Positions 1-64,000 of a DNA stretch of 64,000 nucleotides are shown piece after piece. Source of the stretch: Flavobacteriales bacterium (GTDB taxonomy: Bacteria > Bacteroidota > Bacteroidia > Flavobacteriales_G > JALEGO01); NCBI GenBank assembly GCA_020628935.1, contig JAHDEG010000004.1, positions 149,893 through 213,892 of the forward strand, given 5' to 3'. Below the pieces are notes generated by a model. The model saw only the letters and a program-made list of their open reading frames with translations. It ran no database searches and was not told the origin of the DNA. Position 1 is the stretch's first letter; every line of letters starts with the position of its first letter. The position numbers were made by a program, and so were the translations under genes.

Positions 1-1735
1 TTTCCGAAAGCATTCTTCCAACAATTGGGTGGTTCTCGTTAATAATAAGATTGTAAGAATCTGGCAAATTACCAGCTCCCATCATTCCACCTCCACCTAA
101 AGCGCTCATCTCCTTCATTCTTCTCATAAATTCTGGTTGAGTTATAGACGCAGGCTGATCGTTCTCACTCATAGGCTCAAACATGACAGTAAACTGCTCT
201 TTGTTAATCACCTTTTCAATAACTGGCTTTAAGGCTTCTTTTTCCTTGTCAGATAGCTTTGAAGGAATCTCCTCATCCTTGGCAATTAACTTATCAACCG
301 TATCAGCATCAATACGAGTAAATTTAACTTTCTCATTTTTTTGCTCTAATAAACCAATAAAGTGGCTTGAAGTAGGTGTATCAAAAACTACAACATCGTA
401 GTTTCTGTTTTTAGCCGCTTCTATTGCGCTGTAATGCTTAGTCGCATCGTTGGTGTAAAGTATAATTGTGTTACCGTCCTTATCTGTCTGGCTTGCTTTT
501 ATTTTCTCTAAATATTCATCAAATTTAGTGTGCTCACCCTTTGTGTTTTTAACCAATAAAAACTTCAAGGCACGCTCCGCAAATTTTTCGTCTGTAAGCA
601 TTCCATATTCAATAAAAACTTGAATATCTTCCCATTTTTTTTCAAAATCTTCCTTACTATTTTTGTAAAGTTCTTCTAGCTTATCAGCAACTTTCTTAGA
701 AATATGTGACGATATTTTTTTAACGTTAGAATCGCTCTGTAAATAAGATCTTGAAACATTTAACGGAATATCTGGTGAATCAATAACACCATGTAAAAGC
801 GTTAAAAACTCAGGCACAATACCCTCTACAGAATCAGTAACATAAACCTGATTACTATATAATTGAATCTTGTTTTTTTGCAATTCTAACTTACCTTTCA
901 ACTTAGGAAAGTAAAGTACCCCCGTTAAATTAAATGGGTAATCAACATTTAAGTGAATATGAAACAAAGGGTCCTCAAAAGTCATAGGGTATAACTCATT
1001 ATAAAAACTCTTATAATCAGCATCCTCAAGGCTAGATGGAGTTTTAGTCCAAGCCGGGCTTGGGTTATTTATGATATTATCAACCGTTTTCTTTTTGTCC
1101 TTTTCTCCTTCAATAGGCTCTTCCTTCGTTCCAAACTTAATCGGAATTGGTAAAAACTGGCAGTATTTATTTAGTAATTCACGAATTTTTCCATCCTCTA
1201 AAAATGCGTGAGCATCATCAGAAATATGTAAAATAATTTCCGTACCTCTATCAGCCTTTTCAGCCTTTTCCATCTGGTACTCTGGGTTTCCTTCACACAC
1301 CCAACGAACTGCATCAGCATCTTTGTAAGACTTACTTACAACCTCAACTTTATCTGCAACCATAAAAGCCGAATAAAACCCTAAACCAAAATGACCAATA
1401 ATTCCTTGAGCCTGATCTTTGTATTTTTCAACAAATTCTTCAGCACCAGAAAACGCTATTTGAGCAATGTATTTTTCAACCTCCTCACTCGTCATTCCTA
1501 TACCAGAATCTTTAATTGTAATGGTTTTAGCAGGCTTATCAATCATCACTTCAACCTGAAGTGAATCCTCCGAAACCTCTGACTGCCCCAAAGAACCTAA
1601 TGTTTTTATTTTAGAGCAAGCATCAACAGCATTAGACACCAATTCTCTCAAAAATATCTCTTGGTCAGAATAAAGAAACTTTTTTATTATCGGAAATATA
1701 TTTTCCGCCTGTACATTAATTTTACCGTCACTCAT
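1..1735 (-). CDS. htpG: Chaperone protein HtpG (Hsp90 family), C-terminus cut by window edge
   Basis: Reverse-strand translation from ATG at 1735: MSDGKINVQAENIFPIIKKFLYSDQEIFLRELVSNAVDACSKIKTLG...IKDSGIGMTSEEVEKYIAQIAFSGAEEFV...GHFGLGFYSAFMVADKVEV, Hsp90 ATPase motifs. Absent from ORF track because it has no stop in the window. Confidence 0.95.
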   Translation of the reverse strand, partial: MSDGKINVQAENIFPIIKKFLYSDQEIFLRELVSNAVDACSKIKTLGSLGQSEVSEDSLQVEVMIDKPAKTITIKDSGIGMTSEEVEKYIAQIAFSGAEEFVEKYKDQAQGIIGHFGLGFYSAFMVADKVEVVSKSYKDADAVRWVCEGNPEYQMEKAEKADRGTEIILHISDDAHAFLEDGKIRELLNKYCQFLPIPIKFGTKEEPIEGEKDKKKTVDNIINNPSPAWTKTPSSLEDADYKSFYNELYPMTFEDPLFHIHLNVDYPFNLTGVLYFPKLKGKLELQKNKIQLYSNQVYVTDSVEGIVPEFLTLLHGVIDSPDIPLNVSRSYLQSDSNVKKISSHISKKVADKLEELYKNSKEDFEKKWEDIQVFIEYGMLTDEKFAERALKFLLVKNTKGEHTKFDEYLEKIKASQTDKDGNTIILYTNDATKHYSAIEAAKNRNYDVVVFDTPTSSHFIGLLEQKNEKVKFTRIDADTVDKLIAKDEEIPSKLSDKEKEALKPVIEKVINKEQFTVMFEPMSENDQPASITQPEFMRRMKEMSALGGGGMMGAGNLPDSYNLIINENHPIVGRMLSE

Positions 1736-2096
1736 TTTACGTGTTTTTAAACAGGCTATGTCAAAATGTATTCCACTCCTCCTTACATGACATATTAACC
1801 GAAAGAAGCTATTTTTTTGACAGAAACCCTTTAAGCTTAATGTTAAATTGTCAGGTCTAATTATTTTTTTGCTCAGAAGCTACATCCCACTTTTCGGTTT
1901 TAGTTTTGTATTGTCTGGGCAAATTTCACTAAGCAAAAATTGAGCTCACAAAATCGCTAATTTTCACTAAGTAATATTAAACCCCAAACAACACAAAAGA
2001 TAACCCTGCAATTGGGGCTAGAAAACATTTTTTTTAAGGAAAACGTATAACTTTTTTCTATAAATAATCGTATCATAGTATTGCAATAAAAATTAC

Positions 2097-5000
2097 ATGA
2101 AAAGAGTATTACTTCTTCTTTTTATTTCACTAAACATTACACTCACAGCTCAAACGTTCTTTGTGGGTGAAAGCAGTACGTTTTTTATTGGTGATTCTTC
2201 TACTTTGTTTGTAAACGGCAATACATTAGTCAAAGGTAATGCCAGTGAACTCACAAACAATGGTAATTTTTATTCTAACAGCGATGGTTTTGCTCAGGGT
2301 AACGTAAACCTTCAAGAAAGCTCAGTAACAAACGGTAACGGCAAGTACTTTGTAGATGGCGATTGGATAAATAGCGCTACTTTTCAAGCTAATACCTCTA
2401 GGGTTACACTTACTGGATCTAATCAAAGCATCTCCGGAGATTCAATAAGCACATATTATGAATTAAGTCTTGAAGGCACAGGCATTAAAAAACTAGGCAT
2501 TCACTCAAATTCAACTAGTCAATTAATACTAAACGACAGAGAACTTGCAGTAGACTCGTTTCATTTTAATGTGCTAAACAATGATCTCAACGCAATAACC
2601 AGAACTTCCGGTTTCATCTCTGGCTTAGACAGTGGATACATTTCCAGAAACATGACCAACAATACATATTTATTTCCGGTTGGTTCATCAAGTAATACTG
2701 CTCGTTACCGCCCCATAAATATCACAAATAATTCTTCAGCTCAAAACACAATTGGAGTACGGTTTGCTAACCTGGACGCCAGCCTTGAGAACTATAACAG
2801 ATCTTCTAAAGACACATCAATTTGTGCTATAAACCCAGATTATTATCATCAAATAACTAGAGTTTCAGGTAGTAATGCAGTAGATATTGAATTTAATTAC
2901 GATAATGTAAATGATTTCACGCCTCAAACTCTTGCGCATTGGACTCCGTTAAACGTATGGCAAGCCATCTCTCCGGTAAACATAATCACCAATTCATCAC
3001 CCATATTTAGCACATTAGAGAAAATAACATGGAACAATTTCAACTCAATTGCATTTGCATTTGCCACCGAAGGTTTACAAATAAGTAAAACCGGAAATGA
3101 TGTAGTGTGTAACAATGAAAATAACGGATTTGCTACTGCCGAAGTACTAGGCACAACTTCAAACATTAGTTATCAATGGGAAAACGGTAGTACAAACGAT
3201 ACTATTTTCAACCTTAGCCCAGGCACCTATACATTTAGTGTTACAAACGCTGATGGTTGCTCAAGAACAGACTCAATCATAGTTCAAGAACCTGATCCTT
3301 TAGTTTCTAATAGCGAAAACACAAACCTACTTTGTAATGGTGATAATGACGCTTTTGCTACTGTTAATGTTTCAGGCGGAAACCCCAATTATAGCTATTT
3401 ATGGAGTACAGGAAGTAATAATGATTCTATCACCAACATTAGTGCGGGTGATTATTTTATTACAATTACAGATAATAAACTGTGTACCGTTTTTGATACT
3501 GTAACGATAACTTCACCTTCTTCATTAAGCGGATTAGGAAGCTCTCAAAGACCACTTTGTTATGGCGACAGTAATGGAACCGCTACAATTTTAGCTTTTG
3601 GCGGAACACCAAATTACAGCTATTTATGGAACACCCCAACAGGAACTCAAACCACAACAACCGCTACCAATTTACCTGCCGGAACATATAGTGTTGAAAT
3701 AACCGACACTTCAAATTGCACCACAACAGTAAATATAACAGTTACAAACCCAGACTCTTTAGCTGCGGAGCTAAGCGTAAACAATGAAGAAGGATGCGGA
3801 CTAGTTGACGGAGAAGTTAGTGTAAATGCAATAGGCGGTACAGGAGCTCTTAGTTACCAATGGAATGATATTAACACCCAAAACAATAGTACAGCATCTG
3901 CATTAACCGGAGGCACTTACACAGTAACAATTAGTGATATAAACAATTGTGAATTAGTTGATTCCATCCTCCTTCCTGTAAACTACTTAGTTGGTGGACC
4001 AGAAATCACTATTGATAGTTCAGGTACTACCTGCCTCAACAGTACAGACGGATCAGCTTTAATAAACCCTACTACTGGCATACCACCGTATAACTATAAT
4101 TGGGATACATCAACTAACACTACCGATACTTCATTCGCACAAAATTTAGCTATTGGTTCTTATAATGTTACCATAACCGATTCATTAGGCTGCTTTACTG
4201 ACACACTAGTTGTAATTGTTAATGACAGTACTCCGCCAGCAATTTTGCTAACTGCAATATCTCCAACATGCTTTCTCTTTGATGACGGACGAATACTAAG
4301 TGAAGTTAGTGAAGGTGTTAGCCCTTACTCATACAGCTGGAGCAATAACGAAACAAGCAGTAATATAGATTCATTATTACCAGGAATGTACGTAGTAGAA
4401 ATCATAGATAGTGTTGGGTGTAGTTCTATAGGTTCAATAGAGGTAACCGAAACACCTTCAATACAACCTCAAATCACTCAAAATGGTGAACTCTGTTATG
4501 GAGATTCTATTTTATTAACTGCCAATGGCACAGCAAATATTATTGGATATGAGTGGAACACGGGAGACACTATTGAAAGTGTTTACGTTAACCCTCTAAC
4601 CGACTCAACATATAATGTAACTATAACAAACGGAACATGCTCTGAGTCTGTAAACTATTTAGTTGAAGTAAACCCTCTACCAGAAGTAACACTCTCAGGC
4701 GACTCGACTGTATGTATTGGTAATACTGTAGATATTTTTGTAAACAATACAGGCGTAAATTACATTTGGAATACTGGTGACTCATTAACAATGATAACCG
4801 TTAATGCTGAAACAGCATTGGCAAACTATTCAGTTACAGTAACTGATAGTTTAGGCTGTCAAAATAGCAATTCATCAACCCCTTTCGAATTAATTGTTAA
4901 CCCAAAACCTCAAGCTAATTTTACTACTGCTACAAAAGGCTGGTTTGCTGATGAGATTCTTTTCTCAGATTCTAGCAGTTCAGATGTAACCAACTGGAAC

Positions 5001-5411
5001 TGGTCGTTTGGAGACAATAATTCATCAACCCTCCAAAACCCAGTTAACCCTTACGAAAACATAGGTGAATATGAGGTTATTCTTACGGTATCTAACAAAT
5101 TTGGTTGTAAAGATACAGTTGATGGTATTGTTTCCATTAAAGAGGGAATTATTATTCCAAATGTATTTAGCCCTAATAGTGACGGAATTAATGATTTTTT
5201 CACCATTCCATTCATTGGCTTAGAATTTGAATTAGTAATTAGCAATAGATGGGGCCAAGAAGTTTACAGCACATTAAACGATAGAATTGCTTGGGACGGA
5301 ACTACCCTAAGCGGTCAACAAGCTCCGGCAGGAACTTATTATTACATTTTAAAAGCAGTCGCAACAGAAACAGATTATTCTCAAAATGGTTTTTTTACTT
5401 TAGTTAGATGA
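2097..5411 (+). CDS. Secreted SprB-repeat / PKD protein with gliding-motility-type (T9SS type B) C-terminal domain
   Basis: Signal peptide; repeated 'CNGDNDAFATVNVSGGNPNYSYLWSTG...ISAGDYFITITDNKLC' SprB-type units; PKD-like 'ADEILFSDSSSSDVTNWNWSFGD'; C-terminus 'IPNVFSPNSDGINDFFTI...ISNRWGQEVYST...WDGT...APAGTYYYILKA'. Confidence 0.9.
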   Translation: MKRVLLLLFISLNITLTAQTFFVGESSTFFIGDSSTLFVNGNTLVKGNASELTNNGNFYSNSDGFAQGNVNLQESSVTNGNGKYFVDGDWINSATFQANTSRVTLTGSNQSISGDSISTYYELSLEGTGIKKLGIHSNSTSQLILNDRELAVDSFHFNVLNNDLNAITRTSGFISGLDSGYISRNMTNNTYLFPVGSSSNTARYRPINITNNSSAQNTIGVRFANLDASLENYNRSSKDTSICAINPDYYHQITRVSGSNAVDIEFNYDNVNDFTPQTLAHWTPLNVWQAISPVNIITNSSPIFSTLEKITWNNFNSIAFAFATEGLQISKTGNDVVCNNENNGFATAEVLGTTSNISYQWENGSTNDTIFNLSPGTYTFSVTNADGCSRTDSIIVQEPDPLVSNSENTNLLCNGDNDAFATVNVSGGNPNYSYLWSTGSNNDSITNISAGDYFITITDNKLCTVFDTVTITSPSSLSGLGSSQRPLCYGDSNGTATILAFGGTPNYSYLWNTPTGTQTTTTATNLPAGTYSVEITDTSNCTTTVNITVTNPDSLAAELSVNNEEGCGLVDGEVSVNAIGGTGALSYQWNDINTQNNSTASALTGGTYTVTISDINNCELVDSILLPVNYLVGGPEITIDSSGTTCLNSTDGSALINPTTGIPPYNYNWDTSTNTTDTSFAQNLAIGSYNVTITDSLGCFTDTLVVIVNDSTPPAILLTAISPTCFLFDDGRILSEVSEGVSPYSYSWSNNETSSNIDSLLPGMYVVEIIDSVGCSSIGSIEVTETPSIQPQITQNGELCYGDSILLTANGTANIIGYEWNTGDTIESVYVNPLTDSTYNVTITNGTCSESVNYLVEVNPLPEVTLSGDSTVCIGNTVDIFVNNTGVNYIWNTGDSLTMITVNAETALANYSVTVTDSLGCQNSNSSTPFELIVNPKPQANFTTATKGWFADEILFSDSSSSDVTNWNWSFGDNNSSTLQNPVNPYENIGEYEVILTVSNKFGCKDTVDGIVSIKEGIIIPNVFSPNSDGINDFFTIPFIGLEFELVISNRWGQEVYSTLNDRIAWDGTTLSGQQAPAGTYYYILKAVATETDYSQNGFFTLVR

Positions 5412-8146
5412 TTATGAAAAAAGCAATTATTGTACTATTAATTATAGTAGCTAATTATAGTTACGCTCAGAAGAACGTTGGTATCGGAACCGTAACTCCT
5501 GATCCGTCTGCAACATTAGATGTTGTAGGTAATGACAAAGGTGTTCTTTTTCCAAGAATAAGTGACACACTAAACATAAACAGTCCTGCAGCAGGTTTAT
5601 TTATATATCACACTCCAGATAGTACCTATAGGTACTTTGATGGAATAATTTGGAGAAAAATATTTGCAACAAGTGTTGCTGGGATTAACGCAGGAGTAAT
5701 TGATACTGATGTAGATTCTGCTGTTTTAGTAGGTTACTCACTCATAATTTACGAAAACGGAAACACGGCTGTTGTAAACCTTTCGTCAATTGCAGATTCA
5801 GCAGCGAATACTGTTTACAGCAACATTGCAGACACACTACTCAATAACCAAACTTTTATTGATAGTCTTATCTCACAAATGGGAGGACCTGAAGATGATA
5901 TCGACTCAGCCAACTTAGTAGGCTTTAACCTCAGTATTTATGAAGATGGCAGCATAGCACTAGTTAACTTATCTTCTATCGCAGACTCAGCAGTAAATAC
6001 GGTTTACAGTAATATTGTAGATACTCTATTCAATAACCAAGCTTTTTTAGACAGTTTAAGTGCTAATACAGGTGGCGCAGACGATGATTTAGATTCAGCG
6101 AATCTAGTGGGATACAGCATTAACATATATGAAGATGCGAGCATTGCTTCAGTGAATCTATCCCCAATTGCAGACTCAGCAGCAAACACGGTTTACAGTA
6201 ATATTGTAGATACATTATTTAACAATCAAACATTTCTAGACAGCTTAAGCGCAAATACCAGTAGCGGTGGAAATGATGCAGATTGGTTTATTGAAAATTC
6301 CGTTAATACCCCTAATAATATAAGCGACAACATATACACAAATGGTTTTGTAGGAATAGGTAAAATTGATCCAGACGATGCGTTAGACGTGGTAGGAGAT
6401 ATTGACTTACCTGTCAATAACGCTATTCAGTTTGGCAATAATGATTTTATTCACCGAAGAGGCTTTAGTAATGTATTTGCAGGAATTTCTTCAGGAGATA
6501 GTGTGGTTTCAACAAATAACAGTGGGACAACTCTTAATAATAGCGTTGGAATCGGAGCTGGTGCCCTAAGTAAGGTAAATAGCGGAAGTGGTTTAGTAGC
6601 AATTGGAAGCAATGCACTAAGAGACTTTGAAACAGGTTTCAGTAATGTTGCGGTAGGCAATGGTTCACAAAGAGATAATATTGATGGAACTTCTAATGTA
6701 ACAGTCGGTCAATCAACATTAAGGTCAATTACCACAGGAAGTAATAATATTTTTATTGGTAATAGTGCGGGGCAAAATGTAACTAATTCAGAAGATAACG
6801 TTGTGTTGGGGGGGGCTGGGTTTTTATCAGGTAGTGGATCAAAAAACGTTTTTATTGGTAGGTCTAGTGGAGCTCAGTTAGCTGTTCAAAAGGACAGTAA
6901 TGTTTATATTGGTTATTCAAGTGGTAGACAGGCAGAGGGCAGCAGAAATGTTTTTATTGGTTTCCAAGCAGGAGAATTTGAAGGTTTTTCTGACAAACTA
7001 TACATTGAAAATTCAAGCTCACAAACTCCACTTATATATGGTGAGTTTAACAACAACATCGTTAGAATTAACAACAATCTTCAAGTAAGTGATCCATCTA
7101 TTAACGGATACGGCTTCCCAAATATAGACGGAAGTAATGGACAAGTATTGACTACTAACGGCAATGGTGTTGTTACATGGCAAACAGTTACAAGTGGAAG
7201 TTCAGGAACTGACAACCAAAACCTTAGTGTGGGAACAGGAACATCGAGTACATCAATTATTGAAATAGAAGATGGCACCAACATTACACTCCAAGAAGGA
7301 GCTAATATCTCTTTAACCGAATCATCTAATACAATAACTATTGCTGCAACAGTACCAAGTGATTTAAATTTTGCACATGATGATTTAATTGCAACAGGAT
7401 CAAGAATACATGATTTTGAAAATAACGCCCTAACAATAAACGATGCTAGTCGAATAATATTAGAAGCTGGAAATGCGCCATCTAGCTCTGCGAATTCAAG
7501 GCTTTTACTCTCTGGAGTTCAGTCTCTTCCTGTTAGGTTATTTCATCAAAACCCAAGCGACAATAGTGATGTAGCAGAAATTGTTCTTGATTATGACGGC
7601 CCAAGTTCTATCAGCCCTGGTTCGAGTCTTGGCGCAACTATTGCATATCAAACACCTGAATGGAACTCAATTAGCGATGGAGCTATACTGCAAAAATCAG
7701 ATGCTACCTCTAGTGAATATACTCAATATGCATTACCGAATATAGATGGAGCTGCAGGAGAGATACTGATAACTGATGGAGTTGGAAATGTAACCTGGCA
7801 AAGTCCAAATTCAGGGAACTCTGTATCAGAAATATCAATCTGTGAGTTCTTCAGCACCGAAGTTGTAACTGATGGAGGTGGGATGGTAATGTTTGTTGTT
7901 CCTTCCTCAATGAATGGCAAGAGCCTGGAAAAAGTAATTGCCAGAGGTAGCTCAGGCACTGGAACAACTTCAGTGGCAGTGAGAAGAAATGGTAGTATTG
8001 CCGGAACTTTAAGTAATGTAGGTACTGCTTTTCAAGAATCAACATCTTTATTTGGAACTCTTGCAACCGGTGATTTAATAACTGTAACCACCGCATCAAC
8101 AAGTGGCGTTTTAAACGGATTATCTGTTACTATTAATGTTGAGTAA
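5408..8146 (+). CDS. Surface protein with 63-aa tandem repeats and YadA-head/tail-fibre-like GIGxxAL motifs
   Basis: 912 aa; signal peptide; 'NVGIGTVTPDPSATLDVVG' N-terminus; motifs 'NSVGIGAGAL','LVAIGSNAL','NNIFIGNSAG','NVFIGFQAG'; overlaps preceding stop by ATGA (5408-5411). Confidence 0.75.
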   Translation: MIMKKAIIVLLIIVANYSYAQKNVGIGTVTPDPSATLDVVGNDKGVLFPRISDTLNINSPAAGLFIYHTPDSTYRYFDGIIWRKIFATSVAGINAGVIDTDVDSAVLVGYSLIIYENGNTAVVNLSSIADSAANTVYSNIADTLLNNQTFIDSLISQMGGPEDDIDSANLVGFNLSIYEDGSIALVNLSSIADSAVNTVYSNIVDTLFNNQAFLDSLSANTGGADDDLDSANLVGYSINIYEDASIASVNLSPIADSAANTVYSNIVDTLFNNQTFLDSLSANTSSGGNDADWFIENSVNTPNNISDNIYTNGFVGIGKIDPDDALDVVGDIDLPVNNAIQFGNNDFIHRRGFSNVFAGISSGDSVVSTNNSGTTLNNSVGIGAGALSKVNSGSGLVAIGSNALRDFETGFSNVAVGNGSQRDNIDGTSNVTVGQSTLRSITTGSNNIFIGNSAGQNVTNSEDNVVLGGAGFLSGSGSKNVFIGRSSGAQLAVQKDSNVYIGYSSGRQAEGSRNVFIGFQAGEFEGFSDKLYIENSSSQTPLIYGEFNNNIVRINNNLQVSDPSINGYGFPNIDGSNGQVLTTNGNGVVTWQTVTSGSSGTDNQNLSVGTGTSSTSIIEIEDGTNITLQEGANISLTESSNTITIAATVPSDLNFAHDDLIATGSRIHDFENNALTINDASRIILEAGNAPSSSANSRLLLSGVQSLPVRLFHQNPSDNSDVAEIVLDYDGPSSISPGSSLGATIAYQTPEWNSISDGAILQKSDATSSEYTQYALPNIDGAAGEILITDGVGNVTWQSPNSGNSVSEISICEFFSTEVVTDGGGMVMFVVPSSMNGKSLEKVIARGSSGTGTTSVAVRRNGSIAGTLSNVGTAFQESTSLFGTLATGDLITVTTASTSGVLNGLSVTINVE
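5714..6280 (+). repeat. Three in-frame tandem repeats, period exactly 189 bp (63 aa)
   Basis: Units begin at GAT/GAC 5714, 5903 and 6092: DSAxLVGYSxxIYExxxxAxVNLSxIADSAxNTVYSNIxDTLxNNQxFxDSL. Confidence 0.9.
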
Positions 8147-8357
8147 GCATGAAAAAACTCTTTAATTTAATTAATTTTTGTTTCTATTGACAATAGATAA
8201 TTTACAGTATCAAGCCAAACGGCACTCAACTTAATGATGGCAATTCACACTTAAAAACTAGAAAGCCTATTGATTCAACAGGTAGATTTGTTGACGATAA
8301 CATATTAATTTAACTATTGATTTTATAAAATTTTTAACTACTAAAATTGAAATCTAA

Positions 8358-9515
8358 GTGAAAGCATTACTATTAATATCTGTATTTATATTACTCGCGA
8401 GTCCACATTTCTGTCAAGAAATACATACCGCTACATCTAAAAAAATTAAACCAGCAGTTAGTAGTTGCCCGGTTAATATCAATAAATCAACTGTTAATTT
8501 GGGAGCAAGAGCGTATTTACCCGGAGGAACTATATCCCAGAAAGATGCTCTACTAGCTCAACCAAACTCAGAACTCTTGAACTTTAATGGCTTCACATAT
8601 TTTACCGATTGTCAATGTGATTACTTAGAAAATGGAGTTTTAGTTGAGACCTTAAGAGACACTACAGGATCTATATGGGTTTCTAATGGTACAGAACTAC
8701 AAATTACACTAACCAGTGGACTTTTTCTTGATAAAATAAATATTTATTCGTGGAACTCTGGAGTATTAGCTTCATACCTAATTGACTTAAACCCCTCAAC
8801 AACACCCTATCTAACAGGATGTGGAGGAAGCATAGCAGCAAGCGACTTGATTTATGATGGATCAAATGATACAGATTTCGAAAATGGTTACAACAAACTT
8901 CTTGAAAATGCAATTTGTAACTTAAGCATACAAGGAGCAAATTCAATAAATTTTAGGGTCATAGGAAATCGCGTAAGAGTCCACAGCAAGAGATCACATT
9001 TACCAACAAACGGGACTATAGGTTTTGATTATAACAACCACCCTTCAAATTTAGTTGGAAATAATAGTGGTACATCCATATCTGCGACTAATTTTTTAGG
9101 TAGCATTTCAAGTGGAAATAACTGTGTTAACAATAGATTTGCAATAGCTAATTATACTGGAGGATTTGGGAGTAGTAATTTGTTACTGGGGGCCGGTAGA
9201 GCAACTTTCTCAGGATATTACAGTGACTTAATAGAATTCTCTGAATTTTACGAAATAAAACTTAACAATTCACCATTAGAAATCCCCAACTCAAATCCGG
9301 CTACCTCTAACAACGTAACCAAACTAACCTTAAATTCACCGAGCAGCTGTATTAGAGAAGATATTACCTGGCAGCACATGACCAATTCTGGTCAATGGGC
9401 AAATTATGCATTTGGTTTCGACAGGCCATTTATGTATGCGAGTGGTGGTACCTGGAGAGCCAAAGTGAACTGTGGTGGCAGTATTTGCTACACTAATCAA
9501 ATTACTGTGCCATAA
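8358..9515 (+). CDS. Secreted hypothetical protein, Cys-containing, GTG start
   Basis: 385 aa; MKALLLISVFILLASPHFCQE signal peptide; no family recognised. Confidence 0.65.
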   Translation: MKALLLISVFILLASPHFCQEIHTATSKKIKPAVSSCPVNINKSTVNLGARAYLPGGTISQKDALLAQPNSELLNFNGFTYFTDCQCDYLENGVLVETLRDTTGSIWVSNGTELQITLTSGLFLDKINIYSWNSGVLASYLIDLNPSTTPYLTGCGGSIAASDLIYDGSNDTDFENGYNKLLENAICNLSIQGANSINFRVIGNRVRVHSKRSHLPTNGTIGFDYNNHPSNLVGNNSGTSISATNFLGSISSGNNCVNNRFAIANYTGGFGSSNLLLGAGRATFSGYYSDLIEFSEFYEIKLNNSPLEIPNSNPATSNNVTKLTLNSPSSCIREDITWQHMTNSGQWANYAFGFDRPFMYASGGTWRAKVNCGGSICYTNQITVP

Positions 9516-9709
9516 AGCGCAGCTTAGCAAATGAAATGACAGCCAGTGTTATTATAATTACTTTAGCACTTAGTAAATGGTAGCGACTTTAGAAGCTCAC
9601 CAATTTTACTTAGGGATAAATAAATTATAATATTACTGCTAAAATGTAATTGCGTTAAAAGCCCCACCCTTTTAAAGAAAAAATTAAACGAACTTTTGTA
9701 TATTTAGGC

Positions 9710-9901
9710 ATGCAAATATTCTTGATAACATTTGGCATGTTAGCCCTGGCTTTTGCCGGAGTAGCAATAAAGATTTTAGTTAAAAAAAATGGAAAATTTG
9801 CTGGAACATGTGCTAGCAACAACCCTTACCTAAATAAAGATGGTGAGGCTTGTGGCTTATGTGGAGCAGCACCAGACGAAAAATGCAAAAGCGATAATTA
9901 A
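9710..9901 (+). CDS. Small single-TM protein with Cys-containing tail
   Basis: 63 aa, N-terminal TM then GKFAGTCASNNPYLNKDGEACGLCGAAPDEKC; resembles small 'membrane or secreted protein' families of Flavobacteriia. Confidence 0.6.
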   Translation: MQIFLITFGMLALAFAGVAIKILVKKNGKFAGTCASNNPYLNKDGEACGLCGAAPDEKCKSDN

Positions 9902-10476
9902 TCACTTTTTTTCAGCCAATTAAAAAGTATCCGTTTACCTAATGGCGTCATTATAGATTCTGGATGAAACTGCACACCAGCAAGATTTAAACGTTTGTGT
10001 TCAAAAGACATTACAATCTCGTCTTCAAATAGTGATGTAACAGTTAATTCATTTGGAAAATTATGTTTACTGAAAGCCCAAGAATGGTACCGTCCAACTT
10101 CAATTAAATCAGGGAATTCACTAAATAAAAATGATTTGTTATTCACAATTATAGCTGACGATACACCATGACAAACAAATGGTAAATTGGTCAAAACAGC
10201 TCCATAATACTCCCCTATTATTTGAAAACCCAAACAAACCCCAAGAATTGATAATTTTGCATTAAATAGAGTTAACAACTCAAATAATTTAGGGTAATCA
10301 TTCGGAACGCCAGGACCAGGTGAAAAAATAACTTTATGATCTGCGCTTATTTTATTGATTTCAAAATCATCATAGCCAATAATCAAAACCGAAGTTTCAA
10401 ATTCTTGTATATAATGAAGTAAATTAAATGTAAACGAATCGAAACAATCTATAATTAAAACCTTCGCTTCATACAT
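9898..10476 (-). CDS. pabA: Aminodeoxychorismate/anthranilate synthase component II (glutamine amidotransferase)
   Basis: LIIDCFDSFTFNLLHYI, FSPGPGVPNDYP, ILGVCLGFQIIGEYYGA, GVQFHPESIMTPLGKRILFNW: class I GATase motifs. PabA versus TrpG is not decided by sequence alone. Confidence 0.85.
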   Translation of the reverse strand: MYEAKVLIIDCFDSFTFNLLHYIQEFETSVLIIGYDDFEINKISADHKVIFSPGPGVPNDYPKLFELLTLFNAKLSILGVCLGFQIIGEYYGAVLTNLPFVCHGVSSAIIVNNKSFLFSEFPDLIEVGRYHSWAFSKHNFPNELTVTSLFEDEIVMSFEHKRLNLAGVQFHPESIMTPLGKRILFNWLKKSD

Positions 10477-10502
10477 AAATTCAAAGTTATTATCTTTAAT
10501 TA

Positions 10503-10886
10503 ATGAAGCAAGAAATTATATCTGAAAACGCGCCAAAACCAATTGGACCATACAGCCAAGCTATTAAAAAAGAAAACATGTTATTTTTAAGTGGTCAAAT
10601 TGCCATTGATTCTATAACAGGAAACTTAAAAACTTCAAACATTAAAGAAGAAACTAATTTAGTACTTAGTAATATTAGTGCTTTAATAGACGAAGCAGGG
10701 TTTAATAAACGAGACATAATTAAAGCTACCATCTTTATTAAAAACATGGATCAGTTTAAAGAAATTAATGAAGTTTACAGTGCATTTTTTGCAGAAAGTA
10801 AAGTATATCCGGCAAGAGAAACGGTAGAAGTTTCTAGACTGCCTAAAGATGTAAATATAGAAATCTCAATCATTGCTATTAGATAA
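10503..10886 (+). CDS. ridA: RidA family protein (enamine/imine deaminase)
   Basis: APKPIGPYSQAIKKENMLFLSGQIAID...VYPARETVEVSRLPKDVNIEI. Confidence 0.9.
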   Translation: MKQEIISENAPKPIGPYSQAIKKENMLFLSGQIAIDSITGNLKTSNIKEETNLVLSNISALIDEAGFNKRDIIKATIFIKNMDQFKEINEVYSAFFAESKVYPARETVEVSRLPKDVNIEISIIAIR

Positions 10887-10955
10887 AAATGGTAGATAAT
10901 CTCAAAAAGTTATGATTAACTCTAAATAAATATTTTATAATATAGATTCTATTAC

Positions 10956-10963
10956 TATATTTG
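10956..10963 (+). promoter_or_regulatory. Bacteroidota -7-like element TATATTTG upstream of rplU
   Basis: TAnnTTTG match 21 bp before ATG. Confidence 0.45.
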
Positions 10964-10983
10964 CAAGCTCAAATAAACTATAC

Positions 10984-11622
10984 ATGTACGCAATCGTTGA
11001 AATAGGAGGTCATCAATACAAGGTTGAAAAATCGCAAGAGATCTTCGTGAATAAGCTTGAAGGAAAAGAAGGAGACAAGATCAAACTAGACAACGTTCTA
11101 TTGTTAGATGATAATGGAAGCGTTAAAGTTGGTGAACCAACTGTAAGTGGTGCTCAAATTAGCGCTAAGATTGTTGAGCAGTTGAAGGCTGATAAAGTTA
11201 TCGTTTTCAAAAAGAAAAGAAGAAAAGGATACAAAACAAAAAACGGCCACAGACAACAAGTAACTAAGCTTTTAATTGAAGGTATAGTTGCAAAAGGCGG
11301 TAAAGTAGCTGAAAAACCAAAAGAAGAAGTTAAAAAAACTGCAGCACCTGCTAAGAAAGCAGCTACTAAAGGCGGTGACGATTTGAAAAAAATTGAAGGA
11401 GTTGGACCAAAATTAGCGTCAGTACTTGCTGAAGCTGGAATTGACACTTTTGAAAAAATGTCAAAATCAACTCCAGAAAAAATTTCAGAGATATTACTTG
11501 CAGCATCTGAAAGATATAAAATTCACAATCCAGGTACCTGGCCAGCACAAGCTAAATTAGCTGCCGAAGGTAAATGGGATGAGTTAAAAAAATGGCAAGA
11601 CGAATTAGACGGAGGTAAATAA
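10984..11622 (+). CDS. rplU: 50S ribosomal protein L21 with C-terminal helix-hairpin-helix extension
   Basis: L21 core MYAIVEIGGHQYKVEKSQEIFVNKL...KKKRRKGYKTKNGHRQQVTKLLIEGI; then Lys/Ala linker and DDLKKIEGVGPKLASVLAEAGIDTFEKMS...WPAQAKLAAEGKWDELKKWQDELDGG. Confidence 0.95.
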   Translation: MYAIVEIGGHQYKVEKSQEIFVNKLEGKEGDKIKLDNVLLLDDNGSVKVGEPTVSGAQISAKIVEQLKADKVIVFKKKRRKGYKTKNGHRQQVTKLLIEGIVAKGGKVAEKPKEEVKKTAAPAKKAATKGGDDLKKIEGVGPKLASVLAEAGIDTFEKMSKSTPEKISEILLAASERYKIHNPGTWPAQAKLAAEGKWDELKKWQDELDGGK

Positions 11623-11660
11623 TATTACTTATTTATTAAATAGTCAAAAACTAAACGAAT

Positions 11661-11909
11661 ATGGCACATAAGAAAGGAGTTGGTAGCTCTAAAAACGGAA
11701 GAGAATCAGAAAGTAAAAGATTAGGCGTTAAAATCTTTGGAGGACAAAAAGCTATTCCAGGAAACATAATTATCAGACAAAGAGGTACTCAACACCACCC
11801 AGGTGAAAATGTAGGAATGGGTAAAGATCATACACTTTATGCATTAACTGAAGGTGTTGTGACTTTTAAGAAAACTAAAGGAGACAGATCTTTTGTTTCT
11901 GTAGTTTAA
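11661..11909 (+). CDS. rpmA: 50S ribosomal protein L27
   Basis: [29 protein letters not shown]...[29 protein letters not shown]. Confidence 0.98.
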
Positions 11910-11932
11910 GTAAAAGATTTTAGATATTTTTG

Positions 11933-11972
11933 AAATCCTTACTTCTTAATTAAGAAGTAAGGATTTTTTCAT
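11933..11972 (+). terminator. Rho-independent terminator after rpmA
   Basis: Perfect 17-bp palindrome AAATCCTTACTTCTTAA/TTAAGAAGTAAGGATTT followed by T-run. Confidence 0.85.
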
Positions 11973-11990
11973 TTAATTAAGGCAACAACT

Positions 11991-13262
11991 ATGCTTAAAG
12001 TTTCTGAGATACGCGATAATAAAGAGCTGTACATAACTCGATTACAAAAAAGGAATAAAGACTTTACAAAAGAAGTTAATTCGATTATTAATGTTGATGA
12101 GCAACGTAGGAGTATACAAGTTGAACTTGATGAAAACCTATCCAAATCTAAGCAATTAGCAAAACAAATTGGAGACTATTATAAGCAAGGTAAAGTTACT
12201 GAAGCAAACGCCTTAAAAGAAGAAACACTCACGCTAAAAGAATTAAACAAGCAGCAACAATCTCTTTTGCAAGAAAAAGAAATTGAGCTACAAAATTTAC
12301 TATATGAGGTTCCGAACATTCCAAACGAAATAGTACCTAAAGGTAAATCTGACCAAGACAATGAAGTTATAAGCACACATGGTAAAATACCTGAGCTATT
12401 ACCTAAACACAAATTACCGCATTGGGAAATAGCCGATAAATATAATATTATAGACTTTGACCTGGGGGCAAAGATAACTGGTGCAGGCTTTCCAGTTTAT
12501 TTAAACAAAGGCGCAAAATTGCAGAGAGGACTAATTAATTTTTTTCTAGACGAGGCCTCAAACGCAGATTATAAAGAAGTTATTCCACCATTAGTTATTA
12601 ATAAAGAGTCAGGTATTGGAACAGGGCAGCTTCCTGACAAAGAAGGTCAAATGTACCACATAACAGAAGACAACCTTTACTTAATACCTACTGCAGAAGT
12701 ACCCATCACAAATATTTATCGTGATGTAATACTAGATGCGAGCTCATTACCTAAGAAAAACGTTGGTTACACACCTTGTTTTAGACGTGAGGCGGGTTCT
12801 TACGGAAAAGACGTTAGAGGCTTAAACAGACTACACCAATTTGATAAAGTAGAGATTGTTCAAGTAGTTCATCCTTCAAAGTCGTATGAAGTACTTGATG
12901 AAATGGTTAAACACGTTGAAAACCTACTTACTAAACTTGAGCTACCCTACAGACTAACAAGATTATGCGGTGGTGATCTCGGGTTTACCTCGGCTCTTAC
13001 TTACGATTTAGAAGTTTACTCTGCAGCTCAAGAAAAATGGTTAGAAGTAAGCTCAATATCAAATTTTGAAACATATCAAAGTAATCGTTTAAAATTAAGA
13101 TACCGCGAAGATGGCAAGCTACACTTAGCTCATACATTAAATGGAAGCGCATTAGCATTACCAAGAATATTAGCCGCTTTACTTGAAAACAACCAAACCG
13201 AAGAAGGTATAAAAATACCAAAAGCACTACAGCCGTATGTAGGGTTCTCTATCTTAAAATAA
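11991..13262 (+). CDS. serS: Serine--tRNA ligase
   Basis: Class II aaRS; TAEVPITNIYRDVI, PCFRREAGSYGKDVRGLNRLHQFDKVEIV, NGSALALPRILAALLENNQ. Confidence 0.97.
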   Translation: MLKVSEIRDNKELYITRLQKRNKDFTKEVNSIINVDEQRRSIQVELDENLSKSKQLAKQIGDYYKQGKVTEANALKEETLTLKELNKQQQSLLQEKEIELQNLLYEVPNIPNEIVPKGKSDQDNEVISTHGKIPELLPKHKLPHWEIADKYNIIDFDLGAKITGAGFPVYLNKGAKLQRGLINFFLDEASNADYKEVIPPLVINKESGIGTGQLPDKEGQMYHITEDNLYLIPTAEVPITNIYRDVILDASSLPKKNVGYTPCFRREAGSYGKDVRGLNRLHQFDKVEIVQVVHPSKSYEVLDEMVKHVENLLTKLELPYRLTRLCGGDLGFTSALTYDLEVYSAAQEKWLEVSSISNFETYQSNRLKLRYREDGKLHLAHTLNGSALALPRILAALLENNQTEEGIKIPKALQPYVGFSILK

Positions 13263-13267
13263 TAGTT

Positions 13268-13816
13268 ATGAAAAACATATATATACTCTCTATTTGCATT
13301 TTTCTTTTGTCTTGCTCTCACCATGAAGAAGAACTTGCAGAAATTAATAAATGGGAGAACACCGTTGACTCTGTAGAAAAAATATTTTATAACATTGACA
13401 CAGTAATAGTTGACGGCAACTTAAATACAATGCAGCAATATATAAATACAATCACCAATCAATTTGCAGATGATTTAACTAAAGAAACAAGTATGCTACT
13501 TAGTGACTACAAACAAGTTGAAAAAACAGTTCGCAGATTTAATAGAGCATACGAAAAAGGTAAAACAGAAATCACTTACACTAAAAAGCAGCTAAAGAGC
13601 TTAAAAGCAGCACTAAAAAGTGGTAGTATAAAAAGCGAAGAAAAAGTAACTCAATACATGAACGAAGAAAGAGAAGCTGTTAACCAATTAAAAGATTTTT
13701 CTGGAGATATTCAACGCTGGGTAAATAGCTCTAACGAGCAATTTCATAAAATTCACCCCGTACTTAAGCAATTTGTTGATTCGCTCGCTGAAAAAAAAGC
13801 CAATAGTAATAAATAG
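13268..13816 (+). CDS. Hypothetical lipoprotein, coiled-coil rich
   Basis: Lipobox IFLLSC; charged helical 182 aa. Confidence 0.65.
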   Translation: MKNIYILSICIFLLSCSHHEEELAEINKWENTVDSVEKIFYNIDTVIVDGNLNTMQQYINTITNQFADDLTKETSMLLSDYKQVEKTVRRFNRAYEKGKTEITYTKKQLKSLKAALKSGSIKSEEKVTQYMNEEREAVNQLKDFSGDIQRWVNSSNEQFHKIHPVLKQFVDSLAEKKANSNK

Positions 13817-13873
13817 TCTCCTCCTCTTAATTGTGATCAAATGTGATCATCTAATTAATTCGTAAATTTAAGT

Positions 13874-15688
13874 ATGTTCAAAAAATTGATGTTAACCTGC
13901 TTATTGTTTATCCCCATAATGGGGTTAGCTCAACCAGCATCTGACATTCAATTAGCTACACATTACTACCAATCTGGCGAATTTGACAAAGCCATACTTT
14001 ACTACGAAAAAATATACAGTCAAAATCCTACCAAAATATATTACACTACCCTATTAAAAAGTTATTTAGCAGTAAAAGACTACAAACAAGCAGAAAAACT
14101 AGTTAAACAAAGAATAAAGTCAAACCCAGAATTAGCCTACATAGTTGATTTAGGTCATATTTATGAAGAACAAGAAGAAAGTAAAAAAGCAAATCAAACA
14201 TATGATAAAGCCATAAAAAGCATTCCTTCTGACGCTTCAGAAGTCATTAAATTATCTAAAGCTTTCCAAAGCTACAACAATAACGAATATGCTTTACGCA
14301 CTTACGAAAAAGGAAGGAAAGAAAGTAAAGGAAAGTATCCATTTAATATTGAAATAGCTGAATTGTACGAAAAACAAGGCAAGTATGAATTAATGATTAA
14401 AGAATATTTAGATCTATTAAGTGTTAATGAAGCCTACATGCAATCAATACAAAGCTCACTTGAAAACGCTAACGCTTTAGATAAATCATCAAAACAATTT
14501 CAAATACTAAGAAATGAGTTGGTAAAAAACGTACAAAAAAACCCTAATAAAATGGTGTATTCAGAAATGCTAACCTGGCTATACCTACAAATTAATGACT
14601 TTGACATGGCTCTAATTCAAACAAAAGCCATAGACAAAAGAAATAAGGAGGAAGGAGAAAGAGTAATTAAACTAGCACAAGCTGCCTACAACAACAAAGC
14701 GTATAATGCCTCCATAAAAGCTTATGAATATGTAATTACTAAAGGAGATGAATCTCCGTATTATTACATGGCTAAAACACAACAATTATCTGCCTACAGA
14801 GATAAGTTAACATTTACTAATTCGTTTGAAAAAGAAGACGTGATTCAACTAGAAAAAAAGTACAAACTAGCACTTAATGAGGTGAAAATACCAAAACTAC
14901 AAGTAGAATTACTAAAAAATCTTGCTTCACTACAGGCGTTATATCTAAATCAAATAGACAGCGCCATAACAACAATTAATAAAGCAATTGGATATAGAAA
15001 TGTAAGTAAAAATCTCTTGGCAGAATGCAAAATTGATTTAGCAGATTACTTAGTTTTAAAAAATGAAGTTTGGGATGCTTCTCTCTATTACTCTCAAGTA
15101 GAAAAAGATTACAAATACGATGAGATAGGAGAAAGAGCAAAGTTTAAAAACGCAAAAATATCATATTATACTGGTGATTTTAAGTGGGCCAAAGCTCAAC
15201 TAGACGTATTAAAAGGATCAACTTCAAAGTTAATTGCAAATGACGCACTTTGGCTATCGGTTCTAATTACAGACAACACAACAGCAGATACAAATGAAAC
15301 ACCTATGCGAATTTTTGCCGAAGCCGAATTGCTGATTCTACAAAACAGGTTTAACGAGGCGCTTATTTTGTTTGACTCTATACAAAAAATATTTCCAGCA
15401 CACTCACTTGATGATGACATCCTTTTTCAAAAACATAAAATCAACGTAAAAGAGCAAAAGTACGATCAAGCCATAAAAGAATTAAATCAGATTATTACCA
15501 AATATTCAGACGGATTACTTGCTGATAACGCACTATTTACCTTAGCTGAAATTTATGAGAATGAAAAACAAGATGTAGAAAAAGCGAAAGAACTATACTT
15601 ACAATTAATGAAAGAATACCCCGGAAGCCTTAGAAATGTAGAAGCGAAGAAACGTTTCAGAGCTTTAAGAGGAGAGCAATTAAATTAA
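13874..15688 (+). CDS. Tetratricopeptide repeat protein, secreted/periplasmic
   Basis: Signal peptide MFKKLMLTCLLFIPIMGLAQ; multiple TPR-like repeats (ATHYYQSGEFDKAILYYEKIYSQNP etc.). Confidence 0.85.
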   Translation: MFKKLMLTCLLFIPIMGLAQPASDIQLATHYYQSGEFDKAILYYEKIYSQNPTKIYYTTLLKSYLAVKDYKQAEKLVKQRIKSNPELAYIVDLGHIYEEQEESKKANQTYDKAIKSIPSDASEVIKLSKAFQSYNNNEYALRTYEKGRKESKGKYPFNIEIAELYEKQGKYELMIKEYLDLLSVNEAYMQSIQSSLENANALDKSSKQFQILRNELVKNVQKNPNKMVYSEMLTWLYLQINDFDMALIQTKAIDKRNKEEGERVIKLAQAAYNNKAYNASIKAYEYVITKGDESPYYYMAKTQQLSAYRDKLTFTNSFEKEDVIQLEKKYKLALNEVKIPKLQVELLKNLASLQALYLNQIDSAITTINKAIGYRNVSKNLLAECKIDLADYLVLKNEVWDASLYYSQVEKDYKYDEIGERAKFKNAKISYYTGDFKWAKAQLDVLKGSTSKLIANDALWLSVLITDNTTADTNETPMRIFAEAELLILQNRFNEALILFDSIQKIFPAHSLDDDILFQKHKINVKEQKYDQAIKELNQIITKYSDGLLADNALFTLAEIYENEKQDVEKAKELYLQLMKEYPGSLRNVEAKKRFRALRGEQLN

Positions 15689-15693
15689 GTAAA

Positions 15694-15993
15694 ATGATCA
15701 TTTACAACGTAACTGTAAAAATTGAAAAAAACATTCACGATGAATGGTTAAACTGGATGAAGGAGACACATATACCCGAGGTTTTAGAAACTGGTTATTT
15801 CATTGAAAATAATATGTACAAAGTCTTAGTTGAAGAGGATGACGGAATAACGTATAGCATTCAATACAGCTGCAACAATCAAGAAACACTTAACACCTAC
15901 TTCGATAAGCACGCATTAACTTTACAAGCAAAATTCAAAGATCGTTACGAAGGTAAGTATGTAGTTTTTAGAACATTATTAGAAAAAATATAA
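15694..15993 (+). CDS. DUF4286 family protein
   Basis: 99 aa: MIIYNVTVKIEKNIHDEWLNWMKETHIPEVLETGYF... Confidence 0.8.
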   Translation: MIIYNVTVKIEKNIHDEWLNWMKETHIPEVLETGYFIENNMYKVLVEEDDGITYSIQYSCNNQETLNTYFDKHALTLQAKFKDRYEGKYVVFRTLLEKI

Positions 15994-16767
15994 GTGGTAA
16001 AACCAAAAAAACATCTCGGGCAACACTTTTTAGAGGATGAAAATATAGCTAAAAATATTGTTGAACTACTTAACACCAAAGACAACTTAGTACTTGAAAT
16101 TGGCCCTGGAACTGGCGTTTTAACCAAATATTTAATAGAAAAAAACAGTACACAATTTTCTGTTTGTGAAATTGATACCGAGTCGGTAACCTATTTAAAA
16201 AAACACTACCCTAACCTTAACATAATAAGTAAAGACATTCTTAAACTAAACCTAAAAGAAGAGTTTAATAACCAAAAAATCACTTTTATTGGCAATTATC
16301 CGTACAATATATCCTCCCAAATACTTTTTAAAGCATTAGAAAACAAAGATCAGGTAACTGAGCTTATTGGTATGTTTCAGAAAGAAGTATGTTTAAGAAT
16401 TGCATCAAAACCAGGTAATAAAACATACGGAATACTAAGTGTACTACTACAATCTTTCTACGATATAAGTTACGAATTCACTGTACCTCCAAATGTATTT
16501 AATCCTCCTCCAAAAGTACAATCGGGAGTTATTAGCATGAAAATAAATCCTGAAAAATCACCAAACTGCGACTTTAAACTTTTTAAACGTATCGTTAAAT
16601 TAACATTTGGTCAGAGAAGAAAAAAAATTCGAAACACGCTTAAAAGTATTTTACCCAACACGGCTATTGAAGAAATAGATGCCCTCCCCTTTTCAGCAAG
16701 CAGGCCAGAGCAACTTAGCCCGACAGATTTTCATACACTCACTAATTTAGTTCAGGGGTTGATATAG
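15994..16767 (+). CDS. rsmA: 16S rRNA (adenine1518/1519-N6) dimethyltransferase
   Basis: GTG start; KKHLGQHFLEDENIAKNIV, VLEIGPGTGVLT, FIGNYPYNISSQI, FNPPPKVQSGVI, FGQRRKKIRNTLK. Confidence 0.96.
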   Translation: MVKPKKHLGQHFLEDENIAKNIVELLNTKDNLVLEIGPGTGVLTKYLIEKNSTQFSVCEIDTESVTYLKKHYPNLNIISKDILKLNLKEEFNNQKITFIGNYPYNISSQILFKALENKDQVTELIGMFQKEVCLRIASKPGNKTYGILSVLLQSFYDISYEFTVPPNVFNPPPKVQSGVISMKINPEKSPNCDFKLFKRIVKLTFGQRRKKIRNTLKSILPNTAIEEIDALPFSASRPEQLSPTDFHTLTNLVQGLI

Positions 16768-16780
16768 GTATTAAAATCAA

Positions 16781-16788
16781 TACCTTTG
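16781..16788 (+). promoter_or_regulatory. -7-like element TACCTTTG upstream of mgtE
   Basis: TAnnTTTG match 14 bp before ATG 16802. Confidence 0.5.
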
Positions 16789-16801
16789 TAAAAAATTGCC
16801 T

Positions 16802-18163
16802 ATGTCATTTCAGCTTACAAAACAATTTGTAGAACAACTACAACTAAAAATTGAAGAGCAAAGCATAGCGTTTTTAGAAGAGCAAATCATACCTCTTCAC
16901 CCTGCAGATATTGCCGAAATTTTCTCAGAATTAAGCCTAGCTAAAGCACTATTTATTTTTGACAAATTAAGTCACGAGCAAGCAGCATCAGTACTCATGG
17001 AGCTATCTGATGAACAGCAGTATAAACTTTTAAACGAATACAGTTCAGAGTTTATAGCCGATAATCTTATTGAACATCTAGAGTCTGATGATGCTGCACG
17101 TATACTTTCAGAATTAGAAGAAAGCAAGCGTTTAGAAGTTCTTTCTCACATCGATGATATTGAGCAAAAAAGCGATTTAGCAGATATTTTAAGATACGAA
17201 GAAGGCACCGCAGGAGCCTTTATGGCAAAAGAAATTGTTACTGCACAACATAATTGGACTGTAAACCAATGCATAATTGAACTTAGAGAACAAGCCAAAG
17301 AAGTTGATTACGTTAAAACAATTTATGTAATTAACGAGCACAATAAGCTACTTGGGCGTTTGCCAATTAAACTATTACTTTTTGCCGAACCAAACACACC
17401 AATACTCCAAATACAGCAAGAAGATGTAATCTCAGTTAATGCTAAACAAAGCCGAGAAGAAGTTGCAAAAATAATGAACAAGTACGATTTAGATGTTGTA
17501 CCTGTAGTAGATGATATAGAACGCTTAATTGGTAGAATAACCATAGATGATGTTGTAGACTTCATAAAGGAAGAAGCCGATAAAGATTATCAAATTGCAT
17601 CGGGTTACTCAGAAGTTGTTGAAAGTTCAGATTCGGTATGGACAATCTCTCGGTCGCGTTTACCCTGGTTACTTATTGGTCTTTTAGGAGGAGTTCTCGT
17701 ATCTCGGGTTATTGCTATTTATGAAGATCAAATTCAATTAAACCCAGAAATGGCATTTTTTATCCCTCTAATTGCTGCAATGGCAGGTAATGCAGGCGTA
17801 CAATCTTCGGCAATAGTTGTACAGGCATTAGCAAATCAAAGTTTTGGGTTGGGAGGAATAAAATCTAAATTATTTAAAGAGTTAAAAGTGGCCTTAATTA
17901 GCGCGGTAACCTGCTCGGCAGTAATATTACTTTATGGTATAATAACCGGAGTAGGCTTAAATTTAAGCGTGACAGTTGGTACAGCATTATTTTCAGTAAT
18001 CATTTTTGCAACCCTATTTGGCGCTGTAACACCTCTTATGCTAAATAAGTACAAAATAGATCCGGCAATTGCAACAGGGCCTTTTATTACAACTGTAAAC
18101 GATATTTTCGGACTGTTTCTCTATTTCATGATTGGTAAATTAATGTACAACCTACCTATTTAG
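16802..18163 (+). CDS. mgtE: Magnesium transporter MgtE
   Basis: MgtE N domain, CBS pair, TM domain with AAMAGNAGVQSSAIVVQ and NDIFGLFLYFMIG. ATG at 16802 preferred over track TTG at 16796. Confidence 0.95.
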   Translation: MSFQLTKQFVEQLQLKIEEQSIAFLEEQIIPLHPADIAEIFSELSLAKALFIFDKLSHEQAASVLMELSDEQQYKLLNEYSSEFIADNLIEHLESDDAARILSELEESKRLEVLSHIDDIEQKSDLADILRYEEGTAGAFMAKEIVTAQHNWTVNQCIIELREQAKEVDYVKTIYVINEHNKLLGRLPIKLLLFAEPNTPILQIQQEDVISVNAKQSREEVAKIMNKYDLDVVPVVDDIERLIGRITIDDVVDFIKEEADKDYQIASGYSEVVESSDSVWTISRSRLPWLLIGLLGGVLVSRVIAIYEDQIQLNPEMAFFIPLIAAMAGNAGVQSSAIVVQALANQSFGLGGIKSKLFKELKVALISAVTCSAVILLYGIITGVGLNLSVTVGTALFSVIIFATLFGAVTPLMLNKYKIDPAIATGPFITTVNDIFGLFLYFMIGKLMYNLPI

Positions 18164-18180
18164 TATTAAACAAATATAAG

Positions 18181-19440
18181 ATGCAGCAATTAAGTCATGT
18201 AATTGGTGATGAAAAAATACTTAGCAGACTTCTAAGATGGGCTCAAACATTTAATCACTGCTGCTATTTAACTGCAAATAATCAAGCAAAAACATATAAC
18301 ATCGAGTATGAACAACTGCTAGCTCTTGGCAGTAAGAAAACATTTCACTCGCTTAGCCCATTTTCTGATCATTTAAAGAACACAAAAAATTGGCACTTCA
18401 CATTTCTTAATTATAATTTAAAAGAAGAAATACATCTTAGGGATGATAAAAAAACGAATGTATCCCTTCCTAATTTCTTTGCATTTGAGTCCGAATACCT
18501 CTTTGTTTTGGAGAAAGGAAAAGTGTACTCCAACACCGAGCTTTCAATAATTGATGATAGACTTACCACGTTTGAAAATTCAAATTTTAAAGAACCAACA
18601 CACTGTAGTAAAACACCGTTAACATCAACAATTAGTAAAAAAGAATATGCCTGGGCATTTAATAAAATTCAGCAACACATACAACTAGGTGACATTTACG
18701 AAATAAATTATTGCCAGACGTTCTCTTCAAAAAAAGAGATTAATCCTATAAGCACATTTATCCAACTAAACGAAAAATCTAAAGCACCTTTTTCATCCTT
18801 TTTAAAAATAGAAGGCCAGTATATTTTAAGCTTTAGTCCTGAGCGGTTTTTACAAAAAAAGGGAAAATCTATTATTTCACAACCCATTAAAGGAACCAGA
18901 CCAAGGGGGAAAACCAAAGAAGAAGACCTTCTTATGATTAACGATTTAAAATCCTCTCAAAAAGACCGCAGTGAAAACATTATGATTGTTGATTTAGTAA
19001 GAAACGACCTTTCCATTATCGCTGAGCCAACAACAGTTAACGTTGACGAATTAATGGCTATAAAAAGCTTTGAAGGAGTTCACCAAATGATTTCAACCAT
19101 TTCATGTAAAATTGATGATAAAATTAGCTTTGAAGATATTATAAAAGCTACGTTCCCAATGGGCTCAATGACCGGAGCGCCAAAAAGAAAAGCAATGCAG
19201 CTAATAAATAAATATGAATCTGAACCTCGTAATGGCTTCTCGGGCAGTATAGGTTACATTAACCCCGCTGGTGATTTCGACTTTAATGTCCTAATAAGAT
19301 CAATTATTTATAATGCTAATTATAAGCAAGTAAAAGTTCCGGTAGGAGGAGCAATAACCATTCGTTCAGAAATGGAGGATGAATATCAAGAATGCTTAGA
19401 TAAAATAGCGATTATTAAATCAGCTCTAAACAATAAATAG
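18181..19440 (+). CDS. pabB: Aminodeoxychorismate synthase component I
   Basis: Chorismate-binding motifs QPIKGTRPRGKTKEED, IMIVDLVRNDLS, FPMGSMTGAPKRKAMQLI; PIKGT lysine is characteristic of PabB. Confidence 0.9.
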   Translation: MQQLSHVIGDEKILSRLLRWAQTFNHCCYLTANNQAKTYNIEYEQLLALGSKKTFHSLSPFSDHLKNTKNWHFTFLNYNLKEEIHLRDDKKTNVSLPNFFAFESEYLFVLEKGKVYSNTELSIIDDRLTTFENSNFKEPTHCSKTPLTSTISKKEYAWAFNKIQQHIQLGDIYEINYCQTFSSKKEINPISTFIQLNEKSKAPFSSFLKIEGQYILSFSPERFLQKKGKSIISQPIKGTRPRGKTKEEDLLMINDLKSSQKDRSENIMIVDLVRNDLSIIAEPTTVNVDELMAIKSFEGVHQMISTISCKIDDKISFEDIIKATFPMGSMTGAPKRKAMQLINKYESEPRNGFSGSIGYINPAGDFDFNVLIRSIIYNANYKQVKVPVGGAITIRSEMEDEYQECLDKIAIIKSALNNK

Positions 19441-19445
19441 GCCTT

Positions 19446-20309
19446 TTATTTACAATACATATCTAAATAAACATCGGCCAAAGGCTTACTTATTTTATTA
19501 ACTTTTTTCCAAACGTTACAAGCCTCATCTTTTTCATCAGACAAATAATGTTCAATACCTGAAACTATTTTGGCATCTAAATATTTATCATCAAGTATTG
19601 CAGCAATGTTATAGCTTTCAAGGCAACCCTGAATATCTTTTTGCTTTAACAAGCATATAGCTTTTATAAAATGCGCTTCAGCAATTTCTGGCTGTTTTGA
19701 TATTACATCATTAATTATTTCAATAGCCTTTCCTTCCTCCTTTTTCTCTAAAAGAATTTTAGCCTTTAAAAGATGATCTTCTGGTGATCTTGTGATGGAA
19801 TATAATTCTTCTGCATCTTTTAAAGCTGCTTTAATATCCCCTAAACCCAATTTACATTCAGCTCTCTGTTTTAAAATAGCCATATTATTATACCCAAAAT
19901 CTTCCGCTTTTTTAAGAGAGGTTAAAGCCTCCAAAAAACCACCCACAGAAGCTGTATATTTAGCTTTATAATAATGATACTTACCACATTTAGGGTAAAC
20001 TTTTATCGCTTTTTCTATTTTCTCTATTGCTTCAACAAAATTTTGTTTTTCATACCTTACTAACGAAACACCAAATAAACCATTGGCTTTGTCTTGTTCA
20101 ACCTCTGAAAGACTTAAGGCATTAAATTTAGAAAAGTAAGTTTCAAAATCATTATTCTCAATATATTGTTCAGCTGATTGAGCTTCAGAGAAACTAGGGC
20201 AATCCTGGGCAGTCAACATCAAAGTTGAGCAACACATAACAACATTTAAGAAAACAGCCTTAAACAATGTAAGACTTAAACTGATTTGTGAAATATTTAT
20301 CGTTTTCAT
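19446..20309 (-). CDS. TPR protein with signal peptide
   Basis: 287 aa, TPR units; start overlaps 3' end of pheS by 50 bp. Confidence 0.75.
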   Translation of the reverse strand: MKTINISQISLSLTLFKAVFLNVVMCCSTLMLTAQDCPSFSEAQSAEQYIENNDFETYFSKFNALSLSEVEQDKANGLFGVSLVRYEKQNFVEAIEKIEKAIKVYPKCGKYHYYKAKYTASVGGFLEALTSLKKAEDFGYNNMAILKQRAECKLGLGDIKAALKDAEELYSITRSPEDHLLKAKILLEKKEEGKAIEIINDVISKQPEIAEAHFIKAICLLKQKDIQGCLESYNIAAILDDKYLDAKIVSGIEHYLSDEKDEACNVWKKVNKISKPLADVYLDMYCK

Positions 20310-21288
20310 AAAATAGTCTTATATCGTTAATTTGAAACTTTAACATAGTTATACGTTCAATACCCATACCAAATGCATAACCTGAATATTCATTAGGATC
20401 AATTTTGCTGTTTATAAGTACGTTAGGGTCAACCATTCCACACCCTAAAATCTCAACCCAACCCGTATACTTACATATATTACAGCCTTCTTGGTTACAT
20501 ATAAAACAAGAAATATCCATTTCTGCACTAGGCTCAGTAAAAGGGAAATAAGAAGGACGCAGTCTTATTTTAGTATTAGTACCAAACAACTGTTGGGCAA
20601 ACTGCATTAGTGTGTACTTTAAATCTTTGAAAGTCACTTGCTTATCAATATACAATCCTTCAATTTGATGAAAAAAGCAATGAGCCCTAGCCGAAATAGC
20701 CTCGTTTCTGTATACTCTTCCCGGAGAAATACTTCTTAATGGTGGCTTCTCATTTTCCATCACTCTAATCTGTACTGATGAGGTATGGGTTCTTAGTGAT
20801 TTATCGTCATAACCTTCAACAAAAAAGGTGTCTTGCATGTCTCTTGCAGGGTGATCTTCAGGAAAATTTAATGCAGTAAAATTATGCCAATCATCTTCCA
20901 CCTCTGGGCCTTCAGAGATAGAAAACCCCATTCGTGCAAAAATATCTTCAATTTCATTTCTAACTAAGGAAATAGGGTGCCTACTACCAAGAGTAAACTT
21001 ATTACCTGGCAAAGTAAGATCTAGCGAATCATTGTCAGAAGAACTATCATCAGAAGAAACTTTGGCTTTCAATGTATCTATTCTGTCTTGAATTTCGTTT
21101 TTAAGCGTATTCAACAGCTGACCAACTTCTTTTTTTTCTTGATTAGAAACCGTTTTAAAATCGGCAAAAAGACTTTTAACAACTCCTTTTTGGCCTAAAT
21201 ATTCAATTCTAAACTCTTCTATCTTTTCAGACGAACTTTCTTTAAAGCTCTTAACTTTTTCAAGAGCATCTTTAATTCTATCCTTCAT
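20260..21288 (-). CDS. pheS: Phenylalanine--tRNA ligase alpha subunit
   Basis: RHPISLVRNEIEDIFARMGFSISEGPEVEDDWHNFTALNFPEDHPARDMQDTFF; YAFGMGIERITMLKFQINDIRLFYEND. Confidence 0.97.
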   Translation of the reverse strand: MKDRIKDALEKVKSFKESSSEKIEEFRIEYLGQKGVVKSLFADFKTVSNQEKKEVGQLLNTLKNEIQDRIDTLKAKVSSDDSSSDNDSLDLTLPGNKFTLGSRHPISLVRNEIEDIFARMGFSISEGPEVEDDWHNFTALNFPEDHPARDMQDTFFVEGYDDKSLRTHTSSVQIRVMENEKPPLRSISPGRVYRNEAISARAHCFFHQIEGLYIDKQVTFKDLKYTLMQFAQQLFGTNTKIRLRPSYFPFTEPSAEMDISCFICNQEGCNICKYTGWVEILGCGMVDPNVLINSKIDPNEYSGYAFGMGIERITMLKFQINDIRLFYENDKYFTNQFKSYIV

Positions 21289-21295
21289 AAATAAA

Positions 21296-22117
21296 TTACT
21301 TAATTACCGTAACGGTCATTTTCACGTCTTCGGTTGGCCTATCACCTCTTTGTGTTGGTACAGCAGCTATTTTATCAATTACATCTAGTCCTTCAATCAC
21401 TTCGCCAAAAACAGTGTATTCACCATCAAGGTGAGGAGCACCACCAACGGTTGAATAGGCCTCTAATTGCTCAGCTGTGTATCCACTCACTTCTTCTTTA
21501 GTTAACATGGCGTCTAACATGGGATCAATTTCTTTAACAAATTCTTGCAAGCCCAGTTTGTCTTTTTCTTCTTGCAATTTCTTATATCTCGTTAAATAAT
21601 CCACGTTTTTAGGATCTTGTATAAACTCCTTAAACTTAACTCCTTTTAATTTTTGCTTCTTATTGTTAGCCATCGATTGCAATGCATTTTCAGGATAAAC
21701 AGAACCCTGAACAATATAAAACTGACTTCCCGAGCTATTTTTTTCAGGGTTTGCTTGGTCACCTAAACGAGCAGCAGAAAGAGCACCTTTCTTATGCAAA
21801 AATTTAGGGTTTATTTCGGCAGGAATTGTGTAACCTGGCCCTCCATTTCCTAATTGGTCATTTATATCTGCCGTTTTAGAATTAGGATCGCCACCCTGAA
21901 TCATAAAGTTTTTTATAACCCTATGAAAGATAGTACCGTCATAAAACCCATCTTTAGTCAATTTTAAAAAGTTTTCCTTGTGTTTGGGGGTTTCATCGTA
22001 TAAAATGGCGATCATGTCACCATATTTTGTTGATATTTTAACCTTAGTTTGTTGCGCATGGCAACTAAGAATATTTGCAGTCGTTAAAAACAAGATGACT
22101 ATAAATGATCTGAACAT
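21296..22117 (-). CDS. Cyclophilin-type peptidyl-prolyl cis-trans isomerase, secreted
   Basis: FYDGTIFHRVIKNFMIQGGDP, SSGSQFYIVQG, YTVFGEVIEGLDVIDKIA; signal peptide. Confidence 0.93.
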   Translation of the reverse strand: MFRSFIVILFLTTANILSCHAQQTKVKISTKYGDMIAILYDETPKHKENFLKLTKDGFYDGTIFHRVIKNFMIQGGDPNSKTADINDQLGNGGPGYTIPAEINPKFLHKKGALSAARLGDQANPEKNSSGSQFYIVQGSVYPENALQSMANNKKQKLKGVKFKEFIQDPKNVDYLTRYKKLQEEKDKLGLQEFVKEIDPMLDAMLTKEEVSGYTAEQLEAYSTVGGAPHLDGEYTVFGEVIEGLDVIDKIAAVPTQRGDRPTEDVKMTVTVIK

Positions 22118-22214
22118 GATAACTTTTTTTTAAATTAGTAGTATATAAGGTCTAAAATACTAAAAATTGTTCACCTATTTAGTGGTTAAAGCATCTTTCA
22201 AAAACAAAAAAACT

Positions 22215-22589
22215 ATGAAAACTCTATTATCTGTATGTACTGTTGTTTGTTTATTCTTATTTTCTTGCAAAGAACCAACAAAACCCAAAGCCAATATTTT
22301 TGTAACAGATGAAAACGGAGTTGCTTTACGTGATGCTAGAGTAGTTTTAAATTGCGTGCCATCGCAAGACGCTATAAATACTCAAGAATGTAAAGATGGT
22401 ATTCAACAAGAAGGTAGTACCGATGCAAGCGGAAAAGTAACATTTACTACTGAACTCCCTGCAGTTTTAAGAGCAGATGTAACGTATACAATTGTACAAG
22501 GTGTAACGTTCGATTCTCTAAAAGGTGATGCTTTTGTTGAGTTTAAAGAGGATGAAATCACTAGCCAAACAATCATTGTTTATCCTTAG
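22215..22589 (+). CDS. Hypothetical lipoprotein with Ig-like/carboxypeptidase-regulatory-like fold
   Basis: MKTLLSVCTVVCLFLFSCKEPTKPKANIFVTDENGVALRDARVVL; lipobox LFSC. Track start (22167) is a non-ATG codon upstream of a better ATG. Confidence 0.65.
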   Translation: MKTLLSVCTVVCLFLFSCKEPTKPKANIFVTDENGVALRDARVVLNCVPSQDAINTQECKDGIQQEGSTDASGKVTFTTELPAVLRADVTYTIVQGVTFDSLKGDAFVEFKEDEITSQTIIVYP

Positions 22590-22912
22590 TATGTCTTTCA
22601 GGCAGATGTGATATTGGTTTTACTCCATCGATAATCAAATAAAGCCAAACTTTAACACCAGTAAGGTTGCAGATTTTCAAGTAAAATAAGTCTAAGGCCT
22701 TTAGAACGATTTTTAACCCAGTAAGGCTTTGCAGTCTAAAACCACCAAAATATTTGAGTAGGTAAAACTTATCTGTAGTAAATCTGTTTTATCCCAATAT
22801 TATCATTTGTTGCATTTAAAAGAGTTTCTCAACTAAAATCGTTAACTTGATAATAAACACAAAAGCTGTGTAAACTAAATATTAACACACAGCACATTAA
22901 CATTATTAAAAT

Positions 22913-25018
22913 TTGACCAAAATAAACACTTTAATTACAGAAATTCTATCTGTATTTGATCTTGAATCAAACCGCCCACTAAATCATAGGCAAGTAGCTA
23001 AAAGACTCTCTATATCTGATCCCGATACCAAAAAGCTTATTGATAAGCTAATGGCAGACCTTGCTTTTAAAGGCAAACTAAAAGAAGTTGGCAGAGGAAA
23101 ATACAAATTAAAATTAACCGAAAAATTACTCACCGGCAGGGTTGATGCCACACGCTCAGGCTCTGCATACATTGTATGCGAAGGTGAAGAAGAAGACATT
23201 TACGTTTCTGCCCAAAACATGAAAAACGCCTTTAATGGCGATATTGTTACCATAGCATTAAAAGGAAATAAAAAGAAAGAAGGAAGAGTTATTGAAGTTC
23301 TTGAACGAAGAAAAACTGTTTTTAGCGGAACTGTTCAAAAAAACAAACGCTTCGCGTTTGTTTTGCCGGACGATCAAAAGCTAAATACCGATATATTTAT
23401 ACCACCATCTGCCCTTAACAAAGCAGAGTCAGGAGACAAAGTACTGGCCGAAATTACAGAGTGGCCCGAAAGCGGAACACAATCTCCAACAGGTAAAATC
23501 ATTGAAATACTTGGCTTACCAGGAGAAAAAGATGCCGAAATACACGGTATTTTAGCCGAATTTGGTTTGCCAAGAGGTTTCCCGCAACGACTAGAAGAAG
23601 AAGCAAAAAAAATACCCTTAGAAATAACCGATAAAGAAGTAGCAAAACGAAAAGATTTACGCTCAGTAACCACATTTACAATAGATCCTTTCGATGCTAA
23701 AGATTTTGATGATGCCATTTCTTTTCAAAAACTAGAAAACGGTAATGTAGAAGTAGGCGTACACATTGCAGATGTTACCCACTATGTAAAACCAGGCTCA
23801 CTTATAGATAAAGAAGCTATAGATAGAGCCACCTCTATTTATTTAGTAGATAGAGTTATTCCCATGCTACCCGAGGTGCTCTCTAACCAAGTATGCTCTT
23901 TAAGGCCACATGAAGACAAACTATGTTTTTCAGCCATGTTTGAGCTAAATAAAGATGCCAAAATCATGAATAAATGGTTTGGCAAAACAATCATCCACTC
24001 AGACAGAAGATTTACATACGAAGAAGCCCAACTTGTTATAGAAACCAAAGAAGGCGACTATAAAGACGAGATTTTAGAAGTAGATCGTTTAGCAAAACTG
24101 CTTCGCGAAAAAAGAATGAATAACGGAGCTATCAGTTTTGATAGAGAAGAAGTTAAATTTAAGCTAAACGATGCAGGCGAACCAGCAGAAGTTATTTTCA
24201 AACGACAATTAGATGCACACAAACTAATTGAAGAATTTATGCTTTTGGCAAACCGAAAAGTTGCCGAATTTGTAGGAAAATCTAAACTTAACAAACCCGC
24301 TAAAACATACATATACCGAATACACGACACCCCATCAACCGAAAAAATTGATGAATTTAAAGGTTTTGTAAAAACATTTGGGTACTCAGTTGGCGGCTCT
24401 CACCATAAAGATCTTTCAAAATCAATGAACGATCTTCTAATAAAAATTAAGGGCACCAAAGAAGAAAACATGATTTCAACCTTAGCCATACGAACAATGG
24501 CAAAAGCAGTGTACTCTACCGAAAACATTGGTCATTATGGCCTAGGCTTCGAACATTACTCGCACTTCACCTCCCCTATTAGAAGATACCCCGATGTAAT
24601 TGCGCATCGTTTACTACAAAATTATTTAGACGGTGAAAAATCTAAAGACGCCAAACAATACGAGCAACTTTGCAAGCACTGTTCTGAACGTGAAAAGCTA
24701 GCCTCAGAAGCAGAAAGAGCCTCCATCAAGTTTATGCAAGTAAAATACTTAGAAGAACGTATCGGAGAAGAATTTCCGGGTGTAGTTTCTGGCATTACCG
24801 AATGGGGCGTTTATGTTGAACTAAACGAGAATAAATGCGAAGGTATGATTCGTATTAGCGACATCCCGGGCGATTACTATGAATTTGAAAAAAGTAAATA
24901 CCTAATAAAAGGCCGAAAAACTAAAAAAACAATCTCACTAGGCGACCCGGTAACCGTTAGAGTAAAAGCGATCGACTTGTTTAAAAAACAAATAGACTTT
25001 GAGTGGATCGAAGATTAG
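22913..25018 (+). CDS. rnr: Ribonuclease R
   Basis: TTG start; RNB motifs TFTIDPFDAKDFDDAISFQKL, LVDRVIPMLPEVLSNQVCSLRPHEDKLCFSAMFE, HYSHFTSPIRRYPDVIAHRLL; C-terminal S1 domain. Confidence 0.96.
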   Translation: MTKINTLITEILSVFDLESNRPLNHRQVAKRLSISDPDTKKLIDKLMADLAFKGKLKEVGRGKYKLKLTEKLLTGRVDATRSGSAYIVCEGEEEDIYVSAQNMKNAFNGDIVTIALKGNKKKEGRVIEVLERRKTVFSGTVQKNKRFAFVLPDDQKLNTDIFIPPSALNKAESGDKVLAEITEWPESGTQSPTGKIIEILGLPGEKDAEIHGILAEFGLPRGFPQRLEEEAKKIPLEITDKEVAKRKDLRSVTTFTIDPFDAKDFDDAISFQKLENGNVEVGVHIADVTHYVKPGSLIDKEAIDRATSIYLVDRVIPMLPEVLSNQVCSLRPHEDKLCFSAMFELNKDAKIMNKWFGKTIIHSDRRFTYEEAQLVIETKEGDYKDEILEVDRLAKLLREKRMNNGAISFDREEVKFKLNDAGEPAEVIFKRQLDAHKLIEEFMLLANRKVAEFVGKSKLNKPAKTYIYRIHDTPSTEKIDEFKGFVKTFGYSVGGSHHKDLSKSMNDLLIKIKGTKEENMISTLAIRTMAKAVYSTENIGHYGLGFEHYSHFTSPIRRYPDVIAHRLLQNYLDGEKSKDAKQYEQLCKHCSEREKLASEAERASIKFMQVKYLEERIGEEFPGVVSGITEWGVYVELNENKCEGMIRISDIPGDYYEFEKSKYLIKGRKTKKTISLGDPVTVRVKAIDLFKKQIDFEWIED

Positions 25019-25055
25019 AATGTGCAAAAAATAATCCCTTTTATGTCTTTCTTTC

Positions 25056-25202
25056 AGAAGCTATTTCCGCCTATCCGTTCATAGTTTTTTCGCTTAACGC
25101 AAGTTATAAATAGCAATACAAATGGCTCCCAAGGTTGCCTTTTTATTGCTTTTAAACTAAACCGTTAAGCCGCAAAAAGCTACCACTCCTATGCAGGCTA
25201 AG
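25056..25202 (+). repeat. Dispersed intergenic repeat, copy A
   Basis: agaagctatttccgcctatccgttcatag...acaaatggctcccaaggttgcctttt...tttaaactaa...caaaaagctaccactcctatgcaggctaa, alignable to copy B. Confidence 0.8.
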
Positions 25203-25339
25203 AGTGATTTACTGCTTTCCAAAAAAAGTACTTTTAAAAATTTTACTTATTATAAATCAAATTATTTTCATAATACCCGCCAAAAAGCACCTTAGAGATA
25301 CGAACGATGCACGTAGACTGAAAAAAAACTAGCAGACCA

Positions 25340-25900
25340 ATGAAATTTCTCATCGCTTTCACTCTTTTTTTACTCTCAAATACTATAACGGGACAGAATT
25401 TTCATACCGAATTTAAATATGGCAACGAAATTAACAACGGCATTACAATTCAGAATAGTTATCCCAGGGGCGGGCAACGATTTACAACGATAAACGGAAA
25501 AGAATACATTTATGTAACATTTTGGACTTGTGTCACCAATAAAGCATCTTCTGATTTAGAATTAGAAATTGATTTTTCAGCTAATCCATTTGTAATCCCT
25601 TCAGAGCCCAACATAAACTTTAAATTATTCATACCAAGTGATAAAATGACACTTAATAAGTCGAAATTACCGAATTACGGTTTAGATATAATAAGTTTCC
25701 TTAGCGAAAATATAAATGAGCTCTCCAAATTAAATACAGTAATTAAACCAAATAGCTCTTATTTTTTCTATTCAGTCATAATTTCAGATAAAGGAGTTAA
25801 CGGACCAATAAGAGCAGGATTTGAGTTAAATAATGATGAACTTATTTACAGACTTAATAACTTCGAAATCAGCTGTGGAAAAATTGTAATTAGAAATTAA
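25340..25900 (+). CDS. Secreted hypothetical protein
   Basis: 186 aa; signal peptide MKFLIAFTLFLLSNTITGQ; no family recognised. Confidence 0.6.
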   Translation: MKFLIAFTLFLLSNTITGQNFHTEFKYGNEINNGITIQNSYPRGGQRFTTINGKEYIYVTFWTCVTNKASSDLELEIDFSANPFVIPSEPNINFKLFIPSDKMTLNKSKLPNYGLDIISFLSENINELSKLNTVIKPNSSYFFYSVIISDKGVNGPIRAGFELNNDELIYRLNNFEISCGKIVIRN

Positions 25901-26169
25901 AGTTGTTTTGCTTGGAAACCTACAGCAGAAAAGCCAACACCCAACAACGTGTATAAAACGCCTATAACATAGACCCCTTAGAGGTTCCTGTATGTTTAGA
26001 ATTTAAACAAATGAATAGGGAAAAATTAAAATCCGACTAGTATTTTACCTAAAAGATCTGTACAAGCATGATACTTCACTTTTAGATTAAAAAAAATTAT
26101 GCTACGCTCACATCTCATAACACCACACTAACTGTACTCCAAAATCATCAAGCCTCATTTCACGTAAAG

Positions 26170-26232
26170 GATTGGAGTGAAAAGCCCACAGAGAGCTTAA
26201 GCGAACGAGGACTTGTAGAGTAAAGCCTGGCA
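26170..26232 (-). repeat. Dispersed intergenic repeat, diverged copy C (opposite orientation)
   Basis: Reverse complement GCCAGGCTTTACTCTACAAGTCCTCG...GGGCTTTTCACTCCAATCC resembles ends of copy B (TTCCGGCTATACGCTATAG...CCGGGCTAAACTCCTCC). Confidence 0.45.
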
Positions 26233-26332
26233 CCGTTTACGGGGATACGCCCCGAACAATTTCAAACATTAAGCTCACACCCTTAATCACTTATAACCAG
26301 GCAATCATACCTTTAAACTGCAGTTATTTGCT

Positions 26333-26340
26333 TACTTTTG
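26333..26340 (+). promoter_or_regulatory. -7-like element TACTTTTG upstream of M1 aminopeptidase
   Basis: TAnnTTTG match upstream of ATG 26367; supports the 26367 start because the track start 26328 would lie upstream of it. Confidence 0.5.
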
Positions 26341-26366
26341 CGACTTTAATTTATTTAACAAACCGT

Positions 26367-28988
26367 ATGAAAGTAAAATCATATCTCTTAATTGCGCTAA
26401 CCATTGTTTTGGTTCAAGGATGTAATAGTTCTAAGAAAATAACTTCTGACACCACATCTAAAATTACCGAAGAACAGTTTTTAGAACCTATTGAAGTTAA
26501 GCCCGAAGCAGAAAAGGTTTATAGAGCCGCAAACACAAGAGTATTTGATTTATTACACACCAACCTTGAAGTATCATTTAACTGGGAAAAACAATATGTA
26601 AATGGCTTAGCTAAACTAACATTAACGCCCTATTTTTACGATCAAAATACGTTAACATTACATGCAAAAGGCTTTAATATTAATAAAGTAAGCTTATTAA
26701 ACGGCAAAGAATTAACGTATAGTTACGATTCTTTAAAACTTACTATTAACCTTGATAAAACATATACCAAAACAGACTCTCTAACTGTCGTTATTGACTA
26801 TGTTGCTAAGCCAAACGAAGCACCTATTGGAGGAAGCGCAGCCATCACAGAAGATAAAGGTCTGTACTTTATTAACCCGCTAGGAACAGACAAAAATAAA
26901 CCAAAGCAAATTTGGACGCAAGGTGAAACAGAAGCAAACTCTAAATGGTTCCCAACCATTGATTCACCTAACGAAAAAATGACGCATGATATTTACATTA
27001 CAGTAAAATCTGAGTATAAGACACTATCTAACGGAACCTTGGTTTACGGAACCGATAACGGTGACGGTACAAGAACTGATTACTGGAAACAAGATATTGA
27101 ACACGCACCTTACCTAGTAATGCTTGCTGTAGGTGAATTTGCCTTAATTGAAGATAGCTGGAAAAAGAAAAACGGAGAAGAAATAGACGTAAACTATTAT
27201 GTAGAAGCTAAATATGAAAATGAAGCCATGAATATTTTTGGCAACACGCCAGAAATGCTCACTTTTTTTTCAGACAAATTAGGGGTTGAATACCCTTGGG
27301 CAAAATACAGCCAAATTGTAGTTCGCGATTTTGTTTCTGGAGCAATGGAAAACACCACTGCAGTAATTCATGGTGAGTTTTTACAACAAACAAAAAGAGA
27401 AATGCTTGATCGTGATTTCGAGTTTATTGTAGCGCACGAGCTATTTCACCATTGGTTTGGCGATTACTTAACTTGCGAATCATGGGCTAACTTGCCTTTA
27501 AACGAATCGTTCGCAACCTATGGCGAATATTTGTGGGAACAATATAAGTATGGGCAAGATGCAGCAGACTATGCTTTGCAAAATAACATAAGAGAGTACC
27601 TAACAGAATCAGCCAACAAACAAGAAAACTTAATTCGCTATTACCATAACGAACCCGAAGATATGTTTGACGCTCACTCTTATCAAAAAGGTGGAGCAGT
27701 TTTACATATGTTACGTAAATATGTTGGTGATAATGCTTTTTTTGAAGCTCTAAAACTATACCTAACCAAAAACGCGTTAAACACGGTTGAAATTGCCGAT
27801 TTAAGACAAGCATTTGAACAAGTAACGGGTGAAGATTTAAATTGGTTTTTTAACCAATGGTTTTTATCATCGGGCCACCCTATATTAAATATTACTTATG
27901 AGTATGATAGCATTGCTAAAATGCAACATGTAATTGTAGAGCAAAAACACTCCGATTTAAAGGCTGAAGAAGAAGTAATATTTAAACTTCCGTTTAAGGT
28001 AGGGTTTTATACTGCAAAAGGCTTATCATTAAAAGACTTTACAGTTGAAAATAAGATAGATACATTAAGTATTGCATTTAATGAAGAACCACTAGCCATA
28101 AATTTTGATTATGAAAAGGTTTTATTAGGCCAAAAAAGAGAAACCAAAGAAGCAAAAAAATGGCATTATGAATACTATAAATCTAAACGCTTTTTAAATA
28201 AAAGCTCTGCATTTTACCGTTCAATGCTTGCTATAGAAAAAGATAGTGCAGCAGCTACTGAAATTATTTTAGATGCTATGAACCAGCCATTTTGGGCAAT
28301 GAGAACGCTCGGAATTACTTTTGCAGAAGCCGCTAAAGATTTAGAAAGTAAAAAGGTGAAAGACAAGCTAATTTCCCTATCTATGTCTGACCCCAAAGCA
28401 AAAGTAAGAATGGATGCCATAGCTACTTTAAACCAATTATACGGTGAAGAAATTGCGATAGATTTTTATGAAACATTACTCGAAGATCCTTCTTACGGAG
28501 TATTAAGTGAAGTACTCTATGTAATTAACGACCTTGATTCTGCCAGAGGCGTAAAAATAGCAGAACAGCTCGAAACGCAAGACAATAGTCGCTTAAAATT
28601 AGAAATAGCAAGGGTTTATGCACAAAAAAGTTTACCCTCTAAAAACGATTTTATGGTTAACCTTATAAACACTTCGTCTCAATACGGTAAAATAAGTGCG
28701 ATAATGAACTACCAAAAATTCTTGGTAAAAGATAAAGTCATCGATCAGCATTTTAATAGCGGTCTTGAGTTAATTAAAAATGAAGTTTTAAACGAAGATG
28801 TTAAGCAAGTTAAAACCTATGCCTTAAGCGCTTTAAAACTCATGAAATCTGATTTAGAAAATCGTGAAAACCCAAGTGAACTCATTACTCAAAAAACAGA
28901 GCTAATTAAAGCTACAATGAAAGAGCTTAAAGAAAAAATTACTGACGAAGATTTACTTCCTTATTTAAACGAAAGTCCGGAGCAATGA
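26367..28988 (+). CDS. M1 family metallo-aminopeptidase, lipoprotein
   Basis: GAMEN motif (VSGAMENTTAVIHGEF) and HEXXH-(X18)-E zinc site VAHELFHHWFGDYLTCESWANLPLNESFATYGE; lipobox VQGC after ATG at 26367. Confidence 0.95.
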   Translation: MKVKSYLLIALTIVLVQGCNSSKKITSDTTSKITEEQFLEPIEVKPEAEKVYRAANTRVFDLLHTNLEVSFNWEKQYVNGLAKLTLTPYFYDQNTLTLHAKGFNINKVSLLNGKELTYSYDSLKLTINLDKTYTKTDSLTVVIDYVAKPNEAPIGGSAAITEDKGLYFINPLGTDKNKPKQIWTQGETEANSKWFPTIDSPNEKMTHDIYITVKSEYKTLSNGTLVYGTDNGDGTRTDYWKQDIEHAPYLVMLAVGEFALIEDSWKKKNGEEIDVNYYVEAKYENEAMNIFGNTPEMLTFFSDKLGVEYPWAKYSQIVVRDFVSGAMENTTAVIHGEFLQQTKREMLDRDFEFIVAHELFHHWFGDYLTCESWANLPLNESFATYGEYLWEQYKYGQDAADYALQNNIREYLTESANKQENLIRYYHNEPEDMFDAHSYQKGGAVLHMLRKYVGDNAFFEALKLYLTKNALNTVEIADLRQAFEQVTGEDLNWFFNQWFLSSGHPILNITYEYDSIAKMQHVIVEQKHSDLKAEEEVIFKLPFKVGFYTAKGLSLKDFTVENKIDTLSIAFNEEPLAINFDYEKVLLGQKRETKEAKKWHYEYYKSKRFLNKSSAFYRSMLAIEKDSAAATEIILDAMNQPFWAMRTLGITFAEAAKDLESKKVKDKLISLSMSDPKAKVRMDAIATLNQLYGEEIAIDFYETLLEDPSYGVLSEVLYVINDLDSARGVKIAEQLETQDNSRLKLEIARVYAQKSLPSKNDFMVNLINTSSQYGKISAIMNYQKFLVKDKVIDQHFNSGLELIKNEVLNEDVKQVKTYALSALKLMKSDLENRENPSELITQKTELIKATMKELKEKITDEDLLPYLNESPEQ

Positions 28989-29419
28989 AAAGAAATTTAG
29001 CACTTGCCATTGCGTGTATTAGTTTAATTTTTACTTCTTGCCGAAGAAATAACGATTTAAACAACCTCATTCCCTTTGTTCAGGTGAACCAAACCGTTTT
29101 TTTATCAGATCCGGCAAACTTTAACGTTCAATTCACGGGCGGTTGGGTTTACCTTTTAGGCGGCTCAAGAGGTATTATTTTACATCGTTTAGATCAAGAT
29201 CGTTTTGTAGCTTTCGATAGGCATTGCACCTATGACATTAACAACCCCTGTGGAATTGTTGATGTAGAACAAAGTTTTTTAACCTTAAACGACCCATGTT
29301 GCGGCTCTAAGTTTTTAATAACTGACGGCTCTATATTTAACGGTCCGGCAGAATTCCCTTTGCAGCAATACCGTACTCAATTTAATCAAACAGATAATAC
29401 AGTAGCTATTTTCAATTAA
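28985..29419 (+). CDS. Rieske-like lipoprotein with degenerate cluster ligands
   Basis: Lipobox IFTSC; FDRHCTYDINNPCG...LNDPCCGSKFLITDGSIFNGPAEFPLQQY matches the Rieske layout (CTH...CPCHGSxF...GxxxxGPA...PLxxY) without both His ligands. Confidence 0.65.
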   Translation: MKRNLALAIACISLIFTSCRRNNDLNNLIPFVQVNQTVFLSDPANFNVQFTGGWVYLLGGSRGIILHRLDQDRFVAFDRHCTYDINNPCGIVDVEQSFLTLNDPCCGSKFLITDGSIFNGPAEFPLQQYRTQFNQTDNTVAIFN

Positions 29420-29436
29420 ATTTGTTCTCTATTTAT

Positions 29437-29581
29437 TAGAAGCACTTCCGGCTATACGCTATAGTTTTCTTACTTAGCATAAGTAATAAACTCCATTGCA
29501 AATGGCTCCCAAGGTCGCCTTTTCAATACATTTAAACTAATGCTAACCTTCAAAAAGCTAACACTACTATCCGGGCTAAAC
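29437..29581 (+). repeat. Dispersed intergenic repeat, copy B
   Basis: agaagcacttccggctatacgctatagttttct...gcaaatggctcccaaggtcgccttttcaat...tttaaactaatgctaaccttcaaaaagctaacactactatccgggctaaa. Confidence 0.8.
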
Positions 29582-29618
29582 TCCTCCTACTCTATTAAAT
29601 ATTACTTAAATTAACTCT

Positions 29619-30035
29619 ATGCTAGCAACTAACAAAACCATAACAAAAGGATTTATTATCGCGGGAATAATGAACTTTAGCGTAATATTATTCTCAAGGT
29701 TTTTCACCAATACTACCATTAATGAAGCAGATCCTGTGGTAATGTCAAACTTTGGGCTATTAATGATCATCATTTGGGGAATAACTTATATAGCTGTTTC
29801 AAAAAACTATGCACAAGTAAAATGGCTTGTTGGGGCATTCGCCATAGAAAAATTTATTTATGGCATTGTTTGGATAAAATGGATACTGAATAATAGTGTA
29901 TCAGATGTATTTGCAAAAGATATAATGGCCGGAGCCTTTTATTCTGTTTATGGCATTAATGATTGGGTTTTTTGTATTTTCTTTTCACTTGTTTTTTTAA
30001 AGTTATTAAGAGGTAAAAAGAATAAACCAAAATAA
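29619..30035 (+). CDS. Hypothetical integral membrane protein
   Basis: 138 aa with about four hydrophobic segments. Confidence 0.7.
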   Translation: MLATNKTITKGFIIAGIMNFSVILFSRFFTNTTINEADPVVMSNFGLLMIIIWGITYIAVSKNYAQVKWLVGAFAIEKFIYGIVWIKWILNNSVSDVFAKDIMAGAFYSVYGINDWVFCIFFSLVFLKLLRGKKNKPK

Positions 30036-30056
30036 TAAATTATAATAATTCAAAAA

Positions 30057-30695
30057 ATGATATTTAAAATATTTAAATACTCAACGCTTGCTTTACTTAG
30101 TATTCTACTATTCATATTTTTAGCAAATTTTACTATTCAAAAAAACGCAACCAACAAAACATATATTAGCTTAGATGAAATCCCTAAGAATGAGGTTGGC
30201 TTAGTACTAGGAACTGCTAAAACATTAAAAAACGGAAGAATTAATTTATACTTTAAACACCGTATTAGCGCAGCGGTTAAACTTTATAAAAACAACAAAA
30301 TTGATTTCATTTTAGTAAGCGGAGACAACAGCAACAAAGCCTACGATGAACCAACTGACTTTAAAAATGAATTAATAAAGCAAGGCATCCCAGAAAACCG
30401 TATTTACCTTGATTATGCGGGTTTTAGAACCTTAGACTCTGTGGTAAGAGCAAAAAAAATTTTCGGACAAAATCAAATAACTATCATCTCTCAAAAGTTT
30501 CATAATGAAAGAGCTATATATTTAGCCGAAAAAAACGGACTAAAAGCAACTGGATTTAATGCTAAAGACGTTTCAGCTCGTTACGGAATTAAAGTACAGC
30601 TAAGGGAATACTTAGCAAGAACAAAAATATTTTTAGATATTATTTTTAAAGTTAAACCCAAATTTTTAGGGGATAAAATTAAGATCTCAAAGTAA
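30057..30695 (+). CDS. sanA: SanA/YdcF/ElyC family (DUF218) membrane protein
   Basis: VGLVLGTAKTLKNGRINLYFKHRISAAVKLYKNNKIDFILVSGDNSNKAYDEPTDFKNELIKQGIPENRIYLDYAGFRTLDSVVRAKKIFG. Confidence 0.88.
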   Translation: MIFKIFKYSTLALLSILLFIFLANFTIQKNATNKTYISLDEIPKNEVGLVLGTAKTLKNGRINLYFKHRISAAVKLYKNNKIDFILVSGDNSNKAYDEPTDFKNELIKQGIPENRIYLDYAGFRTLDSVVRAKKIFGQNQITIISQKFHNERAIYLAEKNGLKATGFNAKDVSARYGIKVQLREYLARTKIFLDIIFKVKPKFLGDKIKISK

Positions 30696-30859
30696 AATTT
30701 ATAGAACAGCAAAAAGCTTTAAACCCGCTTTTAAAATTATAAAACTCATATTAGGTTGGTAATTTAAAACCGTTCATGTAATTTTGCTATGCATGCTTAG
30801 TATTATCTAGTCGGTAATTCGAAATGCATCAACCAAGTATTACTCCAATTCTCATTACA

Positions 30860-32122
30860 ATGAAATACCTACAACTTTTAATTACCATACTTTCAATATC
30901 TCAATTTTCCTGTGCTCAAAACCAGCCTTTACAGCCAACATCAGGCCCTGGAGGAAGTGATTACACACATGGAAATGTTGTTATGTCAGATTTTACCAGC
31001 TTATTATCTGGTGAAAGTTATTGGTTATTTGAACCAACTGCCCCAACAGTAGATTCAGCCAACCTTATTATTTTTGTGCATGGTTACGGGGTTAATAATC
31101 CAGGCCCTTATGGAGCATGGATTGAGCACTTAGTACGAAAAGGAAATATTGTAGTGTACCCAAAGTACCAAATTAATGCTACACTTACTTTACCTAGCCA
31201 GTTCACACCTAATACTGTTACAGCTATTTTAAACTCAATAAATGAGTTAAATACTAATCCTAACAGAACAAAACCAAGACTACAGAATATAGCTTTAATC
31301 GGCCATTCATATGGTGGTGTCATATCTTCAAACTTAGCTACAGAATATCAATCATACGGTATACCAAAACCAAAGTGTTTTATGCTTTGTGAGCCCGGAA
31401 CAAGTATTTTAACTGGAGGTCGGCTAGATTCTTACAGTAATATGGACGATTCGTATAGTGCACTAATTATTGTAGGGGCTGACGATGCTGTAGTTGGCGA
31501 TAGCTTTGGAAGAGAAATAATGGATTCTACCAGTATACCTACTTCAAGAAAAAACTACATAATTCATCACGAAGATAGCCATGGTGATGAAACCATAGCT
31601 GCAACACATGATGAACCACTTGCTGCAAATTCTAATTACGATGGTGGTGTACTAGGAGCAATTGTTACTGGTGCTTATGCTATGAGTAAAGAAAACACGG
31701 TAGATTATTACTGCTACTGGAAACTAGGTGACGCATTATTAGATTGTAGCTTTAATAATTTAAACTGCAATTATGCATTTGGAGACACTCAAGAACAAAA
31801 AAACATGGGACAATGGAGCGATGGACAAGAAGTTGTTAAACTTACCGTTAGACCTTCAATTACTGTTGGAATTAATAATACCTTAGAAACTAACAAACTA
31901 AATATTTACCCTAATCCAAGTAGTTCTTTCTTTACAATTAATACAAATGAACCAGCTAAATTAATTTTAATAGATAGTACCGGAAGAACAGTTTACCAGA
32001 ACAACAATTACACTGGTGAAAGAGTACAAACCCAGGCCTTTGAGAATGGTGTTTACAAAGCACTATTACAAACTCAAAACAATGAAACCCTTGGCTTAAA
32101 CACTCTAGTTATTAATCACTAA
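30860..32122 (+). CDS. Secreted alpha/beta hydrolase with T9SS type A sorting domain
   Basis: FVHGYG oxyanion region, GHSYGG nucleophile elbow; C-terminal LNIYPNPSSSFFTINTNEPAKLILIDSTGRTVYQ...GVYKALLQT. ATG at 30860 gives a signal peptide. Confidence 0.88.
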   Translation: MKYLQLLITILSISQFSCAQNQPLQPTSGPGGSDYTHGNVVMSDFTSLLSGESYWLFEPTAPTVDSANLIIFVHGYGVNNPGPYGAWIEHLVRKGNIVVYPKYQINATLTLPSQFTPNTVTAILNSINELNTNPNRTKPRLQNIALIGHSYGGVISSNLATEYQSYGIPKPKCFMLCEPGTSILTGGRLDSYSNMDDSYSALIIVGADDAVVGDSFGREIMDSTSIPTSRKNYIIHHEDSHGDETIAATHDEPLAANSNYDGGVLGAIVTGAYAMSKENTVDYYCYWKLGDALLDCSFNNLNCNYAFGDTQEQKNMGQWSDGQEVVKLTVRPSITVGINNTLETNKLNIYPNPSSSFFTINTNEPAKLILIDSTGRTVYQNNNYTGERVQTQAFENGVYKALLQTQNNETLGLNTLVINH

Positions 32123-32154
32123 AGCTGGCCCAGGGTGTAGTGGCAGCGTTTGTT

Positions 32155-32234
32155 TTGGGATAATTTACTTGTGTAGTTTTTTAAAAGCAACTTAAGGAGC
32201 TCTTTAAAAAAGTAATCACACGTTATTATCCCAA
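32155..32234. terminator. Imperfect long inverted repeat between convergent genes
   Basis: TTGGGATAAT (32155-32164) / ATTATCCCAA (32225-32234) with further partial complementarity inside; may be a bidirectional terminator. Confidence 0.45.
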
Positions 32235-32290
32235 CTATAAACCTAAAACGGAAGACTGGAATAACCCCCTGAAAAAAACTCGTTATTAAA

Positions 32291-35200
32291 TTAATGTTTA
32301 ACAATAAGCTTTTCTTTATAAACCTCACCTGAAATTGTTTCTACCCTAACTAGATGAAAACCTGCACTGAAATTACTTGTGTTTAGCTGTATTACGGATT
32401 CGTTCAAACTATTTACATTTATAATTTGACCGAGTGCGTTAATAATTGAAACACTTGTAATTGGCTCATTAAAACTACTTAAATCGATTGTTGCAAAACT
32501 ATTTACAGGGTTAGGCTGAACATATATTCCTGGTGCTTGAGATAGAAGAAGTTCTTGTTGATTTGTAGTAATATCATTTGTATCTAACACAATTATTGAT
32601 CTTACAAAGTAGTCGTCACATAAACTATCAAGTGCATATAATTCTATTTCATAAATCCCAGGTTGACTATAAATATGAGTAATTGAATCGGTAGCTGTAG
32701 AAGTTGTTCCGTCTCCTAAATCCCATTCAAAATATGTTCCTCCAATACTGTTGTTTATAAATGTAATTCCATTTGGATCATCTAAATAAACGGTATCGTG
32801 CATAATAGTATAGTAAGCATTAGTGTGAATAGGACCTCTTACCTCAATGACTTCTTGGTGATAACAACCATTGGTGTCCGTTACCTGTAATAAGTAATTA
32901 CCCCAATCTAGATTATTATGTGTTAAAGCGTATGGTGTTTCACTATATGATAGTTTTGAAACGTAAGGCTCAGTACCACCCAAAATAGCATTTACAACCA
33001 CTTGCCCATCTGATGAATCGCAATGTGTGGGTTGGTTTATATTATAATTCACTGAGATATTAGCCGGTTCACTTACAATAATTGATTTCTCAAAAGATCC
33101 ACAAACCTCAGCAACACTCTCGTAAGTAATTTTGTAACTACCTGCTGGTAACTGAGATTTCTCAAACGTATTTGTATTCTGGGACTCAGCTATAAGCAAA
33201 CCATTATTGTTATACAATTGAAATAACCCTGTTGAGCTAACAACCTCTGCAGAAATAATACCATCGTTATTTTCATTACAACTTTCAGCTATTACATCGG
33301 TTTGTAAAACGGTATTAAAATGTAGTTTAAAGCGTGTAGTTAAATTCGTATCTGCGATATCAAATGTATAATTAGGTTGTGCACGAATATTTATGAGACT
33401 GTCAAGTAGGGTATCTTCAAGAGTAATACAAATACTTTCATCAAACGTTTCATACTCTGAAAAATTAAGGTTGTATTCATATGCAAAATTTGGCTTAAGC
33501 TGTAATTCTACTGTTTTACTAGTTAATAACTCTGGCATCATATTGATGGCCATTTTAAATGTATCATAACTAAACTCTTGCATTGTATATAGGCTAGGAT
33601 AGTACGCTGAAGGAGTTATAAATTTTGTCGCTCCATACCAGCTTCCAAGTCCATTCGAACTTGCCGTGTCACCAAAACTAATTGCAGCTTCGTCTTTATA
33701 ACCGTAAGATTCAACTTCGACCTTGAGTATACTTAAAGGTATTTGACGGAAAAAACTTTGATGTTCATTTACAATTGCATTTCTATTTACAGTTAACTGC
33801 AGTGGACCTGCTTGGTGAGCTTTAACCCAGAAACCAGATAATGGGCTGATATATTCTGTACCACCATTTACTGATATTCCGCTCACGTAACTAGAATATT
33901 GATTGATACATCTATTCCATGTATACACTGCATCGCATAAGCCAACCTTAGTCCAGCCTGGAGTTTTTGACCAATCTACCGTTGCTGGATACGGGTTGCA
34001 GACCAAATTAAATCCATCATTATTATTTCCAAATGCAGTTGGTGTATATTGAACGGGTAAGTTTACATCTGCCATTCTAAAAGGACCGGTAAACCAGAAC
34101 TTGTAATCGAACATACTATTGTAATTGTAATTTATAAATCCTGTACCTTGTGAGATTACCTCAGAAGTGGATAATGGAGCAGTATACCCCGAATCGGACA
34201 CTCCAACAGCAGCCTCATTGTAATAATAGGTATTAGCCCAGCCAGTATCTATAAAACCTCCTGGTATACCTTGATAATATACATAAGTGAAAGCATCATA
34301 GGTGGCATCTACAGGTGCGCCCAACGATAAAAAACCTTGGCAGCCATCTACGTATCTTTCTTGAATAATATTTTCACCAATAAAATCTCCAGTACCAGTT
34401 CCACTAACCATAGCGGTTGTTGTAGCTGAGGCTGAAAGTGTAATTGAACCGTTAGTTACGTCTAAGTTTCCGGCTAGTAATGTTAACGTATCGGTTATGT
34501 TAATATTAGTACCTGCAGTTAAGCTTACCCCATTTACATTAGAAATACTCAGAGCATTAAAAGTTGTATTCCCAGTTATATTTTGACTAGATAAAGTACC
34601 TTGCATATTCACTTTTCCTGTGGGGCTAATTGAACCATTATTCGCTAAATCACCACAGAGATTCAATGTTTGATTATTCAAGTTCAAATTTATTCCCGCC
34701 TCAATAGTTAGATTAGAAGCAAATTCAACACCAGTTAGTGTAACATCATGTGCTAAAATTATACAGTCGTTGCAGGTTGGTACTCGTCCTAGGTCCCAAA
34801 TACCTAAATCATTCCAATTACCCGCAGCTATTGTTAGTAAACAACGATCAAGATAGTCTGGAGTACCATCATTATCTTCATCTGGTAGGTTAGCAGCTGT
34901 ACCACCATTGTTAGGATCACAATTATCTGTTAACCCATCTGAATCTGTATCAAGAGTACTTGCTGCTATGTTTGGGTCGAACCCTTCTTGAGCATCAGGA
35001 ACTCCATCCTGATCGGAATCTAAATCTAAAAAATCTGCAAAAGCCAGACCATCCGTGTTAGGTACTAAGAGAGGCAACCCTAAATTGTCTCCATCAATAT
35101 TATTAATGAGACCATCACCATCATCATCATTTGCTGAGGCATATATAACGGGGTACTGCCCGTTATTATCCATGTTTGCTGGCATTGATCCTCCATTTCC

Positions 35201-38200
35201 TTCAACAGCATCCGTAATGCAGTCACCATCACTATCAAGATCTAAAAAATTAGGATTGGCATCACCATCGAAGTTACCATTGGGTAAATTAGTCCCTCCT
35301 TCTGAGTCATCTGTATTAGAAGCCCATCCGTCAGAATCAATATCATTCAATTTCACATAACTTGAAGGATATTTGCCTTGAGCTAGCATATTAGGTGGTA
35401 AAACACCGTTATTAGCTTCAACAGCATCAGGTATACCATCATTATCGCTATCTAAATCGCAATTATTTGGTATTCCGTCTCCGTCAAAATCACCAGTGCC
35501 TTCTGTAGCATCTGATAACCCATCGTTATCATTGTCATTATCATCGGCATCTGCTATTCCGTCTTCATCCTTATCTGGCACACATACAGTACCTGTAAAC
35601 GAGTAAAAAACGCCATCTACACCAACTCTCCTCTGATTTCTTACAATACGAAGGTAACGGGTATCTGCTGTAACTGGATAGGGAAATGATTCATATGAAG
35701 GTGTAACAACTGTGCTATTGTAAACCAATGGGTTAGAGAAATTAATACCATCGATTGACTGAGTTAATGTTGCCCTAGCTGTTCCACTGCCACCAAACCT
35801 ACTAAGAACTGTTGTTATAGTTTCACCAGAAGGTACTATATCAGCCAACGTAAGTATGAGAGTATCACCTCCCCTAAGCTCTGCTCCAGCCAAATCAGGA
35901 AAAGCGAGAGCATTATTAGGATTACTTACTCCTACCTCGTAAAAAATTGCATTGGCCTCTCCCGTAATTACACCAATTTGAGGGGTTTGTTGAGGTAAAC
36001 AAAAAGCTGTTTCAAAGTAATCTAATATTCCATTTGGTGGTGTAGTATCAGTTAATTCGTTGTATGTTAAAACTCCGTCATTATCATCATCATTATCTCT
36101 CCAATCTGGTTCTGTGTCACCATCAGTATTTTGGTATGCATAATTGGAATATCCTCCGAATAACGTTCCTCCATCTGCGTCAAAAGCATCGTCTAAACCA
36201 TCATTATCAGCGTCTAATCCTAAAGCTGTAGATGCAGCTGATCCATCTTGATTACCATCATCTCCTTCAATAATATCTAATACAGTGTCATTGTCTGAGT
36301 CGTCATCTATATAATCAGGGTTACCATCAGAGTCAGTATCAGTTGGAAAAATTGGTGAATTTCCTAAATCTCTATCATATACATCTGCTATTCCGTCATT
36401 ATCGGCATCTGCAAAAGCACCTATCGCTAAAAAAGCCGCTGTTGTTTGACCCTCTCTGTTATCTGTTATTCCGTCTCCATCAGAATCTGTATCAATATAG
36501 TTAGGGAAACCTGTTGCATCAGTATTTAATGTAGGTAATGGTGATGAAATTACAGCATCAAATGCACCATCTGAATTTGCATCTACAAAGCCATCGATTT
36601 CCCCATTTCCATTTACATCTGTACCGCCTGCCTCTATCACATCCAGTATTCCATCATTATCACTATCTCTATCTAAAAAGTCACTCAATCCATCTTGGTC
36701 GTAATCGTTATTTGGGAGGATGCTAACAGAGGTTGGGCCATATATTGTTACTGGAGCATTGTCAACTGGATCAAGCAAACCATCTCCATCTGAATCTGCA
36801 CCTATAATTCTTGCTGTTAGTGGATTGTAACCTGATGGAGCTATACCGTTATTTGCTTCTATGGCATCGGGTATTCCGTCATTATCACTATCTAAATCTA
36901 AAAAGTTAGGTATTCCATCTCCATCCCGATCTTCTAATCCTTCATCTGCATCTGTAATACCATCGTTATCACTATCAATATCGCAGTCGTTATTTAATCC
37001 ATCTCCATCAGAATCAATAAATCCTTCCAAATCAGAATCTAATCCATCATCATCACACTGAACATCCAGGCAAATAAATGAGGTGTCACAAAGAGCTGGA
37101 GCAGGGCTTGTATCGTCACATATACTATAGTATATTGTATCAGGCCCTTCGTAGTCTAAGTTTGGGGTATACACCACATTTATACCACTTATTATTGCTG
37201 TTCCATTAGACGGACCAGAAACTATTGTAGTGGTCATGGGATCAGCATTAGGATCAGAATCATTTACTTGTACATCCACAGATACAGTAATGTTTTTAGG
37301 CACCGCGACTGTATCTTTTAAGGCTACTGGCTGACAATCGAAATAAAGTGTATATGAAAGAGTATCGAAATCGAAATGCGTTATCCACCAGGTATTGATG
37401 GTTCTATTATTTCCGAAAGAAGCATTCCAATCGTGACAGACCCCCGTTAGCCCGTCACAGGGAACTGTTGTATTGTCTGCTCCTCCCACGTTCGTATCAT
37501 CCCAATAAACATCTTGCACTCCACCTGGTGGAGCAATATTATTTATCTCAAAACCGTTCTCATTAAATTCAACATCATATAAAGGAAGGTGCGTTACTCC
37601 AGCATTATATTTTACATATGTTGTAAAAGTAGACCCATCTGCAATCGGATTACCAAGTCCATCATTTCCATCCCAAGGGATAATATTTACTCCTCGCTCA
37701 GCATTTTCAATAAACCGAACATCGGTAGAACCAGGGCCGTCATCAATCGCATTTCCATTAAAATCAAAATATCCTTCAATAAAACCGTTATGGGTTACTT
37801 CTACTTCTAATTCATAACCCAAGAGATTACATCCTGCCAGCTCCGCTCCTCCAATTATTTTAGGTACTCCACCAGTAATTGGAAATTCGGTAGTATCAGG
37901 AAAAGAGACAAACACTTTGTGTGAGGGAGATTCTTGCTGACCAGCAACTGATTGTCTATCTGAAACTAAATCACCAGTATTATTAGGTCCAGAATTATTT
38001 GTAAAAACTGTAAACCCAAGAGCCCTCATTCCATCAAATTCAATAGATGTAAGTATACTATCTGTATGGAATAAGTATACTGTGGTATCCATTGTTGCGT
38101 CAAAGTTCCCCTGACCAGCTAAAGGAGGAGTGTTTAGATACAGGGAGTTTGTCCATAAACGACCACCCAAATTTGTAGAATCAGACATGTCGACCACACT

Positions 38201-38731
38201 AATATCAAAATACTCAAACATTGTCCAGAAGGGGCTTAGGAAATTATCAGGATCATTACCGTTAAATTCGATATAATAATCGCCAGGAATTGAAGGTATA
38301 TAACTCAAATCTGAGTTATAACCTCCTGAGCCTACTATATCTGGTCCTACTACTGCCTGAGAATAATATTCTATAAAGCCATTATCTGCGGTGGATGTTG
38401 GTACTAACTGTGGTCCCATTACAATATTGCCCAATGGATCACGCAAACGCATATAAAGATTTGTTGTTAATACGCTTCCCCATTTTGGGTGATTTGTTCT
38501 CAACTTGAAACCAAAAAATATTTTCTCAGTATTAACATCCGAAATTCTTATGTTCAATCTTTTTTCTGGAGTAGCTTGGTACGTATAATAATCTATTGCC
38601 GCCAGCCCAATATCGTGTAGTACAAAATTGACTGGCTTGGTTGAATCAGGCATTATATTCTTGGTTCCTTCAGCTCTTGAAGAATAAACAATGAATAAGC
38701 TTAAAACATAAATGGTAATTATTTTTTTCAA
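32291..38731 (-). CDS. Giant secreted protein with thrombospondin type-3 (Ca-binding) repeats, PKD domain and T9SS type A sorting domain
   Basis: 2146 aa; signal peptide; many DSDNDGIPDAxEx / DxDGDGIxNxxDLD repeats; Big_9/cadherin-like 'DPMTTTIVSGPSNGTAIISG...YTPNLDYEGPDTIYYSICD'; PKD 'FEWDLGDGTTSTATDSITHIYSQPGIYEIEL'; C-terminal VQPNPVNSFATIDLS...GFHLVRVETISGEVYKEKLIVKH. Confidence 0.93.
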   Translation of the reverse strand: MKKIITIYVLSLFIVYSSRAEGTKNIMPDSTKPVNFVLHDIGLAAIDYYTYQATPEKRLNIRISDVNTEKIFFGFKLRTNHPKWGSVLTTNLYMRLRDPLGNIVMGPQLVPTSTADNGFIEYYSQAVVGPDIVGSGGYNSDLSYIPSIPGDYYIEFNGNDPDNFLSPFWTMFEYFDISVVDMSDSTNLGGRLWTNSLYLNTPPLAGQGNFDATMDTTVYLFHTDSILTSIEFDGMRALGFTVFTNNSGPNNTGDLVSDRQSVAGQQESPSHKVFVSFPDTTEFPITGGVPKIIGGAELAGCNLLGYELEVEVTHNGFIEGYFDFNGNAIDDGPGSTDVRFIENAERGVNIIPWDGNDGLGNPIADGSTFTTYVKYNAGVTHLPLYDVEFNENGFEINNIAPPGGVQDVYWDDTNVGGADNTTVPCDGLTGVCHDWNASFGNNRTINTWWITHFDFDTLSYTLYFDCQPVALKDTVAVPKNITVSVDVQVNDSDPNADPMTTTIVSGPSNGTAIISGINVVYTPNLDYEGPDTIYYSICDDTSPAPALCDTSFICLDVQCDDDGLDSDLEGFIDSDGDGLNNDCDIDSDNDGITDADEGLEDRDGDGIPNFLDLDSDNDGIPDAIEANNGIAPSGYNPLTARIIGADSDGDGLLDPVDNAPVTIYGPTSVSILPNNDYDQDGLSDFLDRDSDNDGILDVIEAGGTDVNGNGEIDGFVDANSDGAFDAVISSPLPTLNTDATGFPNYIDTDSDGDGITDNREGQTTAAFLAIGAFADADNDGIADVYDRDLGNSPIFPTDTDSDGNPDYIDDDSDNDTVLDIIEGDDGNQDGSAASTALGLDADNDGLDDAFDADGGTLFGGYSNYAYQNTDGDTEPDWRDNDDDNDGVLTYNELTDTTPPNGILDYFETAFCLPQQTPQIGVITGEANAIFYEVGVSNPNNALAFPDLAGAELRGGDTLILTLADIVPSGETITTVLSRFGGSGTARATLTQSIDGINFSNPLVYNSTVVTPSYESFPYPVTADTRYLRIVRNQRRVGVDGVFYSFTGTVCVPDKDEDGIADADDNDNDNDGLSDATEGTGDFDGDGIPNNCDLDSDNDGIPDAVEANNGVLPPNMLAQGKYPSSYVKLNDIDSDGWASNTDDSEGGTNLPNGNFDGDANPNFLDLDSDGDCITDAVEGNGGSMPANMDNNGQYPVIYASANDDDGDGLINNIDGDNLGLPLLVPNTDGLAFADFLDLDSDQDGVPDAQEGFDPNIAASTLDTDSDGLTDNCDPNNGGTAANLPDEDNDGTPDYLDRCLLTIAAGNWNDLGIWDLGRVPTCNDCIILAHDVTLTGVEFASNLTIEAGINLNLNNQTLNLCGDLANNGSISPTGKVNMQGTLSSQNITGNTTFNALSISNVNGVSLTAGTNINITDTLTLLAGNLDVTNGSITLSASATTTAMVSGTGTGDFIGENIIQERYVDGCQGFLSLGAPVDATYDAFTYVYYQGIPGGFIDTGWANTYYYNEAAVGVSDSGYTAPLSTSEVISQGTGFINYNYNSMFDYKFWFTGPFRMADVNLPVQYTPTAFGNNNDGFNLVCNPYPATVDWSKTPGWTKVGLCDAVYTWNRCINQYSSYVSGISVNGGTEYISPLSGFWVKAHQAGPLQLTVNRNAIVNEHQSFFRQIPLSILKVEVESYGYKDEAAISFGDTASSNGLGSWYGATKFITPSAYYPSLYTMQEFSYDTFKMAINMMPELLTSKTVELQLKPNFAYEYNLNFSEYETFDESICITLEDTLLDSLINIRAQPNYTFDIADTNLTTRFKLHFNTVLQTDVIAESCNENNDGIISAEVVSSTGLFQLYNNNGLLIAESQNTNTFEKSQLPAGSYKITYESVAEVCGSFEKSIIVSEPANISVNYNINQPTHCDSSDGQVVVNAILGGTEPYVSKLSYSETPYALTHNNLDWGNYLLQVTDTNGCYHQEVIEVRGPIHTNAYYTIMHDTVYLDDPNGITFINNSIGGTYFEWDLGDGTTSTATDSITHIYSQPGIYEIELYALDSLCDDYFVRSIIVLDTNDITTNQQELLLSQAPGIYVQPNPVNSFATIDLSSFNEPITSVSIINALGQIINVNSLNESVIQLNTSNFSAGFHLVRVETISGEVYKEKLIVKH

Positions 38732-38831
38732 GTTGTATTGTTTTACGTGTTGGATTGCCTTTTCAACAATTATACGTAAAAAAGGATTTTTGGTTATTAT
38801 ATGTAAGACTTTAACTCACTCAGATAACTCT

Positions 38832-39098
38832 TTAGCTATTTGGTTTAATCGTTTTCAGATAGAAAAGTGTAAACATTATAAACCCTGCTACTATTAAAAA
38901 TATTGTGCCTTGATCTATGGGCACGCACGGTGGAGGCCAGCAAGATGGACCACTACCTCCTGCCGGTGAAGGCGGAGTTGGCGGTGGTGGTCCCTGAGAA
39001 AACACTACTGTTGACAACAGTAAAAAGCAAATGATAATTATTTGTTTTTTCTCAAATACCCTATTTAGTACCTTTATTAGATTTCTTGGCTTTTTCAC
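38832..39098 (-). CDS. Small Pro-rich protein with C-terminal 'PID' + TM + basic tail (PID-CTERM-like)
   Basis: 88 aa: signal segment, PPPPTPPSPAGGSGPSCWPPPCVPIDQGTIFLIVAGFIMFTLFYLKTIKPNS. Confidence 0.65.
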   Translation of the reverse strand: MKKPRNLIKVLNRVFEKKQIIIICFLLLSTVVFSQGPPPPTPPSPAGGSGPSCWPPPCVPIDQGTIFLIVAGFIMFTLFYLKTIKPNS

Positions 39099-39185
39099 TG
39101 ATAACTATTACGCCTTTATACGTAATTAGTTGCAGTAATACCTAAAAGTACCTATACATTTAAAGTATAGTACCTATAAATCTAA

Positions 39186-41188
39186 TTATAAAATACTCTC
39201 AAAAACTCTATCATCTACTAGGCTAGGCAACGTAATTTTTAAATCAGGTTCGCATTGCATAGCACGTTTTATAGCAGTAATTGCACCTGCATTACGCGCC
39301 CAGCTTCTTCTGGCAATTCCGTTATTTACATCCCAGTGAAGCATAGATTGAATGTTTTCATTAGATTGCTTAGAGCCATCAATTAGCATTCCGAATCCTC
39401 CATTAATAACCTCACCCCAACCTACTCCTCCTCCGTTATGAATAGACACCCAGGTTGCACCTCTAAAACTATCACCAATTACATTTTGAATGGCCATATC
39501 TGCTGTAAAACGAGATCCATCATAAATATTTGATGTTTCTCGGTAAGGAGAATCAGTACCAGAAACATCATGATGATCTCTTCCTAATATAATAGGTGCA
39601 GAAATTTCGCCTAACTTAATGGCTTTATTAAATGCTTGAGCTATTTTCATTCTACCTTCTGCATCTGCATATAATATTCTTGCTTTTGATCCTACAACTA
39701 AATTATTTTGCTTCGCAGATTTAATCCACAGTAAATTATCTTTTAATTGCTGTTGTATTTCTTTATCAGCGGTTAATAACAACTCTTCAATTACCTCAGC
39801 TGCTATTTCATCAGTTTTATCTAAATCATCTTGTAAAGAAGATGAACACACCCACCTAAATGGACCAAAACCATAATCGAAACACATTGGTCCTAATATA
39901 TCTTGAACATAAGAGGGGTATTTAAATTCCTTGCCATCTTCTCCTTTTACATCTGCACCTGCCCTTGATGATTCAAGTAAAAATGCGTTACCATAATCGA
40001 AGAAATACATTCCTTTTTCAGATAATGTATTTATTGCCTTTACGTGTCTTCGTAATGTTGATTGAACTTGATTTTTAAATTCTTTAGGGTTAGCTACCAT
40101 TAAGTTATTTGCTTCTTCATAAGTGTAACCAACAGGATAATACCCACCAGCCCAAGGATTATGTAAGGATGTTTGATCTGACCCTAAATGAACCTGTATA
40201 TTATTATTTACACAGTACTCCCATAGCTCAACTATATTGCCCAAATATGCAAAAGATGTATTATTTTTTTGGGTTTGAGCAGACAATGCGTGTTTAAAAA
40301 GTTCTGGAAGGCTTTCGTAAACCTCATCAACCCAACCTTGCTCTTGCCTTTTATATGCTGCTTTGGGGTTTGTTTCAGCAGTAATACTTACTGCACCTGT
40401 TATTTTAGCTGCCTTTGGTTGCGCACCAGACATTCCTCCCAGACCAGAAGTAATAAAAAGTTTTCCTTTTAAATCTTCTCCATTTTCTGATATTTTTCTA
40501 CCTGCGTTTAATATGGTTATTGTTGTTCCGTGAACGATACCTTGAGGGCCAATATACATGAATGAGCCTGCTGTCATTTGCCCGTATTGAGTAACGCCTA
40601 ATGCATTATATTTTTCCCAATCGTCAGGTTTTGAATAATTAGGTATCATCATACCATTGGTAACAACTACTCTTGGAGCATTTTTATGAGAAGGAAACAA
40701 GCCCATTGGATGCCCAGAATACATTACTAGAGTTTGTTCATTGTTCATTTGAGACAAATACTGCATACAAAGTAAGTACTGCGCCCAGTTTTGAAAAACA
40801 GCACCATTGCCACCATAGGTAATTAGCTCATCTGGATGTTGAGCTACCGCATGATCTAAATTATTAGATATCATTAACATTATTGCGGCTGCTTGTTTAC
40901 TTTCGGCAGGAAAATCATTGATTGAACGAGCGGTTATTTTATAATTAGGCTTAAAACTATACATATATATACGACCATATTTTTGAAGTTCGTGATAAAA
41001 CTCTTTCGCGAGTTCTTTGTGAAATTTTTGAGGAAAATACCTTAATGCATTTTGTATAGCTAAAACCTTTTCATCCTTAGTTAAAATTTGTTTTCTTATT
41101 GGGGCGTGATTAACCTTAGAATCTAAGTCTTGCTTTGGAGGAAGTTCGCTAGGAATTCCTTGTAAAATTTGATCTTTAAAAGACTGCA

Positions 41189-41189
<1 letters not shown>
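39186..41189 (-). CDS. hutU: Urocanate hydratase
   Basis: ITYGGNGAVFQNWAQYLLCMQYLSQM, MYSGHPMGLFPSHKNAPRVVVTNGMMIPNY, HNGGGVGWGEVINGGFGMLIDGS. Confidence 0.96.
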
Positions 41190-42549
<1,360 letters not shown>

Positions 42550-42567
42550 ACTGCTTCAAAATTACGA

Positions 42568-42575
42568 TATCTTTG
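42568..42575 (+). promoter_or_regulatory. -7-like element TATCTTTG upstream of rlmN
   Basis: TAnnTTTG match just before ATG 42580. Confidence 0.45.
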
Positions 42576-42579
42576 TAAG

Positions 42580-43620
42580 ATGAATAGGGTTAAACCTGAT
42601 ATTAGAACGTTATCTATTAAGCAAATAGGGACATTTTTAGAAGAAAAGGGCGAAAAAGCATTTAGGGCTAAGCAAATTGATGAATGGTTATGGAAAAAAT
42701 CTGCTCGAAATTTTGCAGATATGACCAACCTATCTACAGCTTTAAGAGCTTTACTTGAAGAAAACTTTTCTTTTAAAACTGCTAGCATAAATAACAGCCA
42801 AGTTAGTAATGATAGAACTATTAAAGCTGCTGTTAAGTTATTTGATGGAAATTTTGTAGAAAGTGTTTTAATTCCTACTAAAAGTAGAGTTACTGCTTGT
42901 ATTTCTTCACAAGTTGGCTGCAGTTTAACTTGTGCTTTTTGCGCCACTGGTAAAATGGATAGAAAACGAAATTTAACTGTTGGTGAAATTTATGACCAAG
43001 TGGTTTTAATTAAAAACCTGGCTAAAGAACAATACAATCAGCAGTTAACTAACATAGTGTATATGGGAATGGGTGAACCATTACTTAACTACAAAAATGT
43101 TATTGAGTCTGTTGAAAAAATAACTTCCGACAAAGGTTTAGGAATGTCGCCAAGTAGAATTACAATTTCTACTGCTGGAATTGCCAAAATTATGAAGAAA
43201 TGTGGCGATGATAATGTAAAATTTAATCTTGCTTTATCTCTTCATGCTGCGAATGATAAGAAAAGGAATAAAATTATGCCCATTAATGAGTCTAATTCTT
43301 TAGTTGAATTAGGTGAGGCAATTAAGTATTATCATGAAAAAACAGGCAACCGAATGTTTTATGAGTATATTATTTTTAAAGATTTTAATGATACTTTAAT
43401 GGATGCGCAAGAACTTGCTGAATTTTGCAAAATATCTCCCTGCAAAATAAATATTATTGAATACAACTCTATTGATGATGGAGAGTTTCAGCAAGCAGAT
43501 ATTAAAAAAGTGGATGCTTTTGCTGATTATTTGACTTCAAAAAACCTTATCGTTAATGTTAGAAGAAGTAGAGGTAAAGATATTGATGCTGCCTGCGGAC
43601 AATTAGCCAATAAAAGCTAG
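42580..43620 (+). CDS. rlmN: 23S rRNA (adenine2503-C2)-methyltransferase (radical SAM)
   Basis: CISSQVGCSLTCAFCATGKMDRKRNLT (CxxxCxxC), NIVYMGMGEPLLNYKNV; ATG 42580 preferred over track start 42535. Confidence 0.96.
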   Translation: MNRVKPDIRTLSIKQIGTFLEEKGEKAFRAKQIDEWLWKKSARNFADMTNLSTALRALLEENFSFKTASINNSQVSNDRTIKAAVKLFDGNFVESVLIPTKSRVTACISSQVGCSLTCAFCATGKMDRKRNLTVGEIYDQVVLIKNLAKEQYNQQLTNIVYMGMGEPLLNYKNVIESVEKITSDKGLGMSPSRITISTAGIAKIMKKCGDDNVKFNLALSLHAANDKKRNKIMPINESNSLVELGEAIKYYHEKTGNRMFYEYIIFKDFNDTLMDAQELAEFCKISPCKINIIEYNSIDDGEFQQADIKKVDAFADYLTSKNLIVNVRRSRGKDIDAACGQLANKS

Positions 43621-43628
43621 TATTACTA

Positions 43629-43894
43629 ACCTGAGTTCGACTTATAATATGCTTTCAGAACCATTTAAAATAGTGGAGTTTTAATTTTTATTGACGTGGG
43701 ATTAACTGGTTAATTCGAGGAAACAAAGAGTAAAAGGCTGCATTTTAAATGGTTTCCGCAAGCGGATTTGTTTCTAAAGTGCTTCTTCCTCGTTTTAATT
43801 ATATCGAAATAGCTTTGCTATCTCTTCATAATCAAGCCTTGAAGAAATACCTTAATAACTCAAACTGAAAGCTCATTATAAGTCGAACTCAGGT
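43629..43894. mobile_element. MITE-like non-autonomous element, 266 bp
   Basis: TIRs ACCTGAGTTCGACTTATAATATGCTTTCAG (43629-43658) and CTGAAAGCTCATTATAAGTCGAACTCAGGT (43865-43894), 28/30 complementary; TSD TACTA at 43624-43628 and 43895-43899; no substantial ORF inside. Confidence 0.9.
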
Positions 43895-43896
43895 TA

Positions 43897-44319
43897 CTAT
43901 ATAACAGGCAACACTTTTTTTCTATTAATGCTGTTATAATATATTTCTGTAGCTATATCTGTTACTGGTAACTGGCAATCTCTTGTTGTAGAAACCTTTT
44001 CTTCTATACAGTTAAATGTAACAATTTTGGTTCCTGAATGGCAAAAACCTTCTTCATCTGCTATTGTGAAATCTAAGTATTTGTTTCCATCTAACGTAAA
44101 TTTCTCCACTAAAATACATTTGTCTTTTAATTCTAGATTATTTCTGTATTCATTATTAAATTTTGCGATTTTGTTTTTCACCCAGTTCGATGAATTTGAA
44201 AAATTTTCATACTCTTCTGAGCATATATCAACTTTTGCAGATACTCCATCACACCCAGAATTTGACATAAGAAGCAACATTGAAAATAAATTAATTACCC
44301 GTACTATTAACTGCCCCAT
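43897..44319 (-). CDS. Hypothetical lipoprotein
   Basis: MGQLIVRVINLFSMLLLMSNSGCDG signal with Cys; no family recognised. Confidence 0.55.
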   Translation of the reverse strand: MGQLIVRVINLFSMLLLMSNSGCDGVSAKVDICSEEYENFSNSSNWVKNKIAKFNNEYRNNLELKDKCILVEKFTLDGNKYLDFTIADEEGFCHSGTKIVTFNCIEEKVSTTRDCQLPVTDIATEIYYNSINRKKVLPVI

Positions 44320-44463
44320 TAGATTGAATTTACTATGCAAACATAGCTTTTGAACAAATACAGTAAAAGTATATTTAAAACACTTAACATTTAGTTAATA
44401 CTGAACCATTAGATCTAAGCTTAGTAATTGATGTAAAAGGGTAATTGAGATAGAGAATGCTTC

Positions 44464-44509
44464 AAAAAAAATGCCCTCTCAAAAACGCGTTGCGTTTTTG
44501 AGAGGGCAT
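44464..44509 (-). terminator. Rho-independent terminator of groL
   Basis: 18-bp perfect stem ATGCCCTCTCAAAAACGC-gtt-GCGTTTTTGAGAGGGCAT (44471-44509); on the minus strand followed by a 7-T run. Confidence 0.93.
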
Positions 44510-44532
44510 GTATTAAATTAAAAAATGATTCT

Positions 44533-46456
<1,924 letters not shown>

Positions 46457-46615
46457 AAATTGAACATTTAAAATATTAAACAATGTTTGTTGATTGCTTA
46501 ATAACATTTTCTATGCCAATGCCTATTTACAGAAAATGAACAGACAAAAATGCTGAAAAGATGAGATAAGAAGGAAATAAATGTCAGCTAAATGACATTG
46601 TGACAGAGGTTAATA

Positions 46616-46972
46616 TTACTGCTGTGGTGCAGGATTAATATCTGAAGCAGAGGGTGATGGCAAACTATTAACATCTACATCAGGGGTAATTGCTCCATTT
46701 TCATCGATATACTCTTGCACCGCTCCTCTTTTAACTTCCTCACTGTTAGTGCTAGATGTTACATTAATAGTAGATATAAGACAAAGAACAACCAATGTAA
46801 TTATTAGTCCCCAAGTTATTTTTTCTATCTCAGAACTCGCTTTTACACCTGCAACTTGAGTTACCGAACCCATTCCTTCTGCTAATCCTCCTCCTTTAGA
46901 GTTTTGAATTAATACAGTTACACACAATAGTAGGCAAACGATGATTATAAGTATAGTTAGTAAGATAGTCAT
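46616..46972 (-). CDS. secG: Preprotein translocase subunit SecG
   Basis: Two TM segments around VLIQNSKGGGLAEGMGS. Confidence 0.93.
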   Translation of the reverse strand: MTILLTILIIIVCLLLCVTVLIQNSKGGGLAEGMGSVTQVAGVKASSEIEKITWGLIITLVVLCLISTINVTSSTNSEEVKRGAVQEYIDENGAITPDVDVNSLPSPSASDINPAPQQ

Positions 46973-47775
46973 TTCTTGAGCTTTTGAATTTGTTTTATTT
47001 TCGATGCAAAATAATGCTTTTTTTCTGGAACTAGCAAGCTAAGCTTTTCATAAGACCAAATTGCCCTATCAAAATCACCTTGTTTTTTATAAATTTCAGC
47101 TAAAGTTTCTGAAACTACATCCTCTTTTTGTTCCAAGCTCCTTTTAGCCATAACAGACGCTGAATAAAACTCTGCCTTACGTTTGGCAAGGGCTTCAAAC
47201 TTGAATTCTTTTAAACCCTCCGCCCCTTTTAATGGTCTTTTTGCTTTGGGAGATTCTATTTGAGTACTTACTAGCCAGTCCGAAAAAGTTCTCTTTTTAC
47301 CTTCTTGTAAAATTTCTTTAGAAATTTCTTTTTTAACAGATGCTACTTTTTTCTCTTCTGATTCATTTACCTTACTTTCAGTTTCAGGTAATGTTTTTTT
47401 AGAAGGAGTTTGTAAGGAATATTGTTTTGAAATTAGCTCTACTGCATATTCCTGTTCAAGCTTACTTAATGAATTTTCCGCGAGCTTTTCTGGTACTTCG
47501 GTTTTTTCTTCTCTAACTCCAGTATTTACATCTAAGTAAATAAAATCATATAGCTTTTCTCTATTAAGAACACTAATTGCATGAAAAGAAAACTGATTTT
47601 CAAAATCAATATAATCTAACTTTTGCTTTGCTTTTAAACATAACGTGTGAAGGATTGAGCTGTAAGGATATTTCTCAACTAAATTCTCCAGAACAAGAAC
47701 ATCAGCATCTGAATACGCATTCCCAGCATCAAATAACTTATAAAAATCTGATTTTGATTTAATTTCACTCATCAT
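46969..47775 (-). CDS. Hypothetical protein with C-terminal TPR-like motif
   Basis: ETLAEIYKKQGDFDRAIWSYEKLSLLVPEKKHYFASKIKQIQKLK; between secG and lptE. Confidence 0.75.
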   Translation of the reverse strand: MMSEIKSKSDFYKLFDAGNAYSDADVLVLENLVEKYPYSSILHTLCLKAKQKLDYIDFENQFSFHAISVLNREKLYDFIYLDVNTGVREEKTEVPEKLAENSLSKLEQEYAVELISKQYSLQTPSKKTLPETESKVNESEEKKVASVKKEISKEILQEGKKRTFSDWLVSTQIESPKAKRPLKGAEGLKEFKFEALAKRKAEFYSASVMAKRSLEQKEDVVSETLAEIYKKQGDFDRAIWSYEKLSLLVPEKKHYFASKIKQIQKLKK

Positions 47776-48276
47776 TTACCAATCACCAACTGCCTTATTA
47801 AAAATATCTTGTACAAGCTGAGCATTAATTTCTTCAATTAATTGATCCTCAATTCCTGCTAACTCTTGATTATTATCAAAATCAAAAAAACGTGTAAACC
47901 TAGACTCGTAATTAGATTCAGGATGTTTTGAGTTTACAAAATTTACATTTACAGTAATACTTAATCTATTTTTTGCAGCAACCTCATCTCCTGTAACACC
48001 TATAGGGTCAACCTTATAATTTGTTATTGCTCCAGAAAAATGCAAATCTCCTCCTTCAGAAACAATGGCTAGTCGTGTTTGCTCTAAAAAAACATCTTTT
48101 AAATCTTCTGTAAAAGTTTGACTTAATGTAGGGGGTGAAAGCGTTGCGACAGAGTTAAAATATTCGACCGAAAACGTATTTACATCTTCAGGAATGCTTG
48201 CGCCTGTAAAAGAATACTTAATGGTATTGCAACTAAAGAATATAAATACAAGAAAGATAATTAAGGCCTTATTCAT
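47776..48276 (-). CDS. lptE: LptE family LPS-assembly lipoprotein
   Basis: Lipobox FFSC, NTIKYSFTGASIPEDVNTFSVEYF...FTEDLKDVFLEQTRLAIVSEGGDLHFSGAITNY. Confidence 0.85.
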   Translation of the reverse strand: MNKALIIFLVFIFFSCNTIKYSFTGASIPEDVNTFSVEYFNSVATLSPPTLSQTFTEDLKDVFLEQTRLAIVSEGGDLHFSGAITNYKVDPIGVTGDEVAAKNRLSITVNVNFVNSKHPESNYESRFTRFFDFDNNQELAGIEDQLIEEINAQLVQDIFNKAVGDW

Positions 48277-49511
48277 TACTTTAACTCGTATTCTTTAATT
48301 TTTCTATACAATGTTCGCTCAGATATTCCCAGCTCCTTAGCGGCATTTTTTCTCCTCCCTCGATGTTTCACAAGTGCTTTCCTAATTAATTCTTTTTCTT
48401 GGTCTTCAATAGATAGGGATTCCTCTACCTCCATATGATGTTGAAAAGAATCGTCAACATTACTTACACTATTTGATTTTATCGTATTGGGATTATAAAC
48501 TATTGGAGACAAAACAGAAGGTATCTCAGACATATCAGCGTTTAATTCTTCAATGATTTGTTGGCTATTTTCAATATTATCGCCACCACTTTGCATGATT
48601 TTTGAAACCAGTGACTTTAATTCATGAACGTCTTTTTTCATTTCAAAAAGTACTTTATATAAAATATCTCTTTCAGAAAATTCATTACTCCCTATTTTTT
48701 CATCAACCACCATAGGTAAATTAGAACTAGAGGAATTAGGCAAATATTTAATTAAAATTTCAGGTGTTATTAGCCGGTCTTTTTCAATGATGGATAATTG
48801 CTCAGCTATGTTTTTAAGTTGTCGAATATTTCCGGGCCAGGGGTAATTGCTTAAAACCGAAATGGCATCTTCACTCAACTTTATGCCAGGCATCCTATAT
48901 TTCTGAGCAAAATCAGATGCAAACTTTCTAAACAATAAGTGAATATCCTCTTTCCTGTTTTTTAAACTAGGAAGGTTTATTGGAACTGTATTTAACCTAT
49001 AATATAAATCTTCTCGAAATTTATTCTTTTTAATTGCTTCGGGTATATTAACATTGGTGGCTGCCACAATTCGAACATCAGTTTTTAAAACTTTTGACGA
49101 GCCAACCTTAATATATTCACCTGTTTCCAAAACACGAAGTAACTTAACTTGAGTTTGAATAGGCAATTCAGCCACCTCATCTAGAAAAACAGTCCCATTA
49201 TTAGCTTCTTCAAAATAACCCTTACGTGCACCTTGAGCACCAGTAAAAGAACCTTTTTCATGACCAAACAATTCTGAATCAATAGTACCCTCTGGTATTG
49301 CTCCGCAATTTACCGCAATGTAAGAATTGTGCTTTCTAGAGCTTAATGAATGAATTATTTGTGGCATTATCTCCTTCCCTACACCACTTTCACCAGTAAT
49401 TAAAACCGATAAATCTGTTGGCGCTACACTCATGGCAGTTTCTATAGCTCGATCTAATAACATTGATCGACCAATAATACCAAAACGCTGTTTAATCTGC
49501 TGTACTTCCAT
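48276..49511 (-). CDS. Sigma-54-dependent AAA+ transcriptional regulator
   Basis: Walker A GESGVGKE, GAFTGA loop variant GSFTGAQGARKGYFEEANNGTVFLDEV; C-terminal HTH ELGISERTLYRKIKEYEL. Start refined to 49511. Confidence 0.93.
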   Translation of the reverse strand: MEVQQIKQRFGIIGRSMLLDRAIETAMSVAPTDLSVLITGESGVGKEIMPQIIHSLSSRKHNSYIAVNCGAIPEGTIDSELFGHEKGSFTGAQGARKGYFEEANNGTVFLDEVAELPIQTQVKLLRVLETGEYIKVGSSKVLKTDVRIVAATNVNIPEAIKKNKFREDLYYRLNTVPINLPSLKNRKEDIHLLFRKFASDFAQKYRMPGIKLSEDAISVLSNYPWPGNIRQLKNIAEQLSIIEKDRLITPEILIKYLPNSSSSNLPMVVDEKIGSNEFSERDILYKVLFEMKKDVHELKSLVSKIMQSGGDNIENSQQIIEELNADMSEIPSVLSPIVYNPNTIKSNSVSNVDDSFQHHMEVEESLSIEDQEKELIRKALVKHRGRRKNAAKELGISERTLYRKIKEYELK

Positions 49512-49513
49512 AT

Positions 49514-50896
49514 TTAACCCACAATTTCTCCCATCAACGTAGCGGGAGTGCAACTCTGTATTTTTACTTGAACGTAATCTCCTCTTTTAGAATCTTGCTT
49601 AGGAAAAATAACAACAGCATTTTGAGAGTTTCTTCCATAATTATGTTCTGATGAACGTTTAGAGACTCCCTCAACTAAAACTTCCTGAGTAAGACCTACC
49701 TGTCTTTTTGTGCTTGCATGTCCGTGCTCGCTTTGTAAGTTAATCACTTCTGTTAATCGAGACTTTTTTAATTCAAGAGGAACATCATCTTCAAATTTTC
49801 TCTCCGCTAAAGTTTTCGGTCTTTCCGAGTAAAAAAACATGTAAGCAAAATCGTACTTAACCTCCTTCATTAAAGAAAGTGTATCATTAAATTCTTCTTC
49901 ATTTTCTCCACAAAAACCTGTAATAATATCAGTTGAAACAGCACACTCAGGTATAATTCTTCTTATTGCTTTCATACGATCTAAATACCACTCTCGAGTA
50001 TACCCTCTATTCATTCGCTTCAACACATCAGAATTACCTGATTGTACAGGCAAATGAATATAGTTGCAAATATTTTCATACTTTGCCATAGTATGTAAAA
50101 CATCATCCGTCATATCTTTTGGGTGAGAGGTACTAAAACGCACTCGCAAATTCTTATCAACAAGGGCAACTTTTTCTAAAAGACCTGCAAAATTGGTTGT
50201 CTCTTCATTTTCGTTTTTAATGTTTCCTTTACTGTCTATATTCCAACGATAAGAATCTACGTTTTGTCCTAAAAGAGTAACCTCCTTATAACCGCTAGCA
50301 AATAAATCTGTACATTCTTTTACAATGGTTTCCGGTGACCGACTTCGTTCTCTTCCTCTCGTAAATGGAACGACACAAAATGAACACATATTATCGCAAC
50401 CACGCATTATGGAAACAAAAGCTGTAACACCATCTTGGTTCATCCTTACCGGATTAATATCCGCATAGGTTTCTTCCCTTGAGAGAAGTACGTTAACCGC
50501 CTTTTGCCCTGTTTCAACCTCTTCAATTAAATTCGGTAAATCTCGGTAAGCATCTGGCCCAACAACTAAATCAACTAGTTTTTCCTCATCTAGTAACTTA
50601 GACTTAAGACGTTCGGCCATACAGCCAAGCACCCCAACTTTTAACGTCTTATTTCTTTTTTTCTTCCCTTTAAGATGCGTTAACCTGTTTCTTACTCGCT
50701 GCTCAGCATTATCTCTAATAGCGCAAGTATTTAAAAGAATTAAATCAGCATCATCTTCAACCTTAGTAATAGAAAATCCTTTCTCTGTTAGTATTGATGC
50801 AACAATTTCACTGTCAGAAAAATTCATCTGACAGCCATAGCTTTCAATTAAAAATTTCTTGCCATTACTAACACCTTTCAGTTTTTCTTTTTCCAT
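49514..50896 (-). CDS. miaB: tRNA-2-methylthio-N6-dimethylallyladenosine synthase
   Basis: [19 protein letters not shown]; radical [38 protein letters not shown]. Start refined to 50896. Confidence 0.96.
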
Positions 50897-51059
50897 CAAT
50901 ACTACTTTAATTAATTGCACAAAGCTATTAGTTTTTAAGAGCATGTCAAAATGACATCGATATAAATCTCTGCTTTATTATGTAATTAAAAATTTTAATT
51001 AAACATAAATTGCTTTTACACATTTAATAATATTGTTGAGCTTAATTTAGCTGTTTGTA

Positions 51060-51067
51060 TACCTTTG
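51060..51067 (+). promoter_or_regulatory. -7-like element TACCTTTG upstream of topA, with TTG at 51036
   Basis: TTG-N21-TACCTTTG, close to the Bacteroidota TTTG/TAnnTTTG consensus. Confidence 0.5.
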
Positions 51068-51089
51068 TGGATATTCAAATTATAACTTT

Positions 51090-53399
51090 ATGAATTTAGT
51101 CATAGTAGAGTCACCCGCCAAAGCCAAGACCATTGAAGGTTTTTTAGGTAAAGATTTCACAGTAAAATCTAGTTTCGGACATGTTAGAGACTTGGCAAAA
51201 AAAGGAATCGCTATCGACATAGAAAATGGATTTATTCCTGATTATGCTGTTTTGGCCGACAAAAAAGACCTTGTAAAAGAGTTAAAAAAATTATCTGCAA
51301 AAGCAGATGTTGTTTGGCTAGCAACGGATGAGGATCGTGAGGGAGAAGCCATATCATGGCATCTTTTCGAGGCATTGAAGTTGAAGGAAGAAAAAACAAA
51401 ACGTATTGTTTTTAACGAGATCACTAAAAGCGCGATTTTAAAGGCCATTGAAAACCCAAGAACTATCAACAAACAACTTGTTGATGCACAACAAGCAAGA
51501 AGAGTACTTGATAGATTAGTTGGATTTGAGCTTTCACCTGTATTATGGAGAAAAGTTAAGCCATCACTATCTGCAGGTAGAGTACAGTCTGTTTCCGTTA
51601 GACTAATAGTTGATCGGGAAAAAGAAATTCTAAGTTTCAAATCTGACACATATTATAAGACAACAGCAACTTTTTTAAATTCGGAAGGAACTATTTTCCA
51701 AGCAGAATACGACAAAAAACTGAAGAAGAAAAATGAAGTTAATTCTTTATTAGAGAATTGCTTAAACGCTAACTTTAAAGTATCCTCCTTAATAACCAAA
51801 CCCTCTAAGAGATCTCCAGCTGCGCCATTTACCACATCAACACTTCAACAAGAGGCTAGTAGAAAACTCGGGTATTCTGTAACTCAGACCATGGTTGTGG
51901 CACAAAAGCTTTATGAAGCTGGAAAAATAACGTACATGAGAACAGATTCTGTTAATTTATCTGACACAGCTATTAACGGAGCCAAAGATCAAATTACGAC
52001 CATGTATGGCTCTGAGTACTCAGAAGTTAGACAGTACAAGGTGAAAAATAAAGGAGCCCAAGAGGCACACGAAGCTATTAGACCTGTGCATCTTGACAAG
52101 CCAGACCTGGGGGACGATAACGACCTTAACCGTTTGTATAAACTTATTTGGAAAAGAACTATCGCATCACAAATGAGTGACGCACAACTTGAAAAAACTA
52201 CAGCGAAAATTGAAGGATCATCTGTAAACGGAATGTTTGTTGCAAGAGGAGAGATGATAAAGTTTGAAGGATTCCTAAAAGTTTATAAAGAATCAACAGA
52301 CAATGAAGACGATGATGAACAAAAATCTATGCTTCCAACCCTTTCTGAAGGACTCGAATTAGAAAGCAACAAAATTGAATCTACTCAAAAATTCACCAAT
52401 CATCCCGCAAGATATACCGAAGCTAGTTTAGTTAAAAAATTAGAAGAAAATGGAATTGGAAGACCATCTACATATGCACCAACCATATCTACAATTCAAA
52501 AAAGAGGGTATGTTGTAAAAGAAAGTAGAGACGGTAAGCCAAGAGAGTTTGAGGTTCTAACACTATCGAATAAAAAAATAAGCTCTGAAATTAAGACTGA
52601 AAATGCTGGAGCAGAAAAAAACAAACTCTTTCCAACAGATATAGGCATTGTTGTAACCGACTTTTTGGTTGAGAATTTCAGCAAGGTTCTTGATTATAAT
52701 TTCACTGCAGATGTAGAGAAGCAATTTGATATTATAGCAGACGGGGAGCTAGATTGGAACAACATGATTTCTTCATTTTACAAGCCATTTCACGAAACAG
52801 TAGAATATGCACTTGAACATTCAGAAAGTGCCAGAGGTGAAAAACTATTAGGTGTAGATCCCAAAACAGGAAAAAATGTTTGGGTTAAAATAGGAAAATA
52901 TGGACCTATTGTACAACTAGGTGACACCGAAGCCGAAGAAAAACCAAAGTTTGCTAGTTTAATTGGCGAAATGACCTTAGCCAATATAACTCTAGAACAA
53001 GCTTTAAGCCTGTTAAATTTACCCTTAGAAATTGGAGAGTATCAAGACGAGAAAGTAACCGCATCAATAGGCCGGTTTGGTCCTTACATAAAATATAAAA
53101 GCAAATTTTATTCACTGGGTAAGGAAGGTGATATCTTTAATACATCTTTAGATGATGCCATTGAAGTAATTAAAATTAAAGACGAAGCCGATAAAAATAA
53201 ATTTATAAATGAATTTGAATCTGTTGATCCTCCTATATCTGTACTAAATGGAAGATACGGACCTTATATAAAGCAAGGAAAAAAGAATTACAAAATCCCT
53301 AAAGATCAAGAGCCAAAAGACCTTACTTTAGAAGATTGCTTAAAAATAATTAAAACACCACCCGCTAAAAAGAAGGCAAAAGCCAAGAAAAAGAAATAA
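51090..53399 (+). CDS. topA: DNA topoisomerase I
   Basis: NLVIVESPAKAKTIEGFLGKDF, ATDEDREGEAISWHLFEAL, SAGRVQSVSVRLIVDRE, ITYMRTDSVNLSD; C-terminal GRYGPYIK repeats. Confidence 0.97.
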   Translation: MNLVIVESPAKAKTIEGFLGKDFTVKSSFGHVRDLAKKGIAIDIENGFIPDYAVLADKKDLVKELKKLSAKADVVWLATDEDREGEAISWHLFEALKLKEEKTKRIVFNEITKSAILKAIENPRTINKQLVDAQQARRVLDRLVGFELSPVLWRKVKPSLSAGRVQSVSVRLIVDREKEILSFKSDTYYKTTATFLNSEGTIFQAEYDKKLKKKNEVNSLLENCLNANFKVSSLITKPSKRSPAAPFTTSTLQQEASRKLGYSVTQTMVVAQKLYEAGKITYMRTDSVNLSDTAINGAKDQITTMYGSEYSEVRQYKVKNKGAQEAHEAIRPVHLDKPDLGDDNDLNRLYKLIWKRTIASQMSDAQLEKTTAKIEGSSVNGMFVARGEMIKFEGFLKVYKESTDNEDDDEQKSMLPTLSEGLELESNKIESTQKFTNHPARYTEASLVKKLEENGIGRPSTYAPTISTIQKRGYVVKESRDGKPREFEVLTLSNKKISSEIKTENAGAEKNKLFPTDIGIVVTDFLVENFSKVLDYNFTADVEKQFDIIADGELDWNNMISSFYKPFHETVEYALEHSESARGEKLLGVDPKTGKNVWVKIGKYGPIVQLGDTEAEEKPKFASLIGEMTLANITLEQALSLLNLPLEIGEYQDEKVTASIGRFGPYIKYKSKFYSLGKEGDIFNTSLDDAIEVIKIKDEADKNKFINEFESVDPPISVLNGRYGPYIKQGKKNYKIPKDQEPKDLTLEDCLKIIKTPPAKKKAKAKKKK

Positions 53400-53400
53400 T

Positions 53401-54567
53401 ATGGAACTAGATATTTTTCTAAAACCTATTGATCTTATTGAAACTGAAGGAAATAAAAACAACTTCGGAAATAAAATAGATGCCTTTATTGCTGGGAGCA
53501 ATGTACCTGAGATATCGGGAAAAGACATCGCTATTATAGGTGTTGAAGAAGACAGAGCAAGTATTGGCAACAAAAGTTGTGGTAAAGCACCCAATAAAAT
53601 AAGAAAACATCTTTATAATTTATTTGATAACTTTCAAAGAGCTCCTAAAATAGCTGATTTAGGCAATATTATCCCTGGAGAAACACTTAACGACACCTAC
53701 TTTGCAATTAGTGAGGTTGTCTCTACACTCGTTAAAAAAAATATCACAGTAATTATTTTGGGAGGATCTCAAGACATTACTTTTGGCAATTACAGAGCCT
53801 ATGAAAAACTTGAACAAGTAGTTAATCTTGTTTGTGTGGATGAACGTTTTAATATGGGCGATAATGATGATAGCATCAACTCAAATAATTATTTGAATAA
53901 AATAGTACTACATCAACCCAATTTCTTATTTAATTACAGCAACCTAGGGTATCAGACGTATTTTGAACCCTCATCAACTATAGAATTAATGTCACGTCTA
54001 CATTTTGACGTTCATAGACTTGGCGAAATTAATAAGACCAACATATCAGAAACTGAGCCTACGTTCAGAAATGCCGATATCGCAAGCTTCGACATTTCAA
54101 GTGTACGATCAGCAGATGCTCCTGGAAATAATAATGCTTCTCCAAACGGCTTGTATGCAGAAGAATTTTGTCAACTAGCGCGCTATGCAGGTATGAGTGA
54201 TAAAATAAGTTCAGTAGGATTTTATGAATGTAATCCTCAAGTAGACGTTAAAGAGCAAACAAGCCAGTTAGTAGCACAAGCAGTTTGGTGCTTTATAGAT
54301 GGTTATTACAACCGAAAAAACGAACACCCAATTATAAACTCTGATCAATTTTTCAAATTTAGAGTAATTATAGAAGAGGAAAACCATGAAATTGTCTTTT
54401 ACAAGAGCACTAAAAGTGATCGATGGTGGATGGATGTACCCTATCCAAATCATAAATCGAAATATAGCAGACATCATTTAGTTCCTTGCACACACCAAGA
54501 TTACACACGTGCATGTAATGAAGGAATACCTGAACGGTGGTGGAAAACTTTTCAAAAATTATTGTAA
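53401..54567 (+). CDS. Arginase/formimidoylglutamase-fold protein with degenerate metal site
   Basis: IAIIGVEEDRASIGNKSCGKAPNKIRKHLYNLF; IILGGSQDITFGNYRAYE; VCVDERFNMGD; ASFDISSVRSADAPG: arginase fold with replaced ligands. Confidence 0.8.
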   Translation: MELDIFLKPIDLIETEGNKNNFGNKIDAFIAGSNVPEISGKDIAIIGVEEDRASIGNKSCGKAPNKIRKHLYNLFDNFQRAPKIADLGNIIPGETLNDTYFAISEVVSTLVKKNITVIILGGSQDITFGNYRAYEKLEQVVNLVCVDERFNMGDNDDSINSNNYLNKIVLHQPNFLFNYSNLGYQTYFEPSSTIELMSRLHFDVHRLGEINKTNISETEPTFRNADIASFDISSVRSADAPGNNNASPNGLYAEEFCQLARYAGMSDKISSVGFYECNPQVDVKEQTSQLVAQAVWCFIDGYYNRKNEHPIINSDQFFKFRVIIEEENHEIVFYKSTKSDRWWMDVPYPNHKSKYSRHHLVPCTHQDYTRACNEGIPERWWKTFQKLL

Positions 54568-54685
54568 CCTTTCAAAAAAACGCGCGTTATAACCACTTGG
54601 CGAGGGCTTTGATTTTTTTCCAAAAGATTTTTTGCGTAATTTAGCCCAATCCAGATTTAAATTAAAGTGATTTAAGTATAATACT

Positions 54686-55660
54686 ATGAAATTAAAAAGT
54701 ACAGTTTTAGCAATTTGTGGTCTAATGGTAGGCTTTGCGGCTAATGCACAGCAAGATCCTCAATTCACACAAAATATGTTTAACAAACTTTACCCCAATC
54801 CTGGGGTTGCAGGTAGCAATAACGCTATTTGCGGAACTTTATTAGGTCGTCAACAATGGGTTGGCTTTAATGGAAAACCAACAACGTACCTATTTAGTGC
54901 TCACATGCCATTATCTATGATCACACAACTTCCTATCGGAGCAGGTTTATCTGTTTATAGTGATCGTTTAGGACAATTTAATTACACTGGATTTAAACTA
55001 GCTGGTTCTTACAGGTTAGCCGTTGGGCCAGGTAACTTAGGTATAGGTATCTCCTTAGGCATGCTTAGTCTTAACTTAGAAGATGGCTGGATAGCATTAG
55101 ATGATTTTACATTAGACCCTACAATTCCAGATGCTGGAGCTGGAAAAGCAACCTTTGATGCTGATCTTGGTGTACACTATGAAATACAAGATAAATTATA
55201 TGTTGGTTTATCGGTTCTTCATCTTCCTGCTAGTACATTAGAAGAAGAGAACATTGCTAACGCAGATCTATTTACATATAAAGTCGCAAGACATTATTAC
55301 ATTATGGCAGGATACAAATACCAACTACCCAGCATGCCATTATCTTTAGAGCCATCAACATTTATAAAAACGGATGGATCTTCGACACAAATGGATTTTA
55401 ACTTAATAGCTACATATAATGATATGTTTTGGGCGGGGCTTTCTTACAGATTGCAAGATGCAATTGCTCCAATGTTAGGTGTTAAATATCCTATCAATAA
55501 AAAAGGTACAATCAAAGTAGGGTATTCTTATGATATCACAACTTCAACATTAAGTAACTACAGTAACGGATCTCATGAGGTTATGATAGGTTATTGCTAC
55601 GATCTCAGTGACGATAACTCAGGAGGTCAATACAAATCAGTACGTTTCTTAGGTAACTAA
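54686..55660 (+). CDS. PorP/SprF family type IX secretion outer-membrane protein
   Basis: AQQDPQFTQNMFNKLYPNPGVAGSNNAICGTLLGRQQWVGFNGKPTTYLFSAHMPL. Confidence 0.93.
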   Translation: MKLKSTVLAICGLMVGFAANAQQDPQFTQNMFNKLYPNPGVAGSNNAICGTLLGRQQWVGFNGKPTTYLFSAHMPLSMITQLPIGAGLSVYSDRLGQFNYTGFKLAGSYRLAVGPGNLGIGISLGMLSLNLEDGWIALDDFTLDPTIPDAGAGKATFDADLGVHYEIQDKLYVGLSVLHLPASTLEEENIANADLFTYKVARHYYIMAGYKYQLPSMPLSLEPSTFIKTDGSSTQMDFNLIATYNDMFWAGLSYRLQDAIAPMLGVKYPINKKGTIKVGYSYDITTSTLSNYSNGSHEVMIGYCYDLSDDNSGGQYKSVRFLGN

Positions 55661-55730
55661 TATTTAACCAAAGCAATATTTTATTATCTTAAACGTTTAA
55701 ACTAAAGAATTAAATTTCAAAGCTCTGTCT

Positions 55731-57065
55731 ATGAAAGCATTAAAAATAATCAGAAATATCTTCTTAGCTACAATAGTCGTATGTACTTATGTAGCGTGTG
55801 AAGGTGGAGGCACTGGTCAGTTGATCGGTGTTCAGGGTCGTCAATTATGGTACCAACCTGATCCATTTGGCATGCTTTACATACCAATGGGAAGTTATGT
55901 AATGGGGCCAAGTGATCAAGATGCACCCTACGCACTTACCACAAAAGCTAAAACAGTTTCTGTTCAAGCGTTTTACATGGACCAAACTGAGATCACAAAC
56001 AACGAGTATCGCCAGTTTGTATATTGGGTAAGAGATTCTATTACACATAAAATATTAGCTAACAGTGGTTACGATGAGCACTTGATTACAGAAAATTGGT
56101 ATCAGGAGCCATATGATCCGCCAATCATTAACTGGGAAGAGCGTATAGATTGGGAAGATCCAGAAGTACGTCAAATACTTGATCCAGAAATTTATTATCC
56201 TCAACATGAGCGTTTTTACGGTAGAAGAGAAATAGATACCAGAAAACTAGATTACGAATATTACTGGATCGACTGGAAGGATGCAGCTAGAAAAAGCCCT
56301 AGCGCAAAAGGTGATAAACTAAGACAAAGAGGGTTAGAAGATCGTTCTGTATTTATTAAAAGAGATGTAATAAATGTTTATCCAGATACTTTAGCTTGGG
56401 TACATGATTTTACTTACTCTTTTAATGAGCCAATGACAAACATGTATTTTTGGCACCCAGCTTATGATGAATACCCTGTAGTTGGTGTGAGCTGGAAACA
56501 AGCTACGGCTTTCTCTATTTGGAGAACTAGATTATTAAATTCATATTTACACGAAATGGGAAGCTCATTTGTACAGGATTTCAGATTACCAACAGAATCT
56601 GAATGGGAGTACGCTGCAAGAGGTGGTTTAGATCAGTCTCCTTACCCATGGGGTGGACCTTATATCAGAAACACGAGTGGTTGTTTCTTAGGTAACTTTA
56701 AGCCATTAAGGGGTAATTATGTAGATGATGGAGGTTTCCATACGGTTAAAGTAACTTCATATTCGCCAAATGATTTCGGCTTGTATTGTATGGCTGGCAA
56801 TGTTGCAGAATGGACAGCTAATGCTTATGATGAATCAGCTTACGATTTTGCACATGACTTAAACATGGATTACAGATACGATGCTAAAGAAGAAGATCCA
56901 CCAGCATTAAAGCGTAAGGTTATTAGAGGTGGCTCTTGGAAAGACGTAGGCTACTACCTACAAACAGGTTCAAGAACTTACGAATATCAAGATACAGCCA
57001 AATGCTACGTAGGTTTCAGAAACGTTATGACCTATTTAGGTAGAGCTAAAGGGGATGATTTATAG
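55731..57065 (+). CDS. gldK: T9SS/gliding lipoprotein GldK (FGE-sulfatase fold)
   Basis: VACEGGG lipoprotein; YIPMGSYVMGPSDQD, FYMDQTEITNNEYRQFVYWVRD, FRLPTESEWEYAARGG, VIRGGSWKD; upstream of gldLMN. Confidence 0.95.
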   Translation: MKALKIIRNIFLATIVVCTYVACEGGGTGQLIGVQGRQLWYQPDPFGMLYIPMGSYVMGPSDQDAPYALTTKAKTVSVQAFYMDQTEITNNEYRQFVYWVRDSITHKILANSGYDEHLITENWYQEPYDPPIINWEERIDWEDPEVRQILDPEIYYPQHERFYGRREIDTRKLDYEYYWIDWKDAARKSPSAKGDKLRQRGLEDRSVFIKRDVINVYPDTLAWVHDFTYSFNEPMTNMYFWHPAYDEYPVVGVSWKQATAFSIWRTRLLNSYLHEMGSSFVQDFRLPTESEWEYAARGGLDQSPYPWGGPYIRNTSGCFLGNFKPLRGNYVDDGGFHTVKVTSYSPNDFGLYCMAGNVAEWTANAYDESAYDFAHDLNMDYRYDAKEEDPPALKRKVIRGGSWKDVGYYLQTGSRTYEYQDTAKCYVGFRNVMTYLGRAKGDDL

Positions 57066-57090
57066 AAATCGTTAAAGTATTAAAGTAAAA

Positions 57091-57120
57091 AAAGCGGCAC
57101 TCTTCGAGTGCCGCTTTTTT
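57091..57120 (+). terminator. Rho-independent terminator after gldK
   Basis: AAAGCGGCACTC-ttc-GAGTGCCGCTTT + T-run. Confidence 0.92.
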
Positions 57121-57338
57121 TGACATAAAACGAACCAAAAATTAATTCAATAACCATTTACTATATAATCAAAAGTTCCAATAGACCAGGTAAAATAATC
57201 AATTAAATATTAATGCAATTACATTCATTAAATTCTGTAATACTCATATAGTGTAATCATTAATTGGTACAAAAAAATAAATTTAAAAAGGCAACCTATT
57301 CACAAATAGCACGTTTACATAGGTTTAAAACAAAACAA

Positions 57339-57374
57339 AATCACAAATGACTATTTTATTTGTGATTTTTTTTT
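57339..57374 (+). terminator. Second terminator-like hairpin upstream of gldL
   Basis: AATCACAAAT-n9-ATTTGTGATT followed by T-run. Confidence 0.7.
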
Positions 57375-57435
57375 GTATTCTTGTAACCAAACGGATCGAC
57401 TTCCGTTATATGTCTAAAATTTAATCTAGAAAATT

Positions 57436-58284
57436 ATGTCAGCTGAAAATGGTGGTTTCTTTGCGAGTAGGACTTTTAAAGTAATAATGAAATACGTATA
57501 TGGTATCGGTGGTGCCATAGTTATTGTTGGTGCACTATTTAAAATTCTTCACTTACCGGGTGCAAATATAATGTTGATTGTAGGGCTACTAACTGAAGCA
57601 GGTATTTTTACCATCTCAGCATTTGAGCCATTACACGAAGAAAAAACGTGGGACTGGGCTCTTGTTTATCCACAACTAGAAATTGGTACAGATGGTGACT
57701 TTGAAGAAACCAACTTTGCTAACAACAACTTAAGCCAAAGTGCGGGTGGTGGAAATTCACTTACTCAACAATTAGACGAAATGCTTGATGAAGCTAAAAT
57801 TGGTCCAGAACTAATTGAAAGCTTAGGAATGGGCTTAAGAAGTTTAGGAGAACAAACAGCTAAATTAAATGATGTTACTGATGTTTCTAAAGTATCTAAA
57901 GAGTTTACCGAAAACTTAAAAGGTGCTGCAACTAATGTTAATAATCTTTCAGAGTCATATGCAAAAGCTTCTGAATCATTATTGCAAATTAGTGTTAACC
58001 CAGAAGATGGTGCCGGATATGGCGAACAGTTACGTAAAGTAACTAGTAACTTAACAGAACTTAATTCATTGTATGAAATGCAACTAAAAGACACTTCTGA
58101 TAATTTAAAAGCAGCAGGTACAATGTCTGAAGGTATTTCTACAATAATGAAAAACCTAGAAGATTCTGTATCAGCAACTCAGCGATACAAAGAAAACATA
58201 TCTGAACTTGGTGATAATCTTTCATCGCTTAACACAGTTTATGGTAATATGCTTAATGCTATGAATTTCAACAAGGGAGCGTAA
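57436..58284 (+). CDS. gldL: T9SS inner-membrane motor protein GldL
   Basis: VIMKYVYGIGGAIVIVGALFKILHLPGANIMLIVGLLTEAGIFTISAFEPLHEEKTWDWALVYPQL. Confidence 0.96.
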   Translation: MSAENGGFFASRTFKVIMKYVYGIGGAIVIVGALFKILHLPGANIMLIVGLLTEAGIFTISAFEPLHEEKTWDWALVYPQLEIGTDGDFEETNFANNNLSQSAGGGNSLTQQLDEMLDEAKIGPELIESLGMGLRSLGEQTAKLNDVTDVSKVSKEFTENLKGAATNVNNLSESYAKASESLLQISVNPEDGAGYGEQLRKVTSNLTELNSLYEMQLKDTSDNLKAAGTMSEGISTIMKNLEDSVSATQRYKENISELGDNLSSLNTVYGNMLNAMNFNKGA

Positions 58285-58339
58285 TTAACGCTTTATATTA
58301 AGCACCAGTAAACTCTATAACAAATTAAAACAACTTTAA

Positions 58340-60016
58340 ATGGCAGGCGGTAAAGAAACTCCACGGCAGAAAATGATAGGACTAATGTATTTGGTTCTAA
58401 TGGCCATGCTCGCAATGAACGTGTCTAAAAGTATTCTTGATTCTTTTCTAATTATTAATGAAGGATTAGAGAAATCAAACGAAAGTTTAGCTGAAAAAAG
58501 TGAAATCACGATGAGGGCTTTTGAAAAATCTGCCGAAGAAGATGCTAAATTCAAATCAGGACTAGAAAAAGCTAAAAAAATTAAGAACAAAGCTGAAGAG
58601 CTCTATAATTATATTGATGATTTAAAGAAGTATGTAACAGTTAAAACTGAAGGACTAGATACTGCATTGTTAGACGACCCAAATACTCCCGATTCAGTAT
58701 TCTATTTACAAAACATAGGAAGTAAGGATAACTATGATGCTCCGACAGCAATATTAATTGGACCTGATGAAACTAACCCAAAAGATTCAACGGTTAGATT
58801 CAGCGGATTAGAGTTGAAAATGAAAATAAGAGAGTTTAAGGAGCTTGTTTTATCTAATTTCAATGCAAAGGATGATCCTGCGATTTATAATGAAGTGAAC
58901 AAATATTTTGGTTTTGACCCTATTAAAGAGTCAGATGGCAAAGAGGTGCCATGGGCAATGGGTAGTTTTTACCACTTACCTCTAGCTGCAATTATTACTA
59001 ATTTATCAAGAATTCAACTTGACGTTTTAAATGTTGAAGCTGATGCGATGAGCATGTTAATGGGTAATGTTGATAAAAATAGATTTAAAGTAGATAATTT
59101 ACAAGCCAAAGTTATTGCTAATACGAACTATGTAATGATGGGAGATAGCCTTGTTGCCGACATTTTTGTGTCTGCGTCTAGTAGTTCTATTGTACCAGAA
59201 GTTTATATAACAACAAACCAGGCAGATATTGATGCATTTGCAGCAGGTGAAATAGATGAGTCTAAAGCAACGAAACTTGAGCAAGAAGCTGAGGGCGGAA
59301 TTGTGAGGTACGGTTTAAGACCAGGGAGTGAAGGTGATTTTAGCTGGGGTGGATTTATAAAAGTTAAAAAGCCAGACGGCACCTACGATCGCTATCCTAT
59401 TTTACCTCAAAAGTATACAGTTGCCAAAAAGAGTTTAACCGTTTCTGCTACCAAAATGAATATCTTTTACCGAGGATTAGGCAACCCAATTAAAGTAGCA
59501 GCTCCAGGTATTGCAACAAAAGATATTAAGGTTTCCTGTTCTAATGGTTCAGTAAGTCCTAAAAATAAAAACACAGGTGAGTGGATAGTTAAGCCTGGAA
59601 AAGGTAAAGAAGCCACAATTACATTATCAGGTATGGTGAACGGCAAAAATGTTGTTTTTGGGAAATCTGGCTTTAGAGTAAAAGATGTTCCACCTCCAAC
59701 ACCATTCTTTGCTGGCGTGACTGGAAGTGGAACTGCACCTGCAAGTAAAGTAAAAGCTTCACTTGGTGTAATAGCTAAACTGCAGAACTTTGAGTTTGAT
59801 GGAGTTAGGTACAACGTCACGAGCTTCACTCTGTCAACGATGTACAAAGGTAATTTAGTTGAAAAGAAAGCCAGAGGTAATAAGGTTACTTCTGACCAAA
59901 AATCAATATTAAACAGCTTAAGATCTGGATCTAAACTTTACGTTGAAGACATAGTTGCAAAAGGACCAAGCGGAAAACCAGTTAAATTAGGTGGTATCAA
60001 AATAAAAATTCTTTAG
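58340..60016 (+). CDS. gldM: T9SS motor protein GldM
   Basis: MAGGKETPRQKMIGLMYLVLMAMLAMNVSKSILDSFLIINEGLEKS. Confidence 0.97.
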   Translation: MAGGKETPRQKMIGLMYLVLMAMLAMNVSKSILDSFLIINEGLEKSNESLAEKSEITMRAFEKSAEEDAKFKSGLEKAKKIKNKAEELYNYIDDLKKYVTVKTEGLDTALLDDPNTPDSVFYLQNIGSKDNYDAPTAILIGPDETNPKDSTVRFSGLELKMKIREFKELVLSNFNAKDDPAIYNEVNKYFGFDPIKESDGKEVPWAMGSFYHLPLAAIITNLSRIQLDVLNVEADAMSMLMGNVDKNRFKVDNLQAKVIANTNYVMMGDSLVADIFVSASSSSIVPEVYITTNQADIDAFAAGEIDESKATKLEQEAEGGIVRYGLRPGSEGDFSWGGFIKVKKPDGTYDRYPILPQKYTVAKKSLTVSATKMNIFYRGLGNPIKVAAPGIATKDIKVSCSNGSVSPKNKNTGEWIVKPGKGKEATITLSGMVNGKNVVFGKSGFRVKDVPPPTPFFAGVTGSGTAPASKVKASLGVIAKLQNFEFDGVRYNVTSFTLSTMYKGNLVEKKARGNKVTSDQKSILNSLRSGSKLYVEDIVAKGPSGKPVKLGGIKIKIL

Positions 60017-60036
60017 ACTCGTTATATAAATAGCAA

Positions 60037-60067
60037 GTACCGTAAACTTGCTTTACGGTGCCTTTTT
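60037..60067 (+). terminator. Terminator-like hairpin between gldM and gldN
   Basis: ACCGTAAA (60039-60046) / TTTACGGT (60052-60059) followed by gcctttttag. Confidence 0.65.
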
Positions 60068-60114
60068 AGTTAAATTTTAATTAGCTTCGCTAATCAATAA
60101 AACAAATACTGCTT

Positions 60115-60969
60115 ATGAAACGTATTATAATATTAAGCCTGTTTGCGATTTCATTATCGTTTTCAGGGTTTTCTCAAGAAGGTACAAGTACTGTGCTAGA
60201 TGGTGTTTATGTAAAAGAAAATACACCTAATAGAAAGGTTATTCCTTATACTCCACTAAGAGAAGCTGATGTGCAGTTTTCTAAACGTATATGGAGAGAA
60301 CTAGACTTAAAGCAAAAAAAGAATCATCCATTATATTACCCTTTACAACCTGCTCAGGGTAAAAGAAGTTTATTTGATGTTATCAAAGATGGGGTAATTA
60401 AAACAAATGAGTTAACTGCTTATTCTACCGGTCCTCTTGGCGATGATGATATGTTTACTAAAGAATTAACACCTTCAGAAATCATGTCAATTCTTCAAGA
60501 TACTGTTGTACAGTATGCTGAAGATCCTGACACAGGTGAAATGATCGAAACACAAACAATCGAAAATGTTAAGTCTGAGCAGATCACTCGTTATGAAATA
60601 AAAGAAGATTGGTTTTTTGATAGACAACGCTCTGTTTTAGATGTAAGGATTATTGGTATTTGCCCTAAAGTTGCTGAGAAGGATGAATTTGGTGAATTTA
60701 AAGGTTACAAAAAATTGTTTTGGATATATTATCCAGAAGCACGCTATGTGTTTGCGAATGTAGATATTCATAACAGGTTTTCAGATTCTGAAAGAAGAAC
60801 GTACGAAGACATTTTTTGGAAAAGATTATTCTCTAGTTATATAATTAAAGAGTCAAATCCTTATGATAGATCTATCGGGCAGTACAAAGTAGGTTTAGAT
60901 GCCTTATTAGAAGCTCAAAAAATTAAGCAAGATATATTTAACTACGAACAAAACATGTGGCACTATTAG
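60115..60969 (+). CDS. gldN: T9SS/gliding protein GldN
   Basis: Signal peptide; NRKVIPYTPLREADVQFSKRIWRELDLKQKKNHPLYYPLQP...RYEIKEDWFFDRQRSVLDVRIIGICP. Confidence 0.95.
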   Translation: MKRIIILSLFAISLSFSGFSQEGTSTVLDGVYVKENTPNRKVIPYTPLREADVQFSKRIWRELDLKQKKNHPLYYPLQPAQGKRSLFDVIKDGVIKTNELTAYSTGPLGDDDMFTKELTPSEIMSILQDTVVQYAEDPDTGEMIETQTIENVKSEQITRYEIKEDWFFDRQRSVLDVRIIGICPKVAEKDEFGEFKGYKKLFWIYYPEARYVFANVDIHNRFSDSERRTYEDIFWKRLFSSYIIKESNPYDRSIGQYKVGLDALLEAQKIKQDIFNYEQNMWHY

Positions 60970-60991
60970 TGGCTCACATGAAATGCAATTT

Positions 60992-61026
60992 ACAACAAAG
61001 GCTCAGTTTCACTGAGCCTTTGTTGT
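60992..61026. terminator. Strong hairpin after gldN, probable terminator
   Basis: 16-bp perfect stem ACAACAAAGGCTCAGT-ttc-ACTGAGCCTTTGTTGT. Confidence 0.8.
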
Positions 61027-61160
61027 TTAAACACAGTTGTGGTTTAAAACTTCCATCCTTACAAAACCTATAAAACTTTATAAAGTATTACATTGATCAT
61101 CCTAAAAAAGTGATTTCTTCATTTTTATGGCAATAGCTATAAACTACCAAACACAATTAA

Positions 61161-61168
61161 TACCTTTG
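61161..61168 (+). promoter_or_regulatory. -7-like element TACCTTTG upstream of valS
   Basis: TAnnTTTG match 20 bp before ATG. Confidence 0.5.
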
Positions 61169-61187
61169 CAATAGAAATACGGTTCAA

Positions 61188-63821
61188 ATGGAAATAGCAA
61201 AAAATTACGATTCAAAACAAGTTGAAAATAAGTGGTACACCTATTGGCTTGAGCAAAAGTATTTTAATTCGAGCGTAAGTGACAAACCATCGCATACCAT
61301 TGTTATTCCTCCCCCAAACGTGACTGGCGTATTACACATGGGACATATGTTGAATAATACTATACAAGATGTACTTACCAGAAAGGCAAGAATGGAAGGT
61401 AAAAACGCCTGTTGGGTTCCGGGTACCGATCACGCATCTATAGCTACTGAAGCAAAGGTAGTTGCACATTTAAAAGAGCAAGGAATAGATAAAAACACAT
61501 TAAGTAGAGAAGAATTTTTAAAGCATGCCTGGGAGTGGAAAGAGAAACATGGAGGCATTATTTTAGAACAACTTAAAAAACTAGGCGCATCATGCGATTG
61601 GGAGAGAACAAAGTTTACCCTTGACCCTGAAATGTCTGAATCTGTTATTGACGTATTTATTGACCTGTACAATAAAGGCAAGATTTATAGAGGTGTAAGG
61701 ATGGTAAATTGGGATCCATCTGCAAAAACAGCATTATCTGATGAAGAAGTTATTCACAAAGAAGTAAACTCCAAGCTATATTATATAAACTACCAAATTG
61801 AAGGTACTGCCGAGTTTATAACCATTGCCACTACAAGACCGGAAACAGTTTTGGGTGATACCGCTATTGCAGTTAATCCGAATGATGAAAGATACACCAA
61901 ATTAAAGGGCAAAAAAGCTGTAATTCCGTTAGTGAACAGAGTTATTCCTATAATTGAAGATGATTATGTAGATAAGGAATTTGGTACTGGAGCGCTAAAA
62001 ATAACCCCTGCTCACGATATAAACGATTACAATTTAGGACTTAAACATAATTTGCCGTCTATTGATATTCTAAACGATGATGGAACTCTAAATGGTAACG
62101 CTACCTTATTTACCGGTAAAGACCGTTTTGTTGTTAGAAAAGAGATAGCTAAAGCATTAAAAGAAAAAGGTCATTTAGTTGATGTAAAAGATATTAAAAA
62201 TAATGTAGGATACTCAGAGAGAACAAATGCTGTAATTGAGCCAAAACTTTCGTTACAGTGGTTTTGTAAGATGGATGCCTTATCAAAGCCTGCATTAGAC
62301 AATGTTATGAATGATGAAATACAGTTTCATCCTCCAAAATTCAAAAACAGTTACAAACATTGGATGGAGAATATTAAAGACTGGTGCATTTCTCGTCAAC
62401 TCTGGTGGGGGCAACGCATACCGGCCTGGTATTACGGCAGTGGGCCAAATGATTTTGTAATTGCAAAAACAAAACAAAAAGCGTTAGAACTTATTGAACA
62501 AAAAATTGACATCACAGAGTTTGATGTTAGTACAATAAAGCAAGATGAAGATGTTTTAGATACTTGGTTTTCTTCTTGGTTATGGCCAATATCTGTTTTT
62601 GATGGAATAAGAAACCCTAATAATGAAGAAATAAAGCACTACTACCCTACTCAAGATATTGTTACTGCACCAGAAATTATGTTCTTTTGGGTAGCACGAA
62701 TGATAATGGCAGGATATGAGTTTACAGGCAAAAAACCATTCAACAATGTTTACTTTACAGGAATTGTAAGAGATAAACAACGCAGAAAAATGTCTAAGTC
62801 GTTAGGTAACTCACCAAACCCAATTGATTTAATTGAAAAATACAGTGCTGATGGTGTAAGAGTTGGTATGCTATTAAGCTCACCTGCTGGCAATGACTTA
62901 ATGTTTGATGAGCAACTTTGTGAACAAGGAAGAAACTTTGTAAACAAGATGTGGAACGCCTTTAGGTTAATTAATTCATGGGAAACAAACACTAGGAAAC
63001 CAAGTGCAGATGAAGAATTAGCAATTGAATGGATAAATGCTAAAATTAATAAAAGCCTCGCGTCAATAGAAGATAGCTACAGTAAGTTTAGAATGTCTGA
63101 TGCATTAATGACATGCTATAAATTGGTATGGGACGACTTTTGCTCATCCTACCTTGAAATGGTAAAACCCGCATTTGGGCAAACAATTTCTGAAATAGTT
63201 GTTGAGCAAAGTAAAACTGCTTTTGAAAAGCTTTTAAAAATGTTGCACCCAATCACCCCATTTATTACAGAAGAGATTTGGCAAGCAATTAATAAAAGAA
63301 CTACAACAGAAAGCATTGTTATATCTGATTGGCCAAAATTGCAAAACTACAATGAGCAGTGCATTGATAAAATGGATACGCTACAGCAAGTTATTACAGC
63401 TGTAAGGGCCTTTAGAAAAAATAAAAATATCTCTTTTAAAGAATCACTAAACTTATACTATAACAGCAAAAATATAGCTTTAGAGAACGCTCAAATTGAT
63501 TTACTTAAAAAAGCTACTAATGTTGGTGAGTATAATGTAGCTGAAGGCGAGCAAAACTTGTTTTCGTTTGTAATTGGTTCAAATGAGTACTTTATTGAAG
63601 CCAAAAGTGGAGCTATTGATAAAGAACAAGAATTAGAGAAAATTACTTCAGAAATAAAATACACCAAAGGCTTTTTAATATCGGTATCTAAAAAATTAAG
63701 CAACGAACGTTTTGTGAATAATGCTCCCGAACAAGTGGTAGAAATAGAGCGCAAAAAAATGAGTGATGCTGAGGCACGAATTAGTGTATTAGAAAAGCAA
63801 TTAAAAGTTTTAGAAGGATAA
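61188..63821 (+). CDS. valS: Valine--tRNA ligase
   Basis: PPPNVTGVLHMGHMLNNTIQDVLTRKARMEGKNACWVPGTDHASIATE, KMSKSLGNSPNPIDLIEKYSADGVR. Confidence 0.98.
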   Translation: MEIAKNYDSKQVENKWYTYWLEQKYFNSSVSDKPSHTIVIPPPNVTGVLHMGHMLNNTIQDVLTRKARMEGKNACWVPGTDHASIATEAKVVAHLKEQGIDKNTLSREEFLKHAWEWKEKHGGIILEQLKKLGASCDWERTKFTLDPEMSESVIDVFIDLYNKGKIYRGVRMVNWDPSAKTALSDEEVIHKEVNSKLYYINYQIEGTAEFITIATTRPETVLGDTAIAVNPNDERYTKLKGKKAVIPLVNRVIPIIEDDYVDKEFGTGALKITPAHDINDYNLGLKHNLPSIDILNDDGTLNGNATLFTGKDRFVVRKEIAKALKEKGHLVDVKDIKNNVGYSERTNAVIEPKLSLQWFCKMDALSKPALDNVMNDEIQFHPPKFKNSYKHWMENIKDWCISRQLWWGQRIPAWYYGSGPNDFVIAKTKQKALELIEQKIDITEFDVSTIKQDEDVLDTWFSSWLWPISVFDGIRNPNNEEIKHYYPTQDIVTAPEIMFFWVARMIMAGYEFTGKKPFNNVYFTGIVRDKQRRKMSKSLGNSPNPIDLIEKYSADGVRVGMLLSSPAGNDLMFDEQLCEQGRNFVNKMWNAFRLINSWETNTRKPSADEELAIEWINAKINKSLASIEDSYSKFRMSDALMTCYKLVWDDFCSSYLEMVKPAFGQTISEIVVEQSKTAFEKLLKMLHPITPFITEEIWQAINKRTTTESIVISDWPKLQNYNEQCIDKMDTLQQVITAVRAFRKNKNISFKESLNLYYNSKNIALENAQIDLLKKATNVGEYNVAEGEQNLFSFVIGSNEYFIEAKSGAIDKEQELEKITSEIKYTKGFLISVSKKLSNERFVNNAPEQVVEIERKKMSDAEARISVLEKQLKVLEG

Positions 63822-63853
63822 TTTATATTAAGTGCAGGATTGATGTAGGGAGT

Positions 63854-64000
63854 TTATAAATTATCTATATCAACTTCTTCTTGCTCGGCCTCATTGCTTT
63901 CTAAATTAAATAAGCTTCTCTTCTTCTTTTTTTGCGATTTAGGAGAATTAGAATTCTCATTTTGAGGAGCAGGACTATAATCGGGATGATAAAATTCCAT
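63854..64000 (-). CDS. Hypothetical protein, basic/acidic tail; may extend past window end
   Basis: Reverse reading from the last codon: MEFYHPDYSPAPQNENSNSPKSQKKKKRSLFNLESNEAEQEEVDIDNL-stop; ATG lies exactly at the window edge. Confidence 0.5.
   Translation of the reverse strand: MEFYHPDYSPAPQNENSNSPKSQKKKKRSLFNLESNEAEQEEVDIDNL

Follow-up and report, generated by a model that had tools for sequence, protein, structure and literature searches.

A 266-bp mini-element with IS982-type ends between convergent genes of a Flavobacteriales bacterium

The element downstream of rlmN

In the window, by which we mean the whole 64-kb stretch of DNA that was analysed, rlmN and the gene of a putative lipoprotein converge upon a short element. 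The features of the locus are as follows.

42535-43620, + strand: rlmN, stop codon TAG at 43618-43620, 8 bp before the element (open reading frame; Pfam RlmN_N and Radical_SAM)
43624-43628: left target-site duplication (TSD), TACTA (read in the sequence)
43629-43894: non-autonomous element of 266-bp, very probably an IS982-type MITE (its own genome also has another 266-bp copy, a pair of deletion derivatives and a solo end)
43629-43658, + strand: left TIR, ACCTGAGTTCGACTTATAATATGCTTTCAG (28/30 against the right end; first 12 bp as in IS982-type insertion sequences)
43659-43754: internal hairpin A, a long imperfect inverted repeat with base AACCATTTAAAAT/ATTTTAAATGGTT (predicted fold; two double-sided changes against the second full copy, L002)
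43755-43766: small central hairpin, TCCG(CAAG)CGGA (predicted fold)
43770-43859: internal hairpin B, apical AATAGC(TTT)GCTAT (predicted fold)
43865-43894, - strand: right TIR, pairing with the left end
43895-43899: right TSD, TACTA, in which the lipoprotein gene has its stop codon (read in the sequence)
43897-44340, - strand: putative lipoprotein gene, 147-aa, convergent with rlmN (open reading frame; lipobox-like LLLMSNSGC read from the sequence)

The initial annotation described a MITE-like element with 30-bp TIRs and a perfect 5-bp TSD, and the coordinates bear this out. The TIR arms match at 28 of 30 positions (20 matches, 2 mismatches, then 8 matches), TACTA is found at both flanks and the list of open reading frames holds none of 60 aa or more inside the element. 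When TIR and TSD are counted together, a repeat search of the window returns 35-nt arms that are 91% complementary. Moreover, the window contains the TIR 20-mer at exactly two places; 100 shuffles give an expectation of 0, even when 3 mismatches are allowed. The element is short, AT-rich and, as first proposed, carries no transposase of its own. Removal of the element together with one TSD copy leaves 5 bp between the two stop codons, and the stop of the lipoprotein gene (CTA on the + strand) lies inside the right TACTA; both points agree with the earlier description. The insertion duplicated all five bases of the target, the lipoprotein stop codon among them, and both convergent genes are therefore whole. 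The 147-aa product itself has no Pfam match. Downstream of rlmN the gene order differs in the relatives examined, which include no genome of the same genus, and an empty-site comparison is uninformative.

Copies in the same genome

The element is not confined to the locus at which it was first noticed. Its own genome, an assembly of 22 contigs that totals 2.13 Mb and is 82% complete, contains a dispersed family that comprises, besides the window copy, one more full copy, two deleted copies and one solo end. The second full copy (L002) is also 266-bp long, lies in the opposite orientation, is approximately 90% identical to the window copy and has no target duplication; at L002 1500-1775 it is separated by 2 bp and 6 bp from the ends of convergent mutY-like and hemW-like genes, their stop codons included. 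The third copy (L003) is 166 bp long and is flanked on each side by TATTA. Relative to the window copy it lacks approximately 100 bp, apparently through a deletion between short repeats of TTTC. The fourth (L004, ~155 bp) is likewise flanked by TATTA but has one eroded TIR; with its TSD still intact, the deletion probably came after insertion. Divergence among the copies is 10-17%, which suggests that the burst of transposition was not recent.

The fifth locus (L005) holds only a lone end of the element, abutted by a palindrome with ~30-bp arms (GAGAGCTTTGCATGGTTAGAAATAATTAAT) at about 1410-1505 of that locus (contig C6, about 28.7-28.8 kb), which is either a separate small element or an artefact of the assembly. 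Separately, a pair of matches to the Flavo-1 RNA (L003 1647-1790, + strand, and L004 1330-1474, - strand; 34.7 / 35.6 bits) falls below the gathering score of 42 and adjoins two of the element's four copies. The Flavo-1-like repeats and the element may simply share convergent intergenic gaps.

The interior of the window family matched only copies in its own genome, and many other interiors with these ends are related across species (~70-80% identity). An exact search of named genomes with the window 20-mer gave no match, and no copy of the element was found in plasmid and phage collections.

Ends shared with IS982 insertion sequences

The initial annotation had left the parent family unnamed; it is very probably IS982. 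The 17-bp TIR core ACCTGAGTTCGAYTWWT bounds complete IS982 elements of 1.0-1.07-kb in other Bacteroidota, and ACCTGAGTTCGA is identical at both ends of such elements carrying an IS982 transposase. Thus the TIR is common to the window element and to full-length insertion sequences, the two agreeing in their first 12 bp. Neither observation that the initial annotation would have taken as a refutation was made, since further copies exist in the genome and full-length insertion sequences carry the TIR. An IS982-type parent of the window element would be expected to have ACCTGAGTTCGACTTATAAT ends.

A search with ACCTGAGTTCGAYTWWT matched 5 of 42 order-relative and 16 of 395 class-relative genomes, compared with a single match for the reversed-pattern control. 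Genome G142 contains an intact element of 1065 bp that is bounded by these ends (L039; TSD TATTA/TATTA), whose 299-aa transposase matches the NF033520 IS982 model at 2.2e-78, far above cut-off. Genome G198 has a 1027-bp element with a split transposase frame, and in genome G087 a transposase remnant adjoins a TIR end. The G198 transposase is read as two overlapping frames of 188 and 119 aa (L040 764-1661), reflecting either decay or a possible frameshift.

A TIR scan of named genomes returned at least 116 loci, nearly all of them Bacteroidota among the matches listed; these span Flavobacteriales, Sphingobacteriales, Bacteroidales, Cytophagales and others, with a few MAGs labelled otherwise. 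IS982-type transposase sequence lies beside the TIR at 14 of the 116 loci listed. Pedobacter arcticus (L117; TSD TATCA/TATCA) and a Urechidicola MAG (L183; TACTA/TACTA) each carry an intact element of 1009 bp. Transposases within this TIR elsewhere are 59-70% identical to the G142 protein. A plasmid protein search recovered more distant members of this IS982 subgroup, whose TIRs fit: the Persicobacter (TGGAT) and Segatella (TATTA) members end in ACCTGAGTTCGG, those of Leptospira and Nostoc have ACGTGAGTTCGAC, and ACGTGAG(T/C)TCGA ends occur in Leptospira, Nostoc and Phocaeicola. At only ~26-27% identity, IS982s end differently (L069, ACCCGTTTAG). The TIR is therefore a marker of one IS982 subgroup.

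Target-site duplications

We took 53 elements that had been accepted on TIR match alone, three intact insertion sequences included, and compared their flanks. A perfect 5-bp direct repeat borders 30 of the 53, and a further 14 match at 4 of 5 positions; random re-pairing of the flanks gives an expectation of 2.9 perfect repeats and a maximum of 8 in 200 trials. At lengths of 3, 4 and 6-9 bp, 0 or 1 of the full set of 56 elements has a perfect repeat, and a 2-bp match is seen in 24, because the target begins and ends in TA. The TSD consensus is TANTA, with T at position 1 in 30/30 and A at position 5 in 29/30. Mini-elements and intact insertion sequences thus have in common a 5-bp target, T(A)NTA (TATTA/TATCA/TACTA).

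Position between convergent genes and predicted fold

Both the location and the fold of these elements bear on whether they have acquired a function. A MITE-derived module domesticated by the host, its hairpins acting as a bidirectional transcription terminator or 3′-UTR stabiliser between convergent genes, would account for the position of the copies in the genome under study. Each of the four with both flanks has convergent genes on its two sides, and for two of them the distance to either stop codon is 2-8 bp. The gene pairs, whose names other than rlmN come from reading translations and not from a family search, are:

rlmN / lipoprotein gene
mutY-like / hemW-like
cation-efflux-like gene / anmK-like
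SPOR-domain-like gene / secreted-protein gene

The same tendency is seen across Bacteroidota. When 44 elements were placed relative to genes with a simple ORF caller, 18 fell between convergent genes. By comparison, convergent gaps in these loci account for 12% of gene pairs, for ~10% of the intergenic sequence and for 8% of the sites that match TANTA. However, purifying selection against insertions into promoters and genes explains this location bias equally well, and selection against damage is enough to account for it. At the rlmN locus the site would have been tolerated because no promoter or reading frame was disturbed.

The fold is likewise compatible with a domesticated module. The predicted RNA fold has a TIR stem that encloses a pair of long hairpins and a small one, and relative to shuffles the whole window element, each strand taken as RNA, scores z -8.6 and -9.7, mainly through the TIR stem; the interior alone scores -2.3 and -3.6. 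The median z is -2.6 for the interiors of 53 mini-elements and -0.2 for the DNA that flanks them (Mann-Whitney p 4e-15, the elements not being independent, since several have common ancestry), and z is below -3 in 45% of interiors and 2.5% of flanking DNA. Against this, only 3 double-sided changes separate the window copy from L002, a number not beyond that in shuffles (68/500), and a simple T-tail consensus scan found no terminator-like site. We therefore consider domestication unlikely. It is similarly improbable that the elements form an ancient, phylum-wide Bacteroidota superfamily of mini-elements with IS982 ends that usually persist after the parental transposase has gone and are kept as folded two-way terminators or 3′-end stabilisers between convergent gene ends.

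Origin of the element

We conclude, with a probability of roughly 0.93, that the window element is a non-autonomous MITE of the IS982 family, mobilised by an IS982 transposase in trans and inserted at TACTA. The element is real, the earlier reading of it is correct and the mechanism is a standard one. An IS982 transposase supplied in trans would recognise the ACCTGAGTTCGA ends, the TACTA target would be cut with a 5-bp stagger as the element is inserted, and repair would duplicate the target, placing the lipoprotein stop codon within the duplicated 5 bp and leaving both convergent genes intact. The element, its TSD, its multi-copy family and the identical ends and target on intact Bacteroidota IS982 elements are all directly observed. 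Mobilisation in trans is how the element, judged from its sequence, would have moved. Direct descent from an IS982 element by internal deletion is a candidate route only, as no interior likeness to the intact insertion sequences was seen and resemblance is confined to ~20 bp of TIR.

Neither an IS982 profile nor a search with the G142 protein found an IS982 transposase in this genome, the assembly of which is 82% complete. Assemblies frequently miss insertion sequences. Among 18 other TIR-bearing genomes a matching transposase or remnant lies at these ends in 3 (G142, G198 and G087); two genomes (G004 and G138) have degraded IS982 fragments with no near-exact TIR nearby. We infer that the transposase has been lost from, or is absent in, the genome that carries the window element.

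Derivation from some other family that has ACC ends or duplicates 5 bp of its target, for example an IS5-type or Tn3-type element (TIME), is very improbable. The DDE domain is distantly common to IS5, and ISPg3, which has similar ends, was filed under IS5 (PMC4596501). However, ISPg3 is the former name of IS195 (PMC5771137), and IS195 has been placed in IS982 (PMC13305171). Moreover, every intact transposase found within this TIR is IS982-like, from the G142 protein with its NF033520 match to the others. A small regulatory RNA encoded by the element, to which a match in its right half to Rfam Hrs10 might point (28.7 bits, E 4e-4 on 701 bases), was rejected as highly unlikely: the gathering score is 108 bits, the 90%-identical copy L002 gives no such match, and the alignment tracks a generic hairpin with many unpaired positions.

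Relation to known mini-elements

With an IS982 origin preferred, the window element is a new family, in a new host, of a known kind of element, the IS982-derived MITE. One published precedent is MITECca01 of Cardinium cOegib, which is also from Bacteroidota, ~240-bp long, IS982-derived and mostly intergenic (PMC9769881). However, MITECca01 has 169 copies alongside its intact parent ISCca4 in one genome, whereas the window family has ~5 copies and no parent was found in its genome. Another is MITE239 of Porphyromonas gingivalis, which is short, lacks a transposase, comes from the same phylum and has a published TIR, ACGTGAGTTCGATATAA / ACGTGAGTTCGATATAAAGGAA, that begins ACGTGAGTTCGATATAAAGG and is nearly the same as the window TIR (PMC4596501). 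The comparison covers the TIR, of which the third base is G in MITE239 and C in the window element; the hosts differ. The TIRs of MITE293 and MITE700 are said to match ISPg3 (PMC4596501), now IS195 of the IS982 family. The intact IS982 insertion sequences of G142, P. arcticus and the Urechidicola MAG share with the window element the first 12 bp of the TIR and the 5-bp T(A)NTA target, but are ~1.0-1.07 kb long and carry a DDE transposase gene. QMITE2 of Coxiella is a bacterial MITE that lies mostly in 3′ untranslated regions, and MITE transcripts have been described as stable stem-loops (PMC10969869); the species is unrelated, and the likeness is one of description.

What is mildly new is the spread of such elements across Bacteroidota and their bias towards convergent genes. 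No mobile-element title was among the listed literature matches to the TIR sequence, and we found no description of the phylum-wide set or of its bias in the searchable open literature, which is weak evidence. The 17-bp signature detects IS982-type insertion sequences and mini-elements alike across Bacteroidota. Such repeats break assemblies and stay unannotated, and for one of them the parent family is now fixed. Moreover, the persistence of mini-elements without a resident parent (a transposase or remnant in only 3/18 genomes) and their clustering between convergent genes become questions that can be counted.

Genome G007 carries mini-elements of another family (L024, L027-L029), in which these ends enclose a folded core (TCAATCTCCC...GGAGGGATTGA). 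Many contigs of that genome (L023, L025, L030-L034) end ~80-170 bp inside such an element, and the element repeats appear to break its assembly.
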